Below are positions 1 through 64,000 of a stretch of 64,000 nucleotides of DNA, in pieces. Source of the DNA: Wocania ichthyoenteri Th78 (GTDB lineage: Bacteria > Bacteroidota > Bacteroidia > Flavobacteriales > Flavobacteriaceae); assembly GCF_000789235.1 (NCBI RefSeq), contig NZ_KN525716.1:372001-436000 (forward strand), given 5' to 3'. The notes below the pieces were generated by a model, which was given only the letters and a program-made list of their open reading frames with translations, searched no databases and had not been told where the DNA came from. Numbering within the stretch: position 1 is the stretch's first letter; each line of letters starts with the position of its first letter. The translations under genes were made by a program, and so were the position numbers.

Positions 1-1
1 G

Positions 2-1066
2 AAAAGAAGACATCCTAATGTATTAAAAGGCATTCATCAATTCGAAGAATTTCCGAGTACAAATACAGAATTGCGCTACCATGATATTATTACACTAAAA
101 GGAGATACAGAGGCCATCAATAAAATGATGATTACTTTCAGGTTAGGGCTTTTACCACTTGAAACTATTACCGATGAATTGAAACACAACTTAATAAATC
201 AAGAAGTTGGTATGACTGAAGTCATAGTAAATCCTAATTCTATTTTAGTAGGAAGACGCTATAAGTTAGGCGATTATTTTAAACGATATGGAATACAATT
301 ATTGGCTGCTTCAAGACATGGAAAACCACTATTAGAAAAAGAAATCACTGTAAAAACAGGAGATGCTTTTTTAATAAGAGGAACATGGGAGCATATTGAT
401 GACCTTAAAAAACAACATGAAAACTTAGTAATTATTGGTAGTCCTGAAGGTATGGCAAAAAACGTTGAAGCTCTCAATACAAAATCTTTTATAGCTCTAG
501 GTGCTCTAATTCTAATGATAATATTTATGGTATTTAAAATTGTACCTGGTTCAATAGCTGCTCTAATTTCTGCTGGTATAGTTTTATTAACTGGTTGCGT
601 ACCAATATCAAAAGCTTATAAAGGTATTAGCTGGACAAGTGTAGTTATGATTGCTGCTATGATACCCATGGGCATTGCATTACAAAAAACTGGAACCGCA
701 CAGATAATTGCGAACGGATTAGTAGAGTATTTAGGTGCTATACACCCCATAGCATTACTAGGGGGTGTATTTTTACTAACTACCACCTTTAGTCAAGTAA
801 TAAATAACTCTGCAACAGCAGTATTAATGGCACCAATAGCCATTTTAGCTGCAAGCTCTTTAAATCTATCGCCAGAACCATTTATGATTGCAGTAGCTAT
901 AAGTGCTTCAACAGCATTTTTAACTCCAATAGGAACAACAACAAACGCTATGGTAATGACAGCTGGAGGATATAAATTTATGAACTACTTAAAAGTAGGC
1001 GCACCATTACTTTTAATATTCTTTGTAATATCTATGATACTCGTGCCAATAATATGGCCATTTTAA
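2..1066 (+). CDS. SLC13-family permease, C-terminal part (5' end outside window)
   Basis: The frame is open to the left edge, so only about 354 C-terminal residues are present. The first ~130 visible residues hold a soluble RCK_C/TrkA_C-like domain, ending near the motif TGDAFLIRG. At least five hydrophobic membrane segments follow (FIALGALILMIIFMVF onward), with the family's NNSATAVLMAP and PIGTTTNAMV stretches that form the substrate and sodium sites. Members of this family import sulfate, dicarboxylates or other divalent anions across the inner membrane. A dicarboxylate role would suit PEP carboxykinase 40 bases downstream, but that is inference. Family call is firm; substrate is unknown. 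Confidence 0.85.
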   Translation, partial: KRRHPNVLKGIHQFEEFPSTNTELRYHDIITLKGDTEAINKMMITFRLGLLPLETITDELKHNLINQEVGMTEVIVNPNSILVGRRYKLGDYFKRYGIQLLAASRHGKPLLEKEITVKTGDAFLIRGTWEHIDDLKKQHENLVIIGSPEGMAKNVEALNTKSFIALGALILMIIFMVFKIVPGSIAALISAGIVLLTGCVPISKAYKGISWTSVVMIAAMIPMGIALQKTGTAQIIANGLVEYLGAIHPIALLGGVFLLTTTFSQVINNSATAVLMAPIAILAASSLNLSPEPFMIAVAISASTAFLTPIGTTTNAMVMTAGGYKFMNYLKVGAPLLLIFFVISMILVPIIWPF

Positions 1067-1105
1067 ATAAAAAAAATATTAATAAGAACTTTAAAATTGA
1101 ATAAA

Positions 1106-2737
1106 ATGAAAACAACAGCAACAGTTCAAAAAGACAAAAGCCTAGAAAGGTATGGATTAAAAGATGTATCAGTAAACTGGAATTTATCACCTGAAGAACT
1201 TCAGAAAATTACAGTTGAAAAAGGCATGGGAAAAGAAACAGCAAACGGAACACTTGCTATAAACACTGGTAAATTTACTGGCCGTTCTCCCCAAGATCGT
1301 TTTCTTGTAAAGGACGACTATACTGCTGATAAAGTTTGGTGGGGAAAAACTAACAAACCTATATCTCCTGAAAATTTTGACAAGCTTAAAAACGAAATCA
1401 CTAAATACCTCTCTGGAAAAGAAATTTATGCAAGAGATGGATATGTTTGTGCAGAACCAGAATATAGAACAAATATTAGAACAGTAACCGAATTACCATG
1501 GTCAAATATGTTTGTTTACAACATGTTTTTAAGACCTAGCCAAAAAGAACTAGAAAACTTTAAAGAAGATTGGTTAATTCTTTGCGCTCCAGGATATGTT
1601 TGTCCAGACCCAAAAGGATTTGGTATTCGTCAAGGGAATTTTTCAATACTAAACTTTACTCAAAAAATAGCTTTAGTTGGAGGATCTGCTTATACTGGTG
1701 AAATGAAAAAAGGTATTTTCTCTGCATTAAACATGATTTTACCAACAGAAAGAAACGTGCTACCAATGCACTGTTCTGCAAATGTTGGCAAGAAAGGTGA
1801 TACAGCTATATTCTTCGGATTATCAGGTACTGGTAAAACAACATTATCTGCAGATCCAGACAGAAAACTTATTGGTGATGATGAACACGGTTGGACAGCA
1901 GATAATACAATTTTTAACTTTGAAGGTGGATGCTATGCTAAAGTAATTGAATTAACTGAAGAAAAAGAACCAGACATTTTTAGAGCGATAAAGCCAGGTG
2001 CTATACTTGAAAACATTGTATTTAAAGAAAATGGTGAACCTGATTATATGGATAGTAGTATTACACAAAACACACGTGTAAGTTATCCTATTCATCATAT
2101 AGATAATATTCAAGAAACGCTTTATGCAAACAATCCTAAAAATATCTTCTTTTTAACTTGTGATGCATTTGGAGTTTTACCTCCAGTATCTAAATTAACT
2201 CCAGGTCAAGCTGCATATCACTTTATCTCAGGATATACTGCTAAAGTTGCTGGAACAGAAGCTGGAATTACAGAGCCAGTACCATCATTCTCTGCTTGTT
2301 TTGGAGAACCATTTATGCCATTACACCCAACAGTTTATGGTGAAATGCTAAGCAAAAAAATGACAGAAGCTGGCGTAAACGTTTGGTTAATTAATACCGG
2401 ATGGAGTGCAGGACCTTACGGTGTTGGATCTCGTATAAAATTAAAATATACTAGAGCTATGATTACTGCAATTCTTAATGGAGATTTAGATAATGTAGAT
2501 TACGAGCAAAACTTTATTTTTGGGTTGTTTATGCCTAAGTATTGCCCTGGTGTACCATCAGAGATTTTAGATCCAATGAACACTTGGTTACAAAAAGGAG
2601 CTTACGTTGGTAAAGCTATTCACTTAGCACACTCATTCCATTTGAATTTTGAGAAATTTGCTCAACAAGCATCTGATCAAATCATTGAAGGTGGACCATT
2701 AATTGATGAGCATCATCACTTACACGAACACTTTTAA
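1106..2737 (+). CDS. pckA: Phosphoenolpyruvate carboxykinase (ATP)
   Basis: Converts oxaloacetate and ATP to PEP and CO2, the first committed step of gluconeogenesis, in the cytosol. The 543-aa length is normal for the ATP-dependent enzyme. Visible motifs are the N-terminal TGRSPQDRF substrate loop, the PEPCK P-loop GLSGTGKTTLSADP near residue 240, the following GDDEHGW metal-binding motif, and a conserved C-terminal region. I use the ATG at 1106 rather than a TTG nine bases earlier. A strong hairpin terminator follows. The short gap to the permease upstream would allow co-transcription. Confidence 0.97.
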   Translation: MKTTATVQKDKSLERYGLKDVSVNWNLSPEELQKITVEKGMGKETANGTLAINTGKFTGRSPQDRFLVKDDYTADKVWWGKTNKPISPENFDKLKNEITKYLSGKEIYARDGYVCAEPEYRTNIRTVTELPWSNMFVYNMFLRPSQKELENFKEDWLILCAPGYVCPDPKGFGIRQGNFSILNFTQKIALVGGSAYTGEMKKGIFSALNMILPTERNVLPMHCSANVGKKGDTAIFFGLSGTGKTTLSADPDRKLIGDDEHGWTADNTIFNFEGGCYAKVIELTEEKEPDIFRAIKPGAILENIVFKENGEPDYMDSSITQNTRVSYPIHHIDNIQETLYANNPKNIFFLTCDAFGVLPPVSKLTPGQAAYHFISGYTAKVAGTEAGITEPVPSFSACFGEPFMPLHPTVYGEMLSKKMTEAGVNVWLINTGWSAGPYGVGSRIKLKYTRAMITAILNGDLDNVDYEQNFIFGLFMPKYCPGVPSEILDPMNTWLQKGAYVGKAIHLAHSFHLNFEKFAQQASDQIIEGGPLIDEHHHLHEHF

Positions 2738-2758
2738 TAGGTTCTTATTTCAACGTTA

Positions 2759-2785
2759 AAAGGGGCTCGAAAGAGCTCCTTTTAT
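2759..2785 (+). terminator. Rho-independent terminator after pckA
   Basis: A ten-base-pair stem (AAAGGGGCTC with GAGCTCCTTT, one G-U pair) is closed by a GAAA tetraloop and ends in a short T-rich stretch, 21 bases after the pckA stop. Confidence 0.85.
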
Positions 2786-2841
2786 CTTACATAAACAACT
2801 TAAAATTATAGAATAAATAAATTAAAATTTTATATTTGAAA

Positions 2842-3525
2842 ATGAAAAAACTATTACTTACAATTAACCTTTTAATGGTTTTCTTCTCTAGTTATGCTCA
2901 AATAAATCCAGAAGATAAATTAGGTGCTTGGTACGAAATAGGGAGCAATCACAGAGTTTCAGAAAAAACAAGTATCGATGTTTACACTCAATTATGGTTA
3001 TATGAGGTTAGTGATAACTTTAATTTCTTTTTAATAAAAACAGGTTATAATTACCACTTTAATCGAAAATTAACAGCTAGTATTTATTTGGGATATTCAG
3101 ATTTTGACGGTAATATAAACATTAGTTCCCCACATACTTACGAAAGCCGTATAACCGAACAAATTACATTTAAACATAAATTAAGCAAAATATCTTTAGA
3201 CCATAGATTTAGAATGGAACATCGTTTCTTTAGAAAACATGATTCTAAACCAAAAGTAGCCAGGTTACGCTATCGTATTGGCACCAAATTCAATTTAAAC
3301 AAAACATTATTTGCTCGATTAACTAATGAACTTTTATTAACCCCAAAATTAAGCAATACGCCAGAAAATAGGCTATATACTGGTTTAGGTATTAATATTT
3401 CTAAATCTAGCAACATACAACTAGGATATATGAATAGAAACACGTCTAACAAAGAAAACTTACACAGAGTACAAGTTGGATTGTTTTTTAAAACAGATTT
3501 AAGAAAAAAGAAAAAAAACAGCTAA
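2842..3525 (+). CDS. DUF2490 family outer-membrane protein
   Basis: A 227-aa protein with a Sec signal peptide (MKKLLLTINLLMVFFSSYAQ, cleavage after AQ). The mature part starts with the family-typical LGAWYEIGSNHRVS and alternates short polar and aromatic strands (YNYHFNRK, ASIYLGYSDF, RLRYRIGTKFNL), as in an outer-membrane beta-barrel. DUF2490 proteins have no established function. The ATG at 2842 is preferred to an in-frame TTG at 2836 because it starts directly at the basic n-region. It lies alone between the pckA terminator and convergent rlmF. Confidence 0.85.
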   Translation: MKKLLLTINLLMVFFSSYAQINPEDKLGAWYEIGSNHRVSEKTSIDVYTQLWLYEVSDNFNFFLIKTGYNYHFNRKLTASIYLGYSDFDGNINISSPHTYESRITEQITFKHKLSKISLDHRFRMEHRFFRKHDSKPKVARLRYRIGTKFNLNKTLFARLTNELLLTPKLSNTPENRLYTGLGINISKSSNIQLGYMNRNTSNKENLHRVQVGLFFKTDLRKKKKNS

Positions 3526-3554
3526 ATCAAATTATTTCTGATGTTATTTTACTT

Positions 3555-4427
3555 TTATTTAGCTAAAAACGTCCAAGCTACCATACGTGATATTTTATTA
3601 CCTTGTCCCATGTTAATTGTTTTAACATGGGTTGATCCAAGCTTTTTTAAAGATATATGAATGCCTTTTACTAAATCTTTTTTTGATACTAATGTGGTAA
3701 ACCAAACACATTGATTTTTAAATAAAGAACTTTCATATAAATAATTATGAATAAACGCTTTTTCGCCGCCTTCGTACCAAAGTTCGTTATGTGTACCAGC
3801 AAAATTTCTAACTCCCTTCGCCCCTGTTTTGTTTAAGCCTTTTAGCTTTCTTGTTGTCGCTTCTAAAGCTTCGGTTTCTGATTTATAAAATGGTGGATTG
3901 CATATTGATGCTGAAAACCTATCATCTTCATTTAAAATACCTTCAAAAATTTTCGAACTATCCTTTTGATGTCTTAAAGATATGGAATCGTTTAATTTAT
4001 TTTTATTAATTATTTTTTGAGCAGTTGCTATTGAAGTTTTATCAATATCAGTTGCCACAAAATTCCAGTTATGCTCGGCAACTCCTAAAATGGGATAAAT
4101 ACATGTTGCTCCAGTTCCGATATCTAAAACACTAATATTTTTATTTAAGTTTGAAGCTTTAAGTAAATCTGCTAAATAATAAATATAGTCTAAGCGACCA
4201 GGAATTGGCGGACATAAATTAGCATCTGGAAATTCCCAAAAATTAATATTATAGTGATGTTTCAACAAAGCCATATTTAGAGCTTTAACAGCTTTAGGAT
4301 TTGCAAAATCAATGGTTTTAGTTTCGTATTTATTTATAAATACAAATGTCTTTAATATTGAATGTGATTCGCACAAAGCATCAAAATCGTAACCTGATTT
4401 ATGCTTGTTTTTTGGATGGAAATTTAT
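3555..4427 (-). CDS. rlmF: 23S rRNA (adenine(1618)-N6)-methyltransferase
   Basis: SAM-dependent enzyme that methylates A1618 of 23S rRNA. Visible motifs are FANPKAVKALN, the CPPIPGRLDYI motif, the SAM-binding LDIGTGATCIYP, and the catalytic NPPFY typical of N6-adenine methyltransferases, ending in AWTF as in E. coli RlmF. The first ATG/GTG/TTG in frame is a TTG at 4376, but the conserved family N-terminus (HPKNKHKSGYDFDAL) is encoded upstream of it. I place the start at a near-cognate ATA at 4427, 14 bases after the stop of the upstream gene. This choice is inference; a start at 4376 would lose the conserved N-terminus. Confidence 0.88.
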   Translation of the reverse strand: MNFHPKNKHKSGYDFDALCESHSILKTFVFINKYETKTIDFANPKAVKALNMALLKHHYNINFWEFPDANLCPPIPGRLDYIYYLADLLKASNLNKNISVLDIGTGATCIYPILGVAEHNWNFVATDIDKTSIATAQKIINKNKLNDSISLRHQKDSSKIFEGILNEDDRFSASICNPPFYKSETEALEATTRKLKGLNKTGAKGVRNFAGTHNELWYEGGEKAFIHNYLYESSLFKNQCVWFTTLVSKKDLVKGIHISLKKLGSTHVKTINMGQGNKISRMVAWTFLAK

Positions 4428-4441
4428 GTTCTTTTTGATAA

Positions 4442-4993
4442 CTATAAAATTAAATCGTCTAATTCGTCATTTATTATTTTTGAAATATTTTTTCTTTGTT
4501 TTTTTACTCTTTTTGATTTGTTTGTAGCTCCAAAGCTATCTTTATCAGAATTAAAATGCATAGAACCCTCTGCTAGAGCTGACCCTTGCCTAATCATTAG
4601 TCCTTTATAGCGACAATCATCATAACCACAATTATGTTTTGAATAGTCTCCAAAATTTCTATGTTTAATTTTCTTATCAGTTAATATTTTTTCTTGATTT
4701 TTTTTAATATCATCCCAAACTTTACTTTCATCAGCAACAGTCATTTCTTCACCTAAACTAATTAAATTAAAATAGGTTAATGGATCTTTTAATTGATAAA
4801 AATTAAACGTTTTCTCAAACACTTTATTTGCATAATCTCTAATTTGAATCTTATCAGCTAGATTTAATTTATCATTTTCACAAATCGATCTATATAAACC
4901 CAACGTATTAAAATCTGTGTATTTTTTATAATTATCTATATAATGAATATATTCAGATGTATTAAGTGTATTAAATTGTTTTCCTATTTTCAT
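4442..4993 (-). CDS. Conserved hypothetical protein
   Basis: A 183-aa soluble protein that I do not recognise. It has no signal peptide or membrane segment. A mostly helical N-terminal half is followed by a cluster HNCGYDDC with two cysteines and a histidine, and then a very basic stretch (TNKSKRVKKQRK). These could bind metal or nucleic acid, but that is only a suggestion. It lies directly upstream of rlmF with a gap of at most 14 bases and 14 bases downstream of the MATE gene, so the three probably share a transcript. Confidence 0.7.
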   Translation of the reverse strand: MKIGKQFNTLNTSEYIHYIDNYKKYTDFNTLGLYRSICENDKLNLADKIQIRDYANKVFEKTFNFYQLKDPLTYFNLISLGEEMTVADESKVWDDIKKNQEKILTDKKIKHRNFGDYSKHNCGYDDCRYKGLMIRQGSALAEGSMHFNSDKDSFGATNKSKRVKKQRKNISKIINDELDDLIL

Positions 4994-5007
4994 TTTTACT
5001 ATATGTA

Positions 5008-6414
5008 TTAGACCTCAACCGCTTTCCAATGTCCTTTTTTAAACCAAATAACAGCAATAATTGCTATTAGAACTTCAGCTAAAGTAATTGCCCAAAACAC
5101 ACCTGCTGGTCCAAAATCTAAAGTAATTGCCATAACATAAGCAAATGGTAATTGCAATAACCAAAAACAAACAAAATTAATATAAGTAGGCGTTTTGGTA
5201 TCGCCTGCTCCATTAAACGCATTAATAACCACCATACCGTAACCGTAAAAAATGTAACCTGCAGCAATGACCCGCAAACACAGACTACCATATTTTACAA
5301 CATCTGGAGTATCGTTAAACAATACAATAATTTCTGGCGCAAACACTAAATAAACCACAGATACAATGCCCATAAAAATAGCAGAATATTTTCCTGTTTT
5401 CCAAACCGATTCTTCGGCACGTTCTGGTTTTTTAGCGCCTAGATTTTGCCCAACCAATGTAGCTGCTGCATTACTCATGCCCCAAGCTGGCATCAATGTA
5501 AACATCATAACACGAATGGCAATGGTATAACCTGCCAACACTTCACTACCAAATTCGCTCATTATACGCATTAAAAACACCCACGATGATGTACCTATTA
5601 AAAACTGACCAATCCCTCCTATTGATACTTTAATTAAATTTAGCATCACGCCAACACGAAGCACTAAATCTTTAACACCAATTTTAATTTTACTGTATCC
5701 GTAAAATAAAATAGCAAGCTGAAACACCACCGCAGTACCACGACCAATGGTTGTCGCAATAGCAGCACCTTCAACACCGTAAGCTGGAATAGGACCGAAA
5801 CCAAAAATAAACATCGGGTCCAAAATAATATTAAGTCCATTAGATAAAATAAGTGCCCACATCGCTACCGATGCATCACCTGCACCTCTAAAAATAGCAT
5901 TAATTAAAAACAGTAACATAATAGTTACATTTCCGCCTAAAAGCACTTGTGTATAACCATAGCCTTCAGCAATAAGGTCTGGTTCTGCTCCCATAAGACT
6001 TAATATTTCTTTAGGATAAATGATGCCTATTACACTAATAATTGCTGCTACAAATACACCTAAAAATATAACTTGAACCGCGGCATTCGATGCACCTTTT
6101 ACATCTGTTTCTCCAATACGTCTTGCCACTACAGCTGTTGCAGCCATACTTAAACCAATAGCTACAGCATACACTAGAGTTATTACAGACTCGGTTAAAC
6201 CTATGGTTGCCACGGCATTTACACTAACTTGTGATACATACATAATATCGACTATCGCAAAAATAGATTCCATGAGCATTTCTAAAATCATGGGAATAGA
6301 CAGCATAAAAACTGCTTTACGTATACTTCCAGAAGTAAATTCTTGAGTTTTGCCTGTAACAGCTATTTTAAAATATTGAATGAATTGTTTTAGTGAAATT
6401 TTATTTGATTGCAT
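5008..6414 (-). CDS. MATE family multidrug/Na+ antiporter
   Basis: A 468-aa inner-membrane exporter with about twelve hydrophobic segments arranged as two similar halves. The first half opens with SIPMILEMLMESIFAIVDIMYVSQV, the second near residue 250 with KVSIGGIGQFLIGTSSWVF, the usual MATE layout. NorM-type members exchange cationic drugs for Na+ or H+; the actual substrate cannot be read from sequence. It heads a minus-strand run with the hypothetical gene and rlmF. The 195 bases upstream hold a degenerate dispersed repeat. Confidence 0.93.
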   Translation of the reverse strand: MQSNKISLKQFIQYFKIAVTGKTQEFTSGSIRKAVFMLSIPMILEMLMESIFAIVDIMYVSQVSVNAVATIGLTESVITLVYAVAIGLSMAATAVVARRIGETDVKGASNAAVQVIFLGVFVAAIISVIGIIYPKEILSLMGAEPDLIAEGYGYTQVLLGGNVTIMLLFLINAIFRGAGDASVAMWALILSNGLNIILDPMFIFGFGPIPAYGVEGAAIATTIGRGTAVVFQLAILFYGYSKIKIGVKDLVLRVGVMLNLIKVSIGGIGQFLIGTSSWVFLMRIMSEFGSEVLAGYTIAIRVMMFTLMPAWGMSNAAATLVGQNLGAKKPERAEESVWKTGKYSAIFMGIVSVVYLVFAPEIIVLFNDTPDVVKYGSLCLRVIAAGYIFYGYGMVVINAFNGAGDTKTPTYINFVCFWLLQLPFAYVMAITLDFGPAGVFWAITLAEVLIAIIAVIWFKKGHWKAVEV

Positions 6415-6470
6415 TTTGAAAAATATAAAATATAGACATATCCAAACACAAAAAGTGTTTAGTTTTTTTT

Positions 6471-6512
6471 AGTTCGAGGGAATCTCGATACAGAACGGAA
6501 GTCGAATTATAC
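6471..6512. repeat. Degenerate dispersed palindromic repeat, copy 1
   Basis: Contains AGTTCGAGGGAATCTCGATA, a collapsed version of the dyad TCAGTTCGA...ATCGAGAA also found at 31258-31314 and 34471-34522. It lies in the divergent spacer between the MATE and HAD genes. Confidence 0.5.
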
Positions 6513-6609
6513 AATCATAAGACCGCAAATATGACAAATTAATTTAAAACTACAAAATGCGCTTAGGGAATTTGTACTGTATGGCATATCTTCGCCAAAA
6601 ATTTTTAAT

Positions 6610-7269
6610 ATGCTAAAAGCTGTTATTTTTGATATGGATGGTGTTATTGTTGATAGCGAACCGTTGCACCATAAAGCCTATCAAAACATGTTTAGAGATG
6701 TAAATATTGATGTGTCTGATGCGCTTTACGAGTCGTTTACTGGTCAAGCTACCTTACCTATTTGCCAAACTTTACACGATGCTTTTAACCTTAATCAATC
6801 TCCAGAAGAATTAGTAGCCATAAAACGTAAACATTTTAAATATTTATTTGATAACGATGGCAGTTTTAAACTTATTGATGGTGTTTTAGAATTGATTAAA
6901 GATTACCATAGCAACGGTTTAAAATTAGTATTAGCATCTTCGGCTTCAATGCCTAATATTAATAGAATTTTTATGCGTTTTAACCTCGATCAATACTTTG
7001 TGGATAAACTTAGTGGTGCCGATTTAAAAGCCTCGAAACCTCACCCAGAAATTTTTATAAACGCAGCCAAAGCTTCAGGTTTTAAAAGAAAAGAATGTAT
7101 AGTTATTGAAGATTCCACCAATGGTATAAAGGCGGCAAATGCTGCTGGTATTTATTGTATTGGTTTTGATAGTGAGCATTCTAAGAATCAAGATTATTCG
7201 ACAGCCAATAAAGTAATTACTAATTTTAGTGATATTAGGTTTAGCGAGATAAAAAATATATTGAGATAA
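6610..7269 (+). CDS. HAD-superfamily phosphatase, beta-phosphoglucomutase-like
   Basis: A 219-aa soluble HAD hydrolase. Motif I is FDMDGVIVDSEP (nucleophile Asp8, general acid Asp10), then an alpha-helical cap with the HHKAYQ segment. Motif II is LASSAS near residue 117, motif III the Lys of SKPHPEIF, and motif IV IVIEDSTNG. This layout matches sugar-phosphate phosphatases and beta-phosphoglucomutases. Which phosphorylated substrate it acts on is unclear. It stands alone, with a near-consensus −7 element (TATCTTCG) shortly upstream. Confidence 0.88.
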   Translation: MLKAVIFDMDGVIVDSEPLHHKAYQNMFRDVNIDVSDALYESFTGQATLPICQTLHDAFNLNQSPEELVAIKRKHFKYLFDNDGSFKLIDGVLELIKDYHSNGLKLVLASSASMPNINRIFMRFNLDQYFVDKLSGADLKASKPHPEIFINAAKASGFKRKECIVIEDSTNGIKAANAAGIYCIGFDSEHSKNQDYSTANKVITNFSDIRFSEIKNILR

Positions 7270-7316
7270 AAATCTACATTAATGAGAAACTAAAACAAGT
7301 TCAGTTTAACGAAAAA

Positions 7317-7463
7317 TTAGTTTTCTTTAGCTTTTTTAATAATGGCTTTCAGTCTCTCTTTACGCAAAGCTTCCTCAACTTTCTTTTTATTCTTTTTCTG
7401 AGCCATTAATTTAGAATGTTTCGCTTTATTCTTTGTGTTTTTATCACGTCCTGTTTTTGCCAT
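7317..7463 (-). CDS. Small lysine-rich conserved protein
   Basis: Encodes 48 residues starting MAKTGRDKNTKNKAKHSK and ending KKAKEN, about 40% Lys/Arg with no hydrophobic core. Such very basic small proteins next to other genes are common in Flavobacteriaceae; a nucleic-acid or ribosome-associated role is possible but not shown. It has a proper ATG and TAA and sits between the HAD gene and mscL. The function is unknown. Confidence 0.6.
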   Translation of the reverse strand: MAKTGRDKNTKNKAKHSKLMAQKKNKKKVEEALRKERLKAIIKKAKEN

Positions 7464-7505
7464 AATTCCTCCTTAAATCCCTCCAAAGGAAGGACTTTTA
7501 TAAAA

Positions 7506-7955
7506 TTAAATTGTTTTATTTTGCTTTATTAGCGCATTTTGCTCTTCCATTAAATCTGCCAATTTAGAAAGCAACTCAATATCTTTTGGTGTAGCAACCG
7601 TAGTATCTTTTGTGTCTTGTGCTTTTTTACGCAATCTATTCATAAACTTAACCACAATAAATACTGTAAACCCTATAATTATAAAATCTAAAAAGGCTTC
7701 GCACAAAGCACCGTAACCTATAGCAACTTCGTTTGTAAGAATCGTTCCGTCAGTATTTTCAACTGCATCTTTAAGTATAATGCGTTTATTCTCAAAATTT
7801 ACACCATCCGTTAATAACGATAATGGTGGTAAAAACACTTTTTTCACCAACACATCAATTACTTTATTAAAAGCGGCTCCAATAATAATACCTATGGCCA
7901 TATCCATCATATTACCTTTTACGGCAAACTCTTTAAATTCTTTAAATAATTTCAT
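7506..7955 (-). CDS. mscL: Large-conductance mechanosensitive channel
   Basis: A 149-aa inner-membrane protein that opens on membrane stretch to release solutes during hypo-osmotic shock. Signature features are the N-terminal amphipathic FKEFAVKGNMMDMAIGIIIGAAFNKVID with the glycine-rich pore helix, a periplasmic loop, a second transmembrane helix (FLDFIIIGFTVFIVVKFMN) and a C-terminal charged helix. The length is close to the family norm (about 130-150). Confidence 0.95.
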   Translation of the reverse strand: MKLFKEFKEFAVKGNMMDMAIGIIIGAAFNKVIDVLVKKVFLPPLSLLTDGVNFENKRIILKDAVENTDGTILTNEVAIGYGALCEAFLDFIIIGFTVFIVVKFMNRLRKKAQDTKDTTVATPKDIELLSKLADLMEEQNALIKQNKTI

Positions 7956-8149
7956 TTTATTCTTTTTAAAAATTATTGCGCAAAGGTATTTGTTTTAAAC
8001 TGAGTTCGAAAAAAGCAAAACAAATATTTGCATGTTATGGAATACTTTAAATCATTAGCTAAAAAATTGATATTTCTTATTATTAGTTTAAGAACTAATA
8101 TTTTTTTTATAAATCTACTTAATCATAGTTAGTAGTATTATTTATTATC

Positions 8150-8240
8150 AAATAAAAATATCTACTTAAAAACAGATATTTTTAATTATCTTATTTTTAG
8201 CAGATATTTTTGATTATCTGTAAAAAAAATGATATTTTTG
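8150..8240 (+). promoter_or_regulatory. Cluster of AGATATTTTT dyads with promoter for satD
   Basis: Several half sites of the type CAGATATTTTT / AAAAATATCT occur within 90 bases, including the perfect inverted arms of CAGATATTTTTGATTATCTG (8201-8220). A σ-type promoter overlaps them: −33 TTG at 8210-8212, a 20-base spacer and −7 TATTTTTG at 8233-8240, 17 bases before the satD ATG. The overlap suggests repression, possibly by SatD itself, whose C-terminus looks like an HTH (inference). Confidence 0.65.
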
Positions 8241-8257
8241 AATAAATTATATAGTGA

Positions 8258-8860
8258 ATGACAAGTATTATAACAGGAGATATTATCAATTCTAAAGAAA
8301 CTAATCCGGAAAAATGGCTAAAACCCTTAAAATCCGTATTAAATAATTATGGTAATGAGCCTGCAAATTGGGAAATATATAGAGGCGATAGCTTTCAATT
8401 AGAACTCACCCCAGAAATAGCATTAGAAGCTTGTATTATAATTAAAGCCACTATAAAGCAATTTAAAAACTTGGATGTAAGACTAGCCATTGGCATTGGA
8501 GAAAAAACATATCAATCTGATAAAATTACAGAATCTAACGGCAGTGCTTTTGTTAATTCTGGAGAATGCTTTGAGCAATTGAAAAAGAGCACATTGGCAA
8601 TAAAATCGCCATTCAAAGCTTTCGATATACAAATTAATATCATGTTAGATTTGGCAACTCTTACAATCAATAGTTGGAAATCAACCTCTTCAAAAACAAT
8701 TAAAACAACAATAGAAAACCCTAAATTAAATCAAATACAACTAGCAAAACTTTTAGGAAAAACGCAGAGCAACATTAGCGAAAGTCTTAAACGCGCCGGT
8801 TTTGATGAAATTTCTAAACTATTACACTACTATAAAACCCAAATACAAACCTTATGTTAG
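8258..8860 (+). CDS. SatD family protein
   Basis: A 200-aa soluble protein starting TSIITGDIINSKE, the signature opening of the SatD family (PF16264). A nucleotide-cyclase-like core follows (YRGDSFQLEL, VRLAIGIGE). The last ~50 residues (LNQIQLAKLLGKTQSNISESLKRAGFDEI) form a clear helix-turn-helix, so it may bind DNA. Its function is not well established. The next gene overlaps by seven bases, so the two are translationally coupled, a pairing seen widely in Bacteroidetes. Repeated dyads upstream may be its own operators (inference). Confidence 0.82.
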   Translation: MTSIITGDIINSKETNPEKWLKPLKSVLNNYGNEPANWEIYRGDSFQLELTPEIALEACIIIKATIKQFKNLDVRLAIGIGEKTYQSDKITESNGSAFVNSGECFEQLKKSTLAIKSPFKAFDIQINIMLDLATLTINSWKSTSSKTIKTTIENPKLNQIQLAKLLGKTQSNISESLKRAGFDEISKLLHYYKTQIQTLC

Positions 8861-9576
8861 CCTTATCCATTAAATTAATATTAGCACATTTCATAGGTGA
8901 TTTTTTATTACAACCAGAAAAATGGGTCATTCATAAAGAAACATATAAACATAAATCCAAATTTTTATACTGGCACATTGTAGTGCATTTGGGTGCTTTA
9001 ATTTTAGTATTACAAGCCGATTTTAAGTATTGGCTAGGTATTTTAATCCTTATTATTTCGCATTATATTATCGATTTAATAAAGCTTCACTTAAAATCTG
9101 TACTTAAAAACAGGCTACTTTTTGGCTTAGACCAACTCGCGCATTTTATAATAATAGCTTTAGTGGTAAGCATTTACCAGCCATATCAATTTAGCATCAA
9201 TTCGCTTTATAATCCAGCATTTTTATTGCTAATCACAAGTTTATTGGGCGTAACAGTAGTCTCGTCAATAATTATGAGAACCATCATATCCAAATGGTAT
9301 TTAAAAGAAGATAGCAACGAGGAATCCTTAGAAAACGCCGGTGCATACATTGGCATGCTGGAACGCCTATTTGTGTTCGCTTTTATAATCACACAACATT
9401 GGGAAGGCATCGGGTTTTTATTAGCTGCCAAATCGGTGTTTCGTTTTGGCGATTTATCAAAAGCTAAAGACCGAAAACTAACCGAATACATTCTTATAGG
9501 GAGTTTATTAAGTTTCGGTTTAGCTATTTTATTCGGAATTGGTTACGGTTTTGTTTTAGGGTTGATTAATAATTAG
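8854..9576 (+). CDS. DUF3307 family membrane protein
   Basis: A 240-aa inner-membrane protein with about six hydrophobic segments. The N-terminus LILAHFIGDFLLQPEKWVIHK is the DUF3307 signature, with histidines and aspartates (HYIIDLIKLHL, LDQLAHF) inside or near membrane helices. DUF3307 proteins accompany SatD-like regulators; their activity is unknown. It overlaps satD by seven bases and is followed by a dispersed repeat. Confidence 0.85.
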   Translation: MLALSIKLILAHFIGDFLLQPEKWVIHKETYKHKSKFLYWHIVVHLGALILVLQADFKYWLGILILIISHYIIDLIKLHLKSVLKNRLLFGLDQLAHFIIIALVVSIYQPYQFSINSLYNPAFLLLITSLLGVTVVSSIIMRTIISKWYLKEDSNEESLENAGAYIGMLERLFVFAFIITQHWEGIGFLLAAKSVFRFGDLSKAKDRKLTEYILIGSLLSFGLAILFGIGYGFVLGLINN

Positions 9577-9577
9577 G

Positions 9578-9663
9578 GCGTTACCCCTAAAAAGGGGTCG
9601 GGCTTTCGGCAGTCGCTTCCTCCTGCGTCGGCGAGCTCCAACAAATGCCTCAATCCCTAACGC
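9578..9663. repeat. Dispersed intergenic repeat with GCGTTA/TAACGC ends
   Basis: Bounded by GCGTTA (9578-9583) and its inverse TAACGC (9658-9663). Inside is the hairpin ACCCCT-AAAA-AGGGGT, then TCGGGCTTTCGG, and GAGCTCC. It is GC-richer than its surroundings. It resembles a palindromic repeat I associate with intergenic regions of many Flavobacteriaceae (from memory, not searched). The rest of the spacer to 9815 shows nothing recognisable. Confidence 0.55.
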
Positions 9664-9815
9664 GGACAAGTCAGCTATATGCTGTAATTTATCTGTCATA
9701 ACCTTTCAAATCCGCTAAATTTACAGTTTACAAATAAGTCTTAAAATCACGCATTAAAACATTTAAGAGATAAGCAAAAAATTTAAAATAAACAGATTCC
9801 TGCCTCCGCAGGAAT

Positions 9816-12800
9816 TTATTTCTTATAATACTTAGCATATCCGCGATAAGCGAAAAATCCTAAAACAGCAACAATAGCACAAGCAATACCAATAAACTTA
9901 ACACTCACTATTTGGTCGCCACTGGCGTAACTATGCAAACCTGCTAAATAGAAATTAACTCCAAAATATGTCATTAAAATACTAGCAAACGCTACTATAG
10001 ACATTAGGTTAAAAAACCAACGTCCACGCAACCCAGGAATCAATCGCATGTGTATTACAAAGGCATAAACCATAATACTAATAAGTGCCCAAGTTTCTTT
10101 AGGATCCCAACCCCAATAACGTCCCCAACTTTCGTTTGCCCACATACCGCCTAAAAAGTTACCAATAGTTAACATCACTAAACCTACAGTTAAAGCCATT
10201 TCGGTAATTACGGTAAGCTCTTTAATGTTTAAATCCATTTTTACTTTATTTTCTTTTGTGGTGAAAATCATCAATAATAATGATACAACACCCAAAATCA
10301 TACCCAAAGCAAACGGACCATAACTTGCTACAATTACCGCTACGTGAATCATGAGCCAGTAACTATTAAGTACAGGTTGTAAATTGGCAATGGCGGGATC
10401 CATCCAATTCCAATGCGCAATCATTAAAATCATTGACGTTACAAAAGCTCCTGCTGCAATGGTTAAATCAGAAGTATTTCTTTTTCCTAAAATAGCCAAT
10501 AGAATTCCTGAAACATTATCTTTATCGCCCTTCTCTTTTTTCTTACTTATTCCTGTAATTAAACCAAATAACATCGTAGACCAAGCTACGTAAATCATAG
10601 ATTCGTAAGCATCGCTCCATGGCGCATGACCAGAAATATACCAACGCACAATTAAACCTGTGGTATGCAAAATAAAGAGACCAAGTATTATAACTTTTAA
10701 GACATTTACAGCAATATTTATAGCCTTACTTTTCTCTTTAAATATTTGAACAATTAATATTATAAACAGTAATGTACCTGCATACATATACCAGCTAAAA
10801 AGCTTTTTAAAAATATCGTATTTATTGTATAAAACTTCTGTTTTAACTTTATCATCACTCAACATAACCGAAGCTCCGTATTGATGCTGTGTTTTTTTGA
10901 AGGCTGACAAAAGCTTAGATGCTTCAGAGAAATCACCAGATTTTTTAGAGTTATTTAGCGTAAACAAATAAGCTCTAAATCCGTTTTTTATAAAGTTTCC
11001 GTAAAGTGAATCTTCAATTCTATTATTTACTGCTTTATCAATTCTATAATCGTAAGCCGAAATCCATTTGTTATTATCATCATTAGGAATAGGGAATATT
11101 TTTAACGACATGCCTTCTACAGCATTGTACAATAAACTAACACGTTGGTCGGTTTCTTTAAATTCCTTTTGAAATCCAGTAGGTACTTGTGCTTTATACG
11201 CTTCTTCTAAATAAGGTGCTAATTTATACTCACCTCTTTCTGTGAAAAAATCGGCTAATGTAGCATGTTTTTCTTCTTTTTTAATGCCAATTAAATTTCT
11301 GATTGAATCTCCCTTTTTAGGCTTCAAATATATAATAGGTACATTATACCATAACATTGGGCTTTCTTGTATAGATAAAAGTACTTGGTTAGCATCAAAA
11401 CCCTCATAAGTATCACTTTTACTTAGTTTACGAAGCATCTCAGACGCATAGGTATTAACAGGCATCATTCGACCACTAAGATCTTGTATTACTAAATGTC
11501 CGAATTCATCGGCATGTACTTTAGGTGTTATGTTTGCTTTTAATATAGAATCTATTTGAGTTTTTGATGGTTTGGAGTGGTCGTGTCCATCGTTTTCAGA
11601 ATGCTGCTGCGAAAAGGCATTCAAACCAAAACATAACAATACTATTGCAAGTAATTTTGCTTTTTTAGCTTTTACTTTATCAAGCTGTTTTTTTAAATCG
11701 CCAAAGCGAGACCCTTTAACAAACAAAATGGCCATCATACCAAAGTAAAGCATAAAATAACCAATATAGGTAAGCAAAGTTCCCCAATAATCATGATTTA
11801 CAGATAATATGGTCCCTTTTTCATCAGCATCAAAACTAGATTGAAAAAATCGATATCCACGATGGTCTAAAATATTATTCATAAATATTTTATAATCAAA
11901 ATCGCCTTCTTGTTCGTCTAGAACAGTAACTTGACTTGAATAGGCAGAGTAACCTCTTTCAGTTCCTGGGTAACGTTCGGCTTCAAAATCATTCAATTTT
12001 ATTTGAAATGGCAACTCTAATACTTTCGATCCGTATTTAAAAGCAAAATCTAAACCGCCAACTTTAATTTGTTTAAAAGCGCTATTTGTTCCCTTTCCTC
12101 CTAATAATCCTACTGTTTTTGTTTCGTTATTTGCGGTTACTTTCAACACTACACCATCACTATCATTTTTAAGTATTTCTGATTTCTGAACCACATCAAA
12201 AACACCTTTTACTATAGGTTTAGGAAACACCATTTGCATATTACCAATTTTATATAACGAGCGCAATACTAAAGGCTGTATACTATCTTTTACCAACTCA
12301 CCTTCAGCTCTTGTTGCCATAGTCATATAACTACCTTCAAAAGGCGATTGTATGGTTAGCTCATCATTAGAATATGTAATATTTATTGCGCCATCGGTAG
12401 GTTTATTAAGTGCTATTAATACATTATGAACATTAGCAATTTCTCCAACTTTTAAAAAATGATTGTGCGCACCATTTCCTCCTGCTTCAACTAATTTTAA
12501 ATATTGTTCTCCGTTATCATCTGGAATAATATCTTCTTCAGCTCCAACAATAAACTTTTCCAATTCAATAGTTACGGGTTGTTTATTGTAATCGGTATTT
12601 ATTTTAAATTTGTTTTTTAGGCGTTTAGAAAAATCAACTTCAGATTCTAAAACACGTCTTTGACTTTGCCCATCAATCTCATAATCTCCATCAATATAAG
12701 TTGTTACATACGTTTTTTGAGATAAAAAGGTGTTTTCAGTAGCACCTTCTCGAATAGCCATCATGCCCTCAAAACTCACATAACGGGTAATAAATGCCCC

Positions 12801-13082
12801 TAATAATATAAAAATGAATGATAAATGTAATATTAAAGTTGCCCATTTTTCTTTTTTATACAGTCTGAAACGAAAAATATTTCCTGTAAAATTAATTACA
12901 AAAAACACCATAATAGCTTCGAACCACCACGCATTATATATTAAATTTCGTGTGTATGGTGTAGGCGATGTGTCTTGTCCTGCATCTAAAAATGTGCCTA
13001 CTGCCATTGCCGCAGCAAAAGTTAAAAATAAAACAGCAGTAAGTCGTGTAGAGAAAAGAATTTTGGCGAGTTTATCTTGCAT
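9816..13082 (-). CDS. ccsBA: Fused cytochrome c biogenesis protein CcsB-CcsA (system II)
   Basis: A 1088-aa inner-membrane fusion that carries haem to the periplasm and attaches it to apocytochromes c. The N-terminal ~480 residues are ResB/CcsB-like: membrane segments near residues 15-35, 50-65 and 80-100, then a long periplasmic part. After a signal-like hydrophobic stretch (LLAIVLLCFGLNAFSQ) comes a His-rich linker (HSENDGHDHSK) and another periplasmic domain. The C-terminal ~330 residues are CcsA with the tryptophan-rich haem motif WGRYWGWDPKETW and several membrane helices. The fused length is usual for Bacteroidetes. A −7 element TAAATTTG lies just upstream. Confidence 0.95.
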   Translation of the reverse strand: MQDKLAKILFSTRLTAVLFLTFAAAMAVGTFLDAGQDTSPTPYTRNLIYNAWWFEAIMVFFVINFTGNIFRFRLYKKEKWATLILHLSFIFILLGAFITRYVSFEGMMAIREGATENTFLSQKTYVTTYIDGDYEIDGQSQRRVLESEVDFSKRLKNKFKINTDYNKQPVTIELEKFIVGAEEDIIPDDNGEQYLKLVEAGGNGAHNHFLKVGEIANVHNVLIALNKPTDGAINITYSNDELTIQSPFEGSYMTMATRAEGELVKDSIQPLVLRSLYKIGNMQMVFPKPIVKGVFDVVQKSEILKNDSDGVVLKVTANNETKTVGLLGGKGTNSAFKQIKVGGLDFAFKYGSKVLELPFQIKLNDFEAERYPGTERGYSAYSSQVTVLDEQEGDFDYKIFMNNILDHRGYRFFQSSFDADEKGTILSVNHDYWGTLLTYIGYFMLYFGMMAILFVKGSRFGDLKKQLDKVKAKKAKLLAIVLLCFGLNAFSQQHSENDGHDHSKPSKTQIDSILKANITPKVHADEFGHLVIQDLSGRMMPVNTYASEMLRKLSKSDTYEGFDANQVLLSIQESPMLWYNVPIIYLKPKKGDSIRNLIGIKKEEKHATLADFFTERGEYKLAPYLEEAYKAQVPTGFQKEFKETDQRVSLLYNAVEGMSLKIFPIPNDDNNKWISAYDYRIDKAVNNRIEDSLYGNFIKNGFRAYLFTLNNSKKSGDFSEASKLLSAFKKTQHQYGASVMLSDDKVKTEVLYNKYDIFKKLFSWYMYAGTLLFIILIVQIFKEKSKAINIAVNVLKVIILGLFILHTTGLIVRWYISGHAPWSDAYESMIYVAWSTMLFGLITGISKKKEKGDKDNVSGILLAILGKRNTSDLTIAAGAFVTSMILMIAHWNWMDPAIANLQPVLNSYWLMIHVAVIVASYGPFALGMILGVVSLLLMIFTTKENKVKMDLNIKELTVITEMALTVGLVMLTIGNFLGGMWANESWGRYWGWDPKETWALISIMVYAFVIHMRLIPGLRGRWFFNLMSIVAFASILMTYFGVNFYLAGLHSYASGDQIVSVKFIGIACAIVAVLGFFAYRGYAKYYKK

Positions 13083-13107
13083 AATAACTACCTTTTTTTA
13101 GGTCGAG

Positions 13108-13115
13108 CAAATTTA
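13108..13115 (-). promoter_or_regulatory. −7 element for ccsBA
   Basis: Reads TAAATTTG on the minus strand, an exact match to the Bacteroidetes TAnnTTTG −7 consensus, 26 bases before the ccsBA start. Confidence 0.5.
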
Positions 13116-13229
13116 AGGATTTATGTTTATTAAAAGATGTTAAATTTTAAAAGAGTTACCACGAATGCACCAATATTTTTTTGCTATAAAACTGATTACT
13201 AAGACTACAAACTAAATACTGAACACTAT

Positions 13230-13634
13230 CTACTCTTTCATTCTCGCTTCAAATATTTTTAAATATAAAAACGTGCCCATTTTTCTGGCGCGTCGTTTAG
13301 CGTTTTCGGCATAATCACCTTCAAAAAGTTCATCAATAGTTTGAAACCAAAGGTTTAGCCAAAGCCCGAAGTGTAACTCAGAAATGGCGTTATTATTTTC
13401 TTTATCAACTTTCACATGAGCTTCTAAAGGATTGCCTTTATATTTCTTTTCCAACTTTCTGGTCATAAATAAACTCGATTCCCAAAATGTGGTTAACTTT
13501 TCTAAATGCTCGTCCCAATCTTTAATTACATCGTTAAAAAAAGGACCTAAAACAATATCTTTTCTAACTTTTATATAAAATGATGAGACCAATAAAAACA
13601 CATCGTCTCTGGTTTCAATATCTTTTTTATCCAT
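13230..13634 (-). CDS. Group III truncated haemoglobin
   Basis: A 134-aa soluble globin that binds O2 or NO. Matches to the group III family are the N-terminal LVSSFYIKVRKD, FFNDVIKDWDEHLEKLTTFWESSLF with the helix-E region, a helix-F proximal histidine in ELHFGLWLNLWFQTIDELF, and the short C-terminus. The ATG at 13634 is chosen over a TTG nine bases upstream. Neighbouring ccsBA also concerns haem, but the two genes are 147 bases apart and may be separate units. Confidence 0.9.
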   Translation of the reverse strand: MDKKDIETRDDVFLLVSSFYIKVRKDIVLGPFFNDVIKDWDEHLEKLTTFWESSLFMTRKLEKKYKGNPLEAHVKVDKENNNAISELHFGLWLNLWFQTIDELFEGDYAENAKRRARKMGTFLYLKIFEARMKE

Positions 13635-13694
13635 AGTAAACAAAGATAAGACATAAGTCTTTTATATGATACAATACTTACTTATTTTAGCAGT

Positions 13695-14489
13695 ATGATT
13701 TCAGTAGTTATTCTTGGAGCTGGCAATGTAGCCACTCACCTATTTAAAGCTTTTAGTAAAGCTAAAAATGTTGTTATAAATCAATGGTATAACAGAAACT
13801 TAAATACTATTAGTTCCTATAAAAGTGAGGTTGAAATTATTGATGATGTATCACTTTTAAAAGATGCCGATATTTATATAATAGCAGTTAGTGATGATGC
13901 TATTGCAGAACTATCAAAACAACTTCCGTTTGAAAATAAACTGGTAGTCCATACTTCTGGTAGTGTGAGTGTTTATGATATTTATAAAAAGCAAAAACGA
14001 GGTGTTTTTTATCCGTTACAAACCTTTAGTAAAGCCGCCGAAATGGATTTTGAAAACGTGCCAATTTGTATAGAAGCTATTAATAAAAAGGATTATCCTA
14101 TTTTAAAAGAATTAGCAATTTCTATAGGAAGCCCTACTAAAAAAGTTAATAGCGACCAACGTCGTGCACTACATTTAGCTGCTGTTTTTGTCAATAATTT
14201 TACGAATCAATTATACAGAATTGGGCATGAAATTACTGAAAGTGAAGGTGCTGAATTCGATTTATTAAAACCATTAATTCTTGAAACCGCAAAGAAAGTT
14301 CAAAAGTTATCGCCTTATATGGCACAAACAGGTCCTGCAAAACGACACGATAAAAAAACCATTAAAAAGCAGTTAAAACAATTAGAAAACAAACACCATA
14401 AAGACATTTACGAACTGCTAACTAGCTCAATTCAGCAAACTCATGGCACTTCGACTAACTCAGTGACCAAATCTTATAAAAACAAATAG
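13695..14489 (+). CDS. DUF2520 / Rossmann-like NAD(P)-binding protein
   Basis: A 264-aa protein with an N-terminal Rossmann fold (VVILGAGNVATHLF, glycine motif at residues 7-12), followed by a helical C-terminal DUF2520 domain (LHLAAVFVNNFTNQLY). It resembles F420- or NADP-dependent oxidoreductases related to pyrroline-5-carboxylate reductase, but no reaction is assigned. The stop codon is immediately followed by the ATG of the KdsC-like gene, so they are in one operon. Confidence 0.88.
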   Translation: MISVVILGAGNVATHLFKAFSKAKNVVINQWYNRNLNTISSYKSEVEIIDDVSLLKDADIYIIAVSDDAIAELSKQLPFENKLVVHTSGSVSVYDIYKKQKRGVFYPLQTFSKAAEMDFENVPICIEAINKKDYPILKELAISIGSPTKKVNSDQRRALHLAAVFVNNFTNQLYRIGHEITESEGAEFDLLKPLILETAKKVQKLSPYMAQTGPAKRHDKKTIKKQLKQLENKHHKDIYELLTSSIQQTHGTSTNSVTKSYKNK

Positions 14490-15020
14490 ATGGAAGAAAA
14501 AAGTTATAAAGAATATTTAGAGCATATTACCACATTTATTTTTGATGTTGATGGCGTTTTAACTGATGGTTCTGTAACTATAACAACTACGGGAGACATG
14601 CTACGCAAAATGAATATTAAAGATGGTTATGCGCTTAAAACGGCTATAGATGCTGGATACAATGTTTGTATAATATCTGGTGGCTCAAACGAGGGGGTTC
14701 GTAAACGTTTAGAAGGATTAGGAATAAAAGACATTTATTTAGGTGCACACAACAAAATTGAACAGCTTAATGACTACTTTAACAAAAAAGGTATTAAATC
14801 TGAAAATGTACTATACATGGGCGATGATATTCCAGATTTTCCCGTTATGAAATTAATTGGTTTACCATGTTGTCCGCAAGATGCGGTACCTGAAATAAAA
14901 AATATCTCGAAATATATTTCGCATAAAAAGGGTGGCAAAGGAGCTGTTCGCGATGTTATTGAACAGGTTTTAAAAGTACAAGGCAAATGGAATGCAAATT
15001 TTAGCGCGAAATACGATTAA
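14490..15020 (+). CDS. KdsC-type HAD phosphatase (KDO-8-phosphate phosphatase)
   Basis: A 176-aa capless HAD phosphatase of the KdsC/YrbI type. Motif I is FDVDGVLTDG (Asp19, Asp21), motif II ISGGSN, and motif IV MGDDIPDFPVM, with the family length near 175. Members remove phosphate from KDO-8-phosphate in LPS core synthesis. It starts directly after the DUF2520 gene and leads a run of envelope-related genes. The exact substrate is inferred from family. Confidence 0.85.
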   Translation: MEEKSYKEYLEHITTFIFDVDGVLTDGSVTITTTGDMLRKMNIKDGYALKTAIDAGYNVCIISGGSNEGVRKRLEGLGIKDIYLGAHNKIEQLNDYFNKKGIKSENVLYMGDDIPDFPVMKLIGLPCCPQDAVPEIKNISKYISHKKGGKGAVRDVIEQVLKVQGKWNANFSAKYD

Positions 15021-15023
15021 ATA

Positions 15024-15356
15024 TTGGCAAGAAATAAAAGAAGACATAGCGTAGGATTTGGTTACATTGGTTTTGGAAACGTTCGTAGCGTATTTAATCA
15101 AAGCTCAAATAAAGCTTTTTCTACTTTAAAAGAAAAACTCAACGAAGAAACTCATTTTCATTTTAAGCTTAATTTTTCTCATAAAAAGTTAACAAAAGAA
15201 GAAAGAGAAATCATTAAAAATAAAATTAGGAAAGAAGAAAAACGAAAATCGATTCAAGCTATAGTTTTAACTATTTTAGTTCTTTTTATCATTATCGTTA
15301 GCTTTCGAGAGTATATTTTATATTCTATTAACAACAGAACTAATCCTTATTTATAA
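15024..15356 (+). CDS. Small membrane-anchored hypothetical protein
   Basis: A 110-aa protein beginning at TTG (no ATG available) with a basic start ARNKRRHSVGFGYIGFG, a charged coiled-coil-like middle (KEEREIIKNKIRKEEKRK) and one membrane helix near the C-terminus (AIVLTILVLFIIIVSF). I do not recognise a family. It sits three bases after the KdsC-like gene and ten before UbiA, so it is part of the same operon. Confidence 0.65.
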   Translation: MARNKRRHSVGFGYIGFGNVRSVFNQSSNKAFSTLKEKLNEETHFHFKLNFSHKKLTKEEREIIKNKIRKEEKRKSIQAIVLTILVLFIIIVSFREYILYSINNRTNPYL

Positions 15357-15365
15357 TATAAATAA

Positions 15366-16271
15366 TTGAATGTTTTAAACCTCATCCGTTGGAAAAATTT
15401 ATTAATGATTGCTCTTGTTCAATTATTAATAAAATATGCTTTTTTAGAACCATTTGGGGTTAATTTTGGATTAACCACATTACAAATTTTAATTTTAATT
15501 TTAGCCACCATTTGTATTGCAGCTGCTGGTAATGTTATTAACGATATTTATGATGTTGAAACCGATTTTGTAAACAAACCAGATAACAAAATTATTGGTA
15601 AATCCATTTCAGAAAAAACAGCTTATAATTTTTTTATAGCTTTAAATGTAATTGGTGTTTGTTTAGGCTATTACTTATCGCAATCTGTTGGTAGAAGTGC
15701 TTTTTTCTCAATATTTGTTATTATTTCGGCATTGCTATATGTGTATGCTTCCTATTTAAAACAAACGTTTTTAATTGGTAATATTATCGTTTCCGCACTA
15801 GTAGCATTAAGTATTATTGTTGTTGGTATATTTGAATTATTGCCAGTAATAACTACCGAAAATCGGCAAACGCTTTTTACCTTTTTCAAAATCATTTTAG
15901 ACTATGCATTATTTGCTTTTATAATAAATCTCATCCGAGAAATTGCAAAAGATATTGAAGATATTGATGGCGATTATAAAGCTGGTATGCGAACACTGCC
16001 TATTGTTATTGGGCGAGAACGCGCTGGCAATATCCTTTTTGTTTTAACGCTTATTCCTCTTTTTGCGGTGTCGTATTACATCATCAATTCATTATACAAA
16101 AATCAAATAGCTGTGATTTACTTTTTGGTTTTTATTATTGCACCTTTACTTTATATAAGTATCAAATCATTTAGCGCAAAGACAAAAAAAGAATATCATC
16201 ATATTAGCAACGTTTTAAAATTGGTAATGCTTTTTGGGATGTTTTCGTTACTTTTATATAAGTATAATTAA
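15366..16271 (+). CDS. UbiA-family prenyltransferase (geranylgeranylglycerol-phosphate geranylgeranyltransferase-like)
   Basis: A 301-aa inner-membrane protein with about nine helices. The first Asp-rich motif NDIYDVETDFVNKPD binds Mg2+-prenyl diphosphate, and the second is REIAKDIEDIDGDYKAG. It transfers an isoprenoid chain to an acceptor. In this group the annotation is usually geranylgeranylglycerol-phosphate geranylgeranyltransferase, but menaquinone or another acceptor is possible. The start is a TTG with no in-frame ATG closer than residue 14. Maf follows after seven bases. Confidence 0.87.
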   Translation: MNVLNLIRWKNLLMIALVQLLIKYAFLEPFGVNFGLTTLQILILILATICIAAAGNVINDIYDVETDFVNKPDNKIIGKSISEKTAYNFFIALNVIGVCLGYYLSQSVGRSAFFSIFVIISALLYVYASYLKQTFLIGNIIVSALVALSIIVVGIFELLPVITTENRQTLFTFFKIILDYALFAFIINLIREIAKDIEDIDGDYKAGMRTLPIVIGRERAGNILFVLTLIPLFAVSYYIINSLYKNQIAVIYFLVFIIAPLLYISIKSFSAKTKKEYHHISNVLKLVMLFGMFSLLLYKYN

Positions 16272-16278
16272 CCATAAA

Positions 16279-16872
16279 ATGTTAATCCAAAAACTAAAAA
16301 ATCATCATATTATTTTAGCATCGGGTTCGCCTAGGCGTCAAGAATTCTTTAAAAATTTAGGATTGGATTTCGAAATTCGATTAAAACCCATAAAAGAAGA
16401 ATATCCTCCACGATTAACACATTTCGAAATCAGTAACTATTTAGCGCAGCTAAAAGCATTGCCTTTTAAAGCTGAATTAAAACCAAACGATATACTGATT
16501 ACAAGTGATACCATTGTTTGGCACAACAATACCGCTTTAGGCAAACCTAGAGATGCAAATGAAGCTTTTTCTATTTTAAGAACCTTAAGTAATGCAACAC
16601 ACGAGGTTATTACATCGGTTTGTTTTACAACTACAACTTCAGAAAAAACAATACATAATATTACCAAAGTCACATTTAAAGACTTAACAGATAACGAGAT
16701 TTTATACTACATAAAAACCTGTAAACCATTTGATAAAGCTGGCGCCTATGGTATTCAAGATTGGATTGGACAAATTGGTGTTACAAGAATTGAAGGCTCT
16801 TATTTTAATGTTATGGGCTTACCTATTCACGCGGTCTATAAAACGTTAAATGATATCGTAAACGCTTATTAA
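16279..16872 (+). CDS. Maf family nucleoside-triphosphate pyrophosphatase
   Basis: A 197-aa house-cleaning enzyme that hydrolyses non-canonical or excess NTPs to NMP and PPi. Motifs are the N-terminal ILASGSPRRQEFF (substrate loop), the TSDTIVW region with its catalytic Asp, GKPRDANEAF, and KAGAYGIQDW near residue 155. The ATG at 16279 is chosen; an upstream in-frame ATG at 16234 lies inside ubiA and adds a non-conserved 15 residues. It is part of the operon starting at 13695. Confidence 0.93.
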   Translation: MLIQKLKNHHIILASGSPRRQEFFKNLGLDFEIRLKPIKEEYPPRLTHFEISNYLAQLKALPFKAELKPNDILITSDTIVWHNNTALGKPRDANEAFSILRTLSNATHEVITSVCFTTTTSEKTIHNITKVTFKDLTDNEILYYIKTCKPFDKAGAYGIQDWIGQIGVTRIEGSYFNVMGLPIHAVYKTLNDIVNAY

Positions 16873-16905
16873 ATTCGTAATTTTATGTTTTAAAAAAGTT
16901 GAATT

Positions 16906-17838
16906 ATGAAAACGTTTATAAAATTCCTTTTAATTATTTTACCAATATTTATTGTTTCGTGTAAAAATGAATCAAAAAAACAAAAAGACATAGCTGTCAA
17001 TTTCGCTACTGAAGTAGAACCAAAAAAAAACCTTAATATTAAAGAGCCTTCTCAAGAATTTAAAGAGTATTGGTACGCAGGTAAAGCAGAAATTACATCG
17101 TACAAATTAGAGCAAGCACGCTACGGTGAAATACGAAAAGGGCAGGCCGTTTTAATTTATGTTACGGAAGATTTTCTACCAAACAAACAAGCAAAAGCCG
17201 ATAATAAAAATCCTAATAATATTTCTGTTTTAAAACTAAACGCAACTAAAACATTCAACACAGGTTTGTATCCATATTCTATAATGCAAAGTACGTTTTA
17301 TCCGGTTTCAAACGATAAACATGCGATAAAAGTATCGGGTTCTATACAAGAATGGTGCGGACATGTTTATGCACAACTAAATAATAAAGAGCAGTTTGAA
17401 ATTAAATCATATTCATATTTTGAAAGCGAAGGCGATCAAAACTTTAAATTAGATAAAGCTATTTTAGAAAATGAACTTTGGACGCAATTACGCATCAATC
17501 CTAAATCGTTACCAACTGGAAATTTACAAATTATCCCATCACTCGAATATAGCCGATTAAAACATGTTGAATTAAAAGCTTACATTGCCACAGCTACTTT
17601 ATCAAGAAATTCATATTCAATAGATTACCCAGAATTAAATAGAACATTATTTATTGAATTTAATCCAAAATTCCCTCACCATATACTAGGTTGGGAAGAA
17701 ACTTTTAAAAGCGGATTTGGTAAAAATGCTAAAACCTTAACTACAAAAGCCACTAAATTAGAAACTATAAAATCTGCTTATTGGGGAAAAAACAGCAATA
17801 AAGATGAAATACATAGAGAATCCTTAAAATTAAATTAA
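16906..17838 (+). CDS. Lipoprotein of unknown function
   Basis: A 310-aa lipoprotein with an N-terminal signal ending in the lipobox FIVSC (Cys19) and then a Lys-rich stretch. The mature part is a mixed strand-rich domain (EFKEYWYAGKAEITSYKLEQARYGE, RLKHVELKAYIAT). I do not recognise a defined domain. It follows maf closely and is probably co-transcribed. Similar proteins in Flavobacteriaceae lie next to maf (from memory). Confidence 0.75.
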   Translation: MKTFIKFLLIILPIFIVSCKNESKKQKDIAVNFATEVEPKKNLNIKEPSQEFKEYWYAGKAEITSYKLEQARYGEIRKGQAVLIYVTEDFLPNKQAKADNKNPNNISVLKLNATKTFNTGLYPYSIMQSTFYPVSNDKHAIKVSGSIQEWCGHVYAQLNNKEQFEIKSYSYFESEGDQNFKLDKAILENELWTQLRINPKSLPTGNLQIIPSLEYSRLKHVELKAYIATATLSRNSYSIDYPELNRTLFIEFNPKFPHHILGWEETFKSGFGKNAKTLTTKATKLETIKSAYWGKNSNKDEIHRESLKLN

Positions 17839-17858
17839 AGTTGTGCTAATTTGTAGTG

Positions 17859-17866
17859 TATCTTTG
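17859..17866 (+). promoter_or_regulatory. −7 element before the MscS-like gene
   Basis: TATCTTTG matches TAnnTTTG, 28 bases before the ATG at 17895. A TTG at 17841-17843 is nearby, but its 15-base spacing is short. Confidence 0.4.
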
Positions 17867-17894
17867 TAAATCATTCAATCTAATATAAAAAATA

Positions 17895-18425
17895 ATGTTT
17901 TCTGAAACGCTTCGTGACCAATTAATAATTACAGGTATTGTTCTTTTATCTCTTCTATTAATTAGAGCAACAACCCACTTTACGATAACCAAAGTTGCAA
18001 GAAAAAATGGCATAAACGATGCACGAATAAGGCTAATTCGCAGATATGTTACAGTTACTTTATTTTCAATAGCCATACTTATTGAAGCCTTTATTTTTGG
18101 TGCTCGCTTTGAAGATTTGGCAGTTGTGTTCTCTTCAGTATTTGCAGTAATTGGTATTGGTTTGTTTGCTATTTGGTCTATTTTAAGCAATGTAACTTCT
18201 GGAATTATTATGTTTTTTAACTTTCCGTATAAAGTTGGGGACAAAATAGAAATCCATGATAAAGATTTTCCTATAAAAGCCATTATTGAAGATATTAGAG
18301 CCTTTCAATTACATTTACGGTTAGATAACGGCGATTTGGTAACCTACCCCAATAATTTAATGCTTCAAAAAGCAGTAACACTTTTAAAGAAAGATGCTAT
18401 TGAAGATGATGGTGATGCTGTATAA
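17895..18425 (+). CDS. Small MscS-type mechanosensitive channel
   Basis: A 176-aa inner-membrane protein with two or three hydrophobic helices (LIITGIVLLSLLLI, LFSIAILIEAFIFGARF) and the MscS-core segment VVFSSVFAVIGIGLFAIWSILSNVTSGIIM. A small beta domain follows (NFPYKVGDKIEIHD). This is at the short end for the family, which usually runs beyond 280 aa, so the C-terminal alpha/beta domain is reduced. It precedes corA by 33 bases, giving a possible ion-stress pair. Confidence 0.88.
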   Translation: MFSETLRDQLIITGIVLLSLLLIRATTHFTITKVARKNGINDARIRLIRRYVTVTLFSIAILIEAFIFGARFEDLAVVFSSVFAVIGIGLFAIWSILSNVTSGIIMFFNFPYKVGDKIEIHDKDFPIKAIIEDIRAFQLHLRLDNGDLVTYPNNLMLQKAVTLLKKDAIEDDGDAV

Positions 18426-18458
18426 ATATTTTATATATTTATAATATTAATTTTTCAA

Positions 18459-19526
18459 ATGGCAAAAAGCATAAGAAGTCTAGTTTCCAGAAAAAAAATA
18501 GGACAAACCCCAGGAAGTGTAATTTATACTGGTGAAAAATCTGATCAAAAGTTATTTATTGAAGCTTTTGATTATAACAAAGAACAATGTATTGTAAAAG
18601 AACTTACAAATGTTGAAGAGTGTTTTAATTTTGAAGCCGGAACCATAACTTGGATTAATATAAATGGGTTAAACCATGTAATAGCCATTGAGAAAATTGG
18701 AGAACATTACGAATTACACCCCCTTGTACTTGAAGACATTGTTAATATTTCGCAACGTCCAAAGATTGATGAACATGATGAGTATCTTTTTGTAGTATTA
18801 AAAATGTTGTATTATAATGACGATGAAAAAATTGTTTCAGAACAAGTAAGCTTTATTCTTGGTGAAGATTATGTACTATCATTTCAAGAAGCCGAGGGTG
18901 ATGTTTTTGATTCTGTGCGTGATAGAATCAAGCAAGCTAAAGGACGTGTTAGAACAATGCCTGCCGATTATCTACTCTATACTTTATTTGATGCGGTTGT
19001 AGACCATTATTTTAGTGTTATTGAAATTTTGGGCGATAAAATTGAGGGTTTTGAAACAGCTATTTTTTCTGGAAATGTAGATGATGATATCAGTCAAAAA
19101 ATACAAAACCTAAAACGGGAAATTTTACGAGTTCGTCGTGCTATTTTTCCGCTTCGAGAAGTCATTAATAGAATTGAAAAGAATGAAGGCAGACTTATAA
19201 ATAAAAAAACAATTACCTATTACCGAGACATTTATGACCACTTAATTCAAGTATCAGAAAACATAGATATTTACCGAGAAATGATTTGGAGTTTAATGGA
19301 TATGTACATGACAACCATTAGTAATAAAATGAATGAAGTAATGAAAGTATTAACTATAATGGCATCAATTTTTATTCCATTAACTTTTATTGCGGGTATT
19401 TATGGGATGAATTTTGAATACATTCCAGAGTTGGGTTATAAATATTCATACTTCATCCTTTGGGGTGTTATGATTATACTTTTCATAGGTATGCTTATTT
19501 ATTTTAAGAGAAAAAAGTGGCTTTAG
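18459..19526 (+). CDS. corA: CorA-type Mg2+/Co2+ transporter
   Basis: A 355-aa inner-membrane cation channel. The long cytoplasmic N-terminal part has the family's LHPLVLEDI motif and a helical bundle, ending in two membrane helices near the C-terminus. The first ends with the selectivity motif YGMNFEYIPE (GMN near residue 322). Length and layout are normal. It is probably co-transcribed with the MscS-like gene. Confidence 0.94.
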   Translation: MAKSIRSLVSRKKIGQTPGSVIYTGEKSDQKLFIEAFDYNKEQCIVKELTNVEECFNFEAGTITWININGLNHVIAIEKIGEHYELHPLVLEDIVNISQRPKIDEHDEYLFVVLKMLYYNDDEKIVSEQVSFILGEDYVLSFQEAEGDVFDSVRDRIKQAKGRVRTMPADYLLYTLFDAVVDHYFSVIEILGDKIEGFETAIFSGNVDDDISQKIQNLKREILRVRRAIFPLREVINRIEKNEGRLINKKTITYYRDIYDHLIQVSENIDIYREMIWSLMDMYMTTISNKMNEVMKVLTIMASIFIPLTFIAGIYGMNFEYIPELGYKYSYFILWGVMIILFIGMLIYFKRKKWL

Positions 19527-19579
19527 TTAAATTAAGTTAAAGAAACACTAAAAGCTACGTTTCCACTATTATACTTTGC

Positions 19580-19587
19580 TATATTTG
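19580..19587 (+). promoter_or_regulatory. −7 element before the PIG-L gene
   Basis: TATATTTG matches the −7 consensus 23 bases before the start of the PIG-L gene. No clear −33 TTG at the usual spacing. Confidence 0.35.
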
Positions 19588-19609
19588 ATTTTTAGCTAAC
19601 TAAATAATC

Positions 19610-22135
19610 ATGCAAAAGCAATTCATTTATTTCTTTATATTATTATTTTCTTGTTCAATTTTACAAGCACAAAAACCCAAAACACCTTCATCTTCACAGA
19701 TATACGAATCTATACAAAAACTCAATTTCTTGGGATCTGTTTTATATGTAGCTGCCCATCCAGACGATGAAAACACACGTTTAATTTCATACATGTCTAA
19801 CCATGTAAAAGCACGAACAGGATATTTATCGTTGACTAGAGGCGATGGTGGACAAAACCTTATTGGCCCAGAAATAAGAGAGTTATTGGGTGTTATACGT
19901 ACGCAAGAATTACTAGCAGCAAGACGTATTGATGGTGGTGAACAATTTTTTACAAGAGCTAACGATTTTGGCTATTCTAAACATCCAGACGAAACTTTAG
20001 CTATTTGGGATAAAAACGAGGTTTTAAGCGATGTAGTTTTAGCCATTCGTCAATTTAAACCAGACATTATTATTAACAGATTTGACCACAGGAGAGCAGG
20101 TCGTACTCACGGTCATCATACAGCTTCTGCCATGTTAAGCATAGAGGCTTTCGATCTCGCTAACGACAAATTTGCATACCCTAATTTACTAGAAGACGCT
20201 AGCGTCTGGCAACCAAAACGTTTGTTTTATAACACAAGCTGGTGGCGCTATGGTAGTAGAGAAGCATTCGATAAAGTTGACAAAAGCAATATGCTTAGTT
20301 TCGATATTGGCACCTATTATCCACTTAAAGGCTTATCAAATAACGAAGTAGCCTCTTTGGCAAGTAGCCAACACTTATGTCAAGGTTTCGGACGTTTATC
20401 GCAACGCGGTTCGCAAGAAGAATATATTGAACTTTTAAAAGGTGATGCGTTAACCGATAGCGAAAATATTTTTGCTGGTATTGATACGTCGTGGAATCGC
20501 ATAAAAGGAGGTAAAGTCATTGGTGATATTTTATATGAAGTAGAAAACAACTTCAACTTTAAAAATCCATCGCAACATATACCGCAACTACTTGAAGCTT
20601 ATAAATTACTACAGAATATTGATGACCAGCATTGGAAAACTCAAAAATCAAAAGAGTTAAAATCTATTATTGAAATGTGTGCAAGTTTGTATTTAGAAGT
20701 TTCAGCAGATACAAATTGGGTAACTCCAAACGAAAAAATTAATATAAATATTGAAGTTTTAAACCGCAGCAATCTCACAATAAACTTAGTAAGTTTAAAC
20801 AATGCAAGTGATTTGAATATTTCAAAAAACATAGCACTAAAAAACAATGTGAAATATGATTTTAAAGAAACTGTAAAAATTAGTAATGACCAAAATCCTA
20901 CTACGCCATATTGGTTAAGTGAAAAGGGAACTTTAGGCATGTATAAAGTTAACAATACTAAATTAATCGGTTTACCTGAAACACCTCGACTTTATAATAT
21001 TGATTTTAATCTTATGATTAACAATGTTCCTTTAACTATCACAAAACCAATAATTCATCGTTATTCAAAACCAGAAAAAGGCGAATTGTATAAACCTTTT
21101 GAAGTGATTCCTGAAGCATCGGCTAAAATTACCGAGAAAGTCATCATTTTAGATAACGACAAACAACGCGATATTACTGTTATCGTAAAAGCAGGACGAG
21201 ATAATCTTGAAGGTTTTGCTGAAGTTTGTCATCCAAACGATTGGAGTGTTTATCCGAAAAATCAAAAAGTCAACATAAAACACAAAGGCGAAGAACAAAC
21301 TCTTGTTTTTACAGTTATTCCACCTAAAAACGAAAGCGAAGGCTACATCGGTCCAATCGTTACGATTAATGAAAATTTATACACCAAAGAACTTATTGAA
21401 ATTGACTATGATCACATTCCGTTTCAAACCGTTTTATTACCAAGCGAAAGTAAAATTGTACGCCTAAACATTAAAAAGAAAGGCGAAAACATTGGTTATA
21501 TTCAAGGTGCTGGCGATGTGGTTCCAGAGAGTTTGCAGCAAATTGGTTATAACGTGTTAACCATAAAACCAGAAGATATTAATGCTGAAATGCTTAGTAG
21601 ATTTGATGCGATAGTAGTAGGTATTAGAGCTTATAATATACTTGACGAATTACAGTTTAAACAGCAACAATTGTTTGATTTTGTTAAAAACGGGGGTAAT
21701 ATGATTGTACAATACAACACCAGTCGCGGAATTAAAGTTGACAATTTAGCACCTTACGATTTAAAATTATCAAGAGACAGGGTGACGAACGAACATGCCA
21801 AAGTTCGGTTTTTAAGCCCTGAACATCCTATTCTTAATTACCCAAATAAAATTACCCAAAAAGATTTTGAAGGTTGGACACAAGAAAGAGGGTTATATTT
21901 TCCTAATGAATGGTCTAATGAATTCACTTCTATTTTATCAATGAATGATAAAGGCGAAACTCCAAAAGACGGCAGCTTGTTAGTTGCCAAATACGGAAAA
22001 GGACATTATATATATACAGGGCTTAGTTTTTTTAGAGAATTCCCAGAAGGTGTTTCAGGTGCGTACCGATTATTCGCTAATATGCTTTCCATTGGAAAAG
22101 AAGATTTAAAATTAGAAGCTAAACTAAACGATTAA
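19610..22135 (+). CDS. PIG-L/LmbE family deacetylase with C-terminal extension
   Basis: An 841-aa exported protein (signal MQKQFIYFFILLFSCSILQAQ). The N-terminal ~250 residues form a PIG-L deacetylase: AAHPDDEN (His50, Asp52, Asp53, the zinc site) and the downstream histidine cluster THGHHTASAML. The family removes N-acetyl groups from amino sugars such as GlcNAc. The rest contains beta-sandwich-like stretches and, near residues 610-830, a region resembling a class-I amidotransferase or ThuA-like fold (FDAIVVGIRAYNI). It starts an operon with the next three genes, suggesting sugar catabolism. Confidence 0.88.
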   Translation: MQKQFIYFFILLFSCSILQAQKPKTPSSSQIYESIQKLNFLGSVLYVAAHPDDENTRLISYMSNHVKARTGYLSLTRGDGGQNLIGPEIRELLGVIRTQELLAARRIDGGEQFFTRANDFGYSKHPDETLAIWDKNEVLSDVVLAIRQFKPDIIINRFDHRRAGRTHGHHTASAMLSIEAFDLANDKFAYPNLLEDASVWQPKRLFYNTSWWRYGSREAFDKVDKSNMLSFDIGTYYPLKGLSNNEVASLASSQHLCQGFGRLSQRGSQEEYIELLKGDALTDSENIFAGIDTSWNRIKGGKVIGDILYEVENNFNFKNPSQHIPQLLEAYKLLQNIDDQHWKTQKSKELKSIIEMCASLYLEVSADTNWVTPNEKININIEVLNRSNLTINLVSLNNASDLNISKNIALKNNVKYDFKETVKISNDQNPTTPYWLSEKGTLGMYKVNNTKLIGLPETPRLYNIDFNLMINNVPLTITKPIIHRYSKPEKGELYKPFEVIPEASAKITEKVIILDNDKQRDITVIVKAGRDNLEGFAEVCHPNDWSVYPKNQKVNIKHKGEEQTLVFTVIPPKNESEGYIGPIVTINENLYTKELIEIDYDHIPFQTVLLPSESKIVRLNIKKKGENIGYIQGAGDVVPESLQQIGYNVLTIKPEDINAEMLSRFDAIVVGIRAYNILDELQFKQQQLFDFVKNGGNMIVQYNTSRGIKVDNLAPYDLKLSRDRVTNEHAKVRFLSPEHPILNYPNKITQKDFEGWTQERGLYFPNEWSNEFTSILSMNDKGETPKDGSLLVAKYGKGHYIYTGLSFFREFPEGVSGAYRLFANMLSIGKEDLKLEAKLND

Positions 22136-22137
22136 AT

Positions 22138-22248
22138 ATGACCGAAGACAAACCAGAAAAACAACCTTGGCTTAAACTCTACTCTATTGTTTTAATTGCT
22201 AATGCTATTTATATTTTAGCGTTTTACTTAATCATGAAAGCGTTTTAA
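22138..22248 (+). CDS. 36-aa single-pass membrane peptide
   Basis: Begins MTEDKPEKQPWLKLYS, followed by one hydrophobic helix (IVLIANAIYILAFYLIM). It fits exactly between the PIG-L stop (two bases) and the symporter ATG (one base), so it is translated in the operon. A charged N-terminus and one helix suggest an accessory subunit of the symporter, but this is inference. Confidence 0.6.
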   Translation: MTEDKPEKQPWLKLYSIVLIANAIYILAFYLIMKAF

Positions 22249-22249
22249 T

Positions 22250-24058
22250 ATGCAAACATTAAATTGGATTGATTGGGTTGTCTTAATAGTTACTCTTCTT
22301 ACTATAGTGGGCTATGGCACATGGAAAACTAGAGGAAGGAAAAGTGCAGAAGACTATATAAAAGGCGGTAACACCACAAAATGGTGGACCATCGGCTTGT
22401 CTGTTATGGCAACACAAGCTAGTGCTATTACGTTTTTATCCACTACCGGACAAGCATTTTCAGATGGCATGGGGTTTGTGCAATTTTACTTTGGCTTACC
22501 TATAGCCATGGTCATTATATGTTTGGTTTTTATTCCTTTGTACCATCGATTAAAAGTTTACACCGCTTACGAATTTTTAGAAAACAGATTCGATTTAAAA
22601 ACCAGAAGTCTCACCGCTATTTTATTTTTAATCCAACGGGGATTAGCAGCTGGGATTACCATTTTTGCTCCTGCTATAATTCTATCAGTTGTATTAGGTT
22701 GGAACATCACTTACCTTAATATAGCTATTGGAGTTTTAGTTATTATTTACACGGTTTCTGGTGGTACAAAAGCAGTAACAGTTACCCAAAAACAACAAAT
22801 GTTTGTCATTTTTGCTGGAATGCTTGCTGCACTATTCATCATTTTAAATCTAATTCCAGACGATGTTTCGTTTACCAAAGCATTAGATATTGCTGGAGCT
22901 AGTGGAAGAATGGAAGTTTTAGATTTTTCGTTTGATTTAGAAAACAGATACACGGTTTGGTCTGGATTAATTGGCGGATCTTTTCTCGCTCTGGCCTATT
23001 TTGGAACTGATCAAAGTCAAGTACAACGGTATCTTTCTGGGAAATCGATGAAAGAAATGCAAATGGGAATGATTTTTAATGGTTTACTAAAAGTACCTAT
23101 GCAATTCTTTATTCTATTAGTTGGTGTTATGGTATTTGTGTTTTATCAATTTAATCCTGCACCATTAAATTTTATAGATTCATCTACCGAAAAAGTTTTA
23201 GATTCAGAATATTCGCAACAGTATCAAAATCTTCAAGACAAACAAAATATGCTTTTCAACAAAAAGAAAGCATTAAGTATTCAGCTTTCTAAAAATGATG
23301 ATGACCAATTACGACAAGATATATTCGTTTTAGATAGTGTTGAAAAAACACATCGTTTAGAATCAAAATATCTAATAAAGCGAGCTATTGACACTGCTTA
23401 TGCTAATAAATATGATAGATTAAATAATGAATTATTAGCCTTAGAAAATAATAGCCATACTTATAAAGAGAAAAAAGAAGAATTAAATAATTGGTATAAA
23501 GAATCTGCAAAAGACACCAAAACGAACGACAGAGATTATATGTTTATTACCTTTATTCTTAAATATCTTCCAAAAGGTTTAATAGGTTTATTGTTGGCCG
23601 TTATTCTTTCCGCAGCTATGTCATCAACAGCATCAGAAATAAATGCTTTGGCCACCATTACTTCAATTGATTTATACGGTAGAAATCTTAAAGAAGAAAA
23701 AGAGGAAAAGCACATGGTTAAAGTCACTAAAATGTTTACATTACTTTGGGGTATTGTCGCCATTATAATTGCTTGTTTTGCTAATCTTGCCGAAAATTTA
23801 ATACAGTTGGTTAACATTATTGGATCTATATTTTATGGTAATGTTTTGGGTATTTTCCTGTTGGCATTTTTCTTTAAATTCATCAAAGCCAATGCTGTTT
23901 TTATAGCGGCACTAATCACGCAAGTTATAGTTTTAATAGGTTGGTGGTTTGATTGGATGCCTTATCTATGGCTTAATTTATTTGGCTGTATACTAGTTAT
24001 CTTTATAGCATTCATTATTCAATCACTAACTAAAAATGACAAAAAATTTACACCGTAA
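22250..24058 (+). CDS. Sodium:solute symporter (SSS family)
   Basis: A 602-aa inner-membrane Na+-coupled importer with about 13 helices. N-terminal family signatures are WWTIGLSVMATQASAITFLSTTGQAFSDG and the later GTDQSQVQRYLSG. A charged, coiled-coil-like insertion of roughly 130 residues (about 305-430) sits between two membrane segments, longer than I expect for the family. It lies between the deacetylase group and a Gfo/Idh gene, so the substrate is probably a sugar or amino-sugar derivative. Confidence 0.92.
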   Translation: MQTLNWIDWVVLIVTLLTIVGYGTWKTRGRKSAEDYIKGGNTTKWWTIGLSVMATQASAITFLSTTGQAFSDGMGFVQFYFGLPIAMVIICLVFIPLYHRLKVYTAYEFLENRFDLKTRSLTAILFLIQRGLAAGITIFAPAIILSVVLGWNITYLNIAIGVLVIIYTVSGGTKAVTVTQKQQMFVIFAGMLAALFIILNLIPDDVSFTKALDIAGASGRMEVLDFSFDLENRYTVWSGLIGGSFLALAYFGTDQSQVQRYLSGKSMKEMQMGMIFNGLLKVPMQFFILLVGVMVFVFYQFNPAPLNFIDSSTEKVLDSEYSQQYQNLQDKQNMLFNKKKALSIQLSKNDDDQLRQDIFVLDSVEKTHRLESKYLIKRAIDTAYANKYDRLNNELLALENNSHTYKEKKEELNNWYKESAKDTKTNDRDYMFITFILKYLPKGLIGLLLAVILSAAMSSTASEINALATITSIDLYGRNLKEEKEEKHMVKVTKMFTLLWGIVAIIIACFANLAENLIQLVNIIGSIFYGNVLGIFLLAFFFKFIKANAVFIAALITQVIVLIGWWFDWMPYLWLNLFGCILVIFIAFIIQSLTKNDKKFTP

Positions 24059-25025
24059 AACTATTAATTGGGGGATTATTGGTTTGGGTAAGATTGCCCA
24101 TAAATTTGCAAAAGATTTATTAACTGTTGAAAACGCTAACCTTTATGCGGTAGCTTCGCGCTCTTCAGCAAAAGCAAACGAATTTGCTCAACAATACAAT
24201 GCTAGTAAAGCTTATGGGTGTTATGAAGATTTAGCAGAAGACCCTAATATTGATGCTGTTTACATAGCAACGCCACATGTATTTCATAAAGAAAACACGC
24301 TATTATACTTAGAAAACGGAATCGCCGTTTTATGCGAAAAACCGTTTGCTATGAATGTCGAAGAAGTGGAGCAAATGATAGCAAAAGCTAAAGAAAAAAA
24401 TGTGCTCCTAATGGAAGCGCTTTGGACTTACTTTTTACCACATTATCAATTTGTTTTAAAAACACTGGAAGACAAAACTTACGGAAATATTCTAAAATTA
24501 AAAGCTGATTTTGGTTTTAAATCTAACCATAGTAAAACCTCTCGAGTATGGGAGAAATCGCTAGGTGGTGGTAGTTTGTTAGACATAGGAATCTATCCTA
24601 TTTTTACGGCATTATCTACTCTAGGAAATCCAAATACAATGGAAGCCAAAGCAACAATTACAGAGACTGGTGTGGATTCTACTTGTAAAGTTGAGTTTAA
24701 TTACAACCAAAATATTAAGGCCTTTTTAGAAAGCTCTTTTATAGAAGACACGCCAACTGAAGCCATTTTTTATTGCGAAAAAGGCACTATTAAAATCAAC
24801 ACCAGGTTCCATAGCCCAACCACGGTTAGCATAACCGAATTAAACGATAAAGAAAAAACTATCGATTTTAATTACAAAACCATTGGCTACAATTACGAAA
24901 TTGAACATTTTAACAATCTACTGCGTCAAGGAAAAACAGAAAGTGATATTATGACGTTTGTCTTTAGTAAACAGCTTATAAAAACTTTAGATGACATTAG
25001 AAATATTATAAACCTTCAATATTAG
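24036..25025 (+). CDS. Gfo/Idh/MocA family NAD(P)-dependent oxidoreductase
   Basis: A 329-aa soluble dehydrogenase. The N-terminal Rossmann fold is WGIIGLGKIAHKF, with the CEKPFAMN motif (the Lys contacts cofactor) and a substrate domain with LGGGSLLDIGIYPI and a His-containing helix. Members oxidise or reduce sugars and related polyols. It overlaps the symporter by 23 bases, so the four genes 19610-25025 form one unit for import and conversion of a sugar-like compound (inference). Confidence 0.92.
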   Translation: MTKNLHRKTINWGIIGLGKIAHKFAKDLLTVENANLYAVASRSSAKANEFAQQYNASKAYGCYEDLAEDPNIDAVYIATPHVFHKENTLLYLENGIAVLCEKPFAMNVEEVEQMIAKAKEKNVLLMEALWTYFLPHYQFVLKTLEDKTYGNILKLKADFGFKSNHSKTSRVWEKSLGGGSLLDIGIYPIFTALSTLGNPNTMEAKATITETGVDSTCKVEFNYNQNIKAFLESSFIEDTPTEAIFYCEKGTIKINTRFHSPTTVSITELNDKEKTIDFNYKTIGYNYEIEHFNNLLRQGKTESDIMTFVFSKQLIKTLDDIRNIINLQY

Positions 25026-25031
25026 GGCATA

Positions 25032-25066
25032 AAAAAGCGCAACTTTTTCAAGTTGCGCTTTTTACT
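25032..25066. terminator. Bidirectional rho-independent terminator
   Basis: A 14-base-pair stem (left arm 25032-25045, right arm 25050-25063, core AGCGCAACTT) with a TTTC loop. The arms end in A and T runs, so it can stop both the Gfo/Idh transcript and the convergent DUF2911 gene. Confidence 0.9.
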
Positions 25067-25107
25067 TTTATAATATGTAAAAATCTAGAATTCCAAGAAA
25101 TCTAAAA

Positions 25108-25959
25108 TTACATTGCTCCCCACTCTTTTAAAACCTCCTCATTTTTTCTAATATAAGCATCATATTTAGCTTCTTTTGCTAATGCTAATGACGATTTTGC
25201 CGCAGCAATAGCACCTTTTTTGTCGCCAGCTTTTGCATGAATTAATGCTTGTTGATGGATGTACCAAAACTTAGGTTTATCTTTTGTCATATCAATAGCT
25301 TTATCAATCCATTTTACAGCTTTGTCAATATCTTTACCAGACTCTAGATGATAAACTGCAGATTCGTAATAATCTGCTGCAGATGGTCCATTCATAATAC
25401 TATTTATACTTTTAGCAACCTTAGCGTCTGTAGGCACAGTAAACGGAATAGCCGCGTAAGACTTCTCCCAAATCAGCTCTAAAGCAGCACCATTATTGGT
25501 AATGTTGTTAATATCTATGGCAAACGTCTCTACATTAAACGGAATTTCCATAACATCAACTTTAGCAGTAGCCACTACTTTGCTATCGTCCCAATTTTGC
25601 GGTGTTCCCCAATTATTCGTGTCATTATAAAACATTACATCCCAAGACGTAGCTGTATTTAATTTTGTAAAAATAGCGTAAGACCCTGCTTTTACATCTT
25701 GCCCAGCAATTTTTACATCATCACTAAAAGTAATCACAGTATTCTTATTTGCACCAGTTCGCCAAATCGTTCCAAAAGGCTCTAAACCTCCAAATATTTT
25801 TCTTCCTTTAACACCTGGCCTAGAGTATTCAATAGTTATATCGGTTAAGCCCACTTTTTGTTCTAACTTAGCTAACGGGCTAGGTTGTGGTGTTGTAACT
25901 TGAGCATTTACCGAGTAAGCCATTGTAAATGCCATTAAAATTAATAGTAGTTTTTTCAT
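25108..25959 (-). CDS. DUF2911 family secreted protein
   Basis: A 283-aa protein with a signal peptide (MKKLLLILMAFTMAYSVNAQ). The DUF2911 core shows ITIEYSRPGVKGRKIFG, FGTIWRTGANKNTVITF and VKAGSYAIFTKL. The C-terminal ~90 residues are a helical, TPR-like segment (KDIDKAVKWIDKAIDM, GDKKGAIAAAKSSLAL). The function of DUF2911 is not established; it is common in Bacteroidetes and probably periplasmic. It is transcribed alone. Confidence 0.88.
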   Translation of the reverse strand: MKKLLLILMAFTMAYSVNAQVTTPQPSPLAKLEQKVGLTDITIEYSRPGVKGRKIFGGLEPFGTIWRTGANKNTVITFSDDVKIAGQDVKAGSYAIFTKLNTATSWDVMFYNDTNNWGTPQNWDDSKVVATAKVDVMEIPFNVETFAIDINNITNNGAALELIWEKSYAAIPFTVPTDAKVAKSINSIMNGPSAADYYESAVYHLESGKDIDKAVKWIDKAIDMTKDKPKFWYIHQQALIHAKAGDKKGAIAAAKSSLALAKEAKYDAYIRKNEEVLKEWGAM

Positions 25960-26059
25960 TTTAAGTTTTTATTAGTTAATCAAATAATTATTTGTAATTC
26001 TATAAAATTAAGCAATACAATATCTTTTAATGTTAACAAAAGCTTAAAATAAGGGGTTG

Positions 26060-26200
26060 TATATTTGCATTATATTAATTTGGGTATAACCCAAAAGGGT
26101 TAGGCTTTAAGCTATATTTTTTTGTATAAAACAAAAAGGATGAAGTTTATCTTTAGCGTAATCGTAGAACACAATCTTTAACGCAAATAAATTATTACTA
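26060..26200 (+). promoter_or_regulatory. Promoter and structured leader of the aquaporin gene
   Basis: The −7 element TATATTTG lies at 26060-26067. The ~125-base leader can form TTGGGT-ATA-ACCCAA (26080-26094) or the overlapping AACCC-AAAA-GGGTT (26088-26101), which exclude each other. No known riboswitch class is recognised. Confidence 0.45.
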
Positions 26201-26857
26201 ATGAAAAAGTATTATGCTGAAACAATAGGTACATTTGCCATGGTATTCTGTGGTTGTGGAGCCATGACAATAAATGAAATTACAAACGGAAGCATATCGC
26301 ACGTAGGAGTAGCCATAACATGGGGGCTTATTGTTATGGCAATGATTTATGCTTTTGGCGAAATTTCTGGAGCTCATTTTAATCCTGCTGTAACTATTGG
26401 CTTTGCAGTTGCTAAAAAGTTTGCATGGAATTTAGTGCCTAAATATATTCTTGCACAAGCTATTGGAGCAATTATCGCATGCTTTATTTTATGGTTTTTA
26501 TTTCCTGAAAGTCAGTTTTTAGGCGAAACGACTCCAGCCAACGGATTTCCTCCCTACAAAGCTGCTGTTTTAGAGTTTTTATTAACATTCTTTTTAATGG
26601 TAGTTATTATTAATGTTTCTACTGGAAGCAAAGAAATTGGTACTATGGCTGGTATAGCTATTGGTGGTGTTATACTTTTAGAAGCTATGTTTGCAGGCCC
26701 TATGACTAAAGCTTCTATGAATCCCATTCGTTCTATTGCTCCTGCTCTATTCACCGGTAATTTTCAATATTTGTGGCTTTATATTACAGCTCCTATTTTA
26801 GGTGCAATTGCTGCAGTTTCTAGCTGTAAATTAGTTAAAACGGATAATTGTTGTTAA
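26201..26857 (+). CDS. Aquaporin (MIP family)
   Basis: A 218-aa inner-membrane channel with six helices and two half-helix loops. The first loop has the canonical NPAVT (Asn61); the second is NPIRS (near residue 174) instead of NPARS. The residues at the second loop point to a water channel rather than a glycerol facilitator, but this is not certain. A Cys-rich C-terminal tail (SCKLVKTDNCC) is notable. The long structured leader suggests regulation at the RNA level. Confidence 0.92.
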   Translation: MKKYYAETIGTFAMVFCGCGAMTINEITNGSISHVGVAITWGLIVMAMIYAFGEISGAHFNPAVTIGFAVAKKFAWNLVPKYILAQAIGAIIACFILWFLFPESQFLGETTPANGFPPYKAAVLEFLLTFFLMVVIINVSTGSKEIGTMAGIAIGGVILLEAMFAGPMTKASMNPIRSIAPALFTGNFQYLWLYITAPILGAIAAVSSCKLVKTDNCC

Positions 26858-26872
26858 TAATATTTAAAATTT

Positions 26873-26915
26873 TGTTTAATTTTTATTTAAAATAATTAAA
26901 CATTTATTATCTTTA
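26873..26915 (+). promoter_or_regulatory. Dyad promoter TGTTTAA-N16-TTAAACA, copy 1
   Basis: Arms TGTTTAA (26873-26879) and TTAAACA (26896-26902) are separated by 16 bases. A −7 element TATCTTTA (26908-26915) begins after a 5-base gap. There is no −33 TTG at the normal spacing. The same arrangement recurs at 28465-28507. Confidence 0.6.
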
Positions 26916-27008
26916 CATAAACCTTATTAATAAACAGCAAATTAAAATATAAGTCTATAAGTCTTCGAGTTAACTATAATTCGTCTAATCCTCATAAAAA
27001 GCTATTAC

Positions 27009-28436
27009 ATGAAAATTCTAGTAACAGGAGCAACAGGTTACATTGGTAAACGACTCATTCCTTTTTTAATACATGAAGGACATCAAGTGGTTTGTTGTGT
27101 TCGAGATAAACTTCGTGCAGACAAGAGTTATATAGAAGAAGAATTAATAGATATAGTTGAAGTAGATTTTTTAAAAACAGAAACTCTTAAAAACATTCCA
27201 AAAGACATTGATGTGGCGTATTATTTAATACACTCTATGTCTAATTCTTCAAAAAGTTTTGAATCTCTTGAAGAACGTTGTGCTATAAATTTTAAAAGCC
27301 AATTAGAAAAAACCCAAGTAAAACAGGTTATTTATTTAAGTGGTATAACAAATGAAGATGAGCTGTCGAAACATTTGCGTTCAAGATTAAATGTTGAGCA
27401 TACTTTGGCATCAAATCAGTATGCGACAACTATTTTCAAAGCTGGAATAATAGTAGGCTCTGGAAGTTCATCTTTTGAAATTATACGAGATTTAGTCGAA
27501 AAATTACCATTTATGATTGCCCCTAAGTGGTTAGACACTAAAACACAACCACTTGCAGTAAGGGATGTTTTAACTTTTTTATCTGGCGCTGCAGGAAATA
27601 AAACACTTTACAACAAAACTTATGATGTTTTTGGTCCAGAAATTTTAACCTACAAACAACTCTTATTGCAATTTGCAGAAGTACGAGATTTAAAACGTTA
27701 CATTTTAACTGTACCCGTAATGACACCAAAATTATCGTCTTACTGGTTGTATTTTGTAACCTCTACATCTTACAAGCTAGCATCAACTTTAGTAGATAGC
27801 ATGGGGGTTCAAATTATTGGAAAACCCAGTAATATCAATAAAATATTAGATGTCAAGCCGCTTACTTACAAACAAGCCGTTGCATTAGCTTTTGAAAAAA
27901 TAGAACAAAATAGTATAATTTCTAGCTGGAAAGATTCTATGGTTAGCAGTGGTAGATTACGCAATAGTTTACACAAATACATTAATGTGCCTAAATATGG
28001 CTGCTTTAAAGATTATAAAGAAAGACCTATAAATAATCCTAAAAAAACAATCGATAAAATTTGGGCTATCGGCGGTAAAACGGGTTGGTATTATGGTACA
28101 TTTTTATGGCGTATTAGGGGCTATATTGATAAACTTTTCGGTGGTATTGGTTTACGAAGAGGTCGTACAAATCCAACAGAATTACATGCTGGAGATGCGC
28201 TAGATTTTTGGAGAGTTATTTTTGCTGATAAAGCTCAACAAAAACTTTTACTTTATGCCGAAATGAGACTACCAGGTGAGGCTTGGTTAGAATTTAAAAT
28301 TGAAAATGGTATACTCAAACAAACCGCTACATTTAGACCATTAGGGCTTTTGGGGCGTATATATTGGTTTAGCGTACTTCCATTTCACGGTATTATATTT
28401 AAAGGAATGATTGATAAACTTTCTAAAGACTCATAA
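27009..28436 (+). CDS. SDR-type NAD(P)-binding protein with DUF2867 domain
   Basis: A 475-aa protein. The N-terminal atypical short-chain dehydrogenase has the glycine motif GATGYIGKRL at residues 7-16. The C-terminal DUF2867-like domain runs from about residue 320 to the end (WRIRGYIDKLFGGIGLRRGR, AEMRLPGEAWLEF). The reaction is unknown; relatives often occur near photolyase and carotenoid genes. It has its own dyad promoter matching that of the next operon. Confidence 0.85.
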   Translation: MKILVTGATGYIGKRLIPFLIHEGHQVVCCVRDKLRADKSYIEEELIDIVEVDFLKTETLKNIPKDIDVAYYLIHSMSNSSKSFESLEERCAINFKSQLEKTQVKQVIYLSGITNEDELSKHLRSRLNVEHTLASNQYATTIFKAGIIVGSGSSSFEIIRDLVEKLPFMIAPKWLDTKTQPLAVRDVLTFLSGAAGNKTLYNKTYDVFGPEILTYKQLLLQFAEVRDLKRYILTVPVMTPKLSSYWLYFVTSTSYKLASTLVDSMGVQIIGKPSNINKILDVKPLTYKQAVALAFEKIEQNSIISSWKDSMVSSGRLRNSLHKYINVPKYGCFKDYKERPINNPKKTIDKIWAIGGKTGWYYGTFLWRIRGYIDKLFGGIGLRRGRTNPTELHAGDALDFWRVIFADKAQQKLLLYAEMRLPGEAWLEFKIENGILKQTATFRPLGLLGRIYWFSVLPFHGIIFKGMIDKLSKDS

Positions 28437-28464
28437 ATTATTCTTATAGCTCTATAAACTATTT

Positions 28465-28507
28465 TGTTTAACTTATTTAAAATCACATTAAACATTTTGT
28501 ATATTTG
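28465..28507 (+). promoter_or_regulatory. Dyad promoter TGTTTAA-N16-TTAAACA, copy 2
   Basis: Arms at 28465-28471 and 28488-28494, again with a 16-base spacer. The −7 element TATATTTG (28500-28507) starts after a 5-base gap, exactly as in copy 1. No −33 TTG is visible. A ~170-base leader follows before the first gene at 28687. Confidence 0.65.
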
Positions 28508-28686
28508 CACTAATTGTTAATTTATGAGTAAACAAGTAGTTAAATAATTCTAAAAAAATAAAGTATTAAATTTTACTTAATAAACCTTATTAAAAAACAT
28601 AAATCTCATATAATTTATTATATTGGCAAATTATGAAAATAAGTGTTTTATATATACTTATTAAATTAGATTAAAGATTAAAAATT

Positions 28687-28902
28687 ATGGAGATTATTGA
28701 TAAAGCTTTAGAGTTTGAACAACGTAAACACACCTTTAAAACAACAAGTGAGCGTATTGAATCGTCTAGGGAAGTAAAAGAGTTAATATTAAGTTTAAAT
28801 ACCATTTATAAAGAGAAAAAAGACCCTGAAATTATGGATCTTATGAAACGCTTAACGGTTATTAAACAAAAAATTGAAAAAAGGCTAAAGGGCAGGCCAT
28901 AA
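28687..28902 (+). CDS. Small helical hypothetical protein
   Basis: A 71-aa, highly charged helical protein (MEIIDKALEFEQRKHTFKTT at the start, KRLTVIKQKIEKRLKGRP at the end). I do not recognise it. It opens a six-gene run with gaps of 23 bases or fewer. Its position suggests a stress-linked role, which is inference only. Confidence 0.7.
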   Translation: MEIIDKALEFEQRKHTFKTTSERIESSREVKELILSLNTIYKEKKDPEIMDLMKRLTVIKQKIEKRLKGRP

Positions 28903-28925
28903 AACAAAAAATGCCCTGAAACCAT

Positions 28926-29609
28926 ATGAAAACAATTATTGTAGTAGGTGGAAGTAAGGGCATTGGTAATGCCATTATAAGCAAATTAGTTAATTCCAGT
29001 AAAGTCGTAAATATTAGCAGAACCGTTCCTAACTTAGAGCATGCTAACTTAACTCATTATTCTTGCGACGTTATTCAAGAAAATTTACCTGAAATTGAAA
29101 CTGCCGACGGGCTTATTTATTGTCCGGGTAGCATCAACCTGAAGCCTATTTCTCGATTAAGTATAGACGATTTCAAAAACGATTTTGAAATCAATGTTTT
29201 GGGTGCTGTAAAAGTTATTCAAAAATATCTTCCCATACTTAAAACCAGAAACAAACCATCCATTTTACTTTTTAGCACTGTAGCTGCGAAACTAGGCATG
29301 CCATTTCATGCTAGTATTTCAACATCAAAATCTGGTGTAGAAGGTTTAGTGAAATCGTTAGGCGCAGAATTAGCACCAACCATTCGCATCAATGCTATTG
29401 CACCAACAGTCACAGATACGCAACTAGCTTCTAAACTGTTACGCAATGATAAAATGATAGAAAACATTACAGAAAGACATCCACTAAAAAAATTTTTAAA
29501 TCCTGAAGAAGTTGCAGATATGGCAACATTTTTAATGTCTGATAAAGCAGCTTCTATGTCTGGACAAGTATTCGAAATGGATTGCGGTATTGTAACTTTT
29601 AAAATATAA
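28926..29609 (+). CDS. Short-chain dehydrogenase/reductase
   Basis: A 227-aa SDR oxidoreductase. The cofactor motif is VVGGSKGIGNAI (residues 6-17), and YCPGSINL replaces the usual NNAG. At the catalytic position the typical Tyr-X-X-X-Lys is less clear: STVAAKLGMPFHASISTSKSGVE shows HASISTSK where YSASK is expected, so the tyrosine appears to be replaced by histidine. This weakens the case for standard catalysis. It is the second gene of the stress operon. Confidence 0.85.
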   Translation: MKTIIVVGGSKGIGNAIISKLVNSSKVVNISRTVPNLEHANLTHYSCDVIQENLPEIETADGLIYCPGSINLKPISRLSIDDFKNDFEINVLGAVKVIQKYLPILKTRNKPSILLFSTVAAKLGMPFHASISTSKSGVEGLVKSLGAELAPTIRINAIAPTVTDTQLASKLLRNDKMIENITERHPLKKFLNPEEVADMATFLMSDKAASMSGQVFEMDCGIVTFKI

Positions 29610-29611
29610 AT

Positions 29612-30151
29612 ATGAACCCCTTAAAAACGTTTATAGCTACTTTATTTTCAAGAGGAGAAAGCCATAAAGTAGTGAATGCTGATTCTATTTATGATATTGA
29701 GATAAATACACTTGATGGCAAAGCTTTAAACCTTTCAGAATTTAAAGGTAAATACATCCTTGTTGTAAATGTAGCTTCAAAATGCGGTTTCACCCCTCAA
29801 TATAAAGACTTACAAAACCTTCATGAAACTTATAAAGACAAACTTCAAATTATTGGCGTGCCATGTAATCAATTTGGAAAACAAGAACCTGATAACGAAG
29901 ATGCCATAAAATCGTTTTGCGAAATAAATTATGGCGTTACATTTTTAATAACTGAAAAAGTAGATGTAAAAGGAAGAAACCAACATCCTTTGTATATGTG
30001 GTTAACTCAAAAAAATAAAAACGGTCGTATAAATTCGTCTGTAAAATGGAACTTTCAGAAATATTTGATTGATACTAATGGAAATCTAATAGACTATTAT
30101 TTCTCTGCAACGAGTCCGTTAAATTCAAAAATTACAAAACACCTAAAATAA
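29612..30151 (+). CDS. Glutathione peroxidase family thiol peroxidase
   Basis: A 179-aa thioredoxin-fold peroxidase that reduces hydrogen or lipid peroxides. The catalytic position is a cysteine (Cys58 in VASKCGFTPQY), with the conserved Gln of CNQFGKQEP and the WNFQKYLID motif completing the active site. As in most bacteria, thioredoxin rather than glutathione is the likely reductant. It starts two bases after the SDR gene. Confidence 0.95.
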   Translation: MNPLKTFIATLFSRGESHKVVNADSIYDIEINTLDGKALNLSEFKGKYILVVNVASKCGFTPQYKDLQNLHETYKDKLQIIGVPCNQFGKQEPDNEDAIKSFCEINYGVTFLITEKVDVKGRNQHPLYMWLTQKNKNGRINSSVKWNFQKYLIDTNGNLIDYYFSATSPLNSKITKHLK

Positions 30152-30157
30152 AAAGCT

Positions 30158-30325
30158 ATGTTCGGATTGTTTAAAAAGAAAACTGAGGTTGAAAAACTAC
30201 AAGAGAAATATGAAAAACTAATGAAAGAATGGCATACATTATCAAGTATTAACCGTTCTGAAAGTGACAAAAAGTATGAAGAAGCAGAAGTTATAGCTAA
30301 ACAAATTGAAAATTTCAAGAAATGA
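30158..30325 (+). CDS. Lacal_2735-type small protein
   Basis: A 55-aa protein starting MFGLFKKKTEVEKLQEKY, then a coiled-coil-like helix rich in Glu and Lys. This opening matches the small flavobacterial family named Lacal_2735, whose function is unknown. The ATG is six bases after the peroxidase stop, and its TGA overlaps the TspO ATG by four bases, so translation is coupled. Confidence 0.75.
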   Translation: MFGLFKKKTEVEKLQEKYEKLMKEWHTLSSINRSESDKKYEEAEVIAKQIENFKK

Positions 30326-30783
30326 AACTATTTAAATATACTATCGTATTCTTAATTCTAAATTTTGGAGCTTTAGCCATTGGAAGTTGGCTTATGGATA
30401 ATGGACCACAGACCGATTGGTACACGAATTTAAATAAAGCACCTTGGACGCCCCCAGGTTGGGTTTTTGGAGCAGCTTGGACTACCATAATGGTTTGTTT
30501 TTCAATCTATATGGCACTTTTATATAAGATCATACCAAATACAAAGTTGAAAATTTTATTCTTAATTCAGTTTGTACTTAATATTATTTGGAATTACATT
30601 TTCTTTAATCAACATTTAATTACTCTTGGACTTATATGCATCACCCTATTAACTGGTATTATTGCCAAATTTTTATTCGATTATAAAAACGAGCTTAAAG
30701 CAAAAAGCTTGCTAATACTCCCCTATTTTATATGGTTATGTATAGCTACATCATTAAATGCCTACATACTTATCTACAACTAA
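30322..30783 (+). CDS. tspO: TspO/MBR family tryptophan-rich sensory protein
   Basis: A 153-aa membrane protein with five helices that binds porphyrins and is tied to oxidative and light stress. Signature features are WYTNLNKAPWTPPGWVFGAAWTTI in the first half, an aromatic-rich bundle, and the C-terminal LPYFIWLCIATSLNAYI. Length is normal. It overlaps the preceding gene by four bases. Confidence 0.95.
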   Translation: MKLFKYTIVFLILNFGALAIGSWLMDNGPQTDWYTNLNKAPWTPPGWVFGAAWTTIMVCFSIYMALLYKIIPNTKLKILFLIQFVLNIIWNYIFFNQHLITLGLICITLLTGIIAKFLFDYKNELKAKSLLILPYFIWLCIATSLNAYILIYN

Positions 30784-30787
30784 TTTT

Positions 30788-31249
30788 ATGAAAATTTACA
30801 GACTCCATAAAAAACAAAATTTACCTATAACTCTAGATGAGGCATGGGATTTTTTATCATCACCAGAAAACCTAAAAACCATTACACCAGATTATATGGG
30901 TTTCCATATTTTGTCTGGAGCAGACAGACCTATGTTTGCTGGTCAGATTATTCAATACATAGTAACACCTGTTTTAGGCATAAAAACCAAATGGGTTACA
31001 GAAATTACACATGTTGTCGACAAACATTATTTTGTTGACGAACAACGCTTTGGTCCCTATGCGCTTTGGCACCACAAACACTTTATTAAAGAAATTGATG
31101 GCGGTGTAGAAATGGAAGATATTATTGATTATAAAATTCCCTTTGGAATACTTGGTCAGTTAGCTCATCCCATTTTAGTTAAACCAAAACTGGAAGAAAT
31201 TTTTAATTACAGAACAAAAAAATTAGAAGTATTATTCGGTAAATATTAA
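30788..31249 (+). CDS. SRPBCC family ligand-binding protein
   Basis: A 153-aa START/Bet v1-like protein with the typical opening of this clade (ITLDEAWDFLSSPENLKTITPDYMGF). Such proteins bind hydrophobic ligands in a helix-grip fold; the ligand here is unknown. The ATG at 30788 is preferred because the ten residues upstream lie in tspO and are not conserved-looking. It is the last gene of the operon 28687-31249. Confidence 0.88.
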   Translation: MKIYRLHKKQNLPITLDEAWDFLSSPENLKTITPDYMGFHILSGADRPMFAGQIIQYIVTPVLGIKTKWVTEITHVVDKHYFVDEQRFGPYALWHHKHFIKEIDGGVEMEDIIDYKIPFGILGQLAHPILVKPKLEEIFNYRTKKLEVLFGKY

Positions 31250-31257
31250 TTTAAAAT

Positions 31258-31314
31258 GTCAGTTCGATTAATTCCGTTTTTTATCGGGATTGCATCGAGA
31301 AAAGCATCTTGACA
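31258..31314. repeat. Dispersed palindromic repeat, copy 2
   Basis: TGTCAGTTCGAT is paired with ATCGAG...TGACA, giving nested inverted arms across 57 bases between the SRPBCC and photolyase genes. Related copies occur at 6471-6512 and 34471-34522. It could act as a transcript end for the operon. Confidence 0.6.
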
Positions 31315-31356
31315 CAATTTTTATAAAAATTAATCGATGTGACAATAGTTATATAA

Positions 31357-32661
31357 ATGAAGAAAACAGTAAACATATTTTGGTTTCGTCGCGATTTAAG
31401 ATTAGAAGACAATCATGGACTATTTGAAGCTTTAAAAGGAAAACATAAGGTGCTTCCTATATTTATTTTCGATTCAGAAATACTGGATGCCTTACCAAAA
31501 AATGATACGAGAGTTACCTTTATTTACGAAACGCTTCAAAATATAAATACAAAGCTTAGCAATGAATACAAAAGTGGTATTGCTATGTTTTATGGCAAAC
31601 CTTTGGCTATCTATAAGCAATTAATTGAACAATACAACATAGAAAGCGTTTACACTAATCATGATTACGAACCTTATGCCAAAACACGCGACAAAGAAAT
31701 TGAGACGCTCTTAAACAACAACAATATTGACTTTAAAACCTATAAAGATCAAGTTGTTTTTGAAAAAAAGGAGGTTGTTAAAAGTGATGGTACACCATAT
31801 TTAGTTTACACACCATACATGAAGCGTTGGAAAGACACGTTTAAACCTTCTGATGTTAAATCTTTCCATTCGGAAGAATTATTAGATCATTTAATTACAA
31901 ACAAATCACTTCCAAATTTAAGTTTAAAAGATATTGGTTTTGAGCCTTCCCAACAAAGCATAAAACCCTATCAAGTCACTCCAAAATTAATACAAACCTA
32001 CGAAGCCACACGAAATTTCCCTGCTCAAGATAGTACATCACGATTAGGTCCGCATTTGCGTTTTGGTACCGTAAGCATTCGCAATATGGTAAAAAAAGCC
32101 ATGGCAGAAACCAACGAGGTATTTTGGCAAGAATTGATTTGGCGTGAGTTTTTTATGCAAACTCTTTGGCATTTTCCGCAGACACAAACCAAAAGTTTTA
32201 AACCCAAATACGACCGCATTATTTGGCGTAATAACGAAGTAGAATTTAAAGCATGGTGCGAAGGTAAAACTGGTTATCCTTTAGTTGATGCTGGTATGCG
32301 TCAATTAAATCAAACCGGGTTTATGCATAACCGTGTACGCATGTTAGTGGGTAGTTTTTTGTGTAAGCATTTACTAATCGATTGGCGTTGGGGCGAAGCC
32401 TATTTTGCCGAAAAACTCCACGATTACGATATGGCAAGTAATATTGGTAACTGGCAATGGGTAGCTGGTTGCGGTGTGGATGCCTCCCCATATTTTCGGA
32501 TTTTCAATCCCACAACTCAAATTAAAAAGTTTGATAAAAATTTGGAATACATCAATACCTGGCTACCAGATTTTCAAGAGCTTACCTACCCGTCACCAAT
32601 TGTAGATCATAAAATGGCACGCGAACGTTGCCTAAAAGTATATAAAGAAGCACTTAACTAA
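31357..32661 (+). CDS. phr: Deoxyribodipyrimidine photolyase (class I / cryptochrome family)
   Basis: A 434-aa flavoprotein that repairs UV-made pyrimidine dimers using blue light. The N-terminal photolyase domain starts NIFWFRRDLRLEDNHGLFEAL. The C-terminal FAD domain shows TSRLGPHLRFGTVSIR, WREFFMQTLWHFP, and GNWQWVAGCGVDASPYFRIFNP with its electron-transfer tryptophans. Length is a little short for the class but complete. It follows the oxidative-stress operon and fits a light-damage response. Confidence 0.95.
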   Translation: MKKTVNIFWFRRDLRLEDNHGLFEALKGKHKVLPIFIFDSEILDALPKNDTRVTFIYETLQNINTKLSNEYKSGIAMFYGKPLAIYKQLIEQYNIESVYTNHDYEPYAKTRDKEIETLLNNNNIDFKTYKDQVVFEKKEVVKSDGTPYLVYTPYMKRWKDTFKPSDVKSFHSEELLDHLITNKSLPNLSLKDIGFEPSQQSIKPYQVTPKLIQTYEATRNFPAQDSTSRLGPHLRFGTVSIRNMVKKAMAETNEVFWQELIWREFFMQTLWHFPQTQTKSFKPKYDRIIWRNNEVEFKAWCEGKTGYPLVDAGMRQLNQTGFMHNRVRMLVGSFLCKHLLIDWRWGEAYFAEKLHDYDMASNIGNWQWVAGCGVDASPYFRIFNPTTQIKKFDKNLEYINTWLPDFQELTYPSPIVDHKMARERCLKVYKEALN

Positions 32662-32804
32662 ACGCCATATTTTTTGATTCATTTTATAAATTATCAAATC
32701 GATAAAGTTAGTCCTATTTATATGACAAAAATCACTAAATATGGCATCGAAATATAATATATTTACAACTATGTTAAAATTTCGATAATCAAAATTTATG
32801 CTTT

Positions 32805-34472
32805 ATGACTGACTTACAAATTGCAAAAACCATTACACTTAAACCTATTTCAACCATTGCTAAAAAATTTGGTGTAGACCCAGAATATATTGAAATGTAT
32901 GGGAAGTATAAAGCAAAATTACCACTGCAAGCCATAAACAAACAAAACGCCGATAAAAGTAATTTAATCCTCGTTTCTGCTATTTCTCCAACACCAGCAG
33001 GCGAAGGAAAAACAACAATTTCTATTGGTTTATCAGAAGGTTTAAATCGGTTAAACAAAAAAACAACCGTGGTTTTAAGAGAGCCCTCTTTAGGGCCTAT
33101 TTTTGGTATAAAAGGTGGCGCAACTGGTGGCGGATACTCACAGGTGTTACCTATGGAAGATATCAATCTTCATTTTACAGGAGATTTTTCGGCTATTGAA
33201 AAAGCACATAATTTACTGTCTGCTATTATCGATAATAATATTCAAAGTAAAACAAACTCTTTATTTATAGACCCTAGAACAGTTGGCTGGAAACGTGTTA
33301 TAGACATGAACGATCGTGCGTTAAGACACATAATTGTTGGCTTAGGCGGCACAACATCTGGTATCCCTAGAGAAACAGGGTTTGATATTACTGCAGCATC
33401 AGAAATTATGGCTATTCTGTGTTTAGCCAAAAACTTAACCGACCTTAAAAATCGTTTGGGTAAAATTTTTATTGGCTACACCTTTAACAAAGCACCTATT
33501 TATGCTAAAGATTTAAAAGCCGAAGGTGCTATGGCAGCCTTACTAAAAGATGCTATAAAACCTAATTTAGTACAGACTATAGAAGGCAATCCTGCCATTA
33601 TTCACGGTGGCCCCTTTGCAAATATTGCACAAGGTACCAATTCTGTGATTGCAACATTAATGGGGATGTCGCATTCAGATTATACCGTAACCGAAGCTGG
33701 TTTTGGTTTCGATTTAGGTGCCGAAAAATTCTTTGATATTAAATGCCAAAGTGCTGGACTTAAACCTAAAACCGTTGTGCTTACCACAACCATTCGCGCC
33801 TTAAAATATCATGGTGGTGCCGATTTAAAATCGTTGACTACACCTAATCTTGATGCGCTTAAAAACGGACTTCCAAACTTAGAAAAACATTTGGAAAATA
33901 TTACAAAATTTAACGTCGCTCCAGTAATTGCTATCAATAGATTTGTATCTGACAGTGATGAAGAAATACAATTGATTAAAGATTTTGCAGCATCAAAAGG
34001 TCTTAAAGTGGCTTTGGCTGAAGTTTGGGCAAAAGGAGGCGAAGGCGCTTTAGAATTAGCACAATGTGTTATTGATGTTGTAGAATCGAAAACCTCAAAC
34101 TTTAAGCCTTTGTATAAATGGGAATCGAGCGTTACCGATAAAATAGAAACCATTGCTACAGAAATTTACGGCGCAGAACATGTGGACTATACGGCGAAAG
34201 CCAAAACACAATTAAAAAAAATTGCCGATTTAGGTTTAGAACAGCTACCTATTTGTATCGCTAAAACTCAAAAATCGTTATCTGATAACCCAAAATTATT
34301 AGGGCGACCAAAAGATTTCATCATTACCGTTAGAGAAATTGAAATCGCTGCTGGTGCAGGTTTTTTAATCCCAATTACAGGCGATATTATGCGTATGCCA
34401 GGGTTACCAGCACATCCGGCTTCTGAAAATATTGATATTAATGATGATGGAGAAATTACGGGGTTGTTTTAG
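32805..34472 (+). CDS. fhs: Formate-tetrahydrofolate ligase
   Basis: A 555-aa cytosolic enzyme that joins formate to THF with ATP to give 10-formyl-THF for one-carbon metabolism. The P-loop is TPAGEGKTTISIGL near residue 64. Further conserved segments are REPSLGPIFGIKGGATGGG, HGGPFANIAQGTNS and VREIEIAAGAGF. The C-terminal PITGDIMRMPGLP is also typical. Length matches the family. It is a single-gene unit. Confidence 0.97.
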   Translation: MTDLQIAKTITLKPISTIAKKFGVDPEYIEMYGKYKAKLPLQAINKQNADKSNLILVSAISPTPAGEGKTTISIGLSEGLNRLNKKTTVVLREPSLGPIFGIKGGATGGGYSQVLPMEDINLHFTGDFSAIEKAHNLLSAIIDNNIQSKTNSLFIDPRTVGWKRVIDMNDRALRHIIVGLGGTTSGIPRETGFDITAASEIMAILCLAKNLTDLKNRLGKIFIGYTFNKAPIYAKDLKAEGAMAALLKDAIKPNLVQTIEGNPAIIHGGPFANIAQGTNSVIATLMGMSHSDYTVTEAGFGFDLGAEKFFDIKCQSAGLKPKTVVLTTTIRALKYHGGADLKSLTTPNLDALKNGLPNLEKHLENITKFNVAPVIAINRFVSDSDEEIQLIKDFAASKGLKVALAEVWAKGGEGALELAQCVIDVVESKTSNFKPLYKWESSVTDKIETIATEIYGAEHVDYTAKAKTQLKKIADLGLEQLPICIAKTQKSLSDNPKLLGRPKDFIITVREIEIAAGAGFLIPITGDIMRMPGLPAHPASENIDINDDGEITGLF

Positions 34473-34522
34473 TTCTCGATACAATTCTCCTGCGTCGAAT
34501 TACTCGAACTGACTGGCTGACT
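34471..34522. repeat. Dispersed palindromic repeat, copy 3
   Basis: Reads, on the minus strand, GTCAGTTCGAGTAATTCGA... then GTATCGAGAACT, the clearest copy of the family. It begins at the fhs stop codon and folds into a long imperfect hairpin, so it may end the fhs transcript. It also marks the left edge of the accessory stretch. Confidence 0.65.
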
Positions 34523-34532
34523 AAAGGTTAAA

Positions 34533-34581
34533 AATACGTAGAAGTACGTATTGGTTTTATGGTAAGAAAATTCTAACTTCG
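34533..34581 (+). promoter_or_regulatory. Promoter and palindromic operator of the SIR2-HerA operon
   Basis: The perfect palindrome AATACGTA-GAAG-TACGTATT (34533-34552) touches the −33 TTG (34551-34553). A 20-base spacer leads to the near-consensus −7 TAACTTCG (34574-34581), and the SIR2 ATG is 37 bases further on. The placement suits an activator that binds next to −33. Confidence 0.55.
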
Positions 34582-34618
34582 TGAACTTGTGTTGGACTTG
34601 AACAAACCAAAAAATTGA

Positions 34619-35644
34619 ATGGAAAAAGAAGCTATATATAAACAACTTCAAGCTTGGACAAATAATATTCCACTCATAATTCTTGGAAGTGGAGCTTCTG
34701 TTCCTTTTAGGCTTCCTTCAATGTGGGTTTTAGGGGAACATATAAAAAACTCAATTAATTTTACTGATTCTCACGACCAATTTCAATTCAAAGAATTTAT
34801 CGCTGAATTTGACAAAACTGGAGATTTAGAATCAACTCTTACAAAACTTCAACTAAGACCAAACGTACTTAGTGAAATCGTAAATAAAACTTGGGAATTA
34901 GTAAGCAAATCTGATTTAGAAGCTTACGAACATTTTATTAAAAAAGATTTCGATTTTCCTTTAGCAAATCTTTTAGAATATTTTTTAAACACAGCCGGTA
35001 AAAAGGTTTCAATAATTACAACAAACTATGATAGGCTAGCCGAATATGCTTCGAGTATTGCTAAAGCAATTATTTGCAATGGGTATTCTCAAAATCTTAT
35101 AGGTCATTTTTCAAATAACATACAATCAAACAATTTAGCTTCTTTAAAAGGCTATAAGGGACAAGTAAATATTTGGAAAGTTCATGGTTCTCTAGATTGG
35201 TTTAAATCAAAAGAAGATGAAAACGTCCAATTACCAAATAGACAAAACATTCCAGAAAATTATAGCCCATTGATAGTTACTCCTGGATTAAGCAAGTATT
35301 CTGAAACACATAACGAGCCATACAGAACAATTTTTACCCAAGCTGATACTGAAATTGAACAAGCTAATGGTTTCTTGTGTATAGGTTATGGATTTAATGA
35401 TATTCATGTTCAACCAAAACTTATTACACAAATAAAGAATCAAAAACCAATTATAGTAATAACTAAAGAGCTTACTCCAAAAACAAAACAATCAATTATT
35501 GATAATAATTGTCAGAATTATATGCTGATCGAAGAAGCCAATTCAAAAGACACAAGAATTTTTTCTTCCAAATTTGGAGAGGTAATAATTGAAGATACTA
35601 GCTATTGGGAATTGGGTGAATACTTAAAACTAATAATTTCTTAA
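34619..35644 (+). CDS. SIR2-family NADase, defence protein (SIR2-HerA system)
   Basis: A 341-aa soluble SIR2-fold protein. NAD-binding and catalytic residues are visible: GSGAS (residues 23-27), TTNYDR (Asn136, Asp138), the catalytic His189 in VHGS, and GYGFND (256-261). In SIR2-HerA (Nezha) systems this subunit joins HerA in a complex and depletes NAD+ on phage infection, stopping growth. The herA gene starts nine bases downstream, as expected. The system assignment is from gene pair and family; activity is not shown here. Confidence 0.88.
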   Translation: MEKEAIYKQLQAWTNNIPLIILGSGASVPFRLPSMWVLGEHIKNSINFTDSHDQFQFKEFIAEFDKTGDLESTLTKLQLRPNVLSEIVNKTWELVSKSDLEAYEHFIKKDFDFPLANLLEYFLNTAGKKVSIITTNYDRLAEYASSIAKAIICNGYSQNLIGHFSNNIQSNNLASLKGYKGQVNIWKVHGSLDWFKSKEDENVQLPNRQNIPENYSPLIVTPGLSKYSETHNEPYRTIFTQADTEIEQANGFLCIGYGFNDIHVQPKLITQIKNQKPIIVITKELTPKTKQSIIDNNCQNYMLIEEANSKDTRIFSSKFGEVIIEDTSYWELGEYLKLIIS

Positions 35645-35653
35645 AACAACACT

Positions 35654-37396
35654 ATGGCAATATTTACATTTGAAGAATCTGCAACAATTGGTACTGTTTT
35701 TAGTGTTGATACTGCAACAATTATTGTGAAAGTTGATGAATTAGACAAACTTCGTAAACTTCAAGTAAATCATTTAATTGCTGTAAAAAGTTCAAAGGCA
35801 GGTCAACACTTAATTGGTATAATAAATCGAATTACAAGAAAGGTTTCAGATGACGAAAATTCAGCAACAGAAGATTTAGGAATGTCAAACTTCCTGCTCA
35901 CAGAAAATATTCTAAAAGTAAATCTAATTGGAACTTTAATTGACAAACACGGAGAAAAAGAAAATGTGTTTAAGCGTACTTTAGATACAGTACCAGAGAT
36001 TGAAGCAAATTGTTTTCCTATAGATGGCGAAAACATTACCAAATTTATGCGTACAATATCTTCACAAGAAAATTATGATGTGCCACTTTCTTTAGGTAAA
36101 TACTCAATTGATGAAAATGCAGAGGCATTTTTAGATGGAGATAAACTTTTTCAAAGACACGCAGTAATTGTTGGTAGTACTGGTTCAGGTAAATCTTGGT
36201 GTGTCGCAAAGTTAGTTGAACAGATAGCAAAACTACCAATGGCTAATTCACTTCTATTTGATATACACGGAGAATATAGCGGAGAAGATTTTAAAGCTGA
36301 CGGAATTCAACATTTGAAAATTGCAAATCCATCAGATTTAGGTAAAAAAGGAAATCTTGAAAACAATGTTCTAATGCTTCCTTACTGGCTTCTGACTTAT
36401 GAAGAGATGCTAGCAATGCTATTAGATAGAAGTGACAGCAATGCTCCTAATCAAGCAATGATTTTTTCAAAAACAGTTTTTAACGAAAAAGTTAAATTTT
36501 TAGAAAGTATAGGAGATACTACATTTAAAGATAGTATCACAATTGATAGTCCAATACCTTATAAAATGGAAAATGTCTTAACTGAAATTATTCGTCTAGA
36601 TACTGAAATGGTTGCAGGTTCTAGAGGAGATAAGCAAGGTCCCTTTTTCGGAAAACTGACAAGATTTATACAAAGACTAGAAGCTAAGAGTCAAGACAAG
36701 CGACTTGGTTTTATGTTTCAAGTAACAGATGATGAACTTGAAATTGATTGGCTGAATAAATTATGTAATTCGTTAATGCAAGGTTCCAGTAATAATGACA
36801 AAAAAGCTGGTGTAAAGGTTATTGACTTTTCTGAGGTCCCATCAGATGTTCTGCCATTAGTTATTGGATTAGTTGCAAGAATCGTTTTTACAGTTCAACA
36901 ATGGACTGCAAACGATAAAAGACATCCAATTTGTTTATTATGTGATGAAGCTCATTTATACATTCCTGAAAGAACAAGTCAAGATTCTGCTTCTGAGTTA
37001 GGACTAAAGAATTTTGAAAGAATTGCCAAAGAAGGCAGAAAATATGGAGTTAGTTTAACTGTTATAAGCCAACGACCAGCAGAAGTAAACAGAACAGTTC
37101 TTAGTCAATGTAATAATTTTATTTCATTGAGATTGTCTAATGCAGAAGACCAAGCTGTAATAAAAAGGCTTCTTCCAGATAATCTTTCTGGTCTAACTGA
37201 TGTTCTACCAATTCTAGATATTGGAGAAGCTTTAATTGTTGGAGATTCTTCACTTTTACCAACAAGAGTAATAATAGATGAACCTACAATTAAACCACAA
37301 AGTGCGACTATTAAGTTTTGGGAAGAATGGAGTAACAAAAAGGCTGAACAAGATATATCAAGTGCAGTAATTGGCTTAAGAAAACAGTCTAGATAA
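35654..37396 (+). CDS. HerA-like ATPase, defence protein (SIR2-HerA system)
   Basis: A 580-aa FtsK/HerA-class ATPase. The first ~110 residues form a beta-barrel-like HAS domain. The Walker A motif is GSTGSGKSW (174-182), the Walker B ICLLCDEAHLY near residue 430, followed by GRKYGVSLTVISQRPAEV and the arginine-rich LSQCNNFISLRL segment. HerA forms a hexamer on DNA. Paired with SIR2 it is part of an antiphage complex. No nurA gene is adjacent, which supports the defence role over archaeal-type DNA end processing. Confidence 0.9.
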   Translation: MAIFTFEESATIGTVFSVDTATIIVKVDELDKLRKLQVNHLIAVKSSKAGQHLIGIINRITRKVSDDENSATEDLGMSNFLLTENILKVNLIGTLIDKHGEKENVFKRTLDTVPEIEANCFPIDGENITKFMRTISSQENYDVPLSLGKYSIDENAEAFLDGDKLFQRHAVIVGSTGSGKSWCVAKLVEQIAKLPMANSLLFDIHGEYSGEDFKADGIQHLKIANPSDLGKKGNLENNVLMLPYWLLTYEEMLAMLLDRSDSNAPNQAMIFSKTVFNEKVKFLESIGDTTFKDSITIDSPIPYKMENVLTEIIRLDTEMVAGSRGDKQGPFFGKLTRFIQRLEAKSQDKRLGFMFQVTDDELEIDWLNKLCNSLMQGSSNNDKKAGVKVIDFSEVPSDVLPLVIGLVARIVFTVQQWTANDKRHPICLLCDEAHLYIPERTSQDSASELGLKNFERIAKEGRKYGVSLTVISQRPAEVNRTVLSQCNNFISLRLSNAEDQAVIKRLLPDNLSGLTDVLPILDIGEALIVGDSSLLPTRVIIDEPTIKPQSATIKFWEEWSNKKAEQDISSAVIGLRKQSR

Positions 37397-37428
37397 AGCA
37401 AGAAAAATCCACTACCTTTAAGTTTCCC

Positions 37429-37539
37429 AGCTACCGCTAAGTTTCACTTAGTGGTTTTTCAAATAACAAATTAAAATAAAGTGCTTTTCTTTTTTTAAGA
37501 ATAAAAGTTATCAGTACTAAGCAAAGCTTAGCGGTAGCT
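37429..37539. repeat. MITE-like element with 13-bp inverted ends
   Basis: AGCTACCGCTAAG (37429-37441) is the exact inverse of CTTAGCGGTAGCT (37527-37539), 111 bases in all. Two inner blocks, 25 bases (37449-37473) and 22 bases (37491-37512), match exactly at 39198-39222 and 39224-39245. It contains no gene. Confidence 0.65.
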
Positions 37540-37567
37540 TCGTTTTAAAAACCTTACTGCTACAAAT

Positions 37568-37996
37568 TTAAATCGTGCTAATCAATTTAATAACATTCTT
37601 TTTTAATGTTAAAAACACCTCTGAAGACTTGTTCTTACTATTTGCATTTTCAAAATAAGTCTCCAAAAGCATTCTGCTGTAATTGTTCTGTTCGGCAGTC
37701 CCAGAAAAATCATAAAATGCCATAGACCAATCGTCCCAAAGCATTTCTTTTGAAGGTTCTTCTATGAGTGTTGTAACATCAAAATGCCTATCATCGGCTT
37801 TTATTTTAGTATACAAGTCTAATATGACATCTTTGTTGCCTTCAATAATTTGAATAAACTGATTATTACTGTAAATAATGCAACCGGTAATCCCCTGCAT
37901 TTTATTATGCTGTTTTGCTTTTAAAAGCATATAATTTATTTCCTTTTGAGAAAAATTTGGTTCAGCACTTGACCGATAAATTACGGAATAATACAT
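37568..37996 (-). CDS. BLUF-domain blue-light sensor
   Basis: A 142-aa FAD-binding photoreceptor. All key residues line up with AppA-type BLUF domains: Tyr7 (VIYRS), Asn31 (HNKMQGITG), Gln49 (FIQIIEG), and Trp90 and Met92 (DDWSMAF). The domain covers residues 1-95; the C-terminal ~45 residues are helical with no known output domain, so it probably works by binding a partner. Its gene starts seven bases after the AraC-type gene, which is the likely partner (inference). Confidence 0.93.
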   Translation of the reverse strand: MYYSVIYRSSAEPNFSQKEINYMLLKAKQHNKMQGITGCIIYSNNQFIQIIEGNKDVILDLYTKIKADDRHFDVTTLIEEPSKEMLWDDWSMAFYDFSGTAEQNNYSRMLLETYFENANSKNKSSEVFLTLKKNVIKLISTI

Positions 37997-38003
37997 ATTT
38001 TAT

Positions 38004-39038
38004 TTAACTAGCAATTACTTTATTAATTAACTGTGGATTGGTAACACATTGAGAGGGCAACACACCAAAATATCTTTTAAATATCTTGGAAAAATAACTT
38101 CTACTACTAAAGCCTACACTATACACCAATTCTGAAACATTAAAATCGGTTTCATAAATAAGTTGTGCCGCTTTGTCTAATCGCTTTTCAGTAATATAAA
38201 CATTCACACTCTTATTAAACAAATATTTAAAGCCTTTTTGTAACTTATCTGGGGCAAGCCCAGAAATTTTCTGTAACCGCGAAACGCTTAGGTTTTCGCT
38301 TAAATTATTGGAGATAAAATTAACTGTGGCTAGAATTTAGTCTATTTCAAACTGATGAATGGGAGCGTCTCTATATTTACTATTAATATTTTTATCGTGC
38401 CTATCAATTTGAGATGCTAGCGTATTAATAATGGCTGCTTCCTTAAACAAAATTTCCGATGACGAATTAAATGAATACTTTATAACATCACTAACAAAAT
38501 TAGAGGTTCTAAAACAAATTCTTCCTGAATAACGATAATCATCCTCTTTTAAATATGTATCAGACAAAATTCTGAAGGCAATTTTTCGTAATCCAAGATC
38601 GTCTTTATCACCTATTTTTTTAAAATCGGGCTTATAAGAAATAAGGGTCATTTTTATAGGTGTATGAGCAGAAAATTTTATAGTACTCGAAGATTTTTTA
38701 TTGCGGCTCACAATAAAGTTTTGCCTAAAGTTAATTTGTTCGTAACTAAATTTATTGAATTTATGATATGCTGAACCTTCTAAACAAAAGATAAAATCTA
38801 TACTTCTTAACAGTGCTTTTTCGAAATGCCATTCTAAATCCTGTTGAAGTACAAAGTCGAATATAAATACCGAAATTTCGTTGGAGAGTTTAGTAGCTGT
38901 TATTAAGCCTTCACCATAAGATGGATCTAAATGTGTACTACAAAAACCCTCTTCCCTATTTATTTTCTTACCTAAGCTCTGTGATAGATGGTTTAAATCT
39001 TCAAAACAATCAACTCCGGATGATTTTATTGTTGTCAT
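38004..39038 (-). pseudogene. AraC-type regulator interrupted by one in-frame stop
   Basis: The frame from the ATG at 39038 codes for 233 residues, meets a TAA at 38337-38339, then continues in the same frame for 110 more to 38004. Read through, the 344-codon gene has normal AraC length. The part after the TAA has both helix-turn-helix units (LSVSRLQKISGLAPDKLQKGF; VSELVYSVGFSSRSYFSKIF). The stop sits just before the DNA-binding domain and would remove it. The N-terminal ~230 residues match no domain I know. A sequencing error is possible. The BLUF gene follows at seven bases. Confidence 0.85.
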
Positions 39039-39178
39039 AATGGTTAATTAATGCACTAGTAATTCATCAACATTATGAGAGACTTTAAAAGTAAATAAAT
39101 ATAGACAAAAAATAATGACTACTATAATTATTTTACAGTAATGGAAAACTTGTTAAATTTATATTGTTGTATAGCCCC

Positions 39179-39257
39179 ACTACCGTTAAATTTTACCTAG
39201 TGGTTTTTCAAATAACAAATTAATTTTTTAAGAATAAAAGTTATCGCCACTAAATTC
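39179..39257. repeat. Degenerate copy of the MITE-like element
   Basis: Shares exact 25-base and 22-base blocks with the element at 37429-37539, but lacks the ~17 bases between them, and its inverted ends are degraded. With the first copy it brackets the AraC/BLUF genes. The rest of the spacer 39039-39271 shows nothing else. Confidence 0.6.
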
Positions 39258-39271
39258 AAAACAGAATAAGA

Positions 39272-40582
39272 CTACTCTATCCTCTCAATATGAGCACCAA
39301 TAGCACGCAAACGCTCATCAATGTTTTCGTAACCACGATCTATTTGCTCAATATTCATAATCGTAGATGTGCCTTTTGCAGATAAAGCAGCAATTAATAA
39401 GGATACTCCAGCACGAATATCTGGCGAGGTCATGGTAGTGGCTTTTAAAGTCGATTTAAAATCATGCCCAATAACGGTAGCACGATGCGGATCGCAAAGT
39501 ATAATTTTTGCGCCCATATCAATCAATTTATCAACGAAGAACAAACGGCTTTCAAACATTTTTTGATGGACTAAAACACTTCCTCTAGCTTGTGTAGCCA
39601 CAACCAATATAATACTTAATAAATCTGGAGTAAACCCTGGCCAAGGTGCATCAGAAATGGTTAAAATAGAACCATCAATAAAATTTTGTATTTCGTAACC
39701 CTCTGTATGTGCAGGAATATGAATGTTATCGCCTTGTCTTTCTACAGTAATACCTAATTTTCTAAACACATTTGGTATCACACCTAAATCGTCCCAAGAC
39801 ACATTAGTAATGGTTAATTCACTTTTTGTCATTGCCGCTAAACCAATCCAACTTCCAATTTCAATCATATCTGGAAGCATGGTATGGTCGGTTCCGCCTA
39901 AGCTTTCAACGCCATCAATAATTAGCATATTAGAACCTACGCCACTAATTTTAGCGCCCATTCTATTCAGCATTTTACAAAGTTGCTGTAAATAAGGTTC
40001 GCAAGCTGCGTTGTAAATAGTGGTTTGTCCTTCGGCTAAAACAGCAGCCATAACAATATTTGCTGTTCCGGTAACTGAAGCTTCTTCAAGCAACATGTAT
40101 GTACCTTTTAGCTTATCGGCTTCAACACCGTAAAAATGGTCTTCTTTACTGTATCTAAATTTAGCACCTAGTTTTATAAAGCCCAGAAAGTGAGTGTCTA
40201 AACGACGACGACCAATTTTATCGCCTCCAGGTTTTGGAATATACCCTTTACCGAAGCGCGCTAACAAAGGACCAACAATCATTATAGATCCTCGAAGTCC
40301 TTTACCATCTTCTTTAAATTCTGGAGATTCCAGATATTTTAAATTAACATCATCTGCTTGAAAAGTGTACGTCCCTTGTGATTGTTTTTCTATTTTAACA
40401 CCTAGTTTTTTTAATAAACTAATAAGTTTATTAACATCTACAATGTCTGGAATGTTGTGTATTGTAACAACTTCTGGAGTCAATAAAACAGCGCATAAAA
40501 TTTGTAACGCTTCGTTTTTAGCACCTTGTGGTCTAATACTTCCTTTTAATTGGTGACCACCTTCAATTTTAAATGTTCCCAT
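39272..40582 (-). CDS. murA: UDP-N-acetylglucosamine 1-carboxyvinyltransferase
   Basis: A 436-aa cytosolic enzyme for the first step of peptidoglycan synthesis, moving enolpyruvate from PEP to UDP-GlcNAc. The start KIEGGHQLKGSIRPQGAKNEAL and the loop KPGGDKIGRRRLDTH are typical. In that loop Asp121 stands where E. coli has Cys115, the residue that fosfomycin modifies. Such Asp forms are active but resistant to fosfomycin in other bacteria. It is the third gene of a minus-strand run with DUF493 and DUF4290. Confidence 0.96.
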   Translation of the reverse strand: MGTFKIEGGHQLKGSIRPQGAKNEALQILCAVLLTPEVVTIHNIPDIVDVNKLISLLKKLGVKIEKQSQGTYTFQADDVNLKYLESPEFKEDGKGLRGSIMIVGPLLARFGKGYIPKPGGDKIGRRRLDTHFLGFIKLGAKFRYSKEDHFYGVEADKLKGTYMLLEEASVTGTANIVMAAVLAEGQTTIYNAACEPYLQQLCKMLNRMGAKISGVGSNMLIIDGVESLGGTDHTMLPDMIEIGSWIGLAAMTKSELTITNVSWDDLGVIPNVFRKLGITVERQGDNIHIPAHTEGYEIQNFIDGSILTISDAPWPGFTPDLLSIILVVATQARGSVLVHQKMFESRLFFVDKLIDMGAKIILCDPHRATVIGHDFKSTLKATTMTSPDIRAGVSLLIAALSAKGTSTIMNIEQIDRGYENIDERLRAIGAHIERIE

Positions 40583-40590
40583 AAATACCC

Positions 40591-41241
40591 TTAATAGCGT
40601 TTTCTTTGACGGTTACTTTGATTCTTTTTTTGGTGTCCGCCTTTCTTATTATTACTACTGTATTTAGTTTTGGTACGCATCAAGCTTGTTGAATCTGATA
40701 ATTCTTCTTCAGAATTTCGTAAATCTATGTCACCGTTTGATAATTCAAATAAATGATTATAAATAACTGCATCTTCAACCGTGTCTTTATTCCAATTTAA
40801 AAAACACTTTTTCATATGATTTGCAATCGTATACGTTAAAGCTTCTTTAAGTTCGCCTGCTTCCCAAGTATTAGCAACGTCAATCATCGTCTTAATATTG
40901 TTTCCGTAAAAACGATACTTCGGGAAATTTTGGGGGTATTTTAAAGGTTCAGGACGCTCTTCTAGGAGTTCCTTAGTAGGTTTTTCGTAAGGAGAATCAA
41001 CATCTAATTCAAAATTAGCCATAATAAAAAGCTGATCCCAAAGTTTATGTTGAAAATCTGGAACATCTCTTAAATGTGGCTGCATATTACCCATTACCGA
41101 AATAATGGCTTTAGCTAATTTATTACGTTCTTCTTTTGTTTCTCTTGTTTTTGCATGATTAATCATTTTCTGCATGTGGCGTCCGTATTCTGGAATGATT
41201 AAATGCTCACGCTCTGTGTTGTATTCTAAATCGTCTATCAA
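40591..41241 (-). CDS. DUF4290 family protein
   Basis: A 216-aa soluble protein of a Bacteroidetes-specific family, recognised by its opening IDDLEYNTEREHLIIPEYGRH. I start at the TTG at 41241, which gives the usual family N-terminus; an upstream TTG at 41292 adds 17 residues with no family match. The C-terminus is very basic (NNKKGGHQKKNQSNRQRKRY), so nucleic-acid or ribosome contact is possible. Its position eight bases upstream of murA is conserved in the group (from memory). Confidence 0.88.
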   Translation of the reverse strand: MIDDLEYNTEREHLIIPEYGRHMQKMINHAKTRETKEERNKLAKAIISVMGNMQPHLRDVPDFQHKLWDQLFIMANFELDVDSPYEKPTKELLEERPEPLKYPQNFPKYRFYGNNIKTMIDVANTWEAGELKEALTYTIANHMKKCFLNWNKDTVEDAVIYNHLFELSNGDIDLRNSEEELSDSTSLMRTKTKYSSNNKKGGHQKKNQSNRQRKRY

Positions 41242-41306
41242 AATAAATGTGTAGATTATATATTTGTGCACGTAGTTGTTATGCTTGCGCAAAATACAAA
41301 AAAAAA

Positions 41307-41600
41307 CTAAAGGCTTATCACACCTTCTACTTTTTCTGCGACTTCTTTATACTTTTCAATTACAGCATCAGGATTTCGCATAAGCAAGTTAACCGATACA
41401 CTTGTGTATTTTCCGTTTTTAGATTCTTTTGTATTTATAACAGCGCCCATATTATCAAAAATAGCCTCAAGTTTAGCTATTTTTTCTAAATCTGATTTTA
41501 CAATAAATTTATATAAGTATTCTGTAGGCCAAAGCGCCGTATCGTGCAATTGGGTTTTTAGTTTTTCGTAGAATTCTTCCGAATTTGGAGGTGTGCTCAT
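41307..41600 (-). CDS. DUF493 (YbeD-like) protein
   Basis: A 97-aa protein with the small ferredoxin-like alpha/beta fold of the UPF0250/YbeD family. It shows YLYKFIVKSD and the YTSVSVNLLMRNPDAVIEKYKEV segment. YbeD-like proteins have no settled function. It lies upstream of the DUF4290 and murA genes on the same strand and may be co-transcribed. Confidence 0.88.
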   Translation of the reverse strand: MSTPPNSEEFYEKLKTQLHDTALWPTEYLYKFIVKSDLEKIAKLEAIFDNMGAVINTKESKNGKYTSVSVNLLMRNPDAVIEKYKEVAEKVEGVISL

Positions 41601-41690
41601 AAATTATTTAATAAGTTGCAAAGATACTGTTTATTTGGATTTTTTTTATAGAAGTTAAATTCCGATTTTTACAGCATAAATCTCAACTAT

Positions 41691-42230
41691 TTGGATATTA
41701 AAAGAATTGTTATAACTGGTGGCCCAGGAACAGGAAAGTCTAGCATTATTAACGAATTAATTAGTCGTGGTTATACGTGCTTAGAAGAAATTTCGCGTCA
41801 AGTAACTCTTGATGCTAAAAAAAACGGAATAGATCAACTGTTTTTAACAAACCCTTTACTGTTTAGTGAATTGCTTTTAAGAGGTCGCGAACAACAATAT
41901 AATGACACTAAAAACTTAAATACTGGTGTTGTTTTTTTAGATCGTGGCGTTCCTGATGTTTTAGCTTATATGGACTTTATTGGCGATACCTATCCGCACT
42001 ATTTTATTGATGTTTGTAAGGATAGTGTTTACGATTGCGTATTTATTTTAAAACCTTGGCATGATATTTATGTGAGTGATAACGAACGTTATGAAAGTTT
42101 TGAAGACGCTTTGAAAATTCACGAACATTTACTTAACACCTATCAAACTTTTAATTATAAATTGATTGATGTGCCTTTTGATACGGTTGAAAAACGAGTT
42201 GATTACATACTTAATACTTTAAATATGTAA
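41691..42230 (+). CDS. AAA_28-type ATP-binding protein
   Basis: A 179-aa P-loop NTPase with Walker A GGPGTGKSSI (residues 9-18) and Walker-B-like VVFLDRGVPDVLAY. It matches the AAA_28 group, related to the kinase part of NadR. The substrate is unknown; a small-molecule kinase role is plausible. It begins at a TTG, since no upstream ATG is in frame. RecQ starts one base after its stop, so the pair is co-transcribed. Confidence 0.85.
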   Translation: MDIKRIVITGGPGTGKSSIINELISRGYTCLEEISRQVTLDAKKNGIDQLFLTNPLLFSELLLRGREQQYNDTKNLNTGVVFLDRGVPDVLAYMDFIGDTYPHYFIDVCKDSVYDCVFILKPWHDIYVSDNERYESFEDALKIHEHLLNTYQTFNYKLIDVPFDTVEKRVDYILNTLNM

Positions 42231-42231
42231 G

Positions 42232-44136
42232 ATGGAACATCCCATAAACATATTAGAACGCTATTGGAAATTTACAGCCTTTAAACCCAACCAAGAAGCT
42301 ATTATAAATGCCGTACTTGAAGGAGAAGACACCTTTGCTTTGTTACCGACTGGTGGCGGAAAATCATTATGTTTTCAAATTCCAGCTTTAGTAAAAGAAG
42401 GCATTTGTATAGTTATTTCGCCCTTAATCGCACTTATGAAAGACCAAGTGCAGCAACTTAACAATAAAGGCATAAAAGCCATGGCGTTAACGAGTGGGAT
42501 TTCGTATAGTGAATTAGACACCCTTTTAGATAATTGTATTTACGGAAATTACAAATTTCTATACCTTTCGCCCGAACGCTTACAACAAGAATTAGTACAG
42601 GACCGAATCAGGTTAATGAACGTGAATTTAATTGCTGTTGATGAAGCGCATTGCATATCGCAATGGGGAAGCGATTTTAGACCAGCATATAAAAACATTA
42701 CATTATTGCGACAACTGCAACCTAGTACAAACGTAATTGCTTTAACGGCGTCTGCTAAACCTGAAGTTATTGAGGATATTACAAAAGAACTCGATTTTAT
42801 TCAACCAAAAATATTTAAACAGTCGTTTTATAGGCCCAATTTAGGCTACATGGTTTATCATGAAAACGATAAATATTACCGTATTGAAAGCATTTTAAAA
42901 AAATATAGCGCCTCATCCATCATTTACGTTAGAAACAGAAAACTAACGTTGGAGTTGTCATCTTTTTTAAAGTCAAAAAATATTACAGCAACACATTATC
43001 ACGGTGGGCTTTCAAATGACGAAAAGGATGCAAACATGAATGCTTGGTTAAACAACCAAAAACAAGTTATGGTGGCTACAAATGCTTTTGGAATGGGCAT
43101 TGATAAACCCGATGTAAAAACAGTTATTCACTTAAACTTACCAGAAAGCATAGAAAGTTATTTTCAAGAAGCTGGTCGTGTTGGAAGAAATGGCGACAAA
43201 GCTTTTGCTGTTATTTTAAAGAATAATAGTGATGCCGTTTTGGTTAAAAATCAGTTTTTAAAGGTGTTACCAACGGTAAATTTTGTAAAACAAGTGTACA
43301 GAAAACTGTGTAGTTATTTTCAAATATCGTATGGTGAAGGTGAGTATATAACAAACGATTTCGATTTTAATACGTTTTGTAAAACGTACAGTTTTAGTTC
43401 GATTTTATGTTATAATACCTTATTGCTTTTAGACAGAAATAGTGTCATCACATTATCAAAACAGTTTAAAAATAAGGTCACGGTTCAGTTTATTATTTCA
43501 AGTTCGGCTTTATTTAATTACTTAGAAACGCATCAAGAATTAAATCTTATAGTAAAATCGATGCTTAGAATGTATGGTGGTATTTTCGACCATATTACTA
43601 AAATAGATTTAAAGCGTATTGCAGAAAAAGCTTCGGTTACAGAATCTGAATTAATTAATGCCTTACATGAATTGGAGAACAATCAAATCATCTCTCTGGA
43701 TTTAGCTAAAACTGATGCGCAAATCACTTTTATTCAACCGCGTGAAGACGATAAAACCATAAATAGAATCGCTACTATTATTGAGCAACAAAACAAACTA
43801 AAACAACAGCAAGTTAAAAGCATGCTGGATTATATTAAAAATGATACGGTTTGTAAAAGCATGCAACTCCTCGCCTATTTTGGTGAAAAAGATGTTAAGC
43901 CTTGCGGTATTTGTTCGGTTTGTGCTTCAACTAAAAAAGAGAGTAAACCACAAGATATTAATACCATAAAAAAACGTATAATAGAATTACTGGAAAACGG
44001 CGATCTTTCATCTCGACTAATTAGTACTACTTTAAATTGTTCTGAGAAAGATGTAAAAACCGTTTTAAAGTTACTTTTAGAACATAACATTATTGCCATT
44101 ACACAAACTAACACTTATAAATTAAAGCACTTATGA
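42232..44136 (+). CDS. recQ: RecQ family ATP-dependent DNA helicase
   Basis: A 634-aa superfamily 2 helicase that unwinds DNA 3' to 5' in repair. Motifs are LPTGGGKSLCFQIPAL (I), VDEAHCISQWGSDFRPAY (II), ALTASAKPEVI (III), NAFGMGIDKPDVKTVIHLNLPESIESYFQEAGRVGRNG (V/VI), and a zinc site with CGICSVC near residue 560. The HRDC domain is not evident, so it is the shorter RecQ type. It follows the AAA gene by one base. Confidence 0.95.
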   Translation: MEHPINILERYWKFTAFKPNQEAIINAVLEGEDTFALLPTGGGKSLCFQIPALVKEGICIVISPLIALMKDQVQQLNNKGIKAMALTSGISYSELDTLLDNCIYGNYKFLYLSPERLQQELVQDRIRLMNVNLIAVDEAHCISQWGSDFRPAYKNITLLRQLQPSTNVIALTASAKPEVIEDITKELDFIQPKIFKQSFYRPNLGYMVYHENDKYYRIESILKKYSASSIIYVRNRKLTLELSSFLKSKNITATHYHGGLSNDEKDANMNAWLNNQKQVMVATNAFGMGIDKPDVKTVIHLNLPESIESYFQEAGRVGRNGDKAFAVILKNNSDAVLVKNQFLKVLPTVNFVKQVYRKLCSYFQISYGEGEYITNDFDFNTFCKTYSFSSILCYNTLLLLDRNSVITLSKQFKNKVTVQFIISSSALFNYLETHQELNLIVKSMLRMYGGIFDHITKIDLKRIAEKASVTESELINALHELENNQIISLDLAKTDAQITFIQPREDDKTINRIATIIEQQNKLKQQQVKSMLDYIKNDTVCKSMQLLAYFGEKDVKPCGICSVCASTKKESKPQDINTIKKRIIELLENGDLSSRLISTTLNCSEKDVKTVLKLLLEHNIIAITQTNTYKLKHL

Positions 44137-44210
44137 AGCCTTTAATGAGCATATGGCAAATAAAAACAATTATATATACTAAATAATAGCTATACACAAA
44201 TTTTAAACAG

Positions 44211-45158
44211 ATGAAAGATTTAAGAATTGTTTTTATGGGTACGCCAGATTTTGCTGTGGCGACTTTAAAAACTTTAGTAGAAAACAACTATAATGTTGTT
44301 GGTGTTATTACAGCGCCAGATAAACCTGCGGGTCGCGGACGTAAACTAAACGAAAGCGCAGTAAAGCAATATGCAAAATCTGTTGACTTAAACATTTTAC
44401 AACCTACCAATTTAAAAAACGAAGATTTTATAAATGAATTAAAAGCATTAAAAGCCAATCTTCAAATAGTCGTAGCTTTTAGAATGTTACCAAAAGTGGT
44501 TTGGCAAATGCCAGAATATGGTACGTTTAACTTACATGCTTCCTTATTACCAAATTACCGTGGTGCAGCGCCAATTAATTGGGCTATTATTAATGGTGAA
44601 ACAGAAACTGGGGTTTCAACATTTTTTATTGATGAAAAGATTGATACTGGCGAAATGATTCTTCAAGAAGAAATTGATATTGATGAAGATGAAAATGCTG
44701 GGAGTTTACATGATAAATTAATGAGTATTGGTAGCGGTCTAGTTTTAAACACTGTTGCTTTAATTGAAAAAGGTAATGTAAAAACGGTACCTCAAATTGA
44801 TTCCGACCATATTAAAACAGCGCATAAGTTAAATAAAGACAATTGTAAAATTAATTGGAACGACTCCATAAATAATATATATAATAAGATTCGTGGCTTA
44901 AGTCCGTACCCTGCGGCGTGGTGTACCTTAATTAATGGCGAGGATGAATTCGATATAAAAATTTATGCTGCAGAAAAAGAAATAATGACTCATACTTTAA
45001 AAACAGGAACTATTATTTCTGATAAAAATGAATTAAAAGTTGCCGTTACAAATGGTTGCATTATTATACAAGAAATTAAGCTTCCGGGTAAGCGAACTAT
45101 GGATGTAAAATCGCTTTTAAATGGGTATGCTTTTCACACCAATGCCAAAATGCTCTAA
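44211..45158 (+). CDS. fmt: Methionyl-tRNA formyltransferase
   Basis: A 315-aa enzyme that formylates initiator Met-tRNA using 10-formyl-THF, needed for translation start. Signatures are IVFMGTPDFAVATL, the THF motif HASLLPNYRGAAPINWAI with catalytic Asn/His/Asp residues nearby, and IDEKIDTGEMI. The C-terminal tRNA-binding domain follows from about residue 205 (INWNDSINNIYNKIRGLSPYPAAW). The length is normal. Confidence 0.97.
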   Translation: MKDLRIVFMGTPDFAVATLKTLVENNYNVVGVITAPDKPAGRGRKLNESAVKQYAKSVDLNILQPTNLKNEDFINELKALKANLQIVVAFRMLPKVVWQMPEYGTFNLHASLLPNYRGAAPINWAIINGETETGVSTFFIDEKIDTGEMILQEEIDIDEDENAGSLHDKLMSIGSGLVLNTVALIEKGNVKTVPQIDSDHIKTAHKLNKDNCKINWNDSINNIYNKIRGLSPYPAAWCTLINGEDEFDIKIYAAEKEIMTHTLKTGTIISDKNELKVAVTNGCIIIQEIKLPGKRTMDVKSLLNGYAFHTNAKML

Positions 45159-45262
45159 ACCCTTATTCTCACTCATATTTTAAAAACATCGACAAAACGC
45201 ATGGTCTTTATTAACAAAAGCATTAAGTTATCAACAATAGAAGGTATTTCCCTTGCTATTAC

Positions 45263-45292
45263 TTGCGTGGTTGGATAATCCGTATAAATTTG
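45263..45292 (+). promoter_or_regulatory. Promoter of the HU gene
   Basis: −33 TTG at 45263-45265, a 19-base spacer and −7 TAAATTTG at 45285-45292, a full consensus match 55 bases upstream of the ATG. Confidence 0.7.
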
Positions 45293-45346
45293 TAAAGGAT
45301 TTAACAAAAATGTTTAACCAATTTATTAATAATTAAATTTTATATT

Positions 45347-45619
45347 ATGAACAAAACAGATTTAATCGACGCAATGGCAGAACACGCAGGAATTACTAAA
45401 GCAGCTGCAAAAAAAGCTTTAGAATGCGCAATTATTGAAATTGAAGGAGCTTTACAAAAAGGTAACAGAGTTTCTTTAGTAGGATTCGGATCTTGGTCAG
45501 TTTCTAAAAGAGCTGCAAGAGAAGGAAGAAATCCTCAAACAGGAGCAACTATCAAAATCAAAGCTAAAAACGTAGTAAAGTTTAAAGCTGGATCAGATTT
45601 ATCAAGTGCAGTAAACTAA
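45347..45619 (+). CDS. HU-family DNA-binding protein
   Basis: A 90-aa nucleoid protein that bends and compacts DNA as a dimer. The N-terminal helices are MNKTDLIDAMAEHAGITKAAAKKAL, and the beta-arm has the conserved GRNPQTGATIKIKAKNVVKFKAG, with the intercalating proline. It stands alone with a strong promoter and terminator, as expected for an abundant protein. Confidence 0.97.
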   Translation: MNKTDLIDAMAEHAGITKAAAKKALECAIIEIEGALQKGNRVSLVGFGSWSVSKRAAREGRNPQTGATIKIKAKNVVKFKAGSDLSSAVN

Positions 45620-45642
45620 TATTTACTCCTATTATATTCTTT

Positions 45643-45672
45643 AAATGCCTTCATAAATGAAGGCATTTTTTG
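45643..45672 (+). terminator. Rho-independent terminator after the HU gene
   Basis: The stem AAATGCCTTCAT (45643-45654) pairs with ATGAAGGCATTT (45657-45668), leading into a T run, 24 bases after the HU stop. Confidence 0.9.
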
Positions 45673-45741
45673 TTGATTATACCCAAACAGTTGCATTTTT
45701 AATAAATAAATATTAGATTTAGTTACTAATTCCTCAAAAAA

Positions 45742-46302
45742 ATGATTTCAACTAAACCGAAAAAAGGTAACTTGTTAATCGCAGAACCTGCCATAATAGG
45801 AGATGTTTCTTTTAACCGTTCTATAGTTTTATTGGCAGATCATTCGCATGAAGGTTCGATAGGTTTTATACTAAATAAACCTCTAGAATATACCATTAGT
45901 GATTTAGTACCCGAAGTTGAGGCAGAATTTAAAGTTTACAATGGTGGTCCTGTTGAGCAAGATAACCTGTATTTTATTCATAAAGTACCAGATTTAATAC
46001 CTGAAAGCATTGAAATTTCTTTAGGTATTTATTGGGGAGGCGATTTTAGTAAAGTAACAGAACTTATAGCAAATGGCTCAATAAAAGAAAGCGATATTCG
46101 TTTTTTCCTTGGATATTCTGGTTGGGAAATAGATCAATTAGATGAAGAGTTAAAAGCAAACTCGTGGGTTGTTACTAATAATATTTACAAAGAGTATATT
46201 ATTGAAAAAAATTACAAATCGTTTTGGAAAGAAAAAATGCTAGAGTTTGGTGGCGAATATAGCATTTGGTCTAACGCACCAGAAAATCCAAATTACAACT
46301 AG
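45742..46302 (+). CDS. YqgE/AlgH family protein
   Basis: A 186-aa protein with the family signature KKGNLLIAEPAIIGDVSFNRSIVLLADH and, further on, GFILNKPL and YNGGPVEQDNLYFIH. In other bacteria AlgH proteins are linked to alginate and other regulation, but the molecular role is unclear. It is convergent with the aminotransferase gene: both stop codons share the tetramer CTAG at 46299-46302. Confidence 0.92.
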   Translation: MISTKPKKGNLLIAEPAIIGDVSFNRSIVLLADHSHEGSIGFILNKPLEYTISDLVPEVEAEFKVYNGGPVEQDNLYFIHKVPDLIPESIEISLGIYWGGDFSKVTELIANGSIKESDIRFFLGYSGWEIDQLDEELKANSWVVTNNIYKEYIIEKNYKSFWKEKMLEFGGEYSIWSNAPENPNYN

Positions 46303-47141
46303 CTTAACCTTATTTTTACATTTAGCTTTTGCAATAATATTTTTGATACTTCTTTACTAAAAGTCTTTTTTCGATATTTTATTACTGGTTGAATACCCAC
46401 AATAACATTTGTTATAAAAATTTCATCTGCTTTTTGAAGCTCAAATGGTGATACAGATGCCTCAACCAATTCATATTCAGGAATCATATTTATAATATCA
46501 ATAAGTTGCTTTCTCATGATGCCCTTTAAACAACCATCAATAATTGGTGGTGTTTTTATTACATTTCCTTTTACAACAAAAACATTTCCGTTTAATGCTT
46601 CAATAACATGTTTATTCGTGTTTAAAAGCAAACAATTATGCAAACTGTTCTCTTTGGCATAAATACTTCCAACAACATTAATGGCTTTGTTATTTGTTTT
46701 TAAAGTAGATAATAATGTAGGTGAAACATAATAATCTTTAAACAAATCGACTTCGTAAAAGTCTTCTTTAAGCAAATAAAAGTCTTCTTGAATAGATTGA
46801 GTAATTATAATAAAATCAACTGTATTAGTATCTGGTAAATACAAGCCCCCTTCGTTTCTTTGCACCATCAATTTAACACGAGCTGATGCTTGTTGTAATT
46901 TATTTGCCTCTAATGTTTTTTGAATTTGTTCTTCAAGGAATTCCATGGTAAAATTCATTGGGATTTCCATGCGCATAATACGCATTGATGCCATTAACCT
47001 AAAATAATGGTCTTCCCAAAAAAGTAATTTTCCGTAAGATGTTTTAATGGTTTCAAAAAGGGCGTCGCCATAATTAAAACCTCTACTATATATAGATAAT
47101 TTAGAATCTGATTCTAAAATTTTTTCGTTAAAATTTATCAT
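46299..47141 (-). CDS. Class IV aminotransferase (PLP-dependent)
   Basis: A 280-aa PLP enzyme of fold type IV. Features are the N-terminal NFNEKILESDSKLSIYSRGFNYGDALFETIK, an internal Lys in the STLKTNNKAINVVGSIYAKE segment, and the C-terminal EIFITNVIVGIQPV. The class includes branched-chain aminotransferases and 4-amino-4-deoxychorismate lyase (PabC). The length and the DALFET motif point more to the PabC side, but I leave it open. I use the ATG at 47141. An ATG 18 bases upstream lies within a hairpin. Confidence 0.88.
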   Translation of the reverse strand: MINFNEKILESDSKLSIYSRGFNYGDALFETIKTSYGKLLFWEDHYFRLMASMRIMRMEIPMNFTMEFLEEQIQKTLEANKLQQASARVKLMVQRNEGGLYLPDTNTVDFIIITQSIQEDFYLLKEDFYEVDLFKDYYVSPTLLSTLKTNNKAINVVGSIYAKENSLHNCLLLNTNKHVIEALNGNVFVVKGNVIKTPPIIDGCLKGIMRKQLIDIINMIPEYELVEASVSPFELQKADEIFITNVIVGIQPVIKYRKKTFSKEVSKILLQKLNVKIRLS

Positions 47142-47175
47142 AAAAAACCCCACTTTCATTTGAATTAAAAGTGGG
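47142..47175 (-). terminator. Terminator or attenuator at the aminotransferase start
   Basis: On the minus strand, CCCACTTT (47175-47168) pairs with AAAGTGGG (47156-47149). A run of six T (47147-47142) follows directly and abuts the aminotransferase ATG at 47141. It can end the upstream START-like transcript or control read-through. Confidence 0.8.
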
Positions 47176-47205
47176 ACAAATATAATTGATTTATGTTTTA
47201 TTTAA

Positions 47206-47595
47206 TTAAGCAGAACCTAATACTTGCTTTAAACTAGAAATTTGATTTTCCCAAAGCATTTTAGACTCGTCAACTTCGTCGTCTTCAGCAAAATCGGTTA
47301 TCATTAAAGATACGTCTTTAGTGATTTCATCTACTTGAATTCTAATTTCAAAATACGAAGTCGTATCATCTTCATCATTAAGCCATCTAAATTTAATGCG
47401 TTCTCCGCTTTTTTTACTTAACAATTTTGCTTGCTCTTCACTGTCATCCCAAATAAAAGTAAATAACTCGCCTCGAGAGTTTACATTATCTGAAAACCAC
47501 TCTGATAAACCTGATGGTGTAGAGATATATTGATACAATAATTGCGGTGATGCGTGTATTGGAAATTCAATTTCAAATTTAATTTTATCGTCCAT
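47206..47595 (-). CDS. START-like domain protein (SRPBCC superfamily)
   Basis: A 129-aa soluble protein with the helix-grip pattern: KFEIEFPIHASPQLLYQYISTPSGLSEWFSDNV, strands with FTFIWDDSEEQAKLL, and a C-terminal helix (WENQISSLKQVLGSA). It resembles START-like proteins of Bacteroidetes. Ligand and role are unknown. The ATG at 47595 gives the usual start; an earlier in-frame start at 47631 adds 12 residues. It is followed by the hairpin terminator at 47142-47175. Confidence 0.85.
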   Translation of the reverse strand: MDDKIKFEIEFPIHASPQLLYQYISTPSGLSEWFSDNVNSRGELFTFIWDDSEEQAKLLSKKSGERIKFRWLNDEDDTTSYFEIRIQVDEITKDVSLMITDFAEDDEVDESKMLWENQISSLKQVLGSA

Positions 47596-47683
47596 AAGTG
47601 CTGTAAAATTTATGATGCTCAATATATACATTAATTGATAAGTTTTACAGTAATTTTTAATAATATTTTACACGATTAAAAGT

Positions 47684-47713
47684 TTGTTGACAACAATATT
47701 GTTTTTATATTTG
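47684..47713 (+). promoter_or_regulatory. Promoter of the tRNA-Met gene
   Basis: −33 TTG (47684-47686), a 19-base spacer and −7 TATATTTG (47706-47713), 14 bases before the tRNA 5' end. Confidence 0.7.
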
Positions 47714-47727
47714 CAGCCTTAAATTAT

Positions 47728-47801
47728 GGCGAGGTAGCTCAGTTGGTTAGAGCGTCGGATTCATAACCCGGAGGTCGGGGGATCGTGCCCCCCTCTCGCT
47801 A
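47728..47801 (+). tRNA. tRNA-Met (CAU)
   Basis: A 74-base cloverleaf folds with acceptor GGCGAGG/TCTCGCT (G-U at both ends), D arm GCTC/GAGC, an anticodon loop TTCATAA giving CAU, and a T stem GGGGG/CCCCC. It looks like the elongator type; the C1-A72 mismatch of initiator tRNA is absent. The T loop is ATCGTGC rather than the usual TTCRANY. The 3' CCA is not encoded. An integrated element follows. Confidence 0.9.
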
Positions 47802-47812
47802 CAAGTAATAAT

Positions 47813-47843
47813 AAGGGTTTCAAGAAAATGAAGCCCTTTTTTT
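47813..47843 (+). terminator. Terminator after tRNA-Met
   Basis: AAGGGTTTC (47813-47821) pairs with GAAGCCCTT (47830-47838) with one G-U pair, followed by seven T. Confidence 0.85.
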
Positions 47844-48350
47844 ATTCCAAAAAATAGCGTGGGTACAACATAGGTACAACATTTTGATTTTTTCTGAAAG
47901 GTTCATATTAAATGATATCAATTGATTGTATTTGAGATTTAAAGTGTATTAATTTGATTGATAACATATTATGATCGTTGATTTTTTGTTACCATATATC
48001 TACATGCTCATACCAAAACCAATTTTCTAAATCAGCGTTTTAAATTCTTTTTTTTCTTGAGCATCTTCTTTTTCTTTTGTTAATAACTCTAAAATTCAAT
48101 AAAATACCAGCTTTGACCTCAATTATGAATGATGCCATTTGTTATGATAATAAACCAAAGATAATTTAGGTCTGTTTGGCTCATAAATTTTGATTATATT
48201 TGTTATAAAATGCTGTTTATCAAGTATTTGTTGATAACTTATTAAGCTTCTCTCCTCTTTCAATAGCCTCATTTTATACTTTTATTACCATACTCCCAGA
48301 AGGGAAAACAAAAGCGCTTTTGTTCATTTTATAAATCTAAAACAATAAAA
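47844..48350 (+). other. Gene-free stretch after the tRNA
   Basis: About 500 bases with no open frame of note. It has a tandem pair GGTACAACAT (47862-47871 and 47873-47882), which could be integrase arm sites, a −7 element TATATTTG at 48195-48202 that may drive the next gene, and a palindrome at 48307-48324. This is where an integrase would be expected; I cannot see remains of one. Confidence 0.6.
48307..48324. promoter_or_regulatory. 18-bp palindrome upstream of the HTH gene
   Basis: AACAAAAGCGCTTTTGTT is a perfect palindrome ending 26 bases before the HTH ATG, suited to a dimeric regulator. Confidence 0.5.
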
Positions 48351-48641
48351 ATGGACACTTTATTAATACTTGAACGATTAGATCGTTTAGAAAAACTACT
48401 GATAGGCAGCAAAGAAGTCTTAACCTTCGACGAAGCCTGTGACTATACTGGTATATCCAGAAGCTATCTTTATAAACTAACAGCTTCCGGAAAGATTCCA
48501 CACTCAAAGCCCAACGGAAAAATGCTCTTTTTCGAAAAGAAGAAACTTGTTGATTGGTTGCTTCAAAATAAGCGTAAATCACATCAAGATATCGAAACCG
48601 AAGCTTTGGCATATACCATGCGCCATAAAAGCCATAGGTAA
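48351..48641 (+). CDS. Excisionase-like helix-turn-helix protein
   Basis: A 96-aa protein with a MerR/Xis-type winged HTH: LTFDEACDYTGISRSYLYKLTASGKIPHSKPNGKMLFF, followed by a basic tail. Such proteins stand beside integrase genes in Bacteroidetes mobile elements, where they direct excision or regulate genes. Here it is the first gene of the element. A perfect palindrome upstream could be its operator. Confidence 0.88.
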   Translation: MDTLLILERLDRLEKLLIGSKEVLTFDEACDYTGISRSYLYKLTASGKIPHSKPNGKMLFFEKKKLVDWLLQNKRKSHQDIETEALAYTMRHKSHR

Positions 48642-48702
48642 CATTTTCATATAACTACAAATAATGACACCTTAATATTATTGGGGTGCTAAAACAATTC
48701 TT

Positions 48703-49908
48703 ATGAAACAGATACCATATATACGCGTGGGCACCTCCTATTATAAACGTGTCAAAGCCCCGACCATAGCAGGCCATTTTAATGAGATCTTGGTGCACTG
48801 GAACATGGAGACCATTAAGCAAGACCATGGTAAAGACCATTTAAGTAAAGTTCTAAAATATGATGGCTTCACCTGTATTCCAAGCCATATAGACTTTAAA
48901 CAGGAATACCTGTGGTTCTATAACATTTATTCTCCTTTGGGAAAATCACCAAAGAAAGGTGATATTAACTTATCACTAAAATTCATAAATCACATCTTTG
49001 GAAAACACTACGAACTAGGTTTGGACTATTTACAATTACTTTATCTAAAACCTATCCAAGTACTACCCATTCTATGTTTGGTCTCCAAAGAGCGTTCAAC
49101 AGGAAAAAGCACCTTTTTAAAATGGCTCAAGGAGATCTTTGATAATAATCTGACATATTTAACTAATGACAGCTTTAGTAGTCAGTTCAATGCAGACTGG
49201 GCAAACAAGCTACTCATCTGTATTGACGAAGCACTGTTCAATAAGGAAGAACTCACGGAGCGCATCAAATATCTGAGTACAACCAATATCAATAAACTGG
49301 AAGCCAAGGGCAAGGACAAACGTGAGGTTGAGTTCTTTGGAAAGTTTATTCTGTGCAGCAATAATGAAGAGAGTTTTATAAAGATAGATTCCAATGAAAC
49401 CAGATTCTGGGTGATTAAAGTACCCGTAATAGAAAATGAAAATACTCATTTTCTGAAGAACTTGATTAAAGAAATCCCTGCATTTATTCATTTTTTAACA
49501 AACAGAAAATTAAGTTCAAAACATTTGACCCGAATGTGGTTTACCCCACAACAAATAAAAACCAAGGCATTATTAAAACTGGTTCAAAATAATCGTAATC
49601 GCGTGGAAAAGGAACTAGCCAGCATTTTATTAAGCGTCATTGAAAAATTTGATTTTGAAGAGGTACATCTATGTCCAATGGATGCCTTATTAGCACTTAA
49701 CAAGACCCGAGTAAAAACAGATTTAACACAACTCAGGCGGTTGCTAAAAAGGGATTGGAAATTAATCAACCAGGACAACTCAAATAGCTACCAGAAATTT
49801 GTGATCTGGACGGACGGCGATATAAACTTATTGGATGCCAAAGGCAGATATTTTACCGTACAAAAATCATTTTTAACTAAAAATTTTGATGATACGATGA
49901 TAGATTGA
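48703..49908 (+). CDS. SF3-type helicase (primase-helicase, DUF5906-like)
   Basis: A 401-aa ATPase. Walker A is SKERSTGKSTFLKW near residue 128, Walker B LLICIDEALF near residue 170, and the sensor strand FILCSNNEESF near residue 210. This is the layout of D5-like helicases used by phages and small mobile elements for replication. The last ~100 residues look like a winged helix. It is followed by an iteron-like region and the primase gene, so it probably helps the element replicate. Confidence 0.85.
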   Translation: MKQIPYIRVGTSYYKRVKAPTIAGHFNEILVHWNMETIKQDHGKDHLSKVLKYDGFTCIPSHIDFKQEYLWFYNIYSPLGKSPKKGDINLSLKFINHIFGKHYELGLDYLQLLYLKPIQVLPILCLVSKERSTGKSTFLKWLKEIFDNNLTYLTNDSFSSQFNADWANKLLICIDEALFNKEELTERIKYLSTTNINKLEAKGKDKREVEFFGKFILCSNNEESFIKIDSNETRFWVIKVPVIENENTHFLKNLIKEIPAFIHFLTNRKLSSKHLTRMWFTPQQIKTKALLKLVQNNRNRVEKELASILLSVIEKFDFEEVHLCPMDALLALNKTRVKTDLTQLRRLLKRDWKLINQDNSNSYQKFVIWTDGDINLLDAKGRYFTVQKSFLTKNFDDTMID

Positions 49909-49939
49909 AGATACTGCTGTATTTACTGGGGCTAAAGCC

Positions 49940-50037
49940 GTCATCATTTATTCATCATTTTGTCATCAAAAAATATAATGATGACAGGATAAGGCTATTA
50001 AAAATCAAGAATGATGAAACGATGAAAAATTGATGAC
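49940..50037. repeat. Iteron-like TCATCA/TGATGA array
   Basis: Three direct copies of TCATCA at 49941, 49952 and 49963 are 11 bases apart. An inverted pair GTCATCATT (49940-49948) / AATGATGAC (49977-49985) spans them, and further GATGA units occur at 50013, 50021 and 50032. It sits between the helicase and primase genes. Confidence 0.55.
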
Positions 50038-50116
50038 TAAGAAAACCTAATGTTTATAGAGGTTTACAGATGAAATCATCAAAATATCAAAAAAACACCC
50101 AAAAACACATTGGCTA

Positions 50117-50995
50117 ATGAAAAGAAAAATAAATTGTGAAACAGCCCGTAATTTTTCAGTGGAAAAAGCACTGGAAAAATTAGGACACTTTCCCAAAAAG
50201 ACAACGGAAAAAGAAGCTTGGTTTCTAAGTCCTTTCAGGTCAGAAACCCAAGCCTCTTTTAAAGTCTCTAAAACCAAGAATCGATGGTATGATCACGGCG
50301 AAGGTATAGGCGGAAATGTGATCGATCTAGTATGCAAGATTTTGAAATGTTCCATAAAAGACACCTTGATGTTTTTAAGTGAATCCATTCCAATTAACAT
50401 AAATGAACAACAGCATCAGTGTGATACAACGGTTATTAACATAATTACAGATGCTAATATTGAAATCATTAAAATTCAAGAAATCATGCACCCTGCTTTA
50501 GTTCAATATTTAAATTCTAGAGGTATATCTAGGGCCATTGCAAATATCTATTGTAAAGAAGTTTGGTACCAGTATAAAGCATCTGAATTTTTCGCCATTG
50601 GATTAAAGAATAATAAAGGGGGTTGGGAATTGCGCAATAAGATTTTTAAAAATAGCAGCAGCCCTAAATCTTATACCTACATCCAAAATAACAACAAGCA
50701 GGTAATCATTTTGGAAGGGATGTTTGATTTGTTATCGCTTGCAACATTAGATGGTAATCTATTAAAAACTTCAGATATCCTCGTTTTAAATTCCATCAGT
50801 TTTAGAAATGATATTGAAATATATATATCTAAATACACCTTTGTTTCTCTGTATTTGGATAATGATATCCCTGGTCAAAAGGCAGCTCAATATTTAATTA
50901 ATAAGTACAAACATGTAATTGACAAGAGTTCAAGCTTTGTGAATTATAAAGATTTAAACGATTTACTGAACCATGAAAAAAGAGCAGCTATTTAA
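50117..50995 (+). CDS. Toprim-domain primase-like protein
   Basis: A 292-aa protein. The N-terminal ~100 residues resemble a CHC2-type primase domain (FPKKTTEKEAWFLSPFRSETQASFKVS, then GGNVIDLVCKIL), but the zinc cysteines are not in the standard pattern. The C-terminal Toprim part has the catalytic Glu in VIILEGMFDLLSL and the Asp pair in LYLDNDIPGQKAA. It likely primes replication of the element. It overlaps mobC by 23 bases. Confidence 0.87.
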   Translation: MKRKINCETARNFSVEKALEKLGHFPKKTTEKEAWFLSPFRSETQASFKVSKTKNRWYDHGEGIGGNVIDLVCKILKCSIKDTLMFLSESIPININEQQHQCDTTVINIITDANIEIIKIQEIMHPALVQYLNSRGISRAIANIYCKEVWYQYKASEFFAIGLKNNKGGWELRNKIFKNSSSPKSYTYIQNNNKQVIILEGMFDLLSLATLDGNLLKTSDILVLNSISFRNDIEIYISKYTFVSLYLDNDIPGQKAAQYLINKYKHVIDKSSSFVNYKDLNDLLNHEKRAAI

Positions 50996-51488
50996 TTTTA
51001 AGTCAAAAGATGAAAAGGAGCAGTATGTAGAGATTCCTACCGATGTACTAATTAATTCAGATAGTGTAGAATTGGATTTTAACGACACTTCATCTAAAAC
51101 GAAAATGCTCTTGGGTAGGAATTCGAGATGTGTGTCTGTGGACACATTCTCGTTTGCTCCCCTTGGTCGCAAAGAAAAAAGAGTGTTTAAGGGGAAGGGT
51201 GACCTCGTTAAGTTTCGATGTTCTGTTTATGAAAAGAAGCTTCTAAAGGTTAAAGCAAAAAGGAGCGGATTAACCTTGAGTGAATATATACGGCGTAGTC
51301 TATTTGAAAAAGAAATTACAGAACGTTTTACAGATGAACATATAGAACTTTATAAAATGCTTATTAAATACCATAACAATTTTAAGTCTATTGGTAACAT
51401 GTACAAAATGCGGAATCCGAAGCTTACTGAAACAGTCTATGACTTAGCAAATGAAATCAAAGCACATCTTAAAAAATTTCAACAATGA
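50973..51488 (+). CDS. MobC-family relaxosome protein
   Basis: A 171-aa accessory mobilization protein. The recognisable part begins around residue 65 (KEKRVFKGKGDLVKFRCSVYEKKLLKVKAKRSGLTLSEYIRR), a ribbon-helix-helix DNA-binding module, then a helical tail. It helps the relaxase at the origin of transfer. The first ~60 residues match nothing I know, so the true start could be internal. It overlaps the relaxase gene by four bases. Confidence 0.82.
   Translation: MKKEQLFNFKSKDEKEQYVEIPTDVLINSDSVELDFNDTSSKTKMLLGRNSRCVSVDTFSFAPLGRKEKRVFKGKGDLVKFRCSVYEKKLLKVKAKRSGLTLSEYIRRSLFEKEITERFTDEHIELYKMLIKYHNNFKSIGNMYKMRNPKLTETVYDLANEIKAHLKKFQQ
51124..51152. other. Inverted repeat inside mobC, possible oriT
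   Basis: CGAGATGTGT is inverted as ACACATTCTCG across a short loop, with one unpaired base. It lies in the poorly conserved 5' part of mobC. Relaxase nick sites usually lie next to such repeats, but no nick motif is identified. Confidence 0.3.
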
Positions 51489-52348
51489 TTGGCAAGGGAA
51501 AAAGTATATCACATACTAGAGCATCGATGGCATATGGATGGAACCAGGAAAAAGATGCAGAAATTGTATTGAAGGAATTTTTGCATGGGGATTCACCAGC
51601 TGAAATCACTCAAGAATTCAAAATGCTCCAAGATCAAAATTACCATTGCTCAAAAAACACCTTGTCATTTGTTATTAGCCCAACAATTGAAGACGGCAAA
51701 CGATTAGAAACAAGGGAGTTACAGGCCATCACAAAACGTTTTATCCATGAGATGAAGCTTGGAGAACGACAAGCCATAGCCTTTGTGCATCAAGACAAAG
51801 ACCATAAGCATATTCATTTATATGTCAATCGGATTGATTTTAATGGCGTAGCCTATAATGACAGCTTTATTGGAAAACGCAGTCAATTAGCAGCAGAAAA
51901 AGTAGCTGAAACCATGGGGCTCACAACCGTAAAGCAAGTACAATTTGAAAAGGAATTTAACCTTAGAGAAATACGAACAGAAATCAAACGCAGGCATGAT
52001 CTAACCATGAAACAATTTAAGCCAAAATCTTTTGATGCCTATTTAAAAGCGATGGAAACTAATGGTGTTAAAGTGATTCCAACGATAAATAACCAAAACA
52101 AGTTACAGGGCTTTCGGTTTGAGTTTGATGGTCATAACCTAAAAGGCAGTGAAGTCCATCGCAATATGTCTCTTGGAAATATTGGAAAACAAATGTTAGG
52201 AAAATACGGAGCAAGCATAATAAAGGACAGCAATGTAAGTGTGAAACTAGCAGATAAAGTTGTTAACCTTACACCTAACCTAGCCTTAAAGATCACCAAG
52301 TTCATTATTAAGAGAGCCATCGATAAAGGAATCGACATCGGATATTAA
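51485..52348 (+). CDS. Relaxase/mobilization nuclease (MobP-like)
   Basis: A 287-aa relaxase that nicks one strand at oriT and leads it into the recipient cell. The HUH metal motif is HKHIHLYVNRIDF near residue 112, with a nearby catalytic Tyr candidate in the N-terminal RASMAYGW. The C-terminus is basic and helical. It is shorter than typical plasmid relaxases, as usual for mobilizable elements. A helper conjugation system must be supplied from elsewhere, because no T4SS or coupling protein genes are here. Confidence 0.9.
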   Translation: MIGKGKSISHTRASMAYGWNQEKDAEIVLKEFLHGDSPAEITQEFKMLQDQNYHCSKNTLSFVISPTIEDGKRLETRELQAITKRFIHEMKLGERQAIAFVHQDKDHKHIHLYVNRIDFNGVAYNDSFIGKRSQLAAEKVAETMGLTTVKQVQFEKEFNLREIRTEIKRRHDLTMKQFKPKSFDAYLKAMETNGVKVIPTINNQNKLQGFRFEFDGHNLKGSEVHRNMSLGNIGKQMLGKYGASIIKDSNVSVKLADKVVNLTPNLALKITKFIIKRAIDKGIDIGY

Positions 52349-52364
52349 ATTAAACATAACAATC

Positions 52365-52673
52365 ATGACAAAACTTGAAGAGTTAACAGCATTACTAGTA
52401 AATGAAATCAACGATTTTAAAAATGGTGTAGATAAACTGGAAAAAATCAATGAGCATTTAGAGAACACCAAAATCAAGATAGATTTAACCAAGTATAAGT
52501 TTATTATTGAAAAACATGAACAAAAAATGGATTCACACATAAAAGCCATTGAACTCTTTGAAAGTCGTTTTGATAATAAGATTAACCAAGCAAAAATTTA
52601 TCCTACTTGGGCGGTTGTGGTTTTTATAGTTTGCGTGTTGCTTGCACTCACGTCTATTTCTGTATTACTTTAA
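52365..52673 (+). CDS. Coiled-coil protein with C-terminal membrane anchor
   Basis: A 102-aa protein, helical and charged over residues 1-75 (EEINDFKNGVDKLEKINEHL-like), ending in one hydrophobic helix (WAVVVFIVCVLLALTSISVLL). Similar small genes follow relaxases in Bacteroidetes elements, but no function is known. It ends 20 bases inside the convergent GH16 gene. Confidence 0.72.
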   Translation: MTKLEELTALLVNEINDFKNGVDKLEKINEHLENTKIKIDLTKYKFIIEKHEQKMDSHIKAIELFESRFDNKINQAKIYPTWAVVVFIVCVLLALTSISVLL

Positions 52674-53793
52674 CATAATCAATCTCCATAACAACTGGCA
52701 AATTAGATTCTTTGAGAACCCAATTGCTGGAATTTGCCTCAGCATCTACCCAACTACCTCCAATTTGCTGGCTCAGGATGATATGGAAATCTTTATCAAA
52801 AGGCCACCGAAGATACCCACTCACAGTATCGTTGTTACCTCTATTAAATGTATGGTAAACCAATCCATTTAAGATAAAATCAATTTTGTTTTCGGTCCAT
52901 TCAACTTTATATATATTCCAGTTTGTTAAGTTTACAGCTTTTGTAGTGTATCGCTCAGGATCATTACTATACTGTCTGTTATTTGCCCAATGATATTCTG
53001 TATGGATTGTAGAATAAAAGAATGAATCATAGTTAAGACTTTCCACCATGTCAATTTCTCCACTATTTGGATTAGATCCATAAACATTGTCAGTAGGATG
53101 CAACCATATGGCTGGCCAAGCGCGAGGAACTTGTTGGATTCTTGCACGAATTTCAACTTCACCGTATGTGAAATCGAACTTGTGAGAAGAATCTATGGCA
53201 CCTGTCCAAACAGAAGAACGGTCAATGCTTTCAACATCTTGTAGCTTACCTGTGAAATTGGGGTTTTTGATTCCTTTCAACTTTAATGTGCCGTTTGAAA
53301 CTTCAACAACTAGGGGGTCATTTATTGCTGTATTGTTCCATGCCGAACTACCACTATTTACTATGTTCCAATTTGATGTATTTAGCGAGTTTCCATCAAA
53401 GTTATCTTCAAAGACAATTACCTCACTAGCTTGACCTTTATGATCGGTCAATAAAACGGTATAAATTACGCTATTTCCATTTGATGAGGTTATGGTAAAT
53501 TTTTCTTCTTTTCCCCATGCTTCAATTCTTGTTTTTGGGTCAGGAGAAATCGTTGCTCCTTCTGAAAGTTTGTATTTAACCCCAATGATATCGGAAGTAT
53601 ATTCTATTCCTCCAATAGAAACCTTTTTGTCATTAGTGTCTATGACAGCTGTATAAGATTTGTCATTTGCTTGTATGGAGAATGAAATTAATTTATTTTC
53701 GGGTGTTTCTTCGTTTAGGTTGTCCGAACAATTCACATTAACTAACCCTATAATTAATAATAAAAGAAACATAATCGTTTTGTATTTTTTCAT
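52654..53793 (-). CDS. GH16 family glycoside hydrolase, surface lipoprotein
   Basis: A 379-aa lipoprotein (lipobox VNVNC, then acidic residues). The N-terminal ~115 residues are a strand-rich domain (ISFSIQANDKSYTAVIDTNDKKV). The C-terminal GH16 domain has the catalytic motif GEIDMVES near residue 245: ExDxxE, the beta-bulge form of laminarinases, agarases and related enzymes, with WPAIWLHP before it. It cuts beta-linked polysaccharide outside the cell. Which glucan or galactan it cuts is unproven. It is the last gene of the PUL. The ATG at 53793 is used. Confidence 0.93.
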   Translation of the reverse strand: MKKYKTIMFLLLLIIGLVNVNCSDNLNEETPENKLISFSIQANDKSYTAVIDTNDKKVSIGGIEYTSDIIGVKYKLSEGATISPDPKTRIEAWGKEEKFTITSSNGNSVIYTVLLTDHKGQASEVIVFEDNFDGNSLNTSNWNIVNSGSSAWNNTAINDPLVVEVSNGTLKLKGIKNPNFTGKLQDVESIDRSSVWTGAIDSSHKFDFTYGEVEIRARIQQVPRAWPAIWLHPTDNVYGSNPNSGEIDMVESLNYDSFFYSTIHTEYHWANNRQYSNDPERYTTKAVNLTNWNIYKVEWTENKIDFILNGLVYHTFNRGNNDTVSGYLRWPFDKDFHIILSQQIGGSWVDAEANSSNWVLKESNLPVVMEIDYVKVIQK

Positions 53794-53911
53794 AAGACAC
53801 ATTATTTATTTAAGATTTTTTTTACAGCCAGATTCAACCAATAATGTTTGCCAAATCATTATTGCTACCAATCACTTTTGTTAAAGCTTTCGTAGATCAT
53901 CTTAATCGTAA

Positions 53912-53956
53912 AAAAATAAAGGAATGCTTAATCTTTATTAAAAGAAAACATTCCTT
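53912..53956 (-). terminator. Terminator downstream of the first BACON gene
   Basis: On the minus strand AAGGAATG (53956-53949) pairs with CATTCCTT (53926-53919) over a 22-base loop, followed by a T-rich run. It separates the GH16 gene from the rest of the PUL, perhaps to lower its expression. Confidence 0.6.
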
Positions 53957-53979
53957 CTTTTTAGCTTATTGATAAAGGA

Positions 53980-55437
53980 TTATTCTCCCCAATCAATAGG
54001 TACAGTATATTCATACCAGTCATAAACACAAGAACCGGCAGAGCCTCCAAGATATGTAAATGATTCAGCTCCGTAAGGAACTACAAATCCTGAATTTGCC
54101 ACATAGGTAGAAAGTACGGTGCCATCAAGAATCCATTCTACTTGCATGTCTCCATTATTATCTGTCAGATTCAACGACAAAGTATGTGGTTGTGAGATAT
54201 CGATTGCTACGTTCTTAGATTCTTGCGGTGTCCAAGGGCTCGTACTAAAGTCGGTAACCCCACTAGAGGCGCTAACATGCCATCTTATTTCCATACTTCC
54301 ATAAGTAAAGTAAATAGTTGAATAAGCATCTGCAGACATTTGCTTTAATCTGAACGAGTACAGCCCAGGCCCCATATTGCCTTGAGTTACACGGGCGGAA
54401 GCAAAAGTGGCATCTCCATTAAACACAGGTGTTCCTTGATTGGTTTGCCATCTCGTACCTAAATCGCTATCAGCAAATTCATAACGAACCGGTAATGGAT
54501 TATTGCCTTGTTTTAAAACTACGGTTCTTACAACGGGTTCGGTGCCAGGGAATGGCACAGTCGAAAGAATCAACTCAGTACTACGAACACCTGTCCCAGC
54601 GTTATCATCCAATACAATTTCTATATTACCGTTCCCCGTAAAGCTATTTGTGGTAATGGAATACCATTCAATATCTTCATTTCCTTTTACAACGGTCCAA
54701 TCTGCATTGGATTCAACAGATAAATTTACAGTTTTAACATCATACAAACTCTTTATTAACAATGTTTCGGGTCTTAATAACACCCCATCTTGTACAAAAG
54801 TTATAGAATCCATTTTAACGTGATGACGATCATAGACAAAAACTTTGCCACTTCGCTGTTCTCCTTTGTTAACTACTGTTTGAACGGTAACATCACCATT
54901 AAGTGTTCCACTAGAACCTGATACTATTGATAACCAATCTATCTCAGAGTCAATCTCTGTAGACCAATCTTGATTTGAATTAACCGTAAAAGATTTAGTA
55001 TCAATATCTTTCGTTAGGATTGTATCATTATTATTGCTCAAATTAAGATATGCTATCCCTTTTTGAATAATGGCAAATTGTTTACCAATCCAATAATCAC
55101 TTTTTACGGTAATAGTATCTGTACGGTCATCTAAACCCGTATTATCGCTGCAAGCAACTGAGACATCATAAATTTCCCCTGGACCACCTTGAGCTGGTGT
55201 AACGGTAATCCAATCTTTAGTACCATAAACTTCCCATGGATCCGAAGATTTTACTTGAAACACAACGGGATCAGCTCCACTAGCAGGTAAATAATAACTG
55301 TCTTGCGGGTTATATCGCAAATCGACTGACTTCAATGGTTCACTATCTTCATCACAAGAAGATAGATTCATAAGAAGTCCGAAAGCAGACATAAAAAACA
55401 TAAAGCTATATGTCTTTCTATTTAATATTCTTTTCAT
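53980..55437 (-). CDS. BACON-domain surface glycan-binding lipoprotein A
   Basis: A 485-aa lipoprotein (lipobox NLSSC, followed by DEDSE, which suits surface export). Three BACON domains cover about residues 40-128, 130-217 and 219-312, each with the repeat pattern of a Trp-containing strand (DPWEV, QDWST, ADWTV) and a closing QKG/QDG/QGN. The last ~170 residues form a lectin-like beta sandwich with SMEIRWHVSASS and a conserved ending GGSAGSCVYDW. It probably binds glycan at the SusCD site. It is paralogous to the next gene. Confidence 0.88.
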   Translation of the reverse strand: MKRILNRKTYSFMFFMSAFGLLMNLSSCDEDSEPLKSVDLRYNPQDSYYLPASGADPVVFQVKSSDPWEVYGTKDWITVTPAQGGPGEIYDVSVACSDNTGLDDRTDTITVKSDYWIGKQFAIIQKGIAYLNLSNNNDTILTKDIDTKSFTVNSNQDWSTEIDSEIDWLSIVSGSSGTLNGDVTVQTVVNKGEQRSGKVFVYDRHHVKMDSITFVQDGVLLRPETLLIKSLYDVKTVNLSVESNADWTVVKGNEDIEWYSITTNSFTGNGNIEIVLDDNAGTGVRSTELILSTVPFPGTEPVVRTVVLKQGNNPLPVRYEFADSDLGTRWQTNQGTPVFNGDATFASARVTQGNMGPGLYSFRLKQMSADAYSTIYFTYGSMEIRWHVSASSGVTDFSTSPWTPQESKNVAIDISQPHTLSLNLTDNNGDMQVEWILDGTVLSTYVANSGFVVPYGAESFTYLGGSAGSCVYDWYEYTVPIDWGE

Positions 55438-55539
55438 CTGTTTATATTTTATTTAAAAGTATCCATAAAACGCGCCAAAGCATATATGCTCTTGTTTTTG
55501 AGATATTTACAATGGCGTGTTTCATCTCAATCTATAATG

Positions 55540-57006
55540 TTATTCAATTGGAATTGCCTCAAAAGAATCAATTGTACAAGAAGCTGCGCCTCCACCAGCA
55601 AATCCAAAATAGAATATTGTTCCTTCTTCAGCTGGATCTGTATAAGGGTTATTTCGATTATTTAAAAATCCAATTTCAGTTCCATTAAGTGACACTGTAA
55701 ATTTTACTTTACCAGCATTATCAGGATCATGATCAATAACCATCTTTATTTCCGTTAGGTTGTCTATGTCATTTTGCGTAATATCATAATTTGCCATAGC
55801 CCAACTAAATCCACCTGCGGCTGTTGTATTATGTTCTGTTGAACCAATATATGTATGGTGGTTTGCAGTTGTAGGACTCACATTTGGCCAGCCATTTATA
55901 TCAAACCATGCATCTGAAGGAATATTTACTGAAGATAGTTTCCAAATATATGTACCCAATTTCATTGGCGTGTTGGTTACCATACGTGCTTTACCTGCAC
56001 TTGTTAATATAACGCCACCTGCCTCATTGAACGTAGCTGAAGAACCAGCATCAACATCTGCCCAAAATTGTGTTCCTTGAGTTATGGTTATAATAATATC
56101 ATCAATGCCTTGAGCAGCCACTGTTGGTGTTATTAGAATTTGAGCTTCACGAGCAGTAAACACGGTGTTTCCTGTTGCTGTAACTGTTAATGTTTCGTTG
56201 GTAGTATCCAATGTTACCCAACTATCATTTTCATCAACCAATTCTGCTTTCCATTCAATATTTGAGCTAATATCAAATACTTTAGAGTCTCCTGAACTTG
56301 CAAAAGCCATTTGTTCTGGGGTAAGTGGCTCCATTTCTAAGAACGCCCCTTTTTGAGTGATTTCAAATGCATATTCTTCTACACCACTTTTAATGGTTAC
56401 GGTTGCTGTACGCACGGCACCAGTATTGGCTTCAGCGCTAGCCATAATTGTCGCCAACTGATTATTACCTGTTCCTGATGATACATCAAAGCTTAACCAA
56501 ATACTAGACGATGTTACCCTCCAATCATTATTGGCAACGATGGTAAAAGGTTTTTGATCTCCATCTGCTGCAAATTCATCTTCAATAGGTTGAATTTCTA
56601 ATTTTACTTTAGCGGCTTGAACAATCGTGATTTTTTTCACTTCCCCAAGCTCATCAGCATTGATAGTCAATGTAGCTGTACGTTCAGTTTCTAAATCATT
56701 CAATTCAATATCTAAATTAACTTCTGTAACGAGTGCACTAGCAGAACTTAATCCGGGTCTTGGTATACACCATTGTGCATCGGTTTCTATTCTCCATGGC
56801 ATATTAGAACTTACCGCAAATTTAATGTTGCTTGGTGTACTAGCCAGCACAGTATATTCTGAAAGCGCATCTGTTTCTATTAGTGGGGTAGATTCTGCTT
56901 GAGAGTCAATAGTTAACTCTTGACAAGAAAATAGATTCAGCACAAATAACAATGCTACTACGTACTTAAATCCAGTGATCAATAATTGGTTAGATTTTCT
57001 ATTCAT
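55540..57006 (-). CDS. BACON-domain surface glycan-binding lipoprotein B
   Basis: A 488-aa lipoprotein (lipobox NLFSC). Three BACON domains lie at about residues 45-133, 134-222 and 223-315, with strands such as MPWRIETDAQW, NDWRVTSSS and IEWKAELVDE. The C-terminal ~170 residues have a lectin-like fold ending GFAGGGAASCTIDSF, similar in place and pattern to lipoprotein A. A gene duplication is likely. It probably captures the same or a related glycan. It sits 102 bases upstream of lipoprotein A. Confidence 0.88.
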   Translation of the reverse strand: MNRKSNQLLITGFKYVVALLFVLNLFSCQELTIDSQAESTPLIETDALSEYTVLASTPSNIKFAVSSNMPWRIETDAQWCIPRPGLSSASALVTEVNLDIELNDLETERTATLTINADELGEVKKITIVQAAKVKLEIQPIEDEFAADGDQKPFTIVANNDWRVTSSSIWLSFDVSSGTGNNQLATIMASAEANTGAVRTATVTIKSGVEEYAFEITQKGAFLEMEPLTPEQMAFASSGDSKVFDISSNIEWKAELVDENDSWVTLDTTNETLTVTATGNTVFTAREAQILITPTVAAQGIDDIIITITQGTQFWADVDAGSSATFNEAGGVILTSAGKARMVTNTPMKLGTYIWKLSSVNIPSDAWFDINGWPNVSPTTANHHTYIGSTEHNTTAAGGFSWAMANYDITQNDIDNLTEIKMVIDHDPDNAGKVKFTVSLNGTEIGFLNNRNNPYTDPAEEGTIFYFGFAGGGAASCTIDSFEAIPIE

Positions 57007-57054
57007 TTTTTTTTTATTTTAAATTAACACTTATTTATTAAAATCGATTTTTGT

Positions 57055-58737
57055 TTACCAACCTTGGTTTTGAGGCGCCAAGTTTGGATTTTTAAATATC
57101 TCATCCTGAGGTATGGGGTATAAATACATTTTGTTGCTCCAAGAACGCGTTTCATACAATGTCTTTTGGTAGGTTTTGGTTCCGTCATCCTTTTTATTGA
57201 TACTTACTCCATAGAGTTTTTCCTGAGTGTTATTACCAATTTTCCAACGTCTGATATCCCAAAAGCGGTGGTCTTCAAAAGCAAACTCAACACGCCATTC
57301 ATTTCTTACTTTGTCTCTAAAGTCTTGGGTTGAAGAAGGAGTAACTAAAGGCATTCCAGCATTTAATCTAACTTCATTAATGGCCCATAATGCAGACCTT
57401 GTGTAAGTCGCATCCGTATAATTTGCATCTCCAAAAGCTTCAATCATTGACTCTGCATAGGTTAGTAATGTTTCAGCATAACGGTAAATAACCCATAAGT
57501 GTCTTTTCGTTACTAAATTACCAGGTGTAAAATCAGCCTCTGGCTGAATATATTTTTTCAAGAAATAACCAGTTGGAGAACCGCCCTCTGCTACTGGAGC
57601 ATAATCAGTACCGCCAAAATAGGTTTCAATTTCACTTCCTTTAAACATGGCCCCATCTGTTAAAACGGCTCTTGCCAAACGAGGGTCACGATTTGCGTAT
57701 GGATTCTTAGGGTCGAAAGCAGGGTCGTCCGATTTCCATCCATCTACTTGAAGGATTACAGGATATCCGTTTATGGTTTCAAAGGCATCAACTAAGTTCT
57801 GGGAAGGGAACGTAGCAGTTGCTGGGGTATGACGCCCACCTTTTGTATACCTTAAAGGGAAATTGATTAATTCAAAATATGAATTTTCGTTATTTAATCG
57901 AAAAAGAACAGCTTCTTTAGAATCTAGTCTGTTTGCAGTTTCTGCATTTTCCAAGTTATAGTAATTCAAATCGATTAAATCTAACGCAGCTTTAGCCGAT
58001 GCTTTCCATGCATTTATATCATTTGATGGATTATGTAACGGACTAGCGGCATAAAGCAAAGCTTTTGATTTTAAAGCATATGCAAATCCTTTTGTAACCC
58101 TACCTGTTTGTTCTGTAACGCCTTTATAAGTATCAGGTAGATTAAGTGCTGCTTCATTACATTCTGCAACAATAAAATTTATCACATCATTGAATTTTGT
58201 TTTTTGGATATTATTTGCTTCATCTGTAGTCAATACCGTTATAGGCATTGCAATATCTCCATATCTGCGAGCAAGCTCAAAGAAATAAAAAGCTCTTAGC
58301 AAACGCGCTTCATAAGGAAAGAAAGAGAGCTTTTTTACAATCAAATTATAATCGATATTATGCTCAAACCTTGTGAAATCTGCGTCTTCTATATTTACCA
58401 AAAATTTATTGGCTGCACGAATTCCTTTGTACAGATCCCACTGGTTATCCAAAGAATTTAAAGGCGACCAAGAACCATTGTTAAAACTCTGAACAGCACC
58501 TCCTGTAGCAGCAAACTCTGCATCATCAGTGGCACAATCTCTCATAGCTCCAGATATAGTACCTAAGTCTTGAGGAAGAAAAGAATATACATTCGTAAGG
58601 ACTTGCTCAGTCGAGTTGAAATATTTATAAACATCTTCTTCTGATTTCAACCCATCGGTTTCATCAAAATCGAGATGGCTACATGAACTCAGCAGAACAA
58701 TAACCAATAGTGTTCGTATAATATTTATTGTTTTCAT
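57055..58737 (-). CDS. SusD/RagB-family nutrient-binding lipoprotein
   Basis: A 560-aa surface lipoprotein (lipobox LLSSC) that caps the SusC transporter and holds oligosaccharide. Family features are the N-terminal DVYKYFNSTEQVLTNVYSFLPQ, TPR-like helices (YEARLLRAFYFFELARRYGDIAMP), and the C-terminal LYPIPQDEIFKNPNLAPQNQGW. It sits 18 bases after its SusC partner, one of two SusCD pairs here. Confidence 0.95.
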   Translation of the reverse strand: MKTINIIRTLLVIVLLSSCSHLDFDETDGLKSEEDVYKYFNSTEQVLTNVYSFLPQDLGTISGAMRDCATDDAEFAATGGAVQSFNNGSWSPLNSLDNQWDLYKGIRAANKFLVNIEDADFTRFEHNIDYNLIVKKLSFFPYEARLLRAFYFFELARRYGDIAMPITVLTTDEANNIQKTKFNDVINFIVAECNEAALNLPDTYKGVTEQTGRVTKGFAYALKSKALLYAASPLHNPSNDINAWKASAKAALDLIDLNYYNLENAETANRLDSKEAVLFRLNNENSYFELINFPLRYTKGGRHTPATATFPSQNLVDAFETINGYPVILQVDGWKSDDPAFDPKNPYANRDPRLARAVLTDGAMFKGSEIETYFGGTDYAPVAEGGSPTGYFLKKYIQPEADFTPGNLVTKRHLWVIYRYAETLLTYAESMIEAFGDANYTDATYTRSALWAINEVRLNAGMPLVTPSSTQDFRDKVRNEWRVEFAFEDHRFWDIRRWKIGNNTQEKLYGVSINKKDDGTKTYQKTLYETRSWSNKMYLYPIPQDEIFKNPNLAPQNQGW

Positions 58738-58755
58738 ATGCGTTAAATTATTAGT

Positions 58756-61551
58756 TTAGAAATTAAGTTTGATGCCTGCCCAATAAGAACTTAGCGAAGG
58801 ATAAGTAGCGCCCAATTGTTCAGGGTCGGCAAACTTAATATTGTCTACAGAAAATAAATTTGTTCCTGCTAAATAGATTTTCATTTCAGCATTAAATATT
58901 GATTTAGGTATTGTATAGGCAATATTTATATTACGTAATTTCAGAAAAGTCCCATTACGATACCATAAAGAATTATTTCTGTAATTGTTTGCATTGCTTT
59001 GAGTTGTTAAACGTGGTACAGTGGCATTCATACTGTTTTGTGGAGTCCAAGGCGTTTCTCTTTCCAAGAATGTGTTTGATATATTTCCATTATTTACTAA
59101 GGGTGCATATAAAGGACTATCTAATAAATTAACCGTTAAGCCCGCTGCACCTTGAAAGTTGGTAGAAAACTCAAATCTTTTATAAGAAAGATTCAGATTA
59201 ATTCCGTAATAAACCTCTGGTGAAGTAGTACCGTACATTTTTACTATGTCTTTGTCGTCAATCCTATTATCCCCATTCTGATCTTTATAGCGAATATCAC
59301 CAGGAAGTGTATTTGAGAACGTTTGTATAGGGCTGTTATTGATCTCTACTTGATTATTGAAAAAACCAAGAACTTCCAACCCATAAGATTGCCCTACTTG
59401 ATTTCCTTTGTGATACAAATAATCATACTCCTGATAAGCTTGATTGCTATTTACAGATGTTGTTTTGATATAGGACATGTTACTTGAAATACCAAAATCT
59501 AAATCTCCAATTTTATCTTTCCAACCTAAGGCAAGATTTATGCCTTTATATACATTTATACCAGCATTGAGTTCGCTCACATCGAGTCCGAAAACCCCTG
59601 ATATAGAAGTAGACGACGGTACAAGAATATCACTTCGTTTCTCGTAGAAGCCGTCAACTGACAACGATAATTTGTGTTTGAACATTATAAGATCAAAACC
59701 TGTTACCATTTTTGCTGATTTCTCGATAGTTAAATTTTCAACAGGAAGGGTTCCTTCAGTTAGTCCTCCAGCATAATTTATATTATCTCCAAAGTAATAG
59801 GCGCCTCCACCAACATAATTTTGCAAATACAGTTCATGCCTAGAATTTCCATCCCAACCAGATGTTCCGTAGGATGCTCTTAATTTCAACAAATCAACTG
59901 TATTTGAATATTTATTCATGAATTGCTCGTTTGAAATTACCCATGCAGCAGATGCAGCAGGGTAGGTGTGAAAACGGCTGCCTTTTTCAAGGTAACTTGT
60001 TCCAGAATAGTTTACAACAGCATTGAATATGTAGCGATCCTTATAACTGTAGCCTGCCGTTGCCAATATTGACTGTCTCTTTTTGGAGTTATTTCTAATA
60101 TTTCTGATAGAGGATTGCTGATCGTATATTACAGTCCCACTCAAGGTATGTTCGTCAAACGTTCGGTCATAGCCTAACTTTGCCTGAAAGTTGGTTTTTA
60201 GATATACGTTAGAGAATCCTTGGCTATGAGATAAGGTTGATGAATCTACACCATACACTATCGGATTTGTTGTTAAGGTGCCATCTGCTAATAAATTTGC
60301 TTGCGCATCCGAATAGCGATATTCTTTTGATGATGCTTCATACATTTCTCCCTGATAATCGAACGCGATAGACGCATCTGCATAAAGACCAGGAGTAACG
60401 ATATCTAGGTCTTGCCTTATATGTAAATCTGAAAATAAGCTTGCAAAAATATTTTTATTATGGCCACTACTGCTATTTAAAGCTACTGGGTTATTTGCAC
60501 CATATATTGTATTTCCTCCAAAAATGCCATTCTCTGTTTTAATAGGAAATGCTGCAGAAGGCGTTCTATATACTGATGAGATTAAATCATAAGTTTTATT
60601 TGATCCGTTTATTTCACGTAAACGGCCCATTATTCCAAATTTAATCAGTGTGCTCTTTGTAAGATTTATATCTAAATTTGTACGTAAATTTAGTTTTACA
60701 TCGGTGGGAGTCGTGTTGTAACGCGAGTCTGATGCTTCATCGTTAAACATTGCCTTATCGTTTGAATAATTAACAGCCGTGAAAAATTTGAATTTCTCTT
60801 TACCACCACTAAATGTAAGTGCCAGTTGGTGGTTATATCCTGTGTCATTATAAACTTCGTCTTTCCAATTTACATTAGGATACGCATAAGGATAGTTATT
60901 AGATTTGAAGGCTTCCAATTCGTTGGCGTTATAACGAGGACCTAACCCATCTAATCCTAAAGCTGTATTTAAATTATTAGCATAAGTATATGAATCAGCA
61001 AAAACAGGAGTGCGATATTGTCTATTTATTCCAAACTGATAATTTGCAGTTACTTTCATTTCGGAATTTATACCTCTTTTAGTTGTAACTAAAACCACTC
61101 CATTGGCACCTCGAACACCATACAAGGCAGCAGCAACAGCGTCTTTAAGAACTGTAACCGATTCAATTTCCGGCATAGTTACAGAACTAATATCACGAGG
61201 ATAGCCATCAACTAATACAAGAGGTGCGTGTCCATTAATTGAAAAAGATGCCTGATTGTGTGCTGGAATTCCACTTCCTTGATAAACATTCAATCCTGCT
61301 ACTCTTCCATAAAGTGCTTTCATTACATCTAATTCAGGTGATTTCTCAAGAATTTCTTTACTAATCTTTGTAGCAGCAGAGCTACCCTTTTCTAAAGATG
61401 TTGTACGGTGGTAGCCTAAACTTATCAGTGATTCTGTGTTCTCAATAACGGTTACGCTATCCTTTTTATTTAGCTGTTCTTGCTCGATATTTTGTGCGCT
61501 TACTATAAAAGATAAAAAACACAACCATGTTATAATAAAATATTTTTTCAT
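58756..61551 (-). CDS. SusC/RagA-family TonB-linked outer-membrane transporter
   Basis: A 931-aa outer-membrane protein that takes up oligosaccharides using TonB energy. After the signal (MKKYFIITWLCFLSFIVSAQ) comes the plug with the SusC-type KALYGRVAGLNV and LKDAVAAALYGVRGANGVVLVTTK, then a beta-barrel ending NLFSVDNIKFADPEQLGATYPSL and a terminal Phe. The N-terminal carboxypeptidase-regulatory-like domain found in most SusC proteins is missing, so it is shorter than the usual ~1000 aa. The ATG at 61551 is used because it starts a signal peptide. Confidence 0.94.
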   Translation of the reverse strand: MKKYFIITWLCFLSFIVSAQNIEQEQLNKKDSVTVIENTESLISLGYHRTTSLEKGSSAATKISKEILEKSPELDVMKALYGRVAGLNVYQGSGIPAHNQASFSINGHAPLVLVDGYPRDISSVTMPEIESVTVLKDAVAAALYGVRGANGVVLVTTKRGINSEMKVTANYQFGINRQYRTPVFADSYTYANNLNTALGLDGLGPRYNANELEAFKSNNYPYAYPNVNWKDEVYNDTGYNHQLALTFSGGKEKFKFFTAVNYSNDKAMFNDEASDSRYNTTPTDVKLNLRTNLDINLTKSTLIKFGIMGRLREINGSNKTYDLISSVYRTPSAAFPIKTENGIFGGNTIYGANNPVALNSSSGHNKNIFASLFSDLHIRQDLDIVTPGLYADASIAFDYQGEMYEASSKEYRYSDAQANLLADGTLTTNPIVYGVDSSTLSHSQGFSNVYLKTNFQAKLGYDRTFDEHTLSGTVIYDQQSSIRNIRNNSKKRQSILATAGYSYKDRYIFNAVVNYSGTSYLEKGSRFHTYPAASAAWVISNEQFMNKYSNTVDLLKLRASYGTSGWDGNSRHELYLQNYVGGGAYYFGDNINYAGGLTEGTLPVENLTIEKSAKMVTGFDLIMFKHKLSLSVDGFYEKRSDILVPSSTSISGVFGLDVSELNAGINVYKGINLALGWKDKIGDLDFGISSNMSYIKTTSVNSNQAYQEYDYLYHKGNQVGQSYGLEVLGFFNNQVEINNSPIQTFSNTLPGDIRYKDQNGDNRIDDKDIVKMYGTTSPEVYYGINLNLSYKRFEFSTNFQGAAGLTVNLLDSPLYAPLVNNGNISNTFLERETPWTPQNSMNATVPRLTTQSNANNYRNNSLWYRNGTFLKLRNINIAYTIPKSIFNAEMKIYLAGTNLFSVDNIKFADPEQLGATYPSLSSYWAGIKLNF

Positions 61552-61580
61552 ATTATCAATAAATAAAAAATTACTAACGT

Positions 61581-63347
61581 TTACCAACCGGGATTTTGAG
61601 TCATCCCATAATCTTTATTAATCTCCACTTGAGGAATTGGTGACAAATACCATTTTGTATCCCAATTATCTACCCAAAAACGTTTGTTTAGCTCTATTGT
61701 TTTGAACGTAAAACTAGTAGGGGCGTTTTGATCATTCCCTTTACTATCTAAACCATACAGCCTCTTGCGAAAATCCTGTTCTCTGCCCCAACGGATTAAG
61801 TCGTACCATCTAACTTCTTCAAAACCTAGTTCCAAAGCGCGTTCTTTCAAAAGGGCTTCACGGAATTGTTCTTTAGACAATCCTTCGGCTATAGGAGTAA
61901 GCCCTACACGGGCACGTATATCATTAATTAAACTATATGCCGTAGCACTGGGTGCTCCATCGGCTTCATTGATTGCTTCTGCATAACTTAACAAGGCTTC
62001 TGGCAAACGTAAGTAAGGCCATTGCGTTGGTCTTCCAGAGCGATCTTCACTTGTTTGCAAAATCCATTTCATCTGTAAAAACCCACTACCATTTTTAAAA
62101 TTAGGGTGGTTAACATACACTGGAGCAGGTGTATTATTAAAATACATATCTCCTGGTACAGCAACAGTTTCATACAATCTTGGATCGCGTGTTGGTGTGT
62201 TTCCCTCATAAAATGGTTGTTTGGAAGGAGTAACCCAATTAAAATCTTCAGGAAAATCGGTGCCATCTGCCCATGAGAACATATTTACATAATTTAATGT
62301 AGGGCCAACATAGTAACGATTCGGGAAATACAAGTCATAAAGAACGCCCTCATCATATCCTCTACGGGTTGATATTAGCGTTTCTGATCCTCCTCGATCA
62401 TAGTAAGCACTTCTATAGGCTTCTCTACGTGCTTGATGTGTGTTTTCTAGGGGTTGCGTTAAAGCGTATTGACCATTAGAAGTCAATGCATCCATAAATT
62501 CTTTACCCGCAGCCTTAGCTCTAACCCATCTTTGCATATCGTAGTTACCATAACTCGTATAAGTATCTGCACTAGGATGCCAAGGCGTGCCAGAGTTAAA
62601 GGTTGGACTTGCAGCAAATAACAGTACTCTTAATTTTAAAGCTAATGCGCCAGCTTTATCCATTCGCCCATCGTTACTAGCATCATGTTTCCATTTCAAA
62701 TTAGGGATTGCCTGATCTAATAAATCAACAATATTATTTACGGTTTCTTCAAAGGTAATTCTAGGAAAAACCAACTCTTCATTAGGACTGATTGCGTGAT
62801 CTAGCCAAGGCACCCCTCCAATATTTCTTAGCATATCAGTATAAGATATTGCAAGAATAACCTGAGCTTCGGCAATTCGTTCTAACTTTTCGTTAGCAGT
62901 CATGTCCTTAACTTTATCTATATTTTCTATGTACAACCAACTGTATCGAATAGCAGACCAATCTACTTCACCGCCATAGCGATACGCTTCACTACCTATT
63001 AATACACCATTTATAGAAGAGCTTAACGCGCCGTTATAATATAGATTTGCAGGGCCATCGCCAATATTACCTCTAAAACTGTGGTTGATATCTGTAATAT
63101 TTTCAAGAACAACACCACCCAGTTTGTTATGGTTGCCCCCTCCTGTAGGAAGCCCATATGGAAGGTAGGTATAGGCCTTGGTTAAAACCTTGTCTGAGTT
63201 TTCTTTTGAACTGAACAATGTATCAATTGTAGCTCCTGAAATTTCTGGTTGCGTTCCAAGGAATTCATCTCCAAAAGTTAAATCACTACAAGAAACTATC
63301 AGAAGACCAATACATGTTAATAACCATGTTTGTATAATGCTTTTCAT
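61581..63347 (-). CDS. SusD/RagB-family nutrient-binding lipoprotein (second pair)
   Basis: A 588-aa surface lipoprotein (lipobox LIVSC). It has the SusD pattern: KVLTKAYTYLPYGLPTGGG near the start, long helices (ALALKLRVLLFAASPTFNSGTPW), and the ending WYLSPIPQVEINKDYGMTQNPGW. It shares the ending motif with the other SusD but is otherwise quite different, so the pairs may bind different parts of the substrate. It lies 11 bases from the partial SusC gene. Confidence 0.95.
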   Translation of the reverse strand: MKSIIQTWLLTCIGLLIVSCSDLTFGDEFLGTQPEISGATIDTLFSSKENSDKVLTKAYTYLPYGLPTGGGNHNKLGGVVLENITDINHSFRGNIGDGPANLYYNGALSSSINGVLIGSEAYRYGGEVDWSAIRYSWLYIENIDKVKDMTANEKLERIAEAQVILAISYTDMLRNIGGVPWLDHAISPNEELVFPRITFEETVNNIVDLLDQAIPNLKWKHDASNDGRMDKAGALALKLRVLLFAASPTFNSGTPWHPSADTYTSYGNYDMQRWVRAKAAGKEFMDALTSNGQYALTQPLENTHQARREAYRSAYYDRGGSETLISTRRGYDEGVLYDLYFPNRYYVGPTLNYVNMFSWADGTDFPEDFNWVTPSKQPFYEGNTPTRDPRLYETVAVPGDMYFNNTPAPVYVNHPNFKNGSGFLQMKWILQTSEDRSGRPTQWPYLRLPEALLSYAEAINEADGAPSATAYSLINDIRARVGLTPIAEGLSKEQFREALLKERALELGFEEVRWYDLIRWGREQDFRKRLYGLDSKGNDQNAPTSFTFKTIELNKRFWVDNWDTKWYLSPIPQVEINKDYGMTQNPGW

Positions 63348-63358
63348 ATTTGTTATCT

Positions 63359-64000
63359 TTAAAAGTTTAAGTTAAGTCCGAAATTATATTGTTTCGTAAG
63401 TGGATAACTTCCAAGGTTATTCGTAATACCTTCTGGATCCATGGTTTTTAATGAACTAAAAGTCAATAGGTTATAACCGCTTAATGAAAAAGAAGCGGTT
63501 TTGATTCCAAAATTTCTAAGAAATTTATTATCACGAAGCGTATATCCAATGGTCAGCGTTTTTAAACGAATGTAAGACGCATCTCTTAGCCATAAAGTAG
63601 AGGCCTGTGAGTTCCATGATTCTGACGTTTCTGCGGCTCTAGGCAATGTTGCTCCTAATTGATTTTCAGGCGTCCAACTTTCATCAACGAAATAGTCTAG
63701 CAATCCACGTACTCCAGCATTTGTAAAAGGTATACGATATTCAATTTCATACATTTTGTTAACATGGGTTGCACCTATCCATTGCGTTGAGACACTAAAA
63801 TTCTTCCATTCGAAGCCGATATTTGACCCGAAAAAGTATTCTGGTCTAGTGGAATATCCATAGGCCATTTTATCATCTCCATTCACAATATTATCACCAT
63901 TTAAATCAGCATACATGGCATCTCCTGGATATACATTCACAAAAGGCTGAGCAAACTCACTCTTTAAAGTTAGGTTTCCATCAGCATCTTGATCAAAGTC
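63359..64000 (-). CDS. SusC/RagA-family transporter, C-terminal part (second pair)
   Basis: The frame is open to the right edge, so only the last ~213 residues are seen. It shows the conserved acidic motif YADLNGDNIVNGDDK, several barrel strands (NFSVSTQWIGATHVNKMYEIEYR), and the typical ending YNLLTFSSLKTMDPEGITN with terminal Phe. It is the partner of the SusD gene 11 bases downstream. The rest of the PUL, including any regulator, lies beyond the window. Confidence 0.92.
   Translation of the reverse strand, partial: DFDQDADGNLTLKSEFAQPFVNVYPGDAMYADLNGDNIVNGDDKMAYGYSTRPEYFFGSNIGFEWKNFSVSTQWIGATHVNKMYEIEYRIPFTNAGVRGLLDYFVDESWTPENQLGATLPRAAETSESWNSQASTLWLRDASYIRLKTLTIGYTLRDNKFLRNFGIKTASFSLSGYNLLTFSSLKTMDPEGITNNLGSYPLTKQYNFGLNLNF

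What the first reader, a model, noticed from the sequence alone, without database searches (positions are those of the whole stretch)
34619..37396. SIR2-HerA (Nezha-type) antiphage operon
A SIR2 protein with intact NADase residues (Asn136, His189) is followed after nine bases by a HerA ATPase with intact Walker motifs. This matches a known class of defence systems that deplete NAD+. It sits in an accessory stretch bounded by repeats.
Basis: partly seen in the sequence, partly recalled or inferred. Interest (0 to 1): 0.6.

Follow-up and report, generated by a model that had tools for sequence, protein, structure and literature searches.

The report
Phage-defence gene pair, former mobile cassette
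A bacterium carries a known two-gene anti-virus system (SIR2 and HerA), and some of its closest relatives elsewhere sit inside arrays of gene cassettes that resemble, but do not match, classical integrons, which suggests how such defences may spread.

Summary
The core observation holds: SIR2 (34619-35644, N136 and H189 intact), nine bases, then HerA (35654-37396, Walker motifs intact). Both match PADLOC SIR2 and HerA models over full length; a modest SIR2 model is most like SIR2 of solved SIR2-HerA entries. It is a member of a known defence kind (SIR2-HerA, 'Nezha'); NAD+ depletion is inferred, not shown. The repeats bound the neighbouring BLUF/AraC genes, not this pair.

The new part lies outside the window. 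Pairs with 85-92% (SIR2) and 94-95% (HerA) identity occur in other genera and another order. Of nine distinct pairs, two are complete cassettes between attC-like sites, four keep one site or end motifs, three show none. Site ends follow the cassette rule in 59 of 65 steps. Yet only 3 of 65 ends fit the classical GTTRRRY, the 16-bp stem has no bulge, and the linked recombinase lacks the IntI insertion in 21 of 21. Sites occur in 332 of 397 sampled genomes of the family and at least 42 times in this genome, but none convincingly in the window: its copy looks like a stranded cassette that lost its site. Movement was not shown by experiment.

The parts
34619..35644 (+). SIR2-domain protein, 341 aa; predicted NADase; N136, D138, H189, G256, D261 and H263 invariant in 25 of 25 aligned proteins
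35654..37396 (+). HerA (DUF87) ATPase/translocase, 580 aa, Walker A 174-181, Walker B region from 428
34600..37405 (+). DNA block shared with unrelated loci in other genera and another order; corresponds to the inside of the cassette (about 19 nt before the SIR2 start to about 9 nt after the HerA stop)
   Evidence: blastn 80.8-88.7% over about 2.8 kb to L002-L005 and L061-L064, no match beyond it at E<=1e-3; boundaries
34473..34618 (+). Intergenic stretch before SIR2; pieces of it recur in the genome (6 further matches at E<=1e-3); no attC-like site (best 2.6 bits)
37397..37567 (+). Stretch after HerA; no convincing attC-like site: best 11.7 bits (E 0.007 for a 241-base search, model positions 21-115 only), on the inverted repeat 37429-37539; 9.1 bits on the other strand
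32662..39271 (.). Variable interval between phr (31357-32661) and murA (39272-40582); holds fhs, SIR2, HerA, BLUF, AraC here; about 160 bp in G006 and about 560 bp in G392

Best explanation
The pair is a SIR2-HerA (Nezha-type) antiphage system. Most likely HerA forms a hexameric ATPase ring that carries SIR2 subunits; a phage cue (DNA or a replication state) acts through HerA and switches SIR2 on; SIR2 hydrolyses NAD+ and the starved cell stops the phage. Identity of the proteins, their pairing, intact active sites and selection are shown; complex, trigger, NADase activity and protection are inferred from named homologues. The pair probably descends from a gene cassette: close relatives are cassettes in arrays of attC-like sites that look recombined at G|TT, probably by a Xer-type tyrosine recombinase encoded at the head of arrays. 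The window copy sits outside any array, between fhs and BLUF/AraC, without a convincing attC-like site, and so is probably no longer movable as a cassette.
For: System; HerA beside SIR2 in 21 of 23; dN/dS about 0.03-0.11 between the window and seven close copies in both genes. Transfer: 88.7% nucleotide identity to Labilibaculum (order Marinilabiliales), while fhs is 74-76% within the genus; the tree of the joined proteins groups Labilibaculum with Subsaximicrobium (100%) and the window with these two (89%). Cassette: complete attC-like sites on both sides in G014 and Subsaximicrobium; rule R' -> next R'' in 59 of 65 steps against 6 of 65 within one site, shuffles mean 4.1, maximum 11; 99.5% of cells paired, covariation 0.393 against 0.092 shuffled; bottom strand folds better in 20 of 21 sites; 55 of 56 ORFs on one strand in the G014 stretch. 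Stranded copy: no convincing site in the window although the genome has at least 42; copies without sites nest among copies with them.
Against: No experiment. Three of nine distinct pairs (window, Wenyingzhuangia, G172) show no cassette boundary and only two of nine have complete sites on both sides, so the direction (cassette first, or chromosomal pair first) rests on nesting in a ten-taxon tree with weak nodes in the single-gene trees (46-70%). The one site of 21 that folds better on the wrong strand is the site right after SIR2-HerA in G014 (-20.8 top, -17.8 bottom). The recombinase was found (E<=1e-60) in only 170 of 397 genomes against 332 with sites; G008, G062 and G128 have it without a site at the cut-off, and many copies hold stop codons. 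No attI was looked for. How the window copy reached its place is unknown. The SIR2 model is modest (pLDDT 60.8) and the HerA model failed (32.5). HerA is closer to chains of 9c1m, 8ziq and 8xau than to HerA of solved SIR2-HerA complexes, so activation may differ.
Confidence: 0.72

Rival explanations
1. Same SIR2-HerA defence pair, but it spreads by ordinary island or illegitimate recombination; the attC-like sites around some copies are incidental because such sites are common in these genomes.
For: Sites are in 332 of 397 sampled genomes of the family, so chance neighbourhood is possible; three of nine copies lack any boundary; the window copy is outside arrays.
Against: The DNA shared by unrelated loci stops at the cassette edges; the site before and the site after the pair carry matching GTTGTGC/GCACAAC ends in G014 and Subsaximicrobium, as the rule demands, and the same ends remain in Mariniflexile and Amniculibacterium.
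Confidence: 0.18
2. SIR2-HerA pair acting mainly as a nuclease/helicase defence or in plasmid exclusion, with NAD+ hydrolysis secondary.
For: 125 plasmid records hold a relative, the best at 39-40% identity, with a DUF87 gene next to SIR2 on the one fetched, pAFAEC; [quoted passage not shown] coli pair.
Against: Active-site N and H invariant in 25 of 25; passages of PMC11559045 report that mutating the SIR2 active site abolished phage resistance in V. cholerae.
Confidence: 0.1
3. A decayed, inactive remnant kept by chance.
For: It stands outside arrays, without a convincing site, near an AraC gene broken by a stop codon.
Against: Both reading frames and motifs intact, dN/dS far below 1.
Confidence: 0.04

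Closest known systems
SIR2-HerA / Nezha antiphage system (E. coli 8su9/8sub/8uae; 8wld; V. cholerae classical biotype, PMC11559045)
   Same: Two genes, SIR2 and HerA; N/H active site; DUF87 ATPase; best fold matches of the SIR2 model.
   Different: SIR2 is short (341 aa against solved chains of 381-428 aa) and only distantly similar to them in sequence (E 1.7e-12 to 1.2e-4); HerA is nearest to 9c1m, 8ziq and 8xau chains; carried by cassettes in some relatives.
Defence cassettes of Vibrio sedentary chromosomal integrons (passages of PMC12409362, which cites Darracq et al. and Getz et al.)
   Same: Defence genes as cargo of long cassette arrays with palindromic sites.
   Different: Other phylum; site consensus, bulge-free stem and recombinase differ; the two-gene, 2.8-kb cassette is large by the standard of the passage on streamlined systems (inference).
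Classical integron (IntI + attC + attI)
   Same: Array of mostly co-directional ORFs with sites between; rule R' -> next R''; bottom strand folds better; tyrosine recombinase at array head.
   Different: 3 of 65 R' fit GTTRRRY (consensus recalled); no bulge in the 16-bp stem; recombinase lacks the IntI insertion in 21 of 21; recombinase runs in the same direction as the cassettes.

Membership tests
SIR2-HerA (Nezha) defence system | SIR2 gene directly followed by HerA on one strand | tested here: met
   9-nt gap
SIR2-HerA (Nezha) defence system | SIR2 NADase residues (Asn, His) present | tested here: met
   N136, D138, H189 invariant in 25 of 25
SIR2-HerA (Nezha) defence system | HerA/DUF87 ATPase with Walker A and B | tested here: met
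SIR2-HerA (Nezha) defence system | Matches defence models for both proteins | tested here: met
   (PADLOC, full length). NCBIfam antiphage equivalogs were hit below their cut-offs (30.6 of 500; 309.1 of 850), so it is not an equivalog of those named members
SIR2-HerA (Nezha) defence system | SIR2 fold as in solved SIR2-HerA complexes | tested here: met
   ranks 1-19 of 25 matches at E<=1e-3 are SIR2 chains of 8wld, 8yhx, 8sub, 8uae, 8suw, 8su9, 8sxx; TM only 0.41-0.47 and the model is modest
SIR2-HerA (Nezha) defence system | 12:6 SIR2:HerA complex | not testable with these tools
SIR2-HerA (Nezha) defence system | NAD+ depletion on infection and phage protection | not testable with these tools
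   needs bench work
Classical integron cassette (for the relatives in G014 and Subsaximicrobium) | Palindromic site after the gene; end of one site complements start of next (G|TT exchange) | tested here: met
Classical integron cassette (for the relatives in G014 and Subsaximicrobium) | R' = GTTRRRY and extrahelical bases (recalled) | tested here: not met
   3 of 65 (58 of 65 begin GTT); 16 stem pairs without a bulge in 21 sites
Classical integron cassette (for the relatives in G014 and Subsaximicrobium) | Integrase of IntI type with the additional domain (recalled) | tested here: not met
   motif spacing 65 in 21 of 21; IntI4 (2a3v) has about 43 more residues there; TIGR02249 209.5 below cut-off 265
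Classical integron cassette (for the relatives in G014 and Subsaximicrobium) | attI site next to the integrase | not tested
   not searched for
Movable cassette (window copy) | attC-like site next to the pair | tested here: not met
   whole window at most 14.4 bits (elsewhere in it), 2.6 bits upstream and 11.7 bits downstream of the pair, against 43 bits or more for sites accepted in L loci

The most novel reading that the evidence does not exclude
Flavobacteriaceae, and more thinly other Bacteroidota, use a distinct integron-like platform that surveys based on IntI and classical attC models largely miss: bulge-free attC-like sites with two wobble pairs (invariant in the 21 modelled) that could select the strand, recombined by a Xer/XerA-type recombinase with an extra N-terminal part. 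It banks defence genes, and SIR2-HerA is one of its large cargoes that has escaped into the chromosome here.
Probability: 0.6. Interest if true: 0.8.

Novelty: new variant of a known kind. Interest (0 to 1): 0.58.

Why it matters
As a defence pair this is an ordinary member of a known class. What matters is the route: closely similar SIR2-HerA pairs appear to have moved between genera and orders as gene cassettes, and the cassettes belong to an integron-like platform whose sites are in 332 of 397 sampled genomes of this family. The IntegronFinder 2.0 paper (passages) names one complete integron in Bacteroidetes proper (Salinibacter ruber), so such arrays could be a large, little-seen store of defence genes and a second natural way to build cassette arrays. 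It makes testable how a recombinase without the IntI-specific insertion picks one strand of a folded site.

Tried and rejected
HerA structure prediction from six sequences failed (pLDDT 32.5) and was not used. Viral contigs: 17 pattern matches, none confirmed; a single-protein query finds close relatives only. Phage records: three weak matches, one covering 85% of the query at 22.5% identity; so a phage-borne origin was dropped. Rfam: no family reached its gathering score in L061 and L003. Considered and rejected for these sites: chance palindromes (covariation and succession rule); REP/IS ends (sites between ORFs, one strand, succession rule). Considered for the window copy: a hidden decayed site. 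By eye the stretch after HerA has a short likeness to the right arm of another site, and the unfiltered model search gave 11.7 bits (E 0.007 for 241 bases) on the inverted repeat 37429-37539 without the end boxes; I do not claim it. My GC3 figures for minus-strand genes were computed in the wrong frame and none is used. Two motif scripts for the recombinase spacing found only 6 and 7 of 20 because the motif was too strict; replaced by an alignment. The succession test used five stretches (L061, L101, L102, L094, L003); the other fetched array stretches of this genome (L095, L096, L097, L099, L100) were not tested.

Literature: ten searches, judged from the listings. None listed a paper on integron-like arrays of Flavobacteriaceae or on SIR2-HerA cassettes; the library holds no preprints and few subscription papers, so this is not proof of novelty. 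PMC8618304 lists Bacteroidota among phyla with integrons (passage). Passages, not whole papers, were seen of PMC8618304, PMC9668308, PMC11559045, PMC13092281, PMC12409362, PMC9024848 and PMC12409358.

Full report
Observation. SIR2 is 34619-35644 (341 aa), HerA 35654-37396 (580 aa), both on the plus strand, nine bases apart. N136 lies in TTNYD, H189 in HGS, Walker A in GSTGSGKS at 174 and the Walker B region in LLCDEAH at 428. Pfam gives SIR2_2 (4.5e-11) and DUF87 (5e-25); PADLOC gives SIR2 (7.4e-129) and HerA (6.1e-244), both full length. NCBIfam's antiphage SIR2 and HerA equivalogs are hit below their cut-offs.

Repeats. The 49-nt repeat 37426-37474 returns at 39175-39223, with a 30-nt companion at 37491 and 39224. 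These stand on either side of the BLUF and AraC genes, not of the SIR2-HerA pair. A search with 37420-37545 finds two places in the genome, itself included. Upstream of SIR2 short pieces of 34473-34618 recur at six other places.

Family. I infer Flavobacteriaceae because contig C26 of G323, a genome of the same family, has the length (11,203) and SIR2 match of the Mariniflexile sp. AS56 record, and Subsaximicrobium, a close carrier, belongs to that family.

Site. In G006, of the same genus, phr and murA are about 160 bp apart; in G392 about 560 bp. In the window 6.6 kb lies between them: fhs, SIR2, HerA, BLUF, AraC. In G240 murA has other neighbours on that side. fhs is elsewhere in these three species, at 78-79% protein identity, against 95% for murA. 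SIR2 has no match in 3 of 3 other species of the genus in the sample, and a match at E<=1e-3 in 23 of 397 genomes of the family, of which five including this one are of the close type (81% or more). HerA lies in the same fetched stretch in 21 of 23; the stretches of the other two reach 1.5 kb or less beyond the match. The SIR2 gene is single copy here.

Function. Seventeen residues, among them N136, Y137, D138, H189, G190, S191, G256, D261 and H263, are invariant in 25 of 25 SIR2 proteins that I aligned (two of the 27 distinct ones at hand, L019 and L027, were left out before aligning). Foldseek of the SIR2 model (pLDDT 60.8, pTM 0.58, six sequences) puts SIR2 chains of SIR2-HerA work (8wld, 8yhx, 8sub, 8uae, 8suw, 8su9, 8sxx) at ranks 1-19 of 25 matches at E<=1e-3, with low TM scores (0.41-0.47). 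Selection, from the values: dN/dS 0.063 (SIR2) and 0.048 (HerA) against Labilibaculum, 0.107 and 0.049 against G350; about 0.23 and 0.10 against the distant Amniculibacterium; dS is near or above 1 in several comparisons, so these are rough. The reading of the mechanism (NAD+ depletion, HerA needed) rests on passages of PMC11559045, where the V. cholerae pair was deleted and mutated, and of PMC12409358. Nothing was assayed here.

Transfer. A genome scan by peptide patterns, which finds close relatives only, gave five loci, four of them at 85-92% SIR2 identity: Labilibaculum filiforme, Subsaximicrobium wynnwilliamsii, Wenyingzhuangia sp. and Mariniflexile sp., with Amniculibacterium aquaticum at 52%. 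HerA is 94-95% in the four. Labilibaculum belongs to another order, Marinilabiliales. DNA identity of the pair to Labilibaculum is 88.7%, whereas fhs between species of the window's genus is 74-76%. The shared DNA runs from about 34600 to 37405 and no further at E<=1e-3. In a tree of the joined proteins the window copy groups with Labilibaculum and Subsaximicrobium (89%; those two together 100%), inside a larger group that includes G014.

Cassette boundaries. Upstream of several of these pairs stands GTTGTGC and downstream GCACAAC. In G014 and Subsaximicrobium these belong to complete palindromic sites on both sides (20 sites of 129-135 nt in the two loci). Of nine distinct pairs: both sides complete in two (G014, Subsaximicrobium); one side by the model in two (Labilibaculum upstream; G350 downstream, shortened, 57 bits); end motifs only in two (Mariniflexile, Amniculibacterium); none in three (window, Wenyingzhuangia, G172). 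G323 and Mariniflexile were counted once.

Nature of the sites. From 21 sites (14 of G014, 6 of Subsaximicrobium, 1 of Labilibaculum) a bottom-strand alignment was made and a 19-pair structure written by hand. 99.5% of 399 cells pair; covariation 0.393 against 0.092 in shuffles; sliding the partner by 1-3 columns gives 30-50% paired. The structure was read from these same sites, so the paired fraction is favoured; covariation is the stronger part. Two pairs are G-T wobbles in all 21, which are A-C mismatches on the other strand. The bottom strand folds better in 20 of 21; the exception is the site right after SIR2-HerA in G014. In five stretches the last four bases of a site complement the first four of the next site in 59 of 65 steps, of the same site in 6 of 65; shuffles give 4.1 on average, at most 11 (one step with masked bases is counted as a miss). 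This is the trace expected when cassettes join at G|TT. In the 57-kb stretch around the G014 pair 55 of 56 ORFs run the same way; in four array stretches of this genome 17 of 18, 9 of 14, 10 of 13 and 12 of 13 run with the cassettes. Only 3 of 65 site ends fit GTTRRRY, though 58 begin with GTT (that consensus is recalled).

Recombinase. A 388-aa tyrosine recombinase is encoded 4 kb before the largest array of this genome, with two genes between. A relative heads the G014 array, whose listed sites span C1:2728773-2791660. It matches NCBIfam NF040815 at 221.8 (cut-off 220) and the integron integrase TIGR02249 at 209.5 (cut-off 265). Its best PDB matches are XerC-like 4a8e and XerA 5hxy, then IntI4 (2a3v); against IntI4 the alignment breaks where IntI4 has about 43 more residues. 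The spacing of two motifs across that place is 65 residues in 21 of 21 relatives measured. Reading the truncated match lists for 20 genomes chosen because they carry the recombinase, I find listed sites within about 10 kb of it in 13, each time downstream of it and with cassettes in its own direction; for seven (G207, G168, G287, G118, G302, G078, G200) the listed rows show none nearby. Against the link: it was found at E<=1e-60 in 170 of 397 genomes, fewer than have sites; G008, G062 and G128 have it but no site at the cut-off; many listed copies hold stop codons.

Spread. The model finds at least 42 sites at E<=1e-3 in this genome (150 of 4136 candidates were scored), sites at E<=1e-6 in 332 of 397 genomes of the family, and at E<=1e-8 in 66 of 296 genomes drawn from the phylum, including other classes. 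E-values of the model are rough. None of the 42 lies in the window; the nearest is 8 kb before it. In the window the best match has 14.4 bits, far from the pair; directly around the pair unfiltered searches give at most 2.6 bits upstream and 11.7 bits (E 0.007 for 241 bases) downstream.

Neighbours in arrays. Of 49 ORFs scanned from the G014 array, PADLOC hits 144 families, of which 25 are shown; among these, besides SIR2 and HerA, are PtuA and PtuB (Septu) and PDC-S59. A PtuA-like ATPase and an HNH protein share the third cassette after SIR2-HerA. In Amniculibacterium the pair is followed by a ThsB-like TIR protein and a TPR-S protein. This genome and G014 share cassettes: one 186-aa protein is 84% identical and lies at two places in G014 and at one in this genome's array.

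Verdict. The finding is real and its class assignment is right. As a system it is a new member of a known kind. With its cassette-borne relatives it is a new variant, and the platform behind it may be new; that last claim depends on experiments and on a check with standard integron software that I could not run.

Noticed in passing
own genome G000:C1 about 1162-1183 kb, 990-999 kb, 314-317 kb (outside the window): Arrays of attC-like sites with small, mostly co-directional ORFs; at least 42 sites in all; recombinase gene at C1:1157320-1158483.
   Followed up: partly
window 38004-39038, minus strand: AraC-type regulator gene is split by an in-frame stop into 233-aa and 72-aa ORFs in one frame; next to a BLUF photoreceptor gene.
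   Followed up: partly
window 37426-37540 and 39175-39253: Repeat pair flanking the BLUF/AraC genes; the first copy is framed by a 24-nt inverted repeat (37429-37452 / 37516-37539); two copies found in the genome.
   Followed up: partly
window 32805-34472: fhs lies in the variable phr-murA interval here but elsewhere in three species of the genus, at 78-79% identity, much lower than murA (95%): moved or replaced.
   Followed up: partly
L061:4496-5773 (G014), minus strand: A second, longer tyrosine recombinase (426 aa) sits as cargo in the array, in the second cassette after SIR2-HerA.
   Followed up: no
window 48703-49908: DUF5906/VapE-like protein, possible remnant of a mobile element.
   Followed up: no
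L006:3205-4861 (Amniculibacterium): ThsB-like TIR gene and TPR-S gene directly after the SIR2-HerA pair: perhaps two NAD-linked defences side by side.
   Followed up: no
window 35654-37396: HerA is closer to HerA chains of 9c1m, 8ziq and 8xau (entries that do not appear among the SIR2 matches) than to HerA of solved SIR2-HerA complexes; hints at exchange of effector partners.
   Followed up: no
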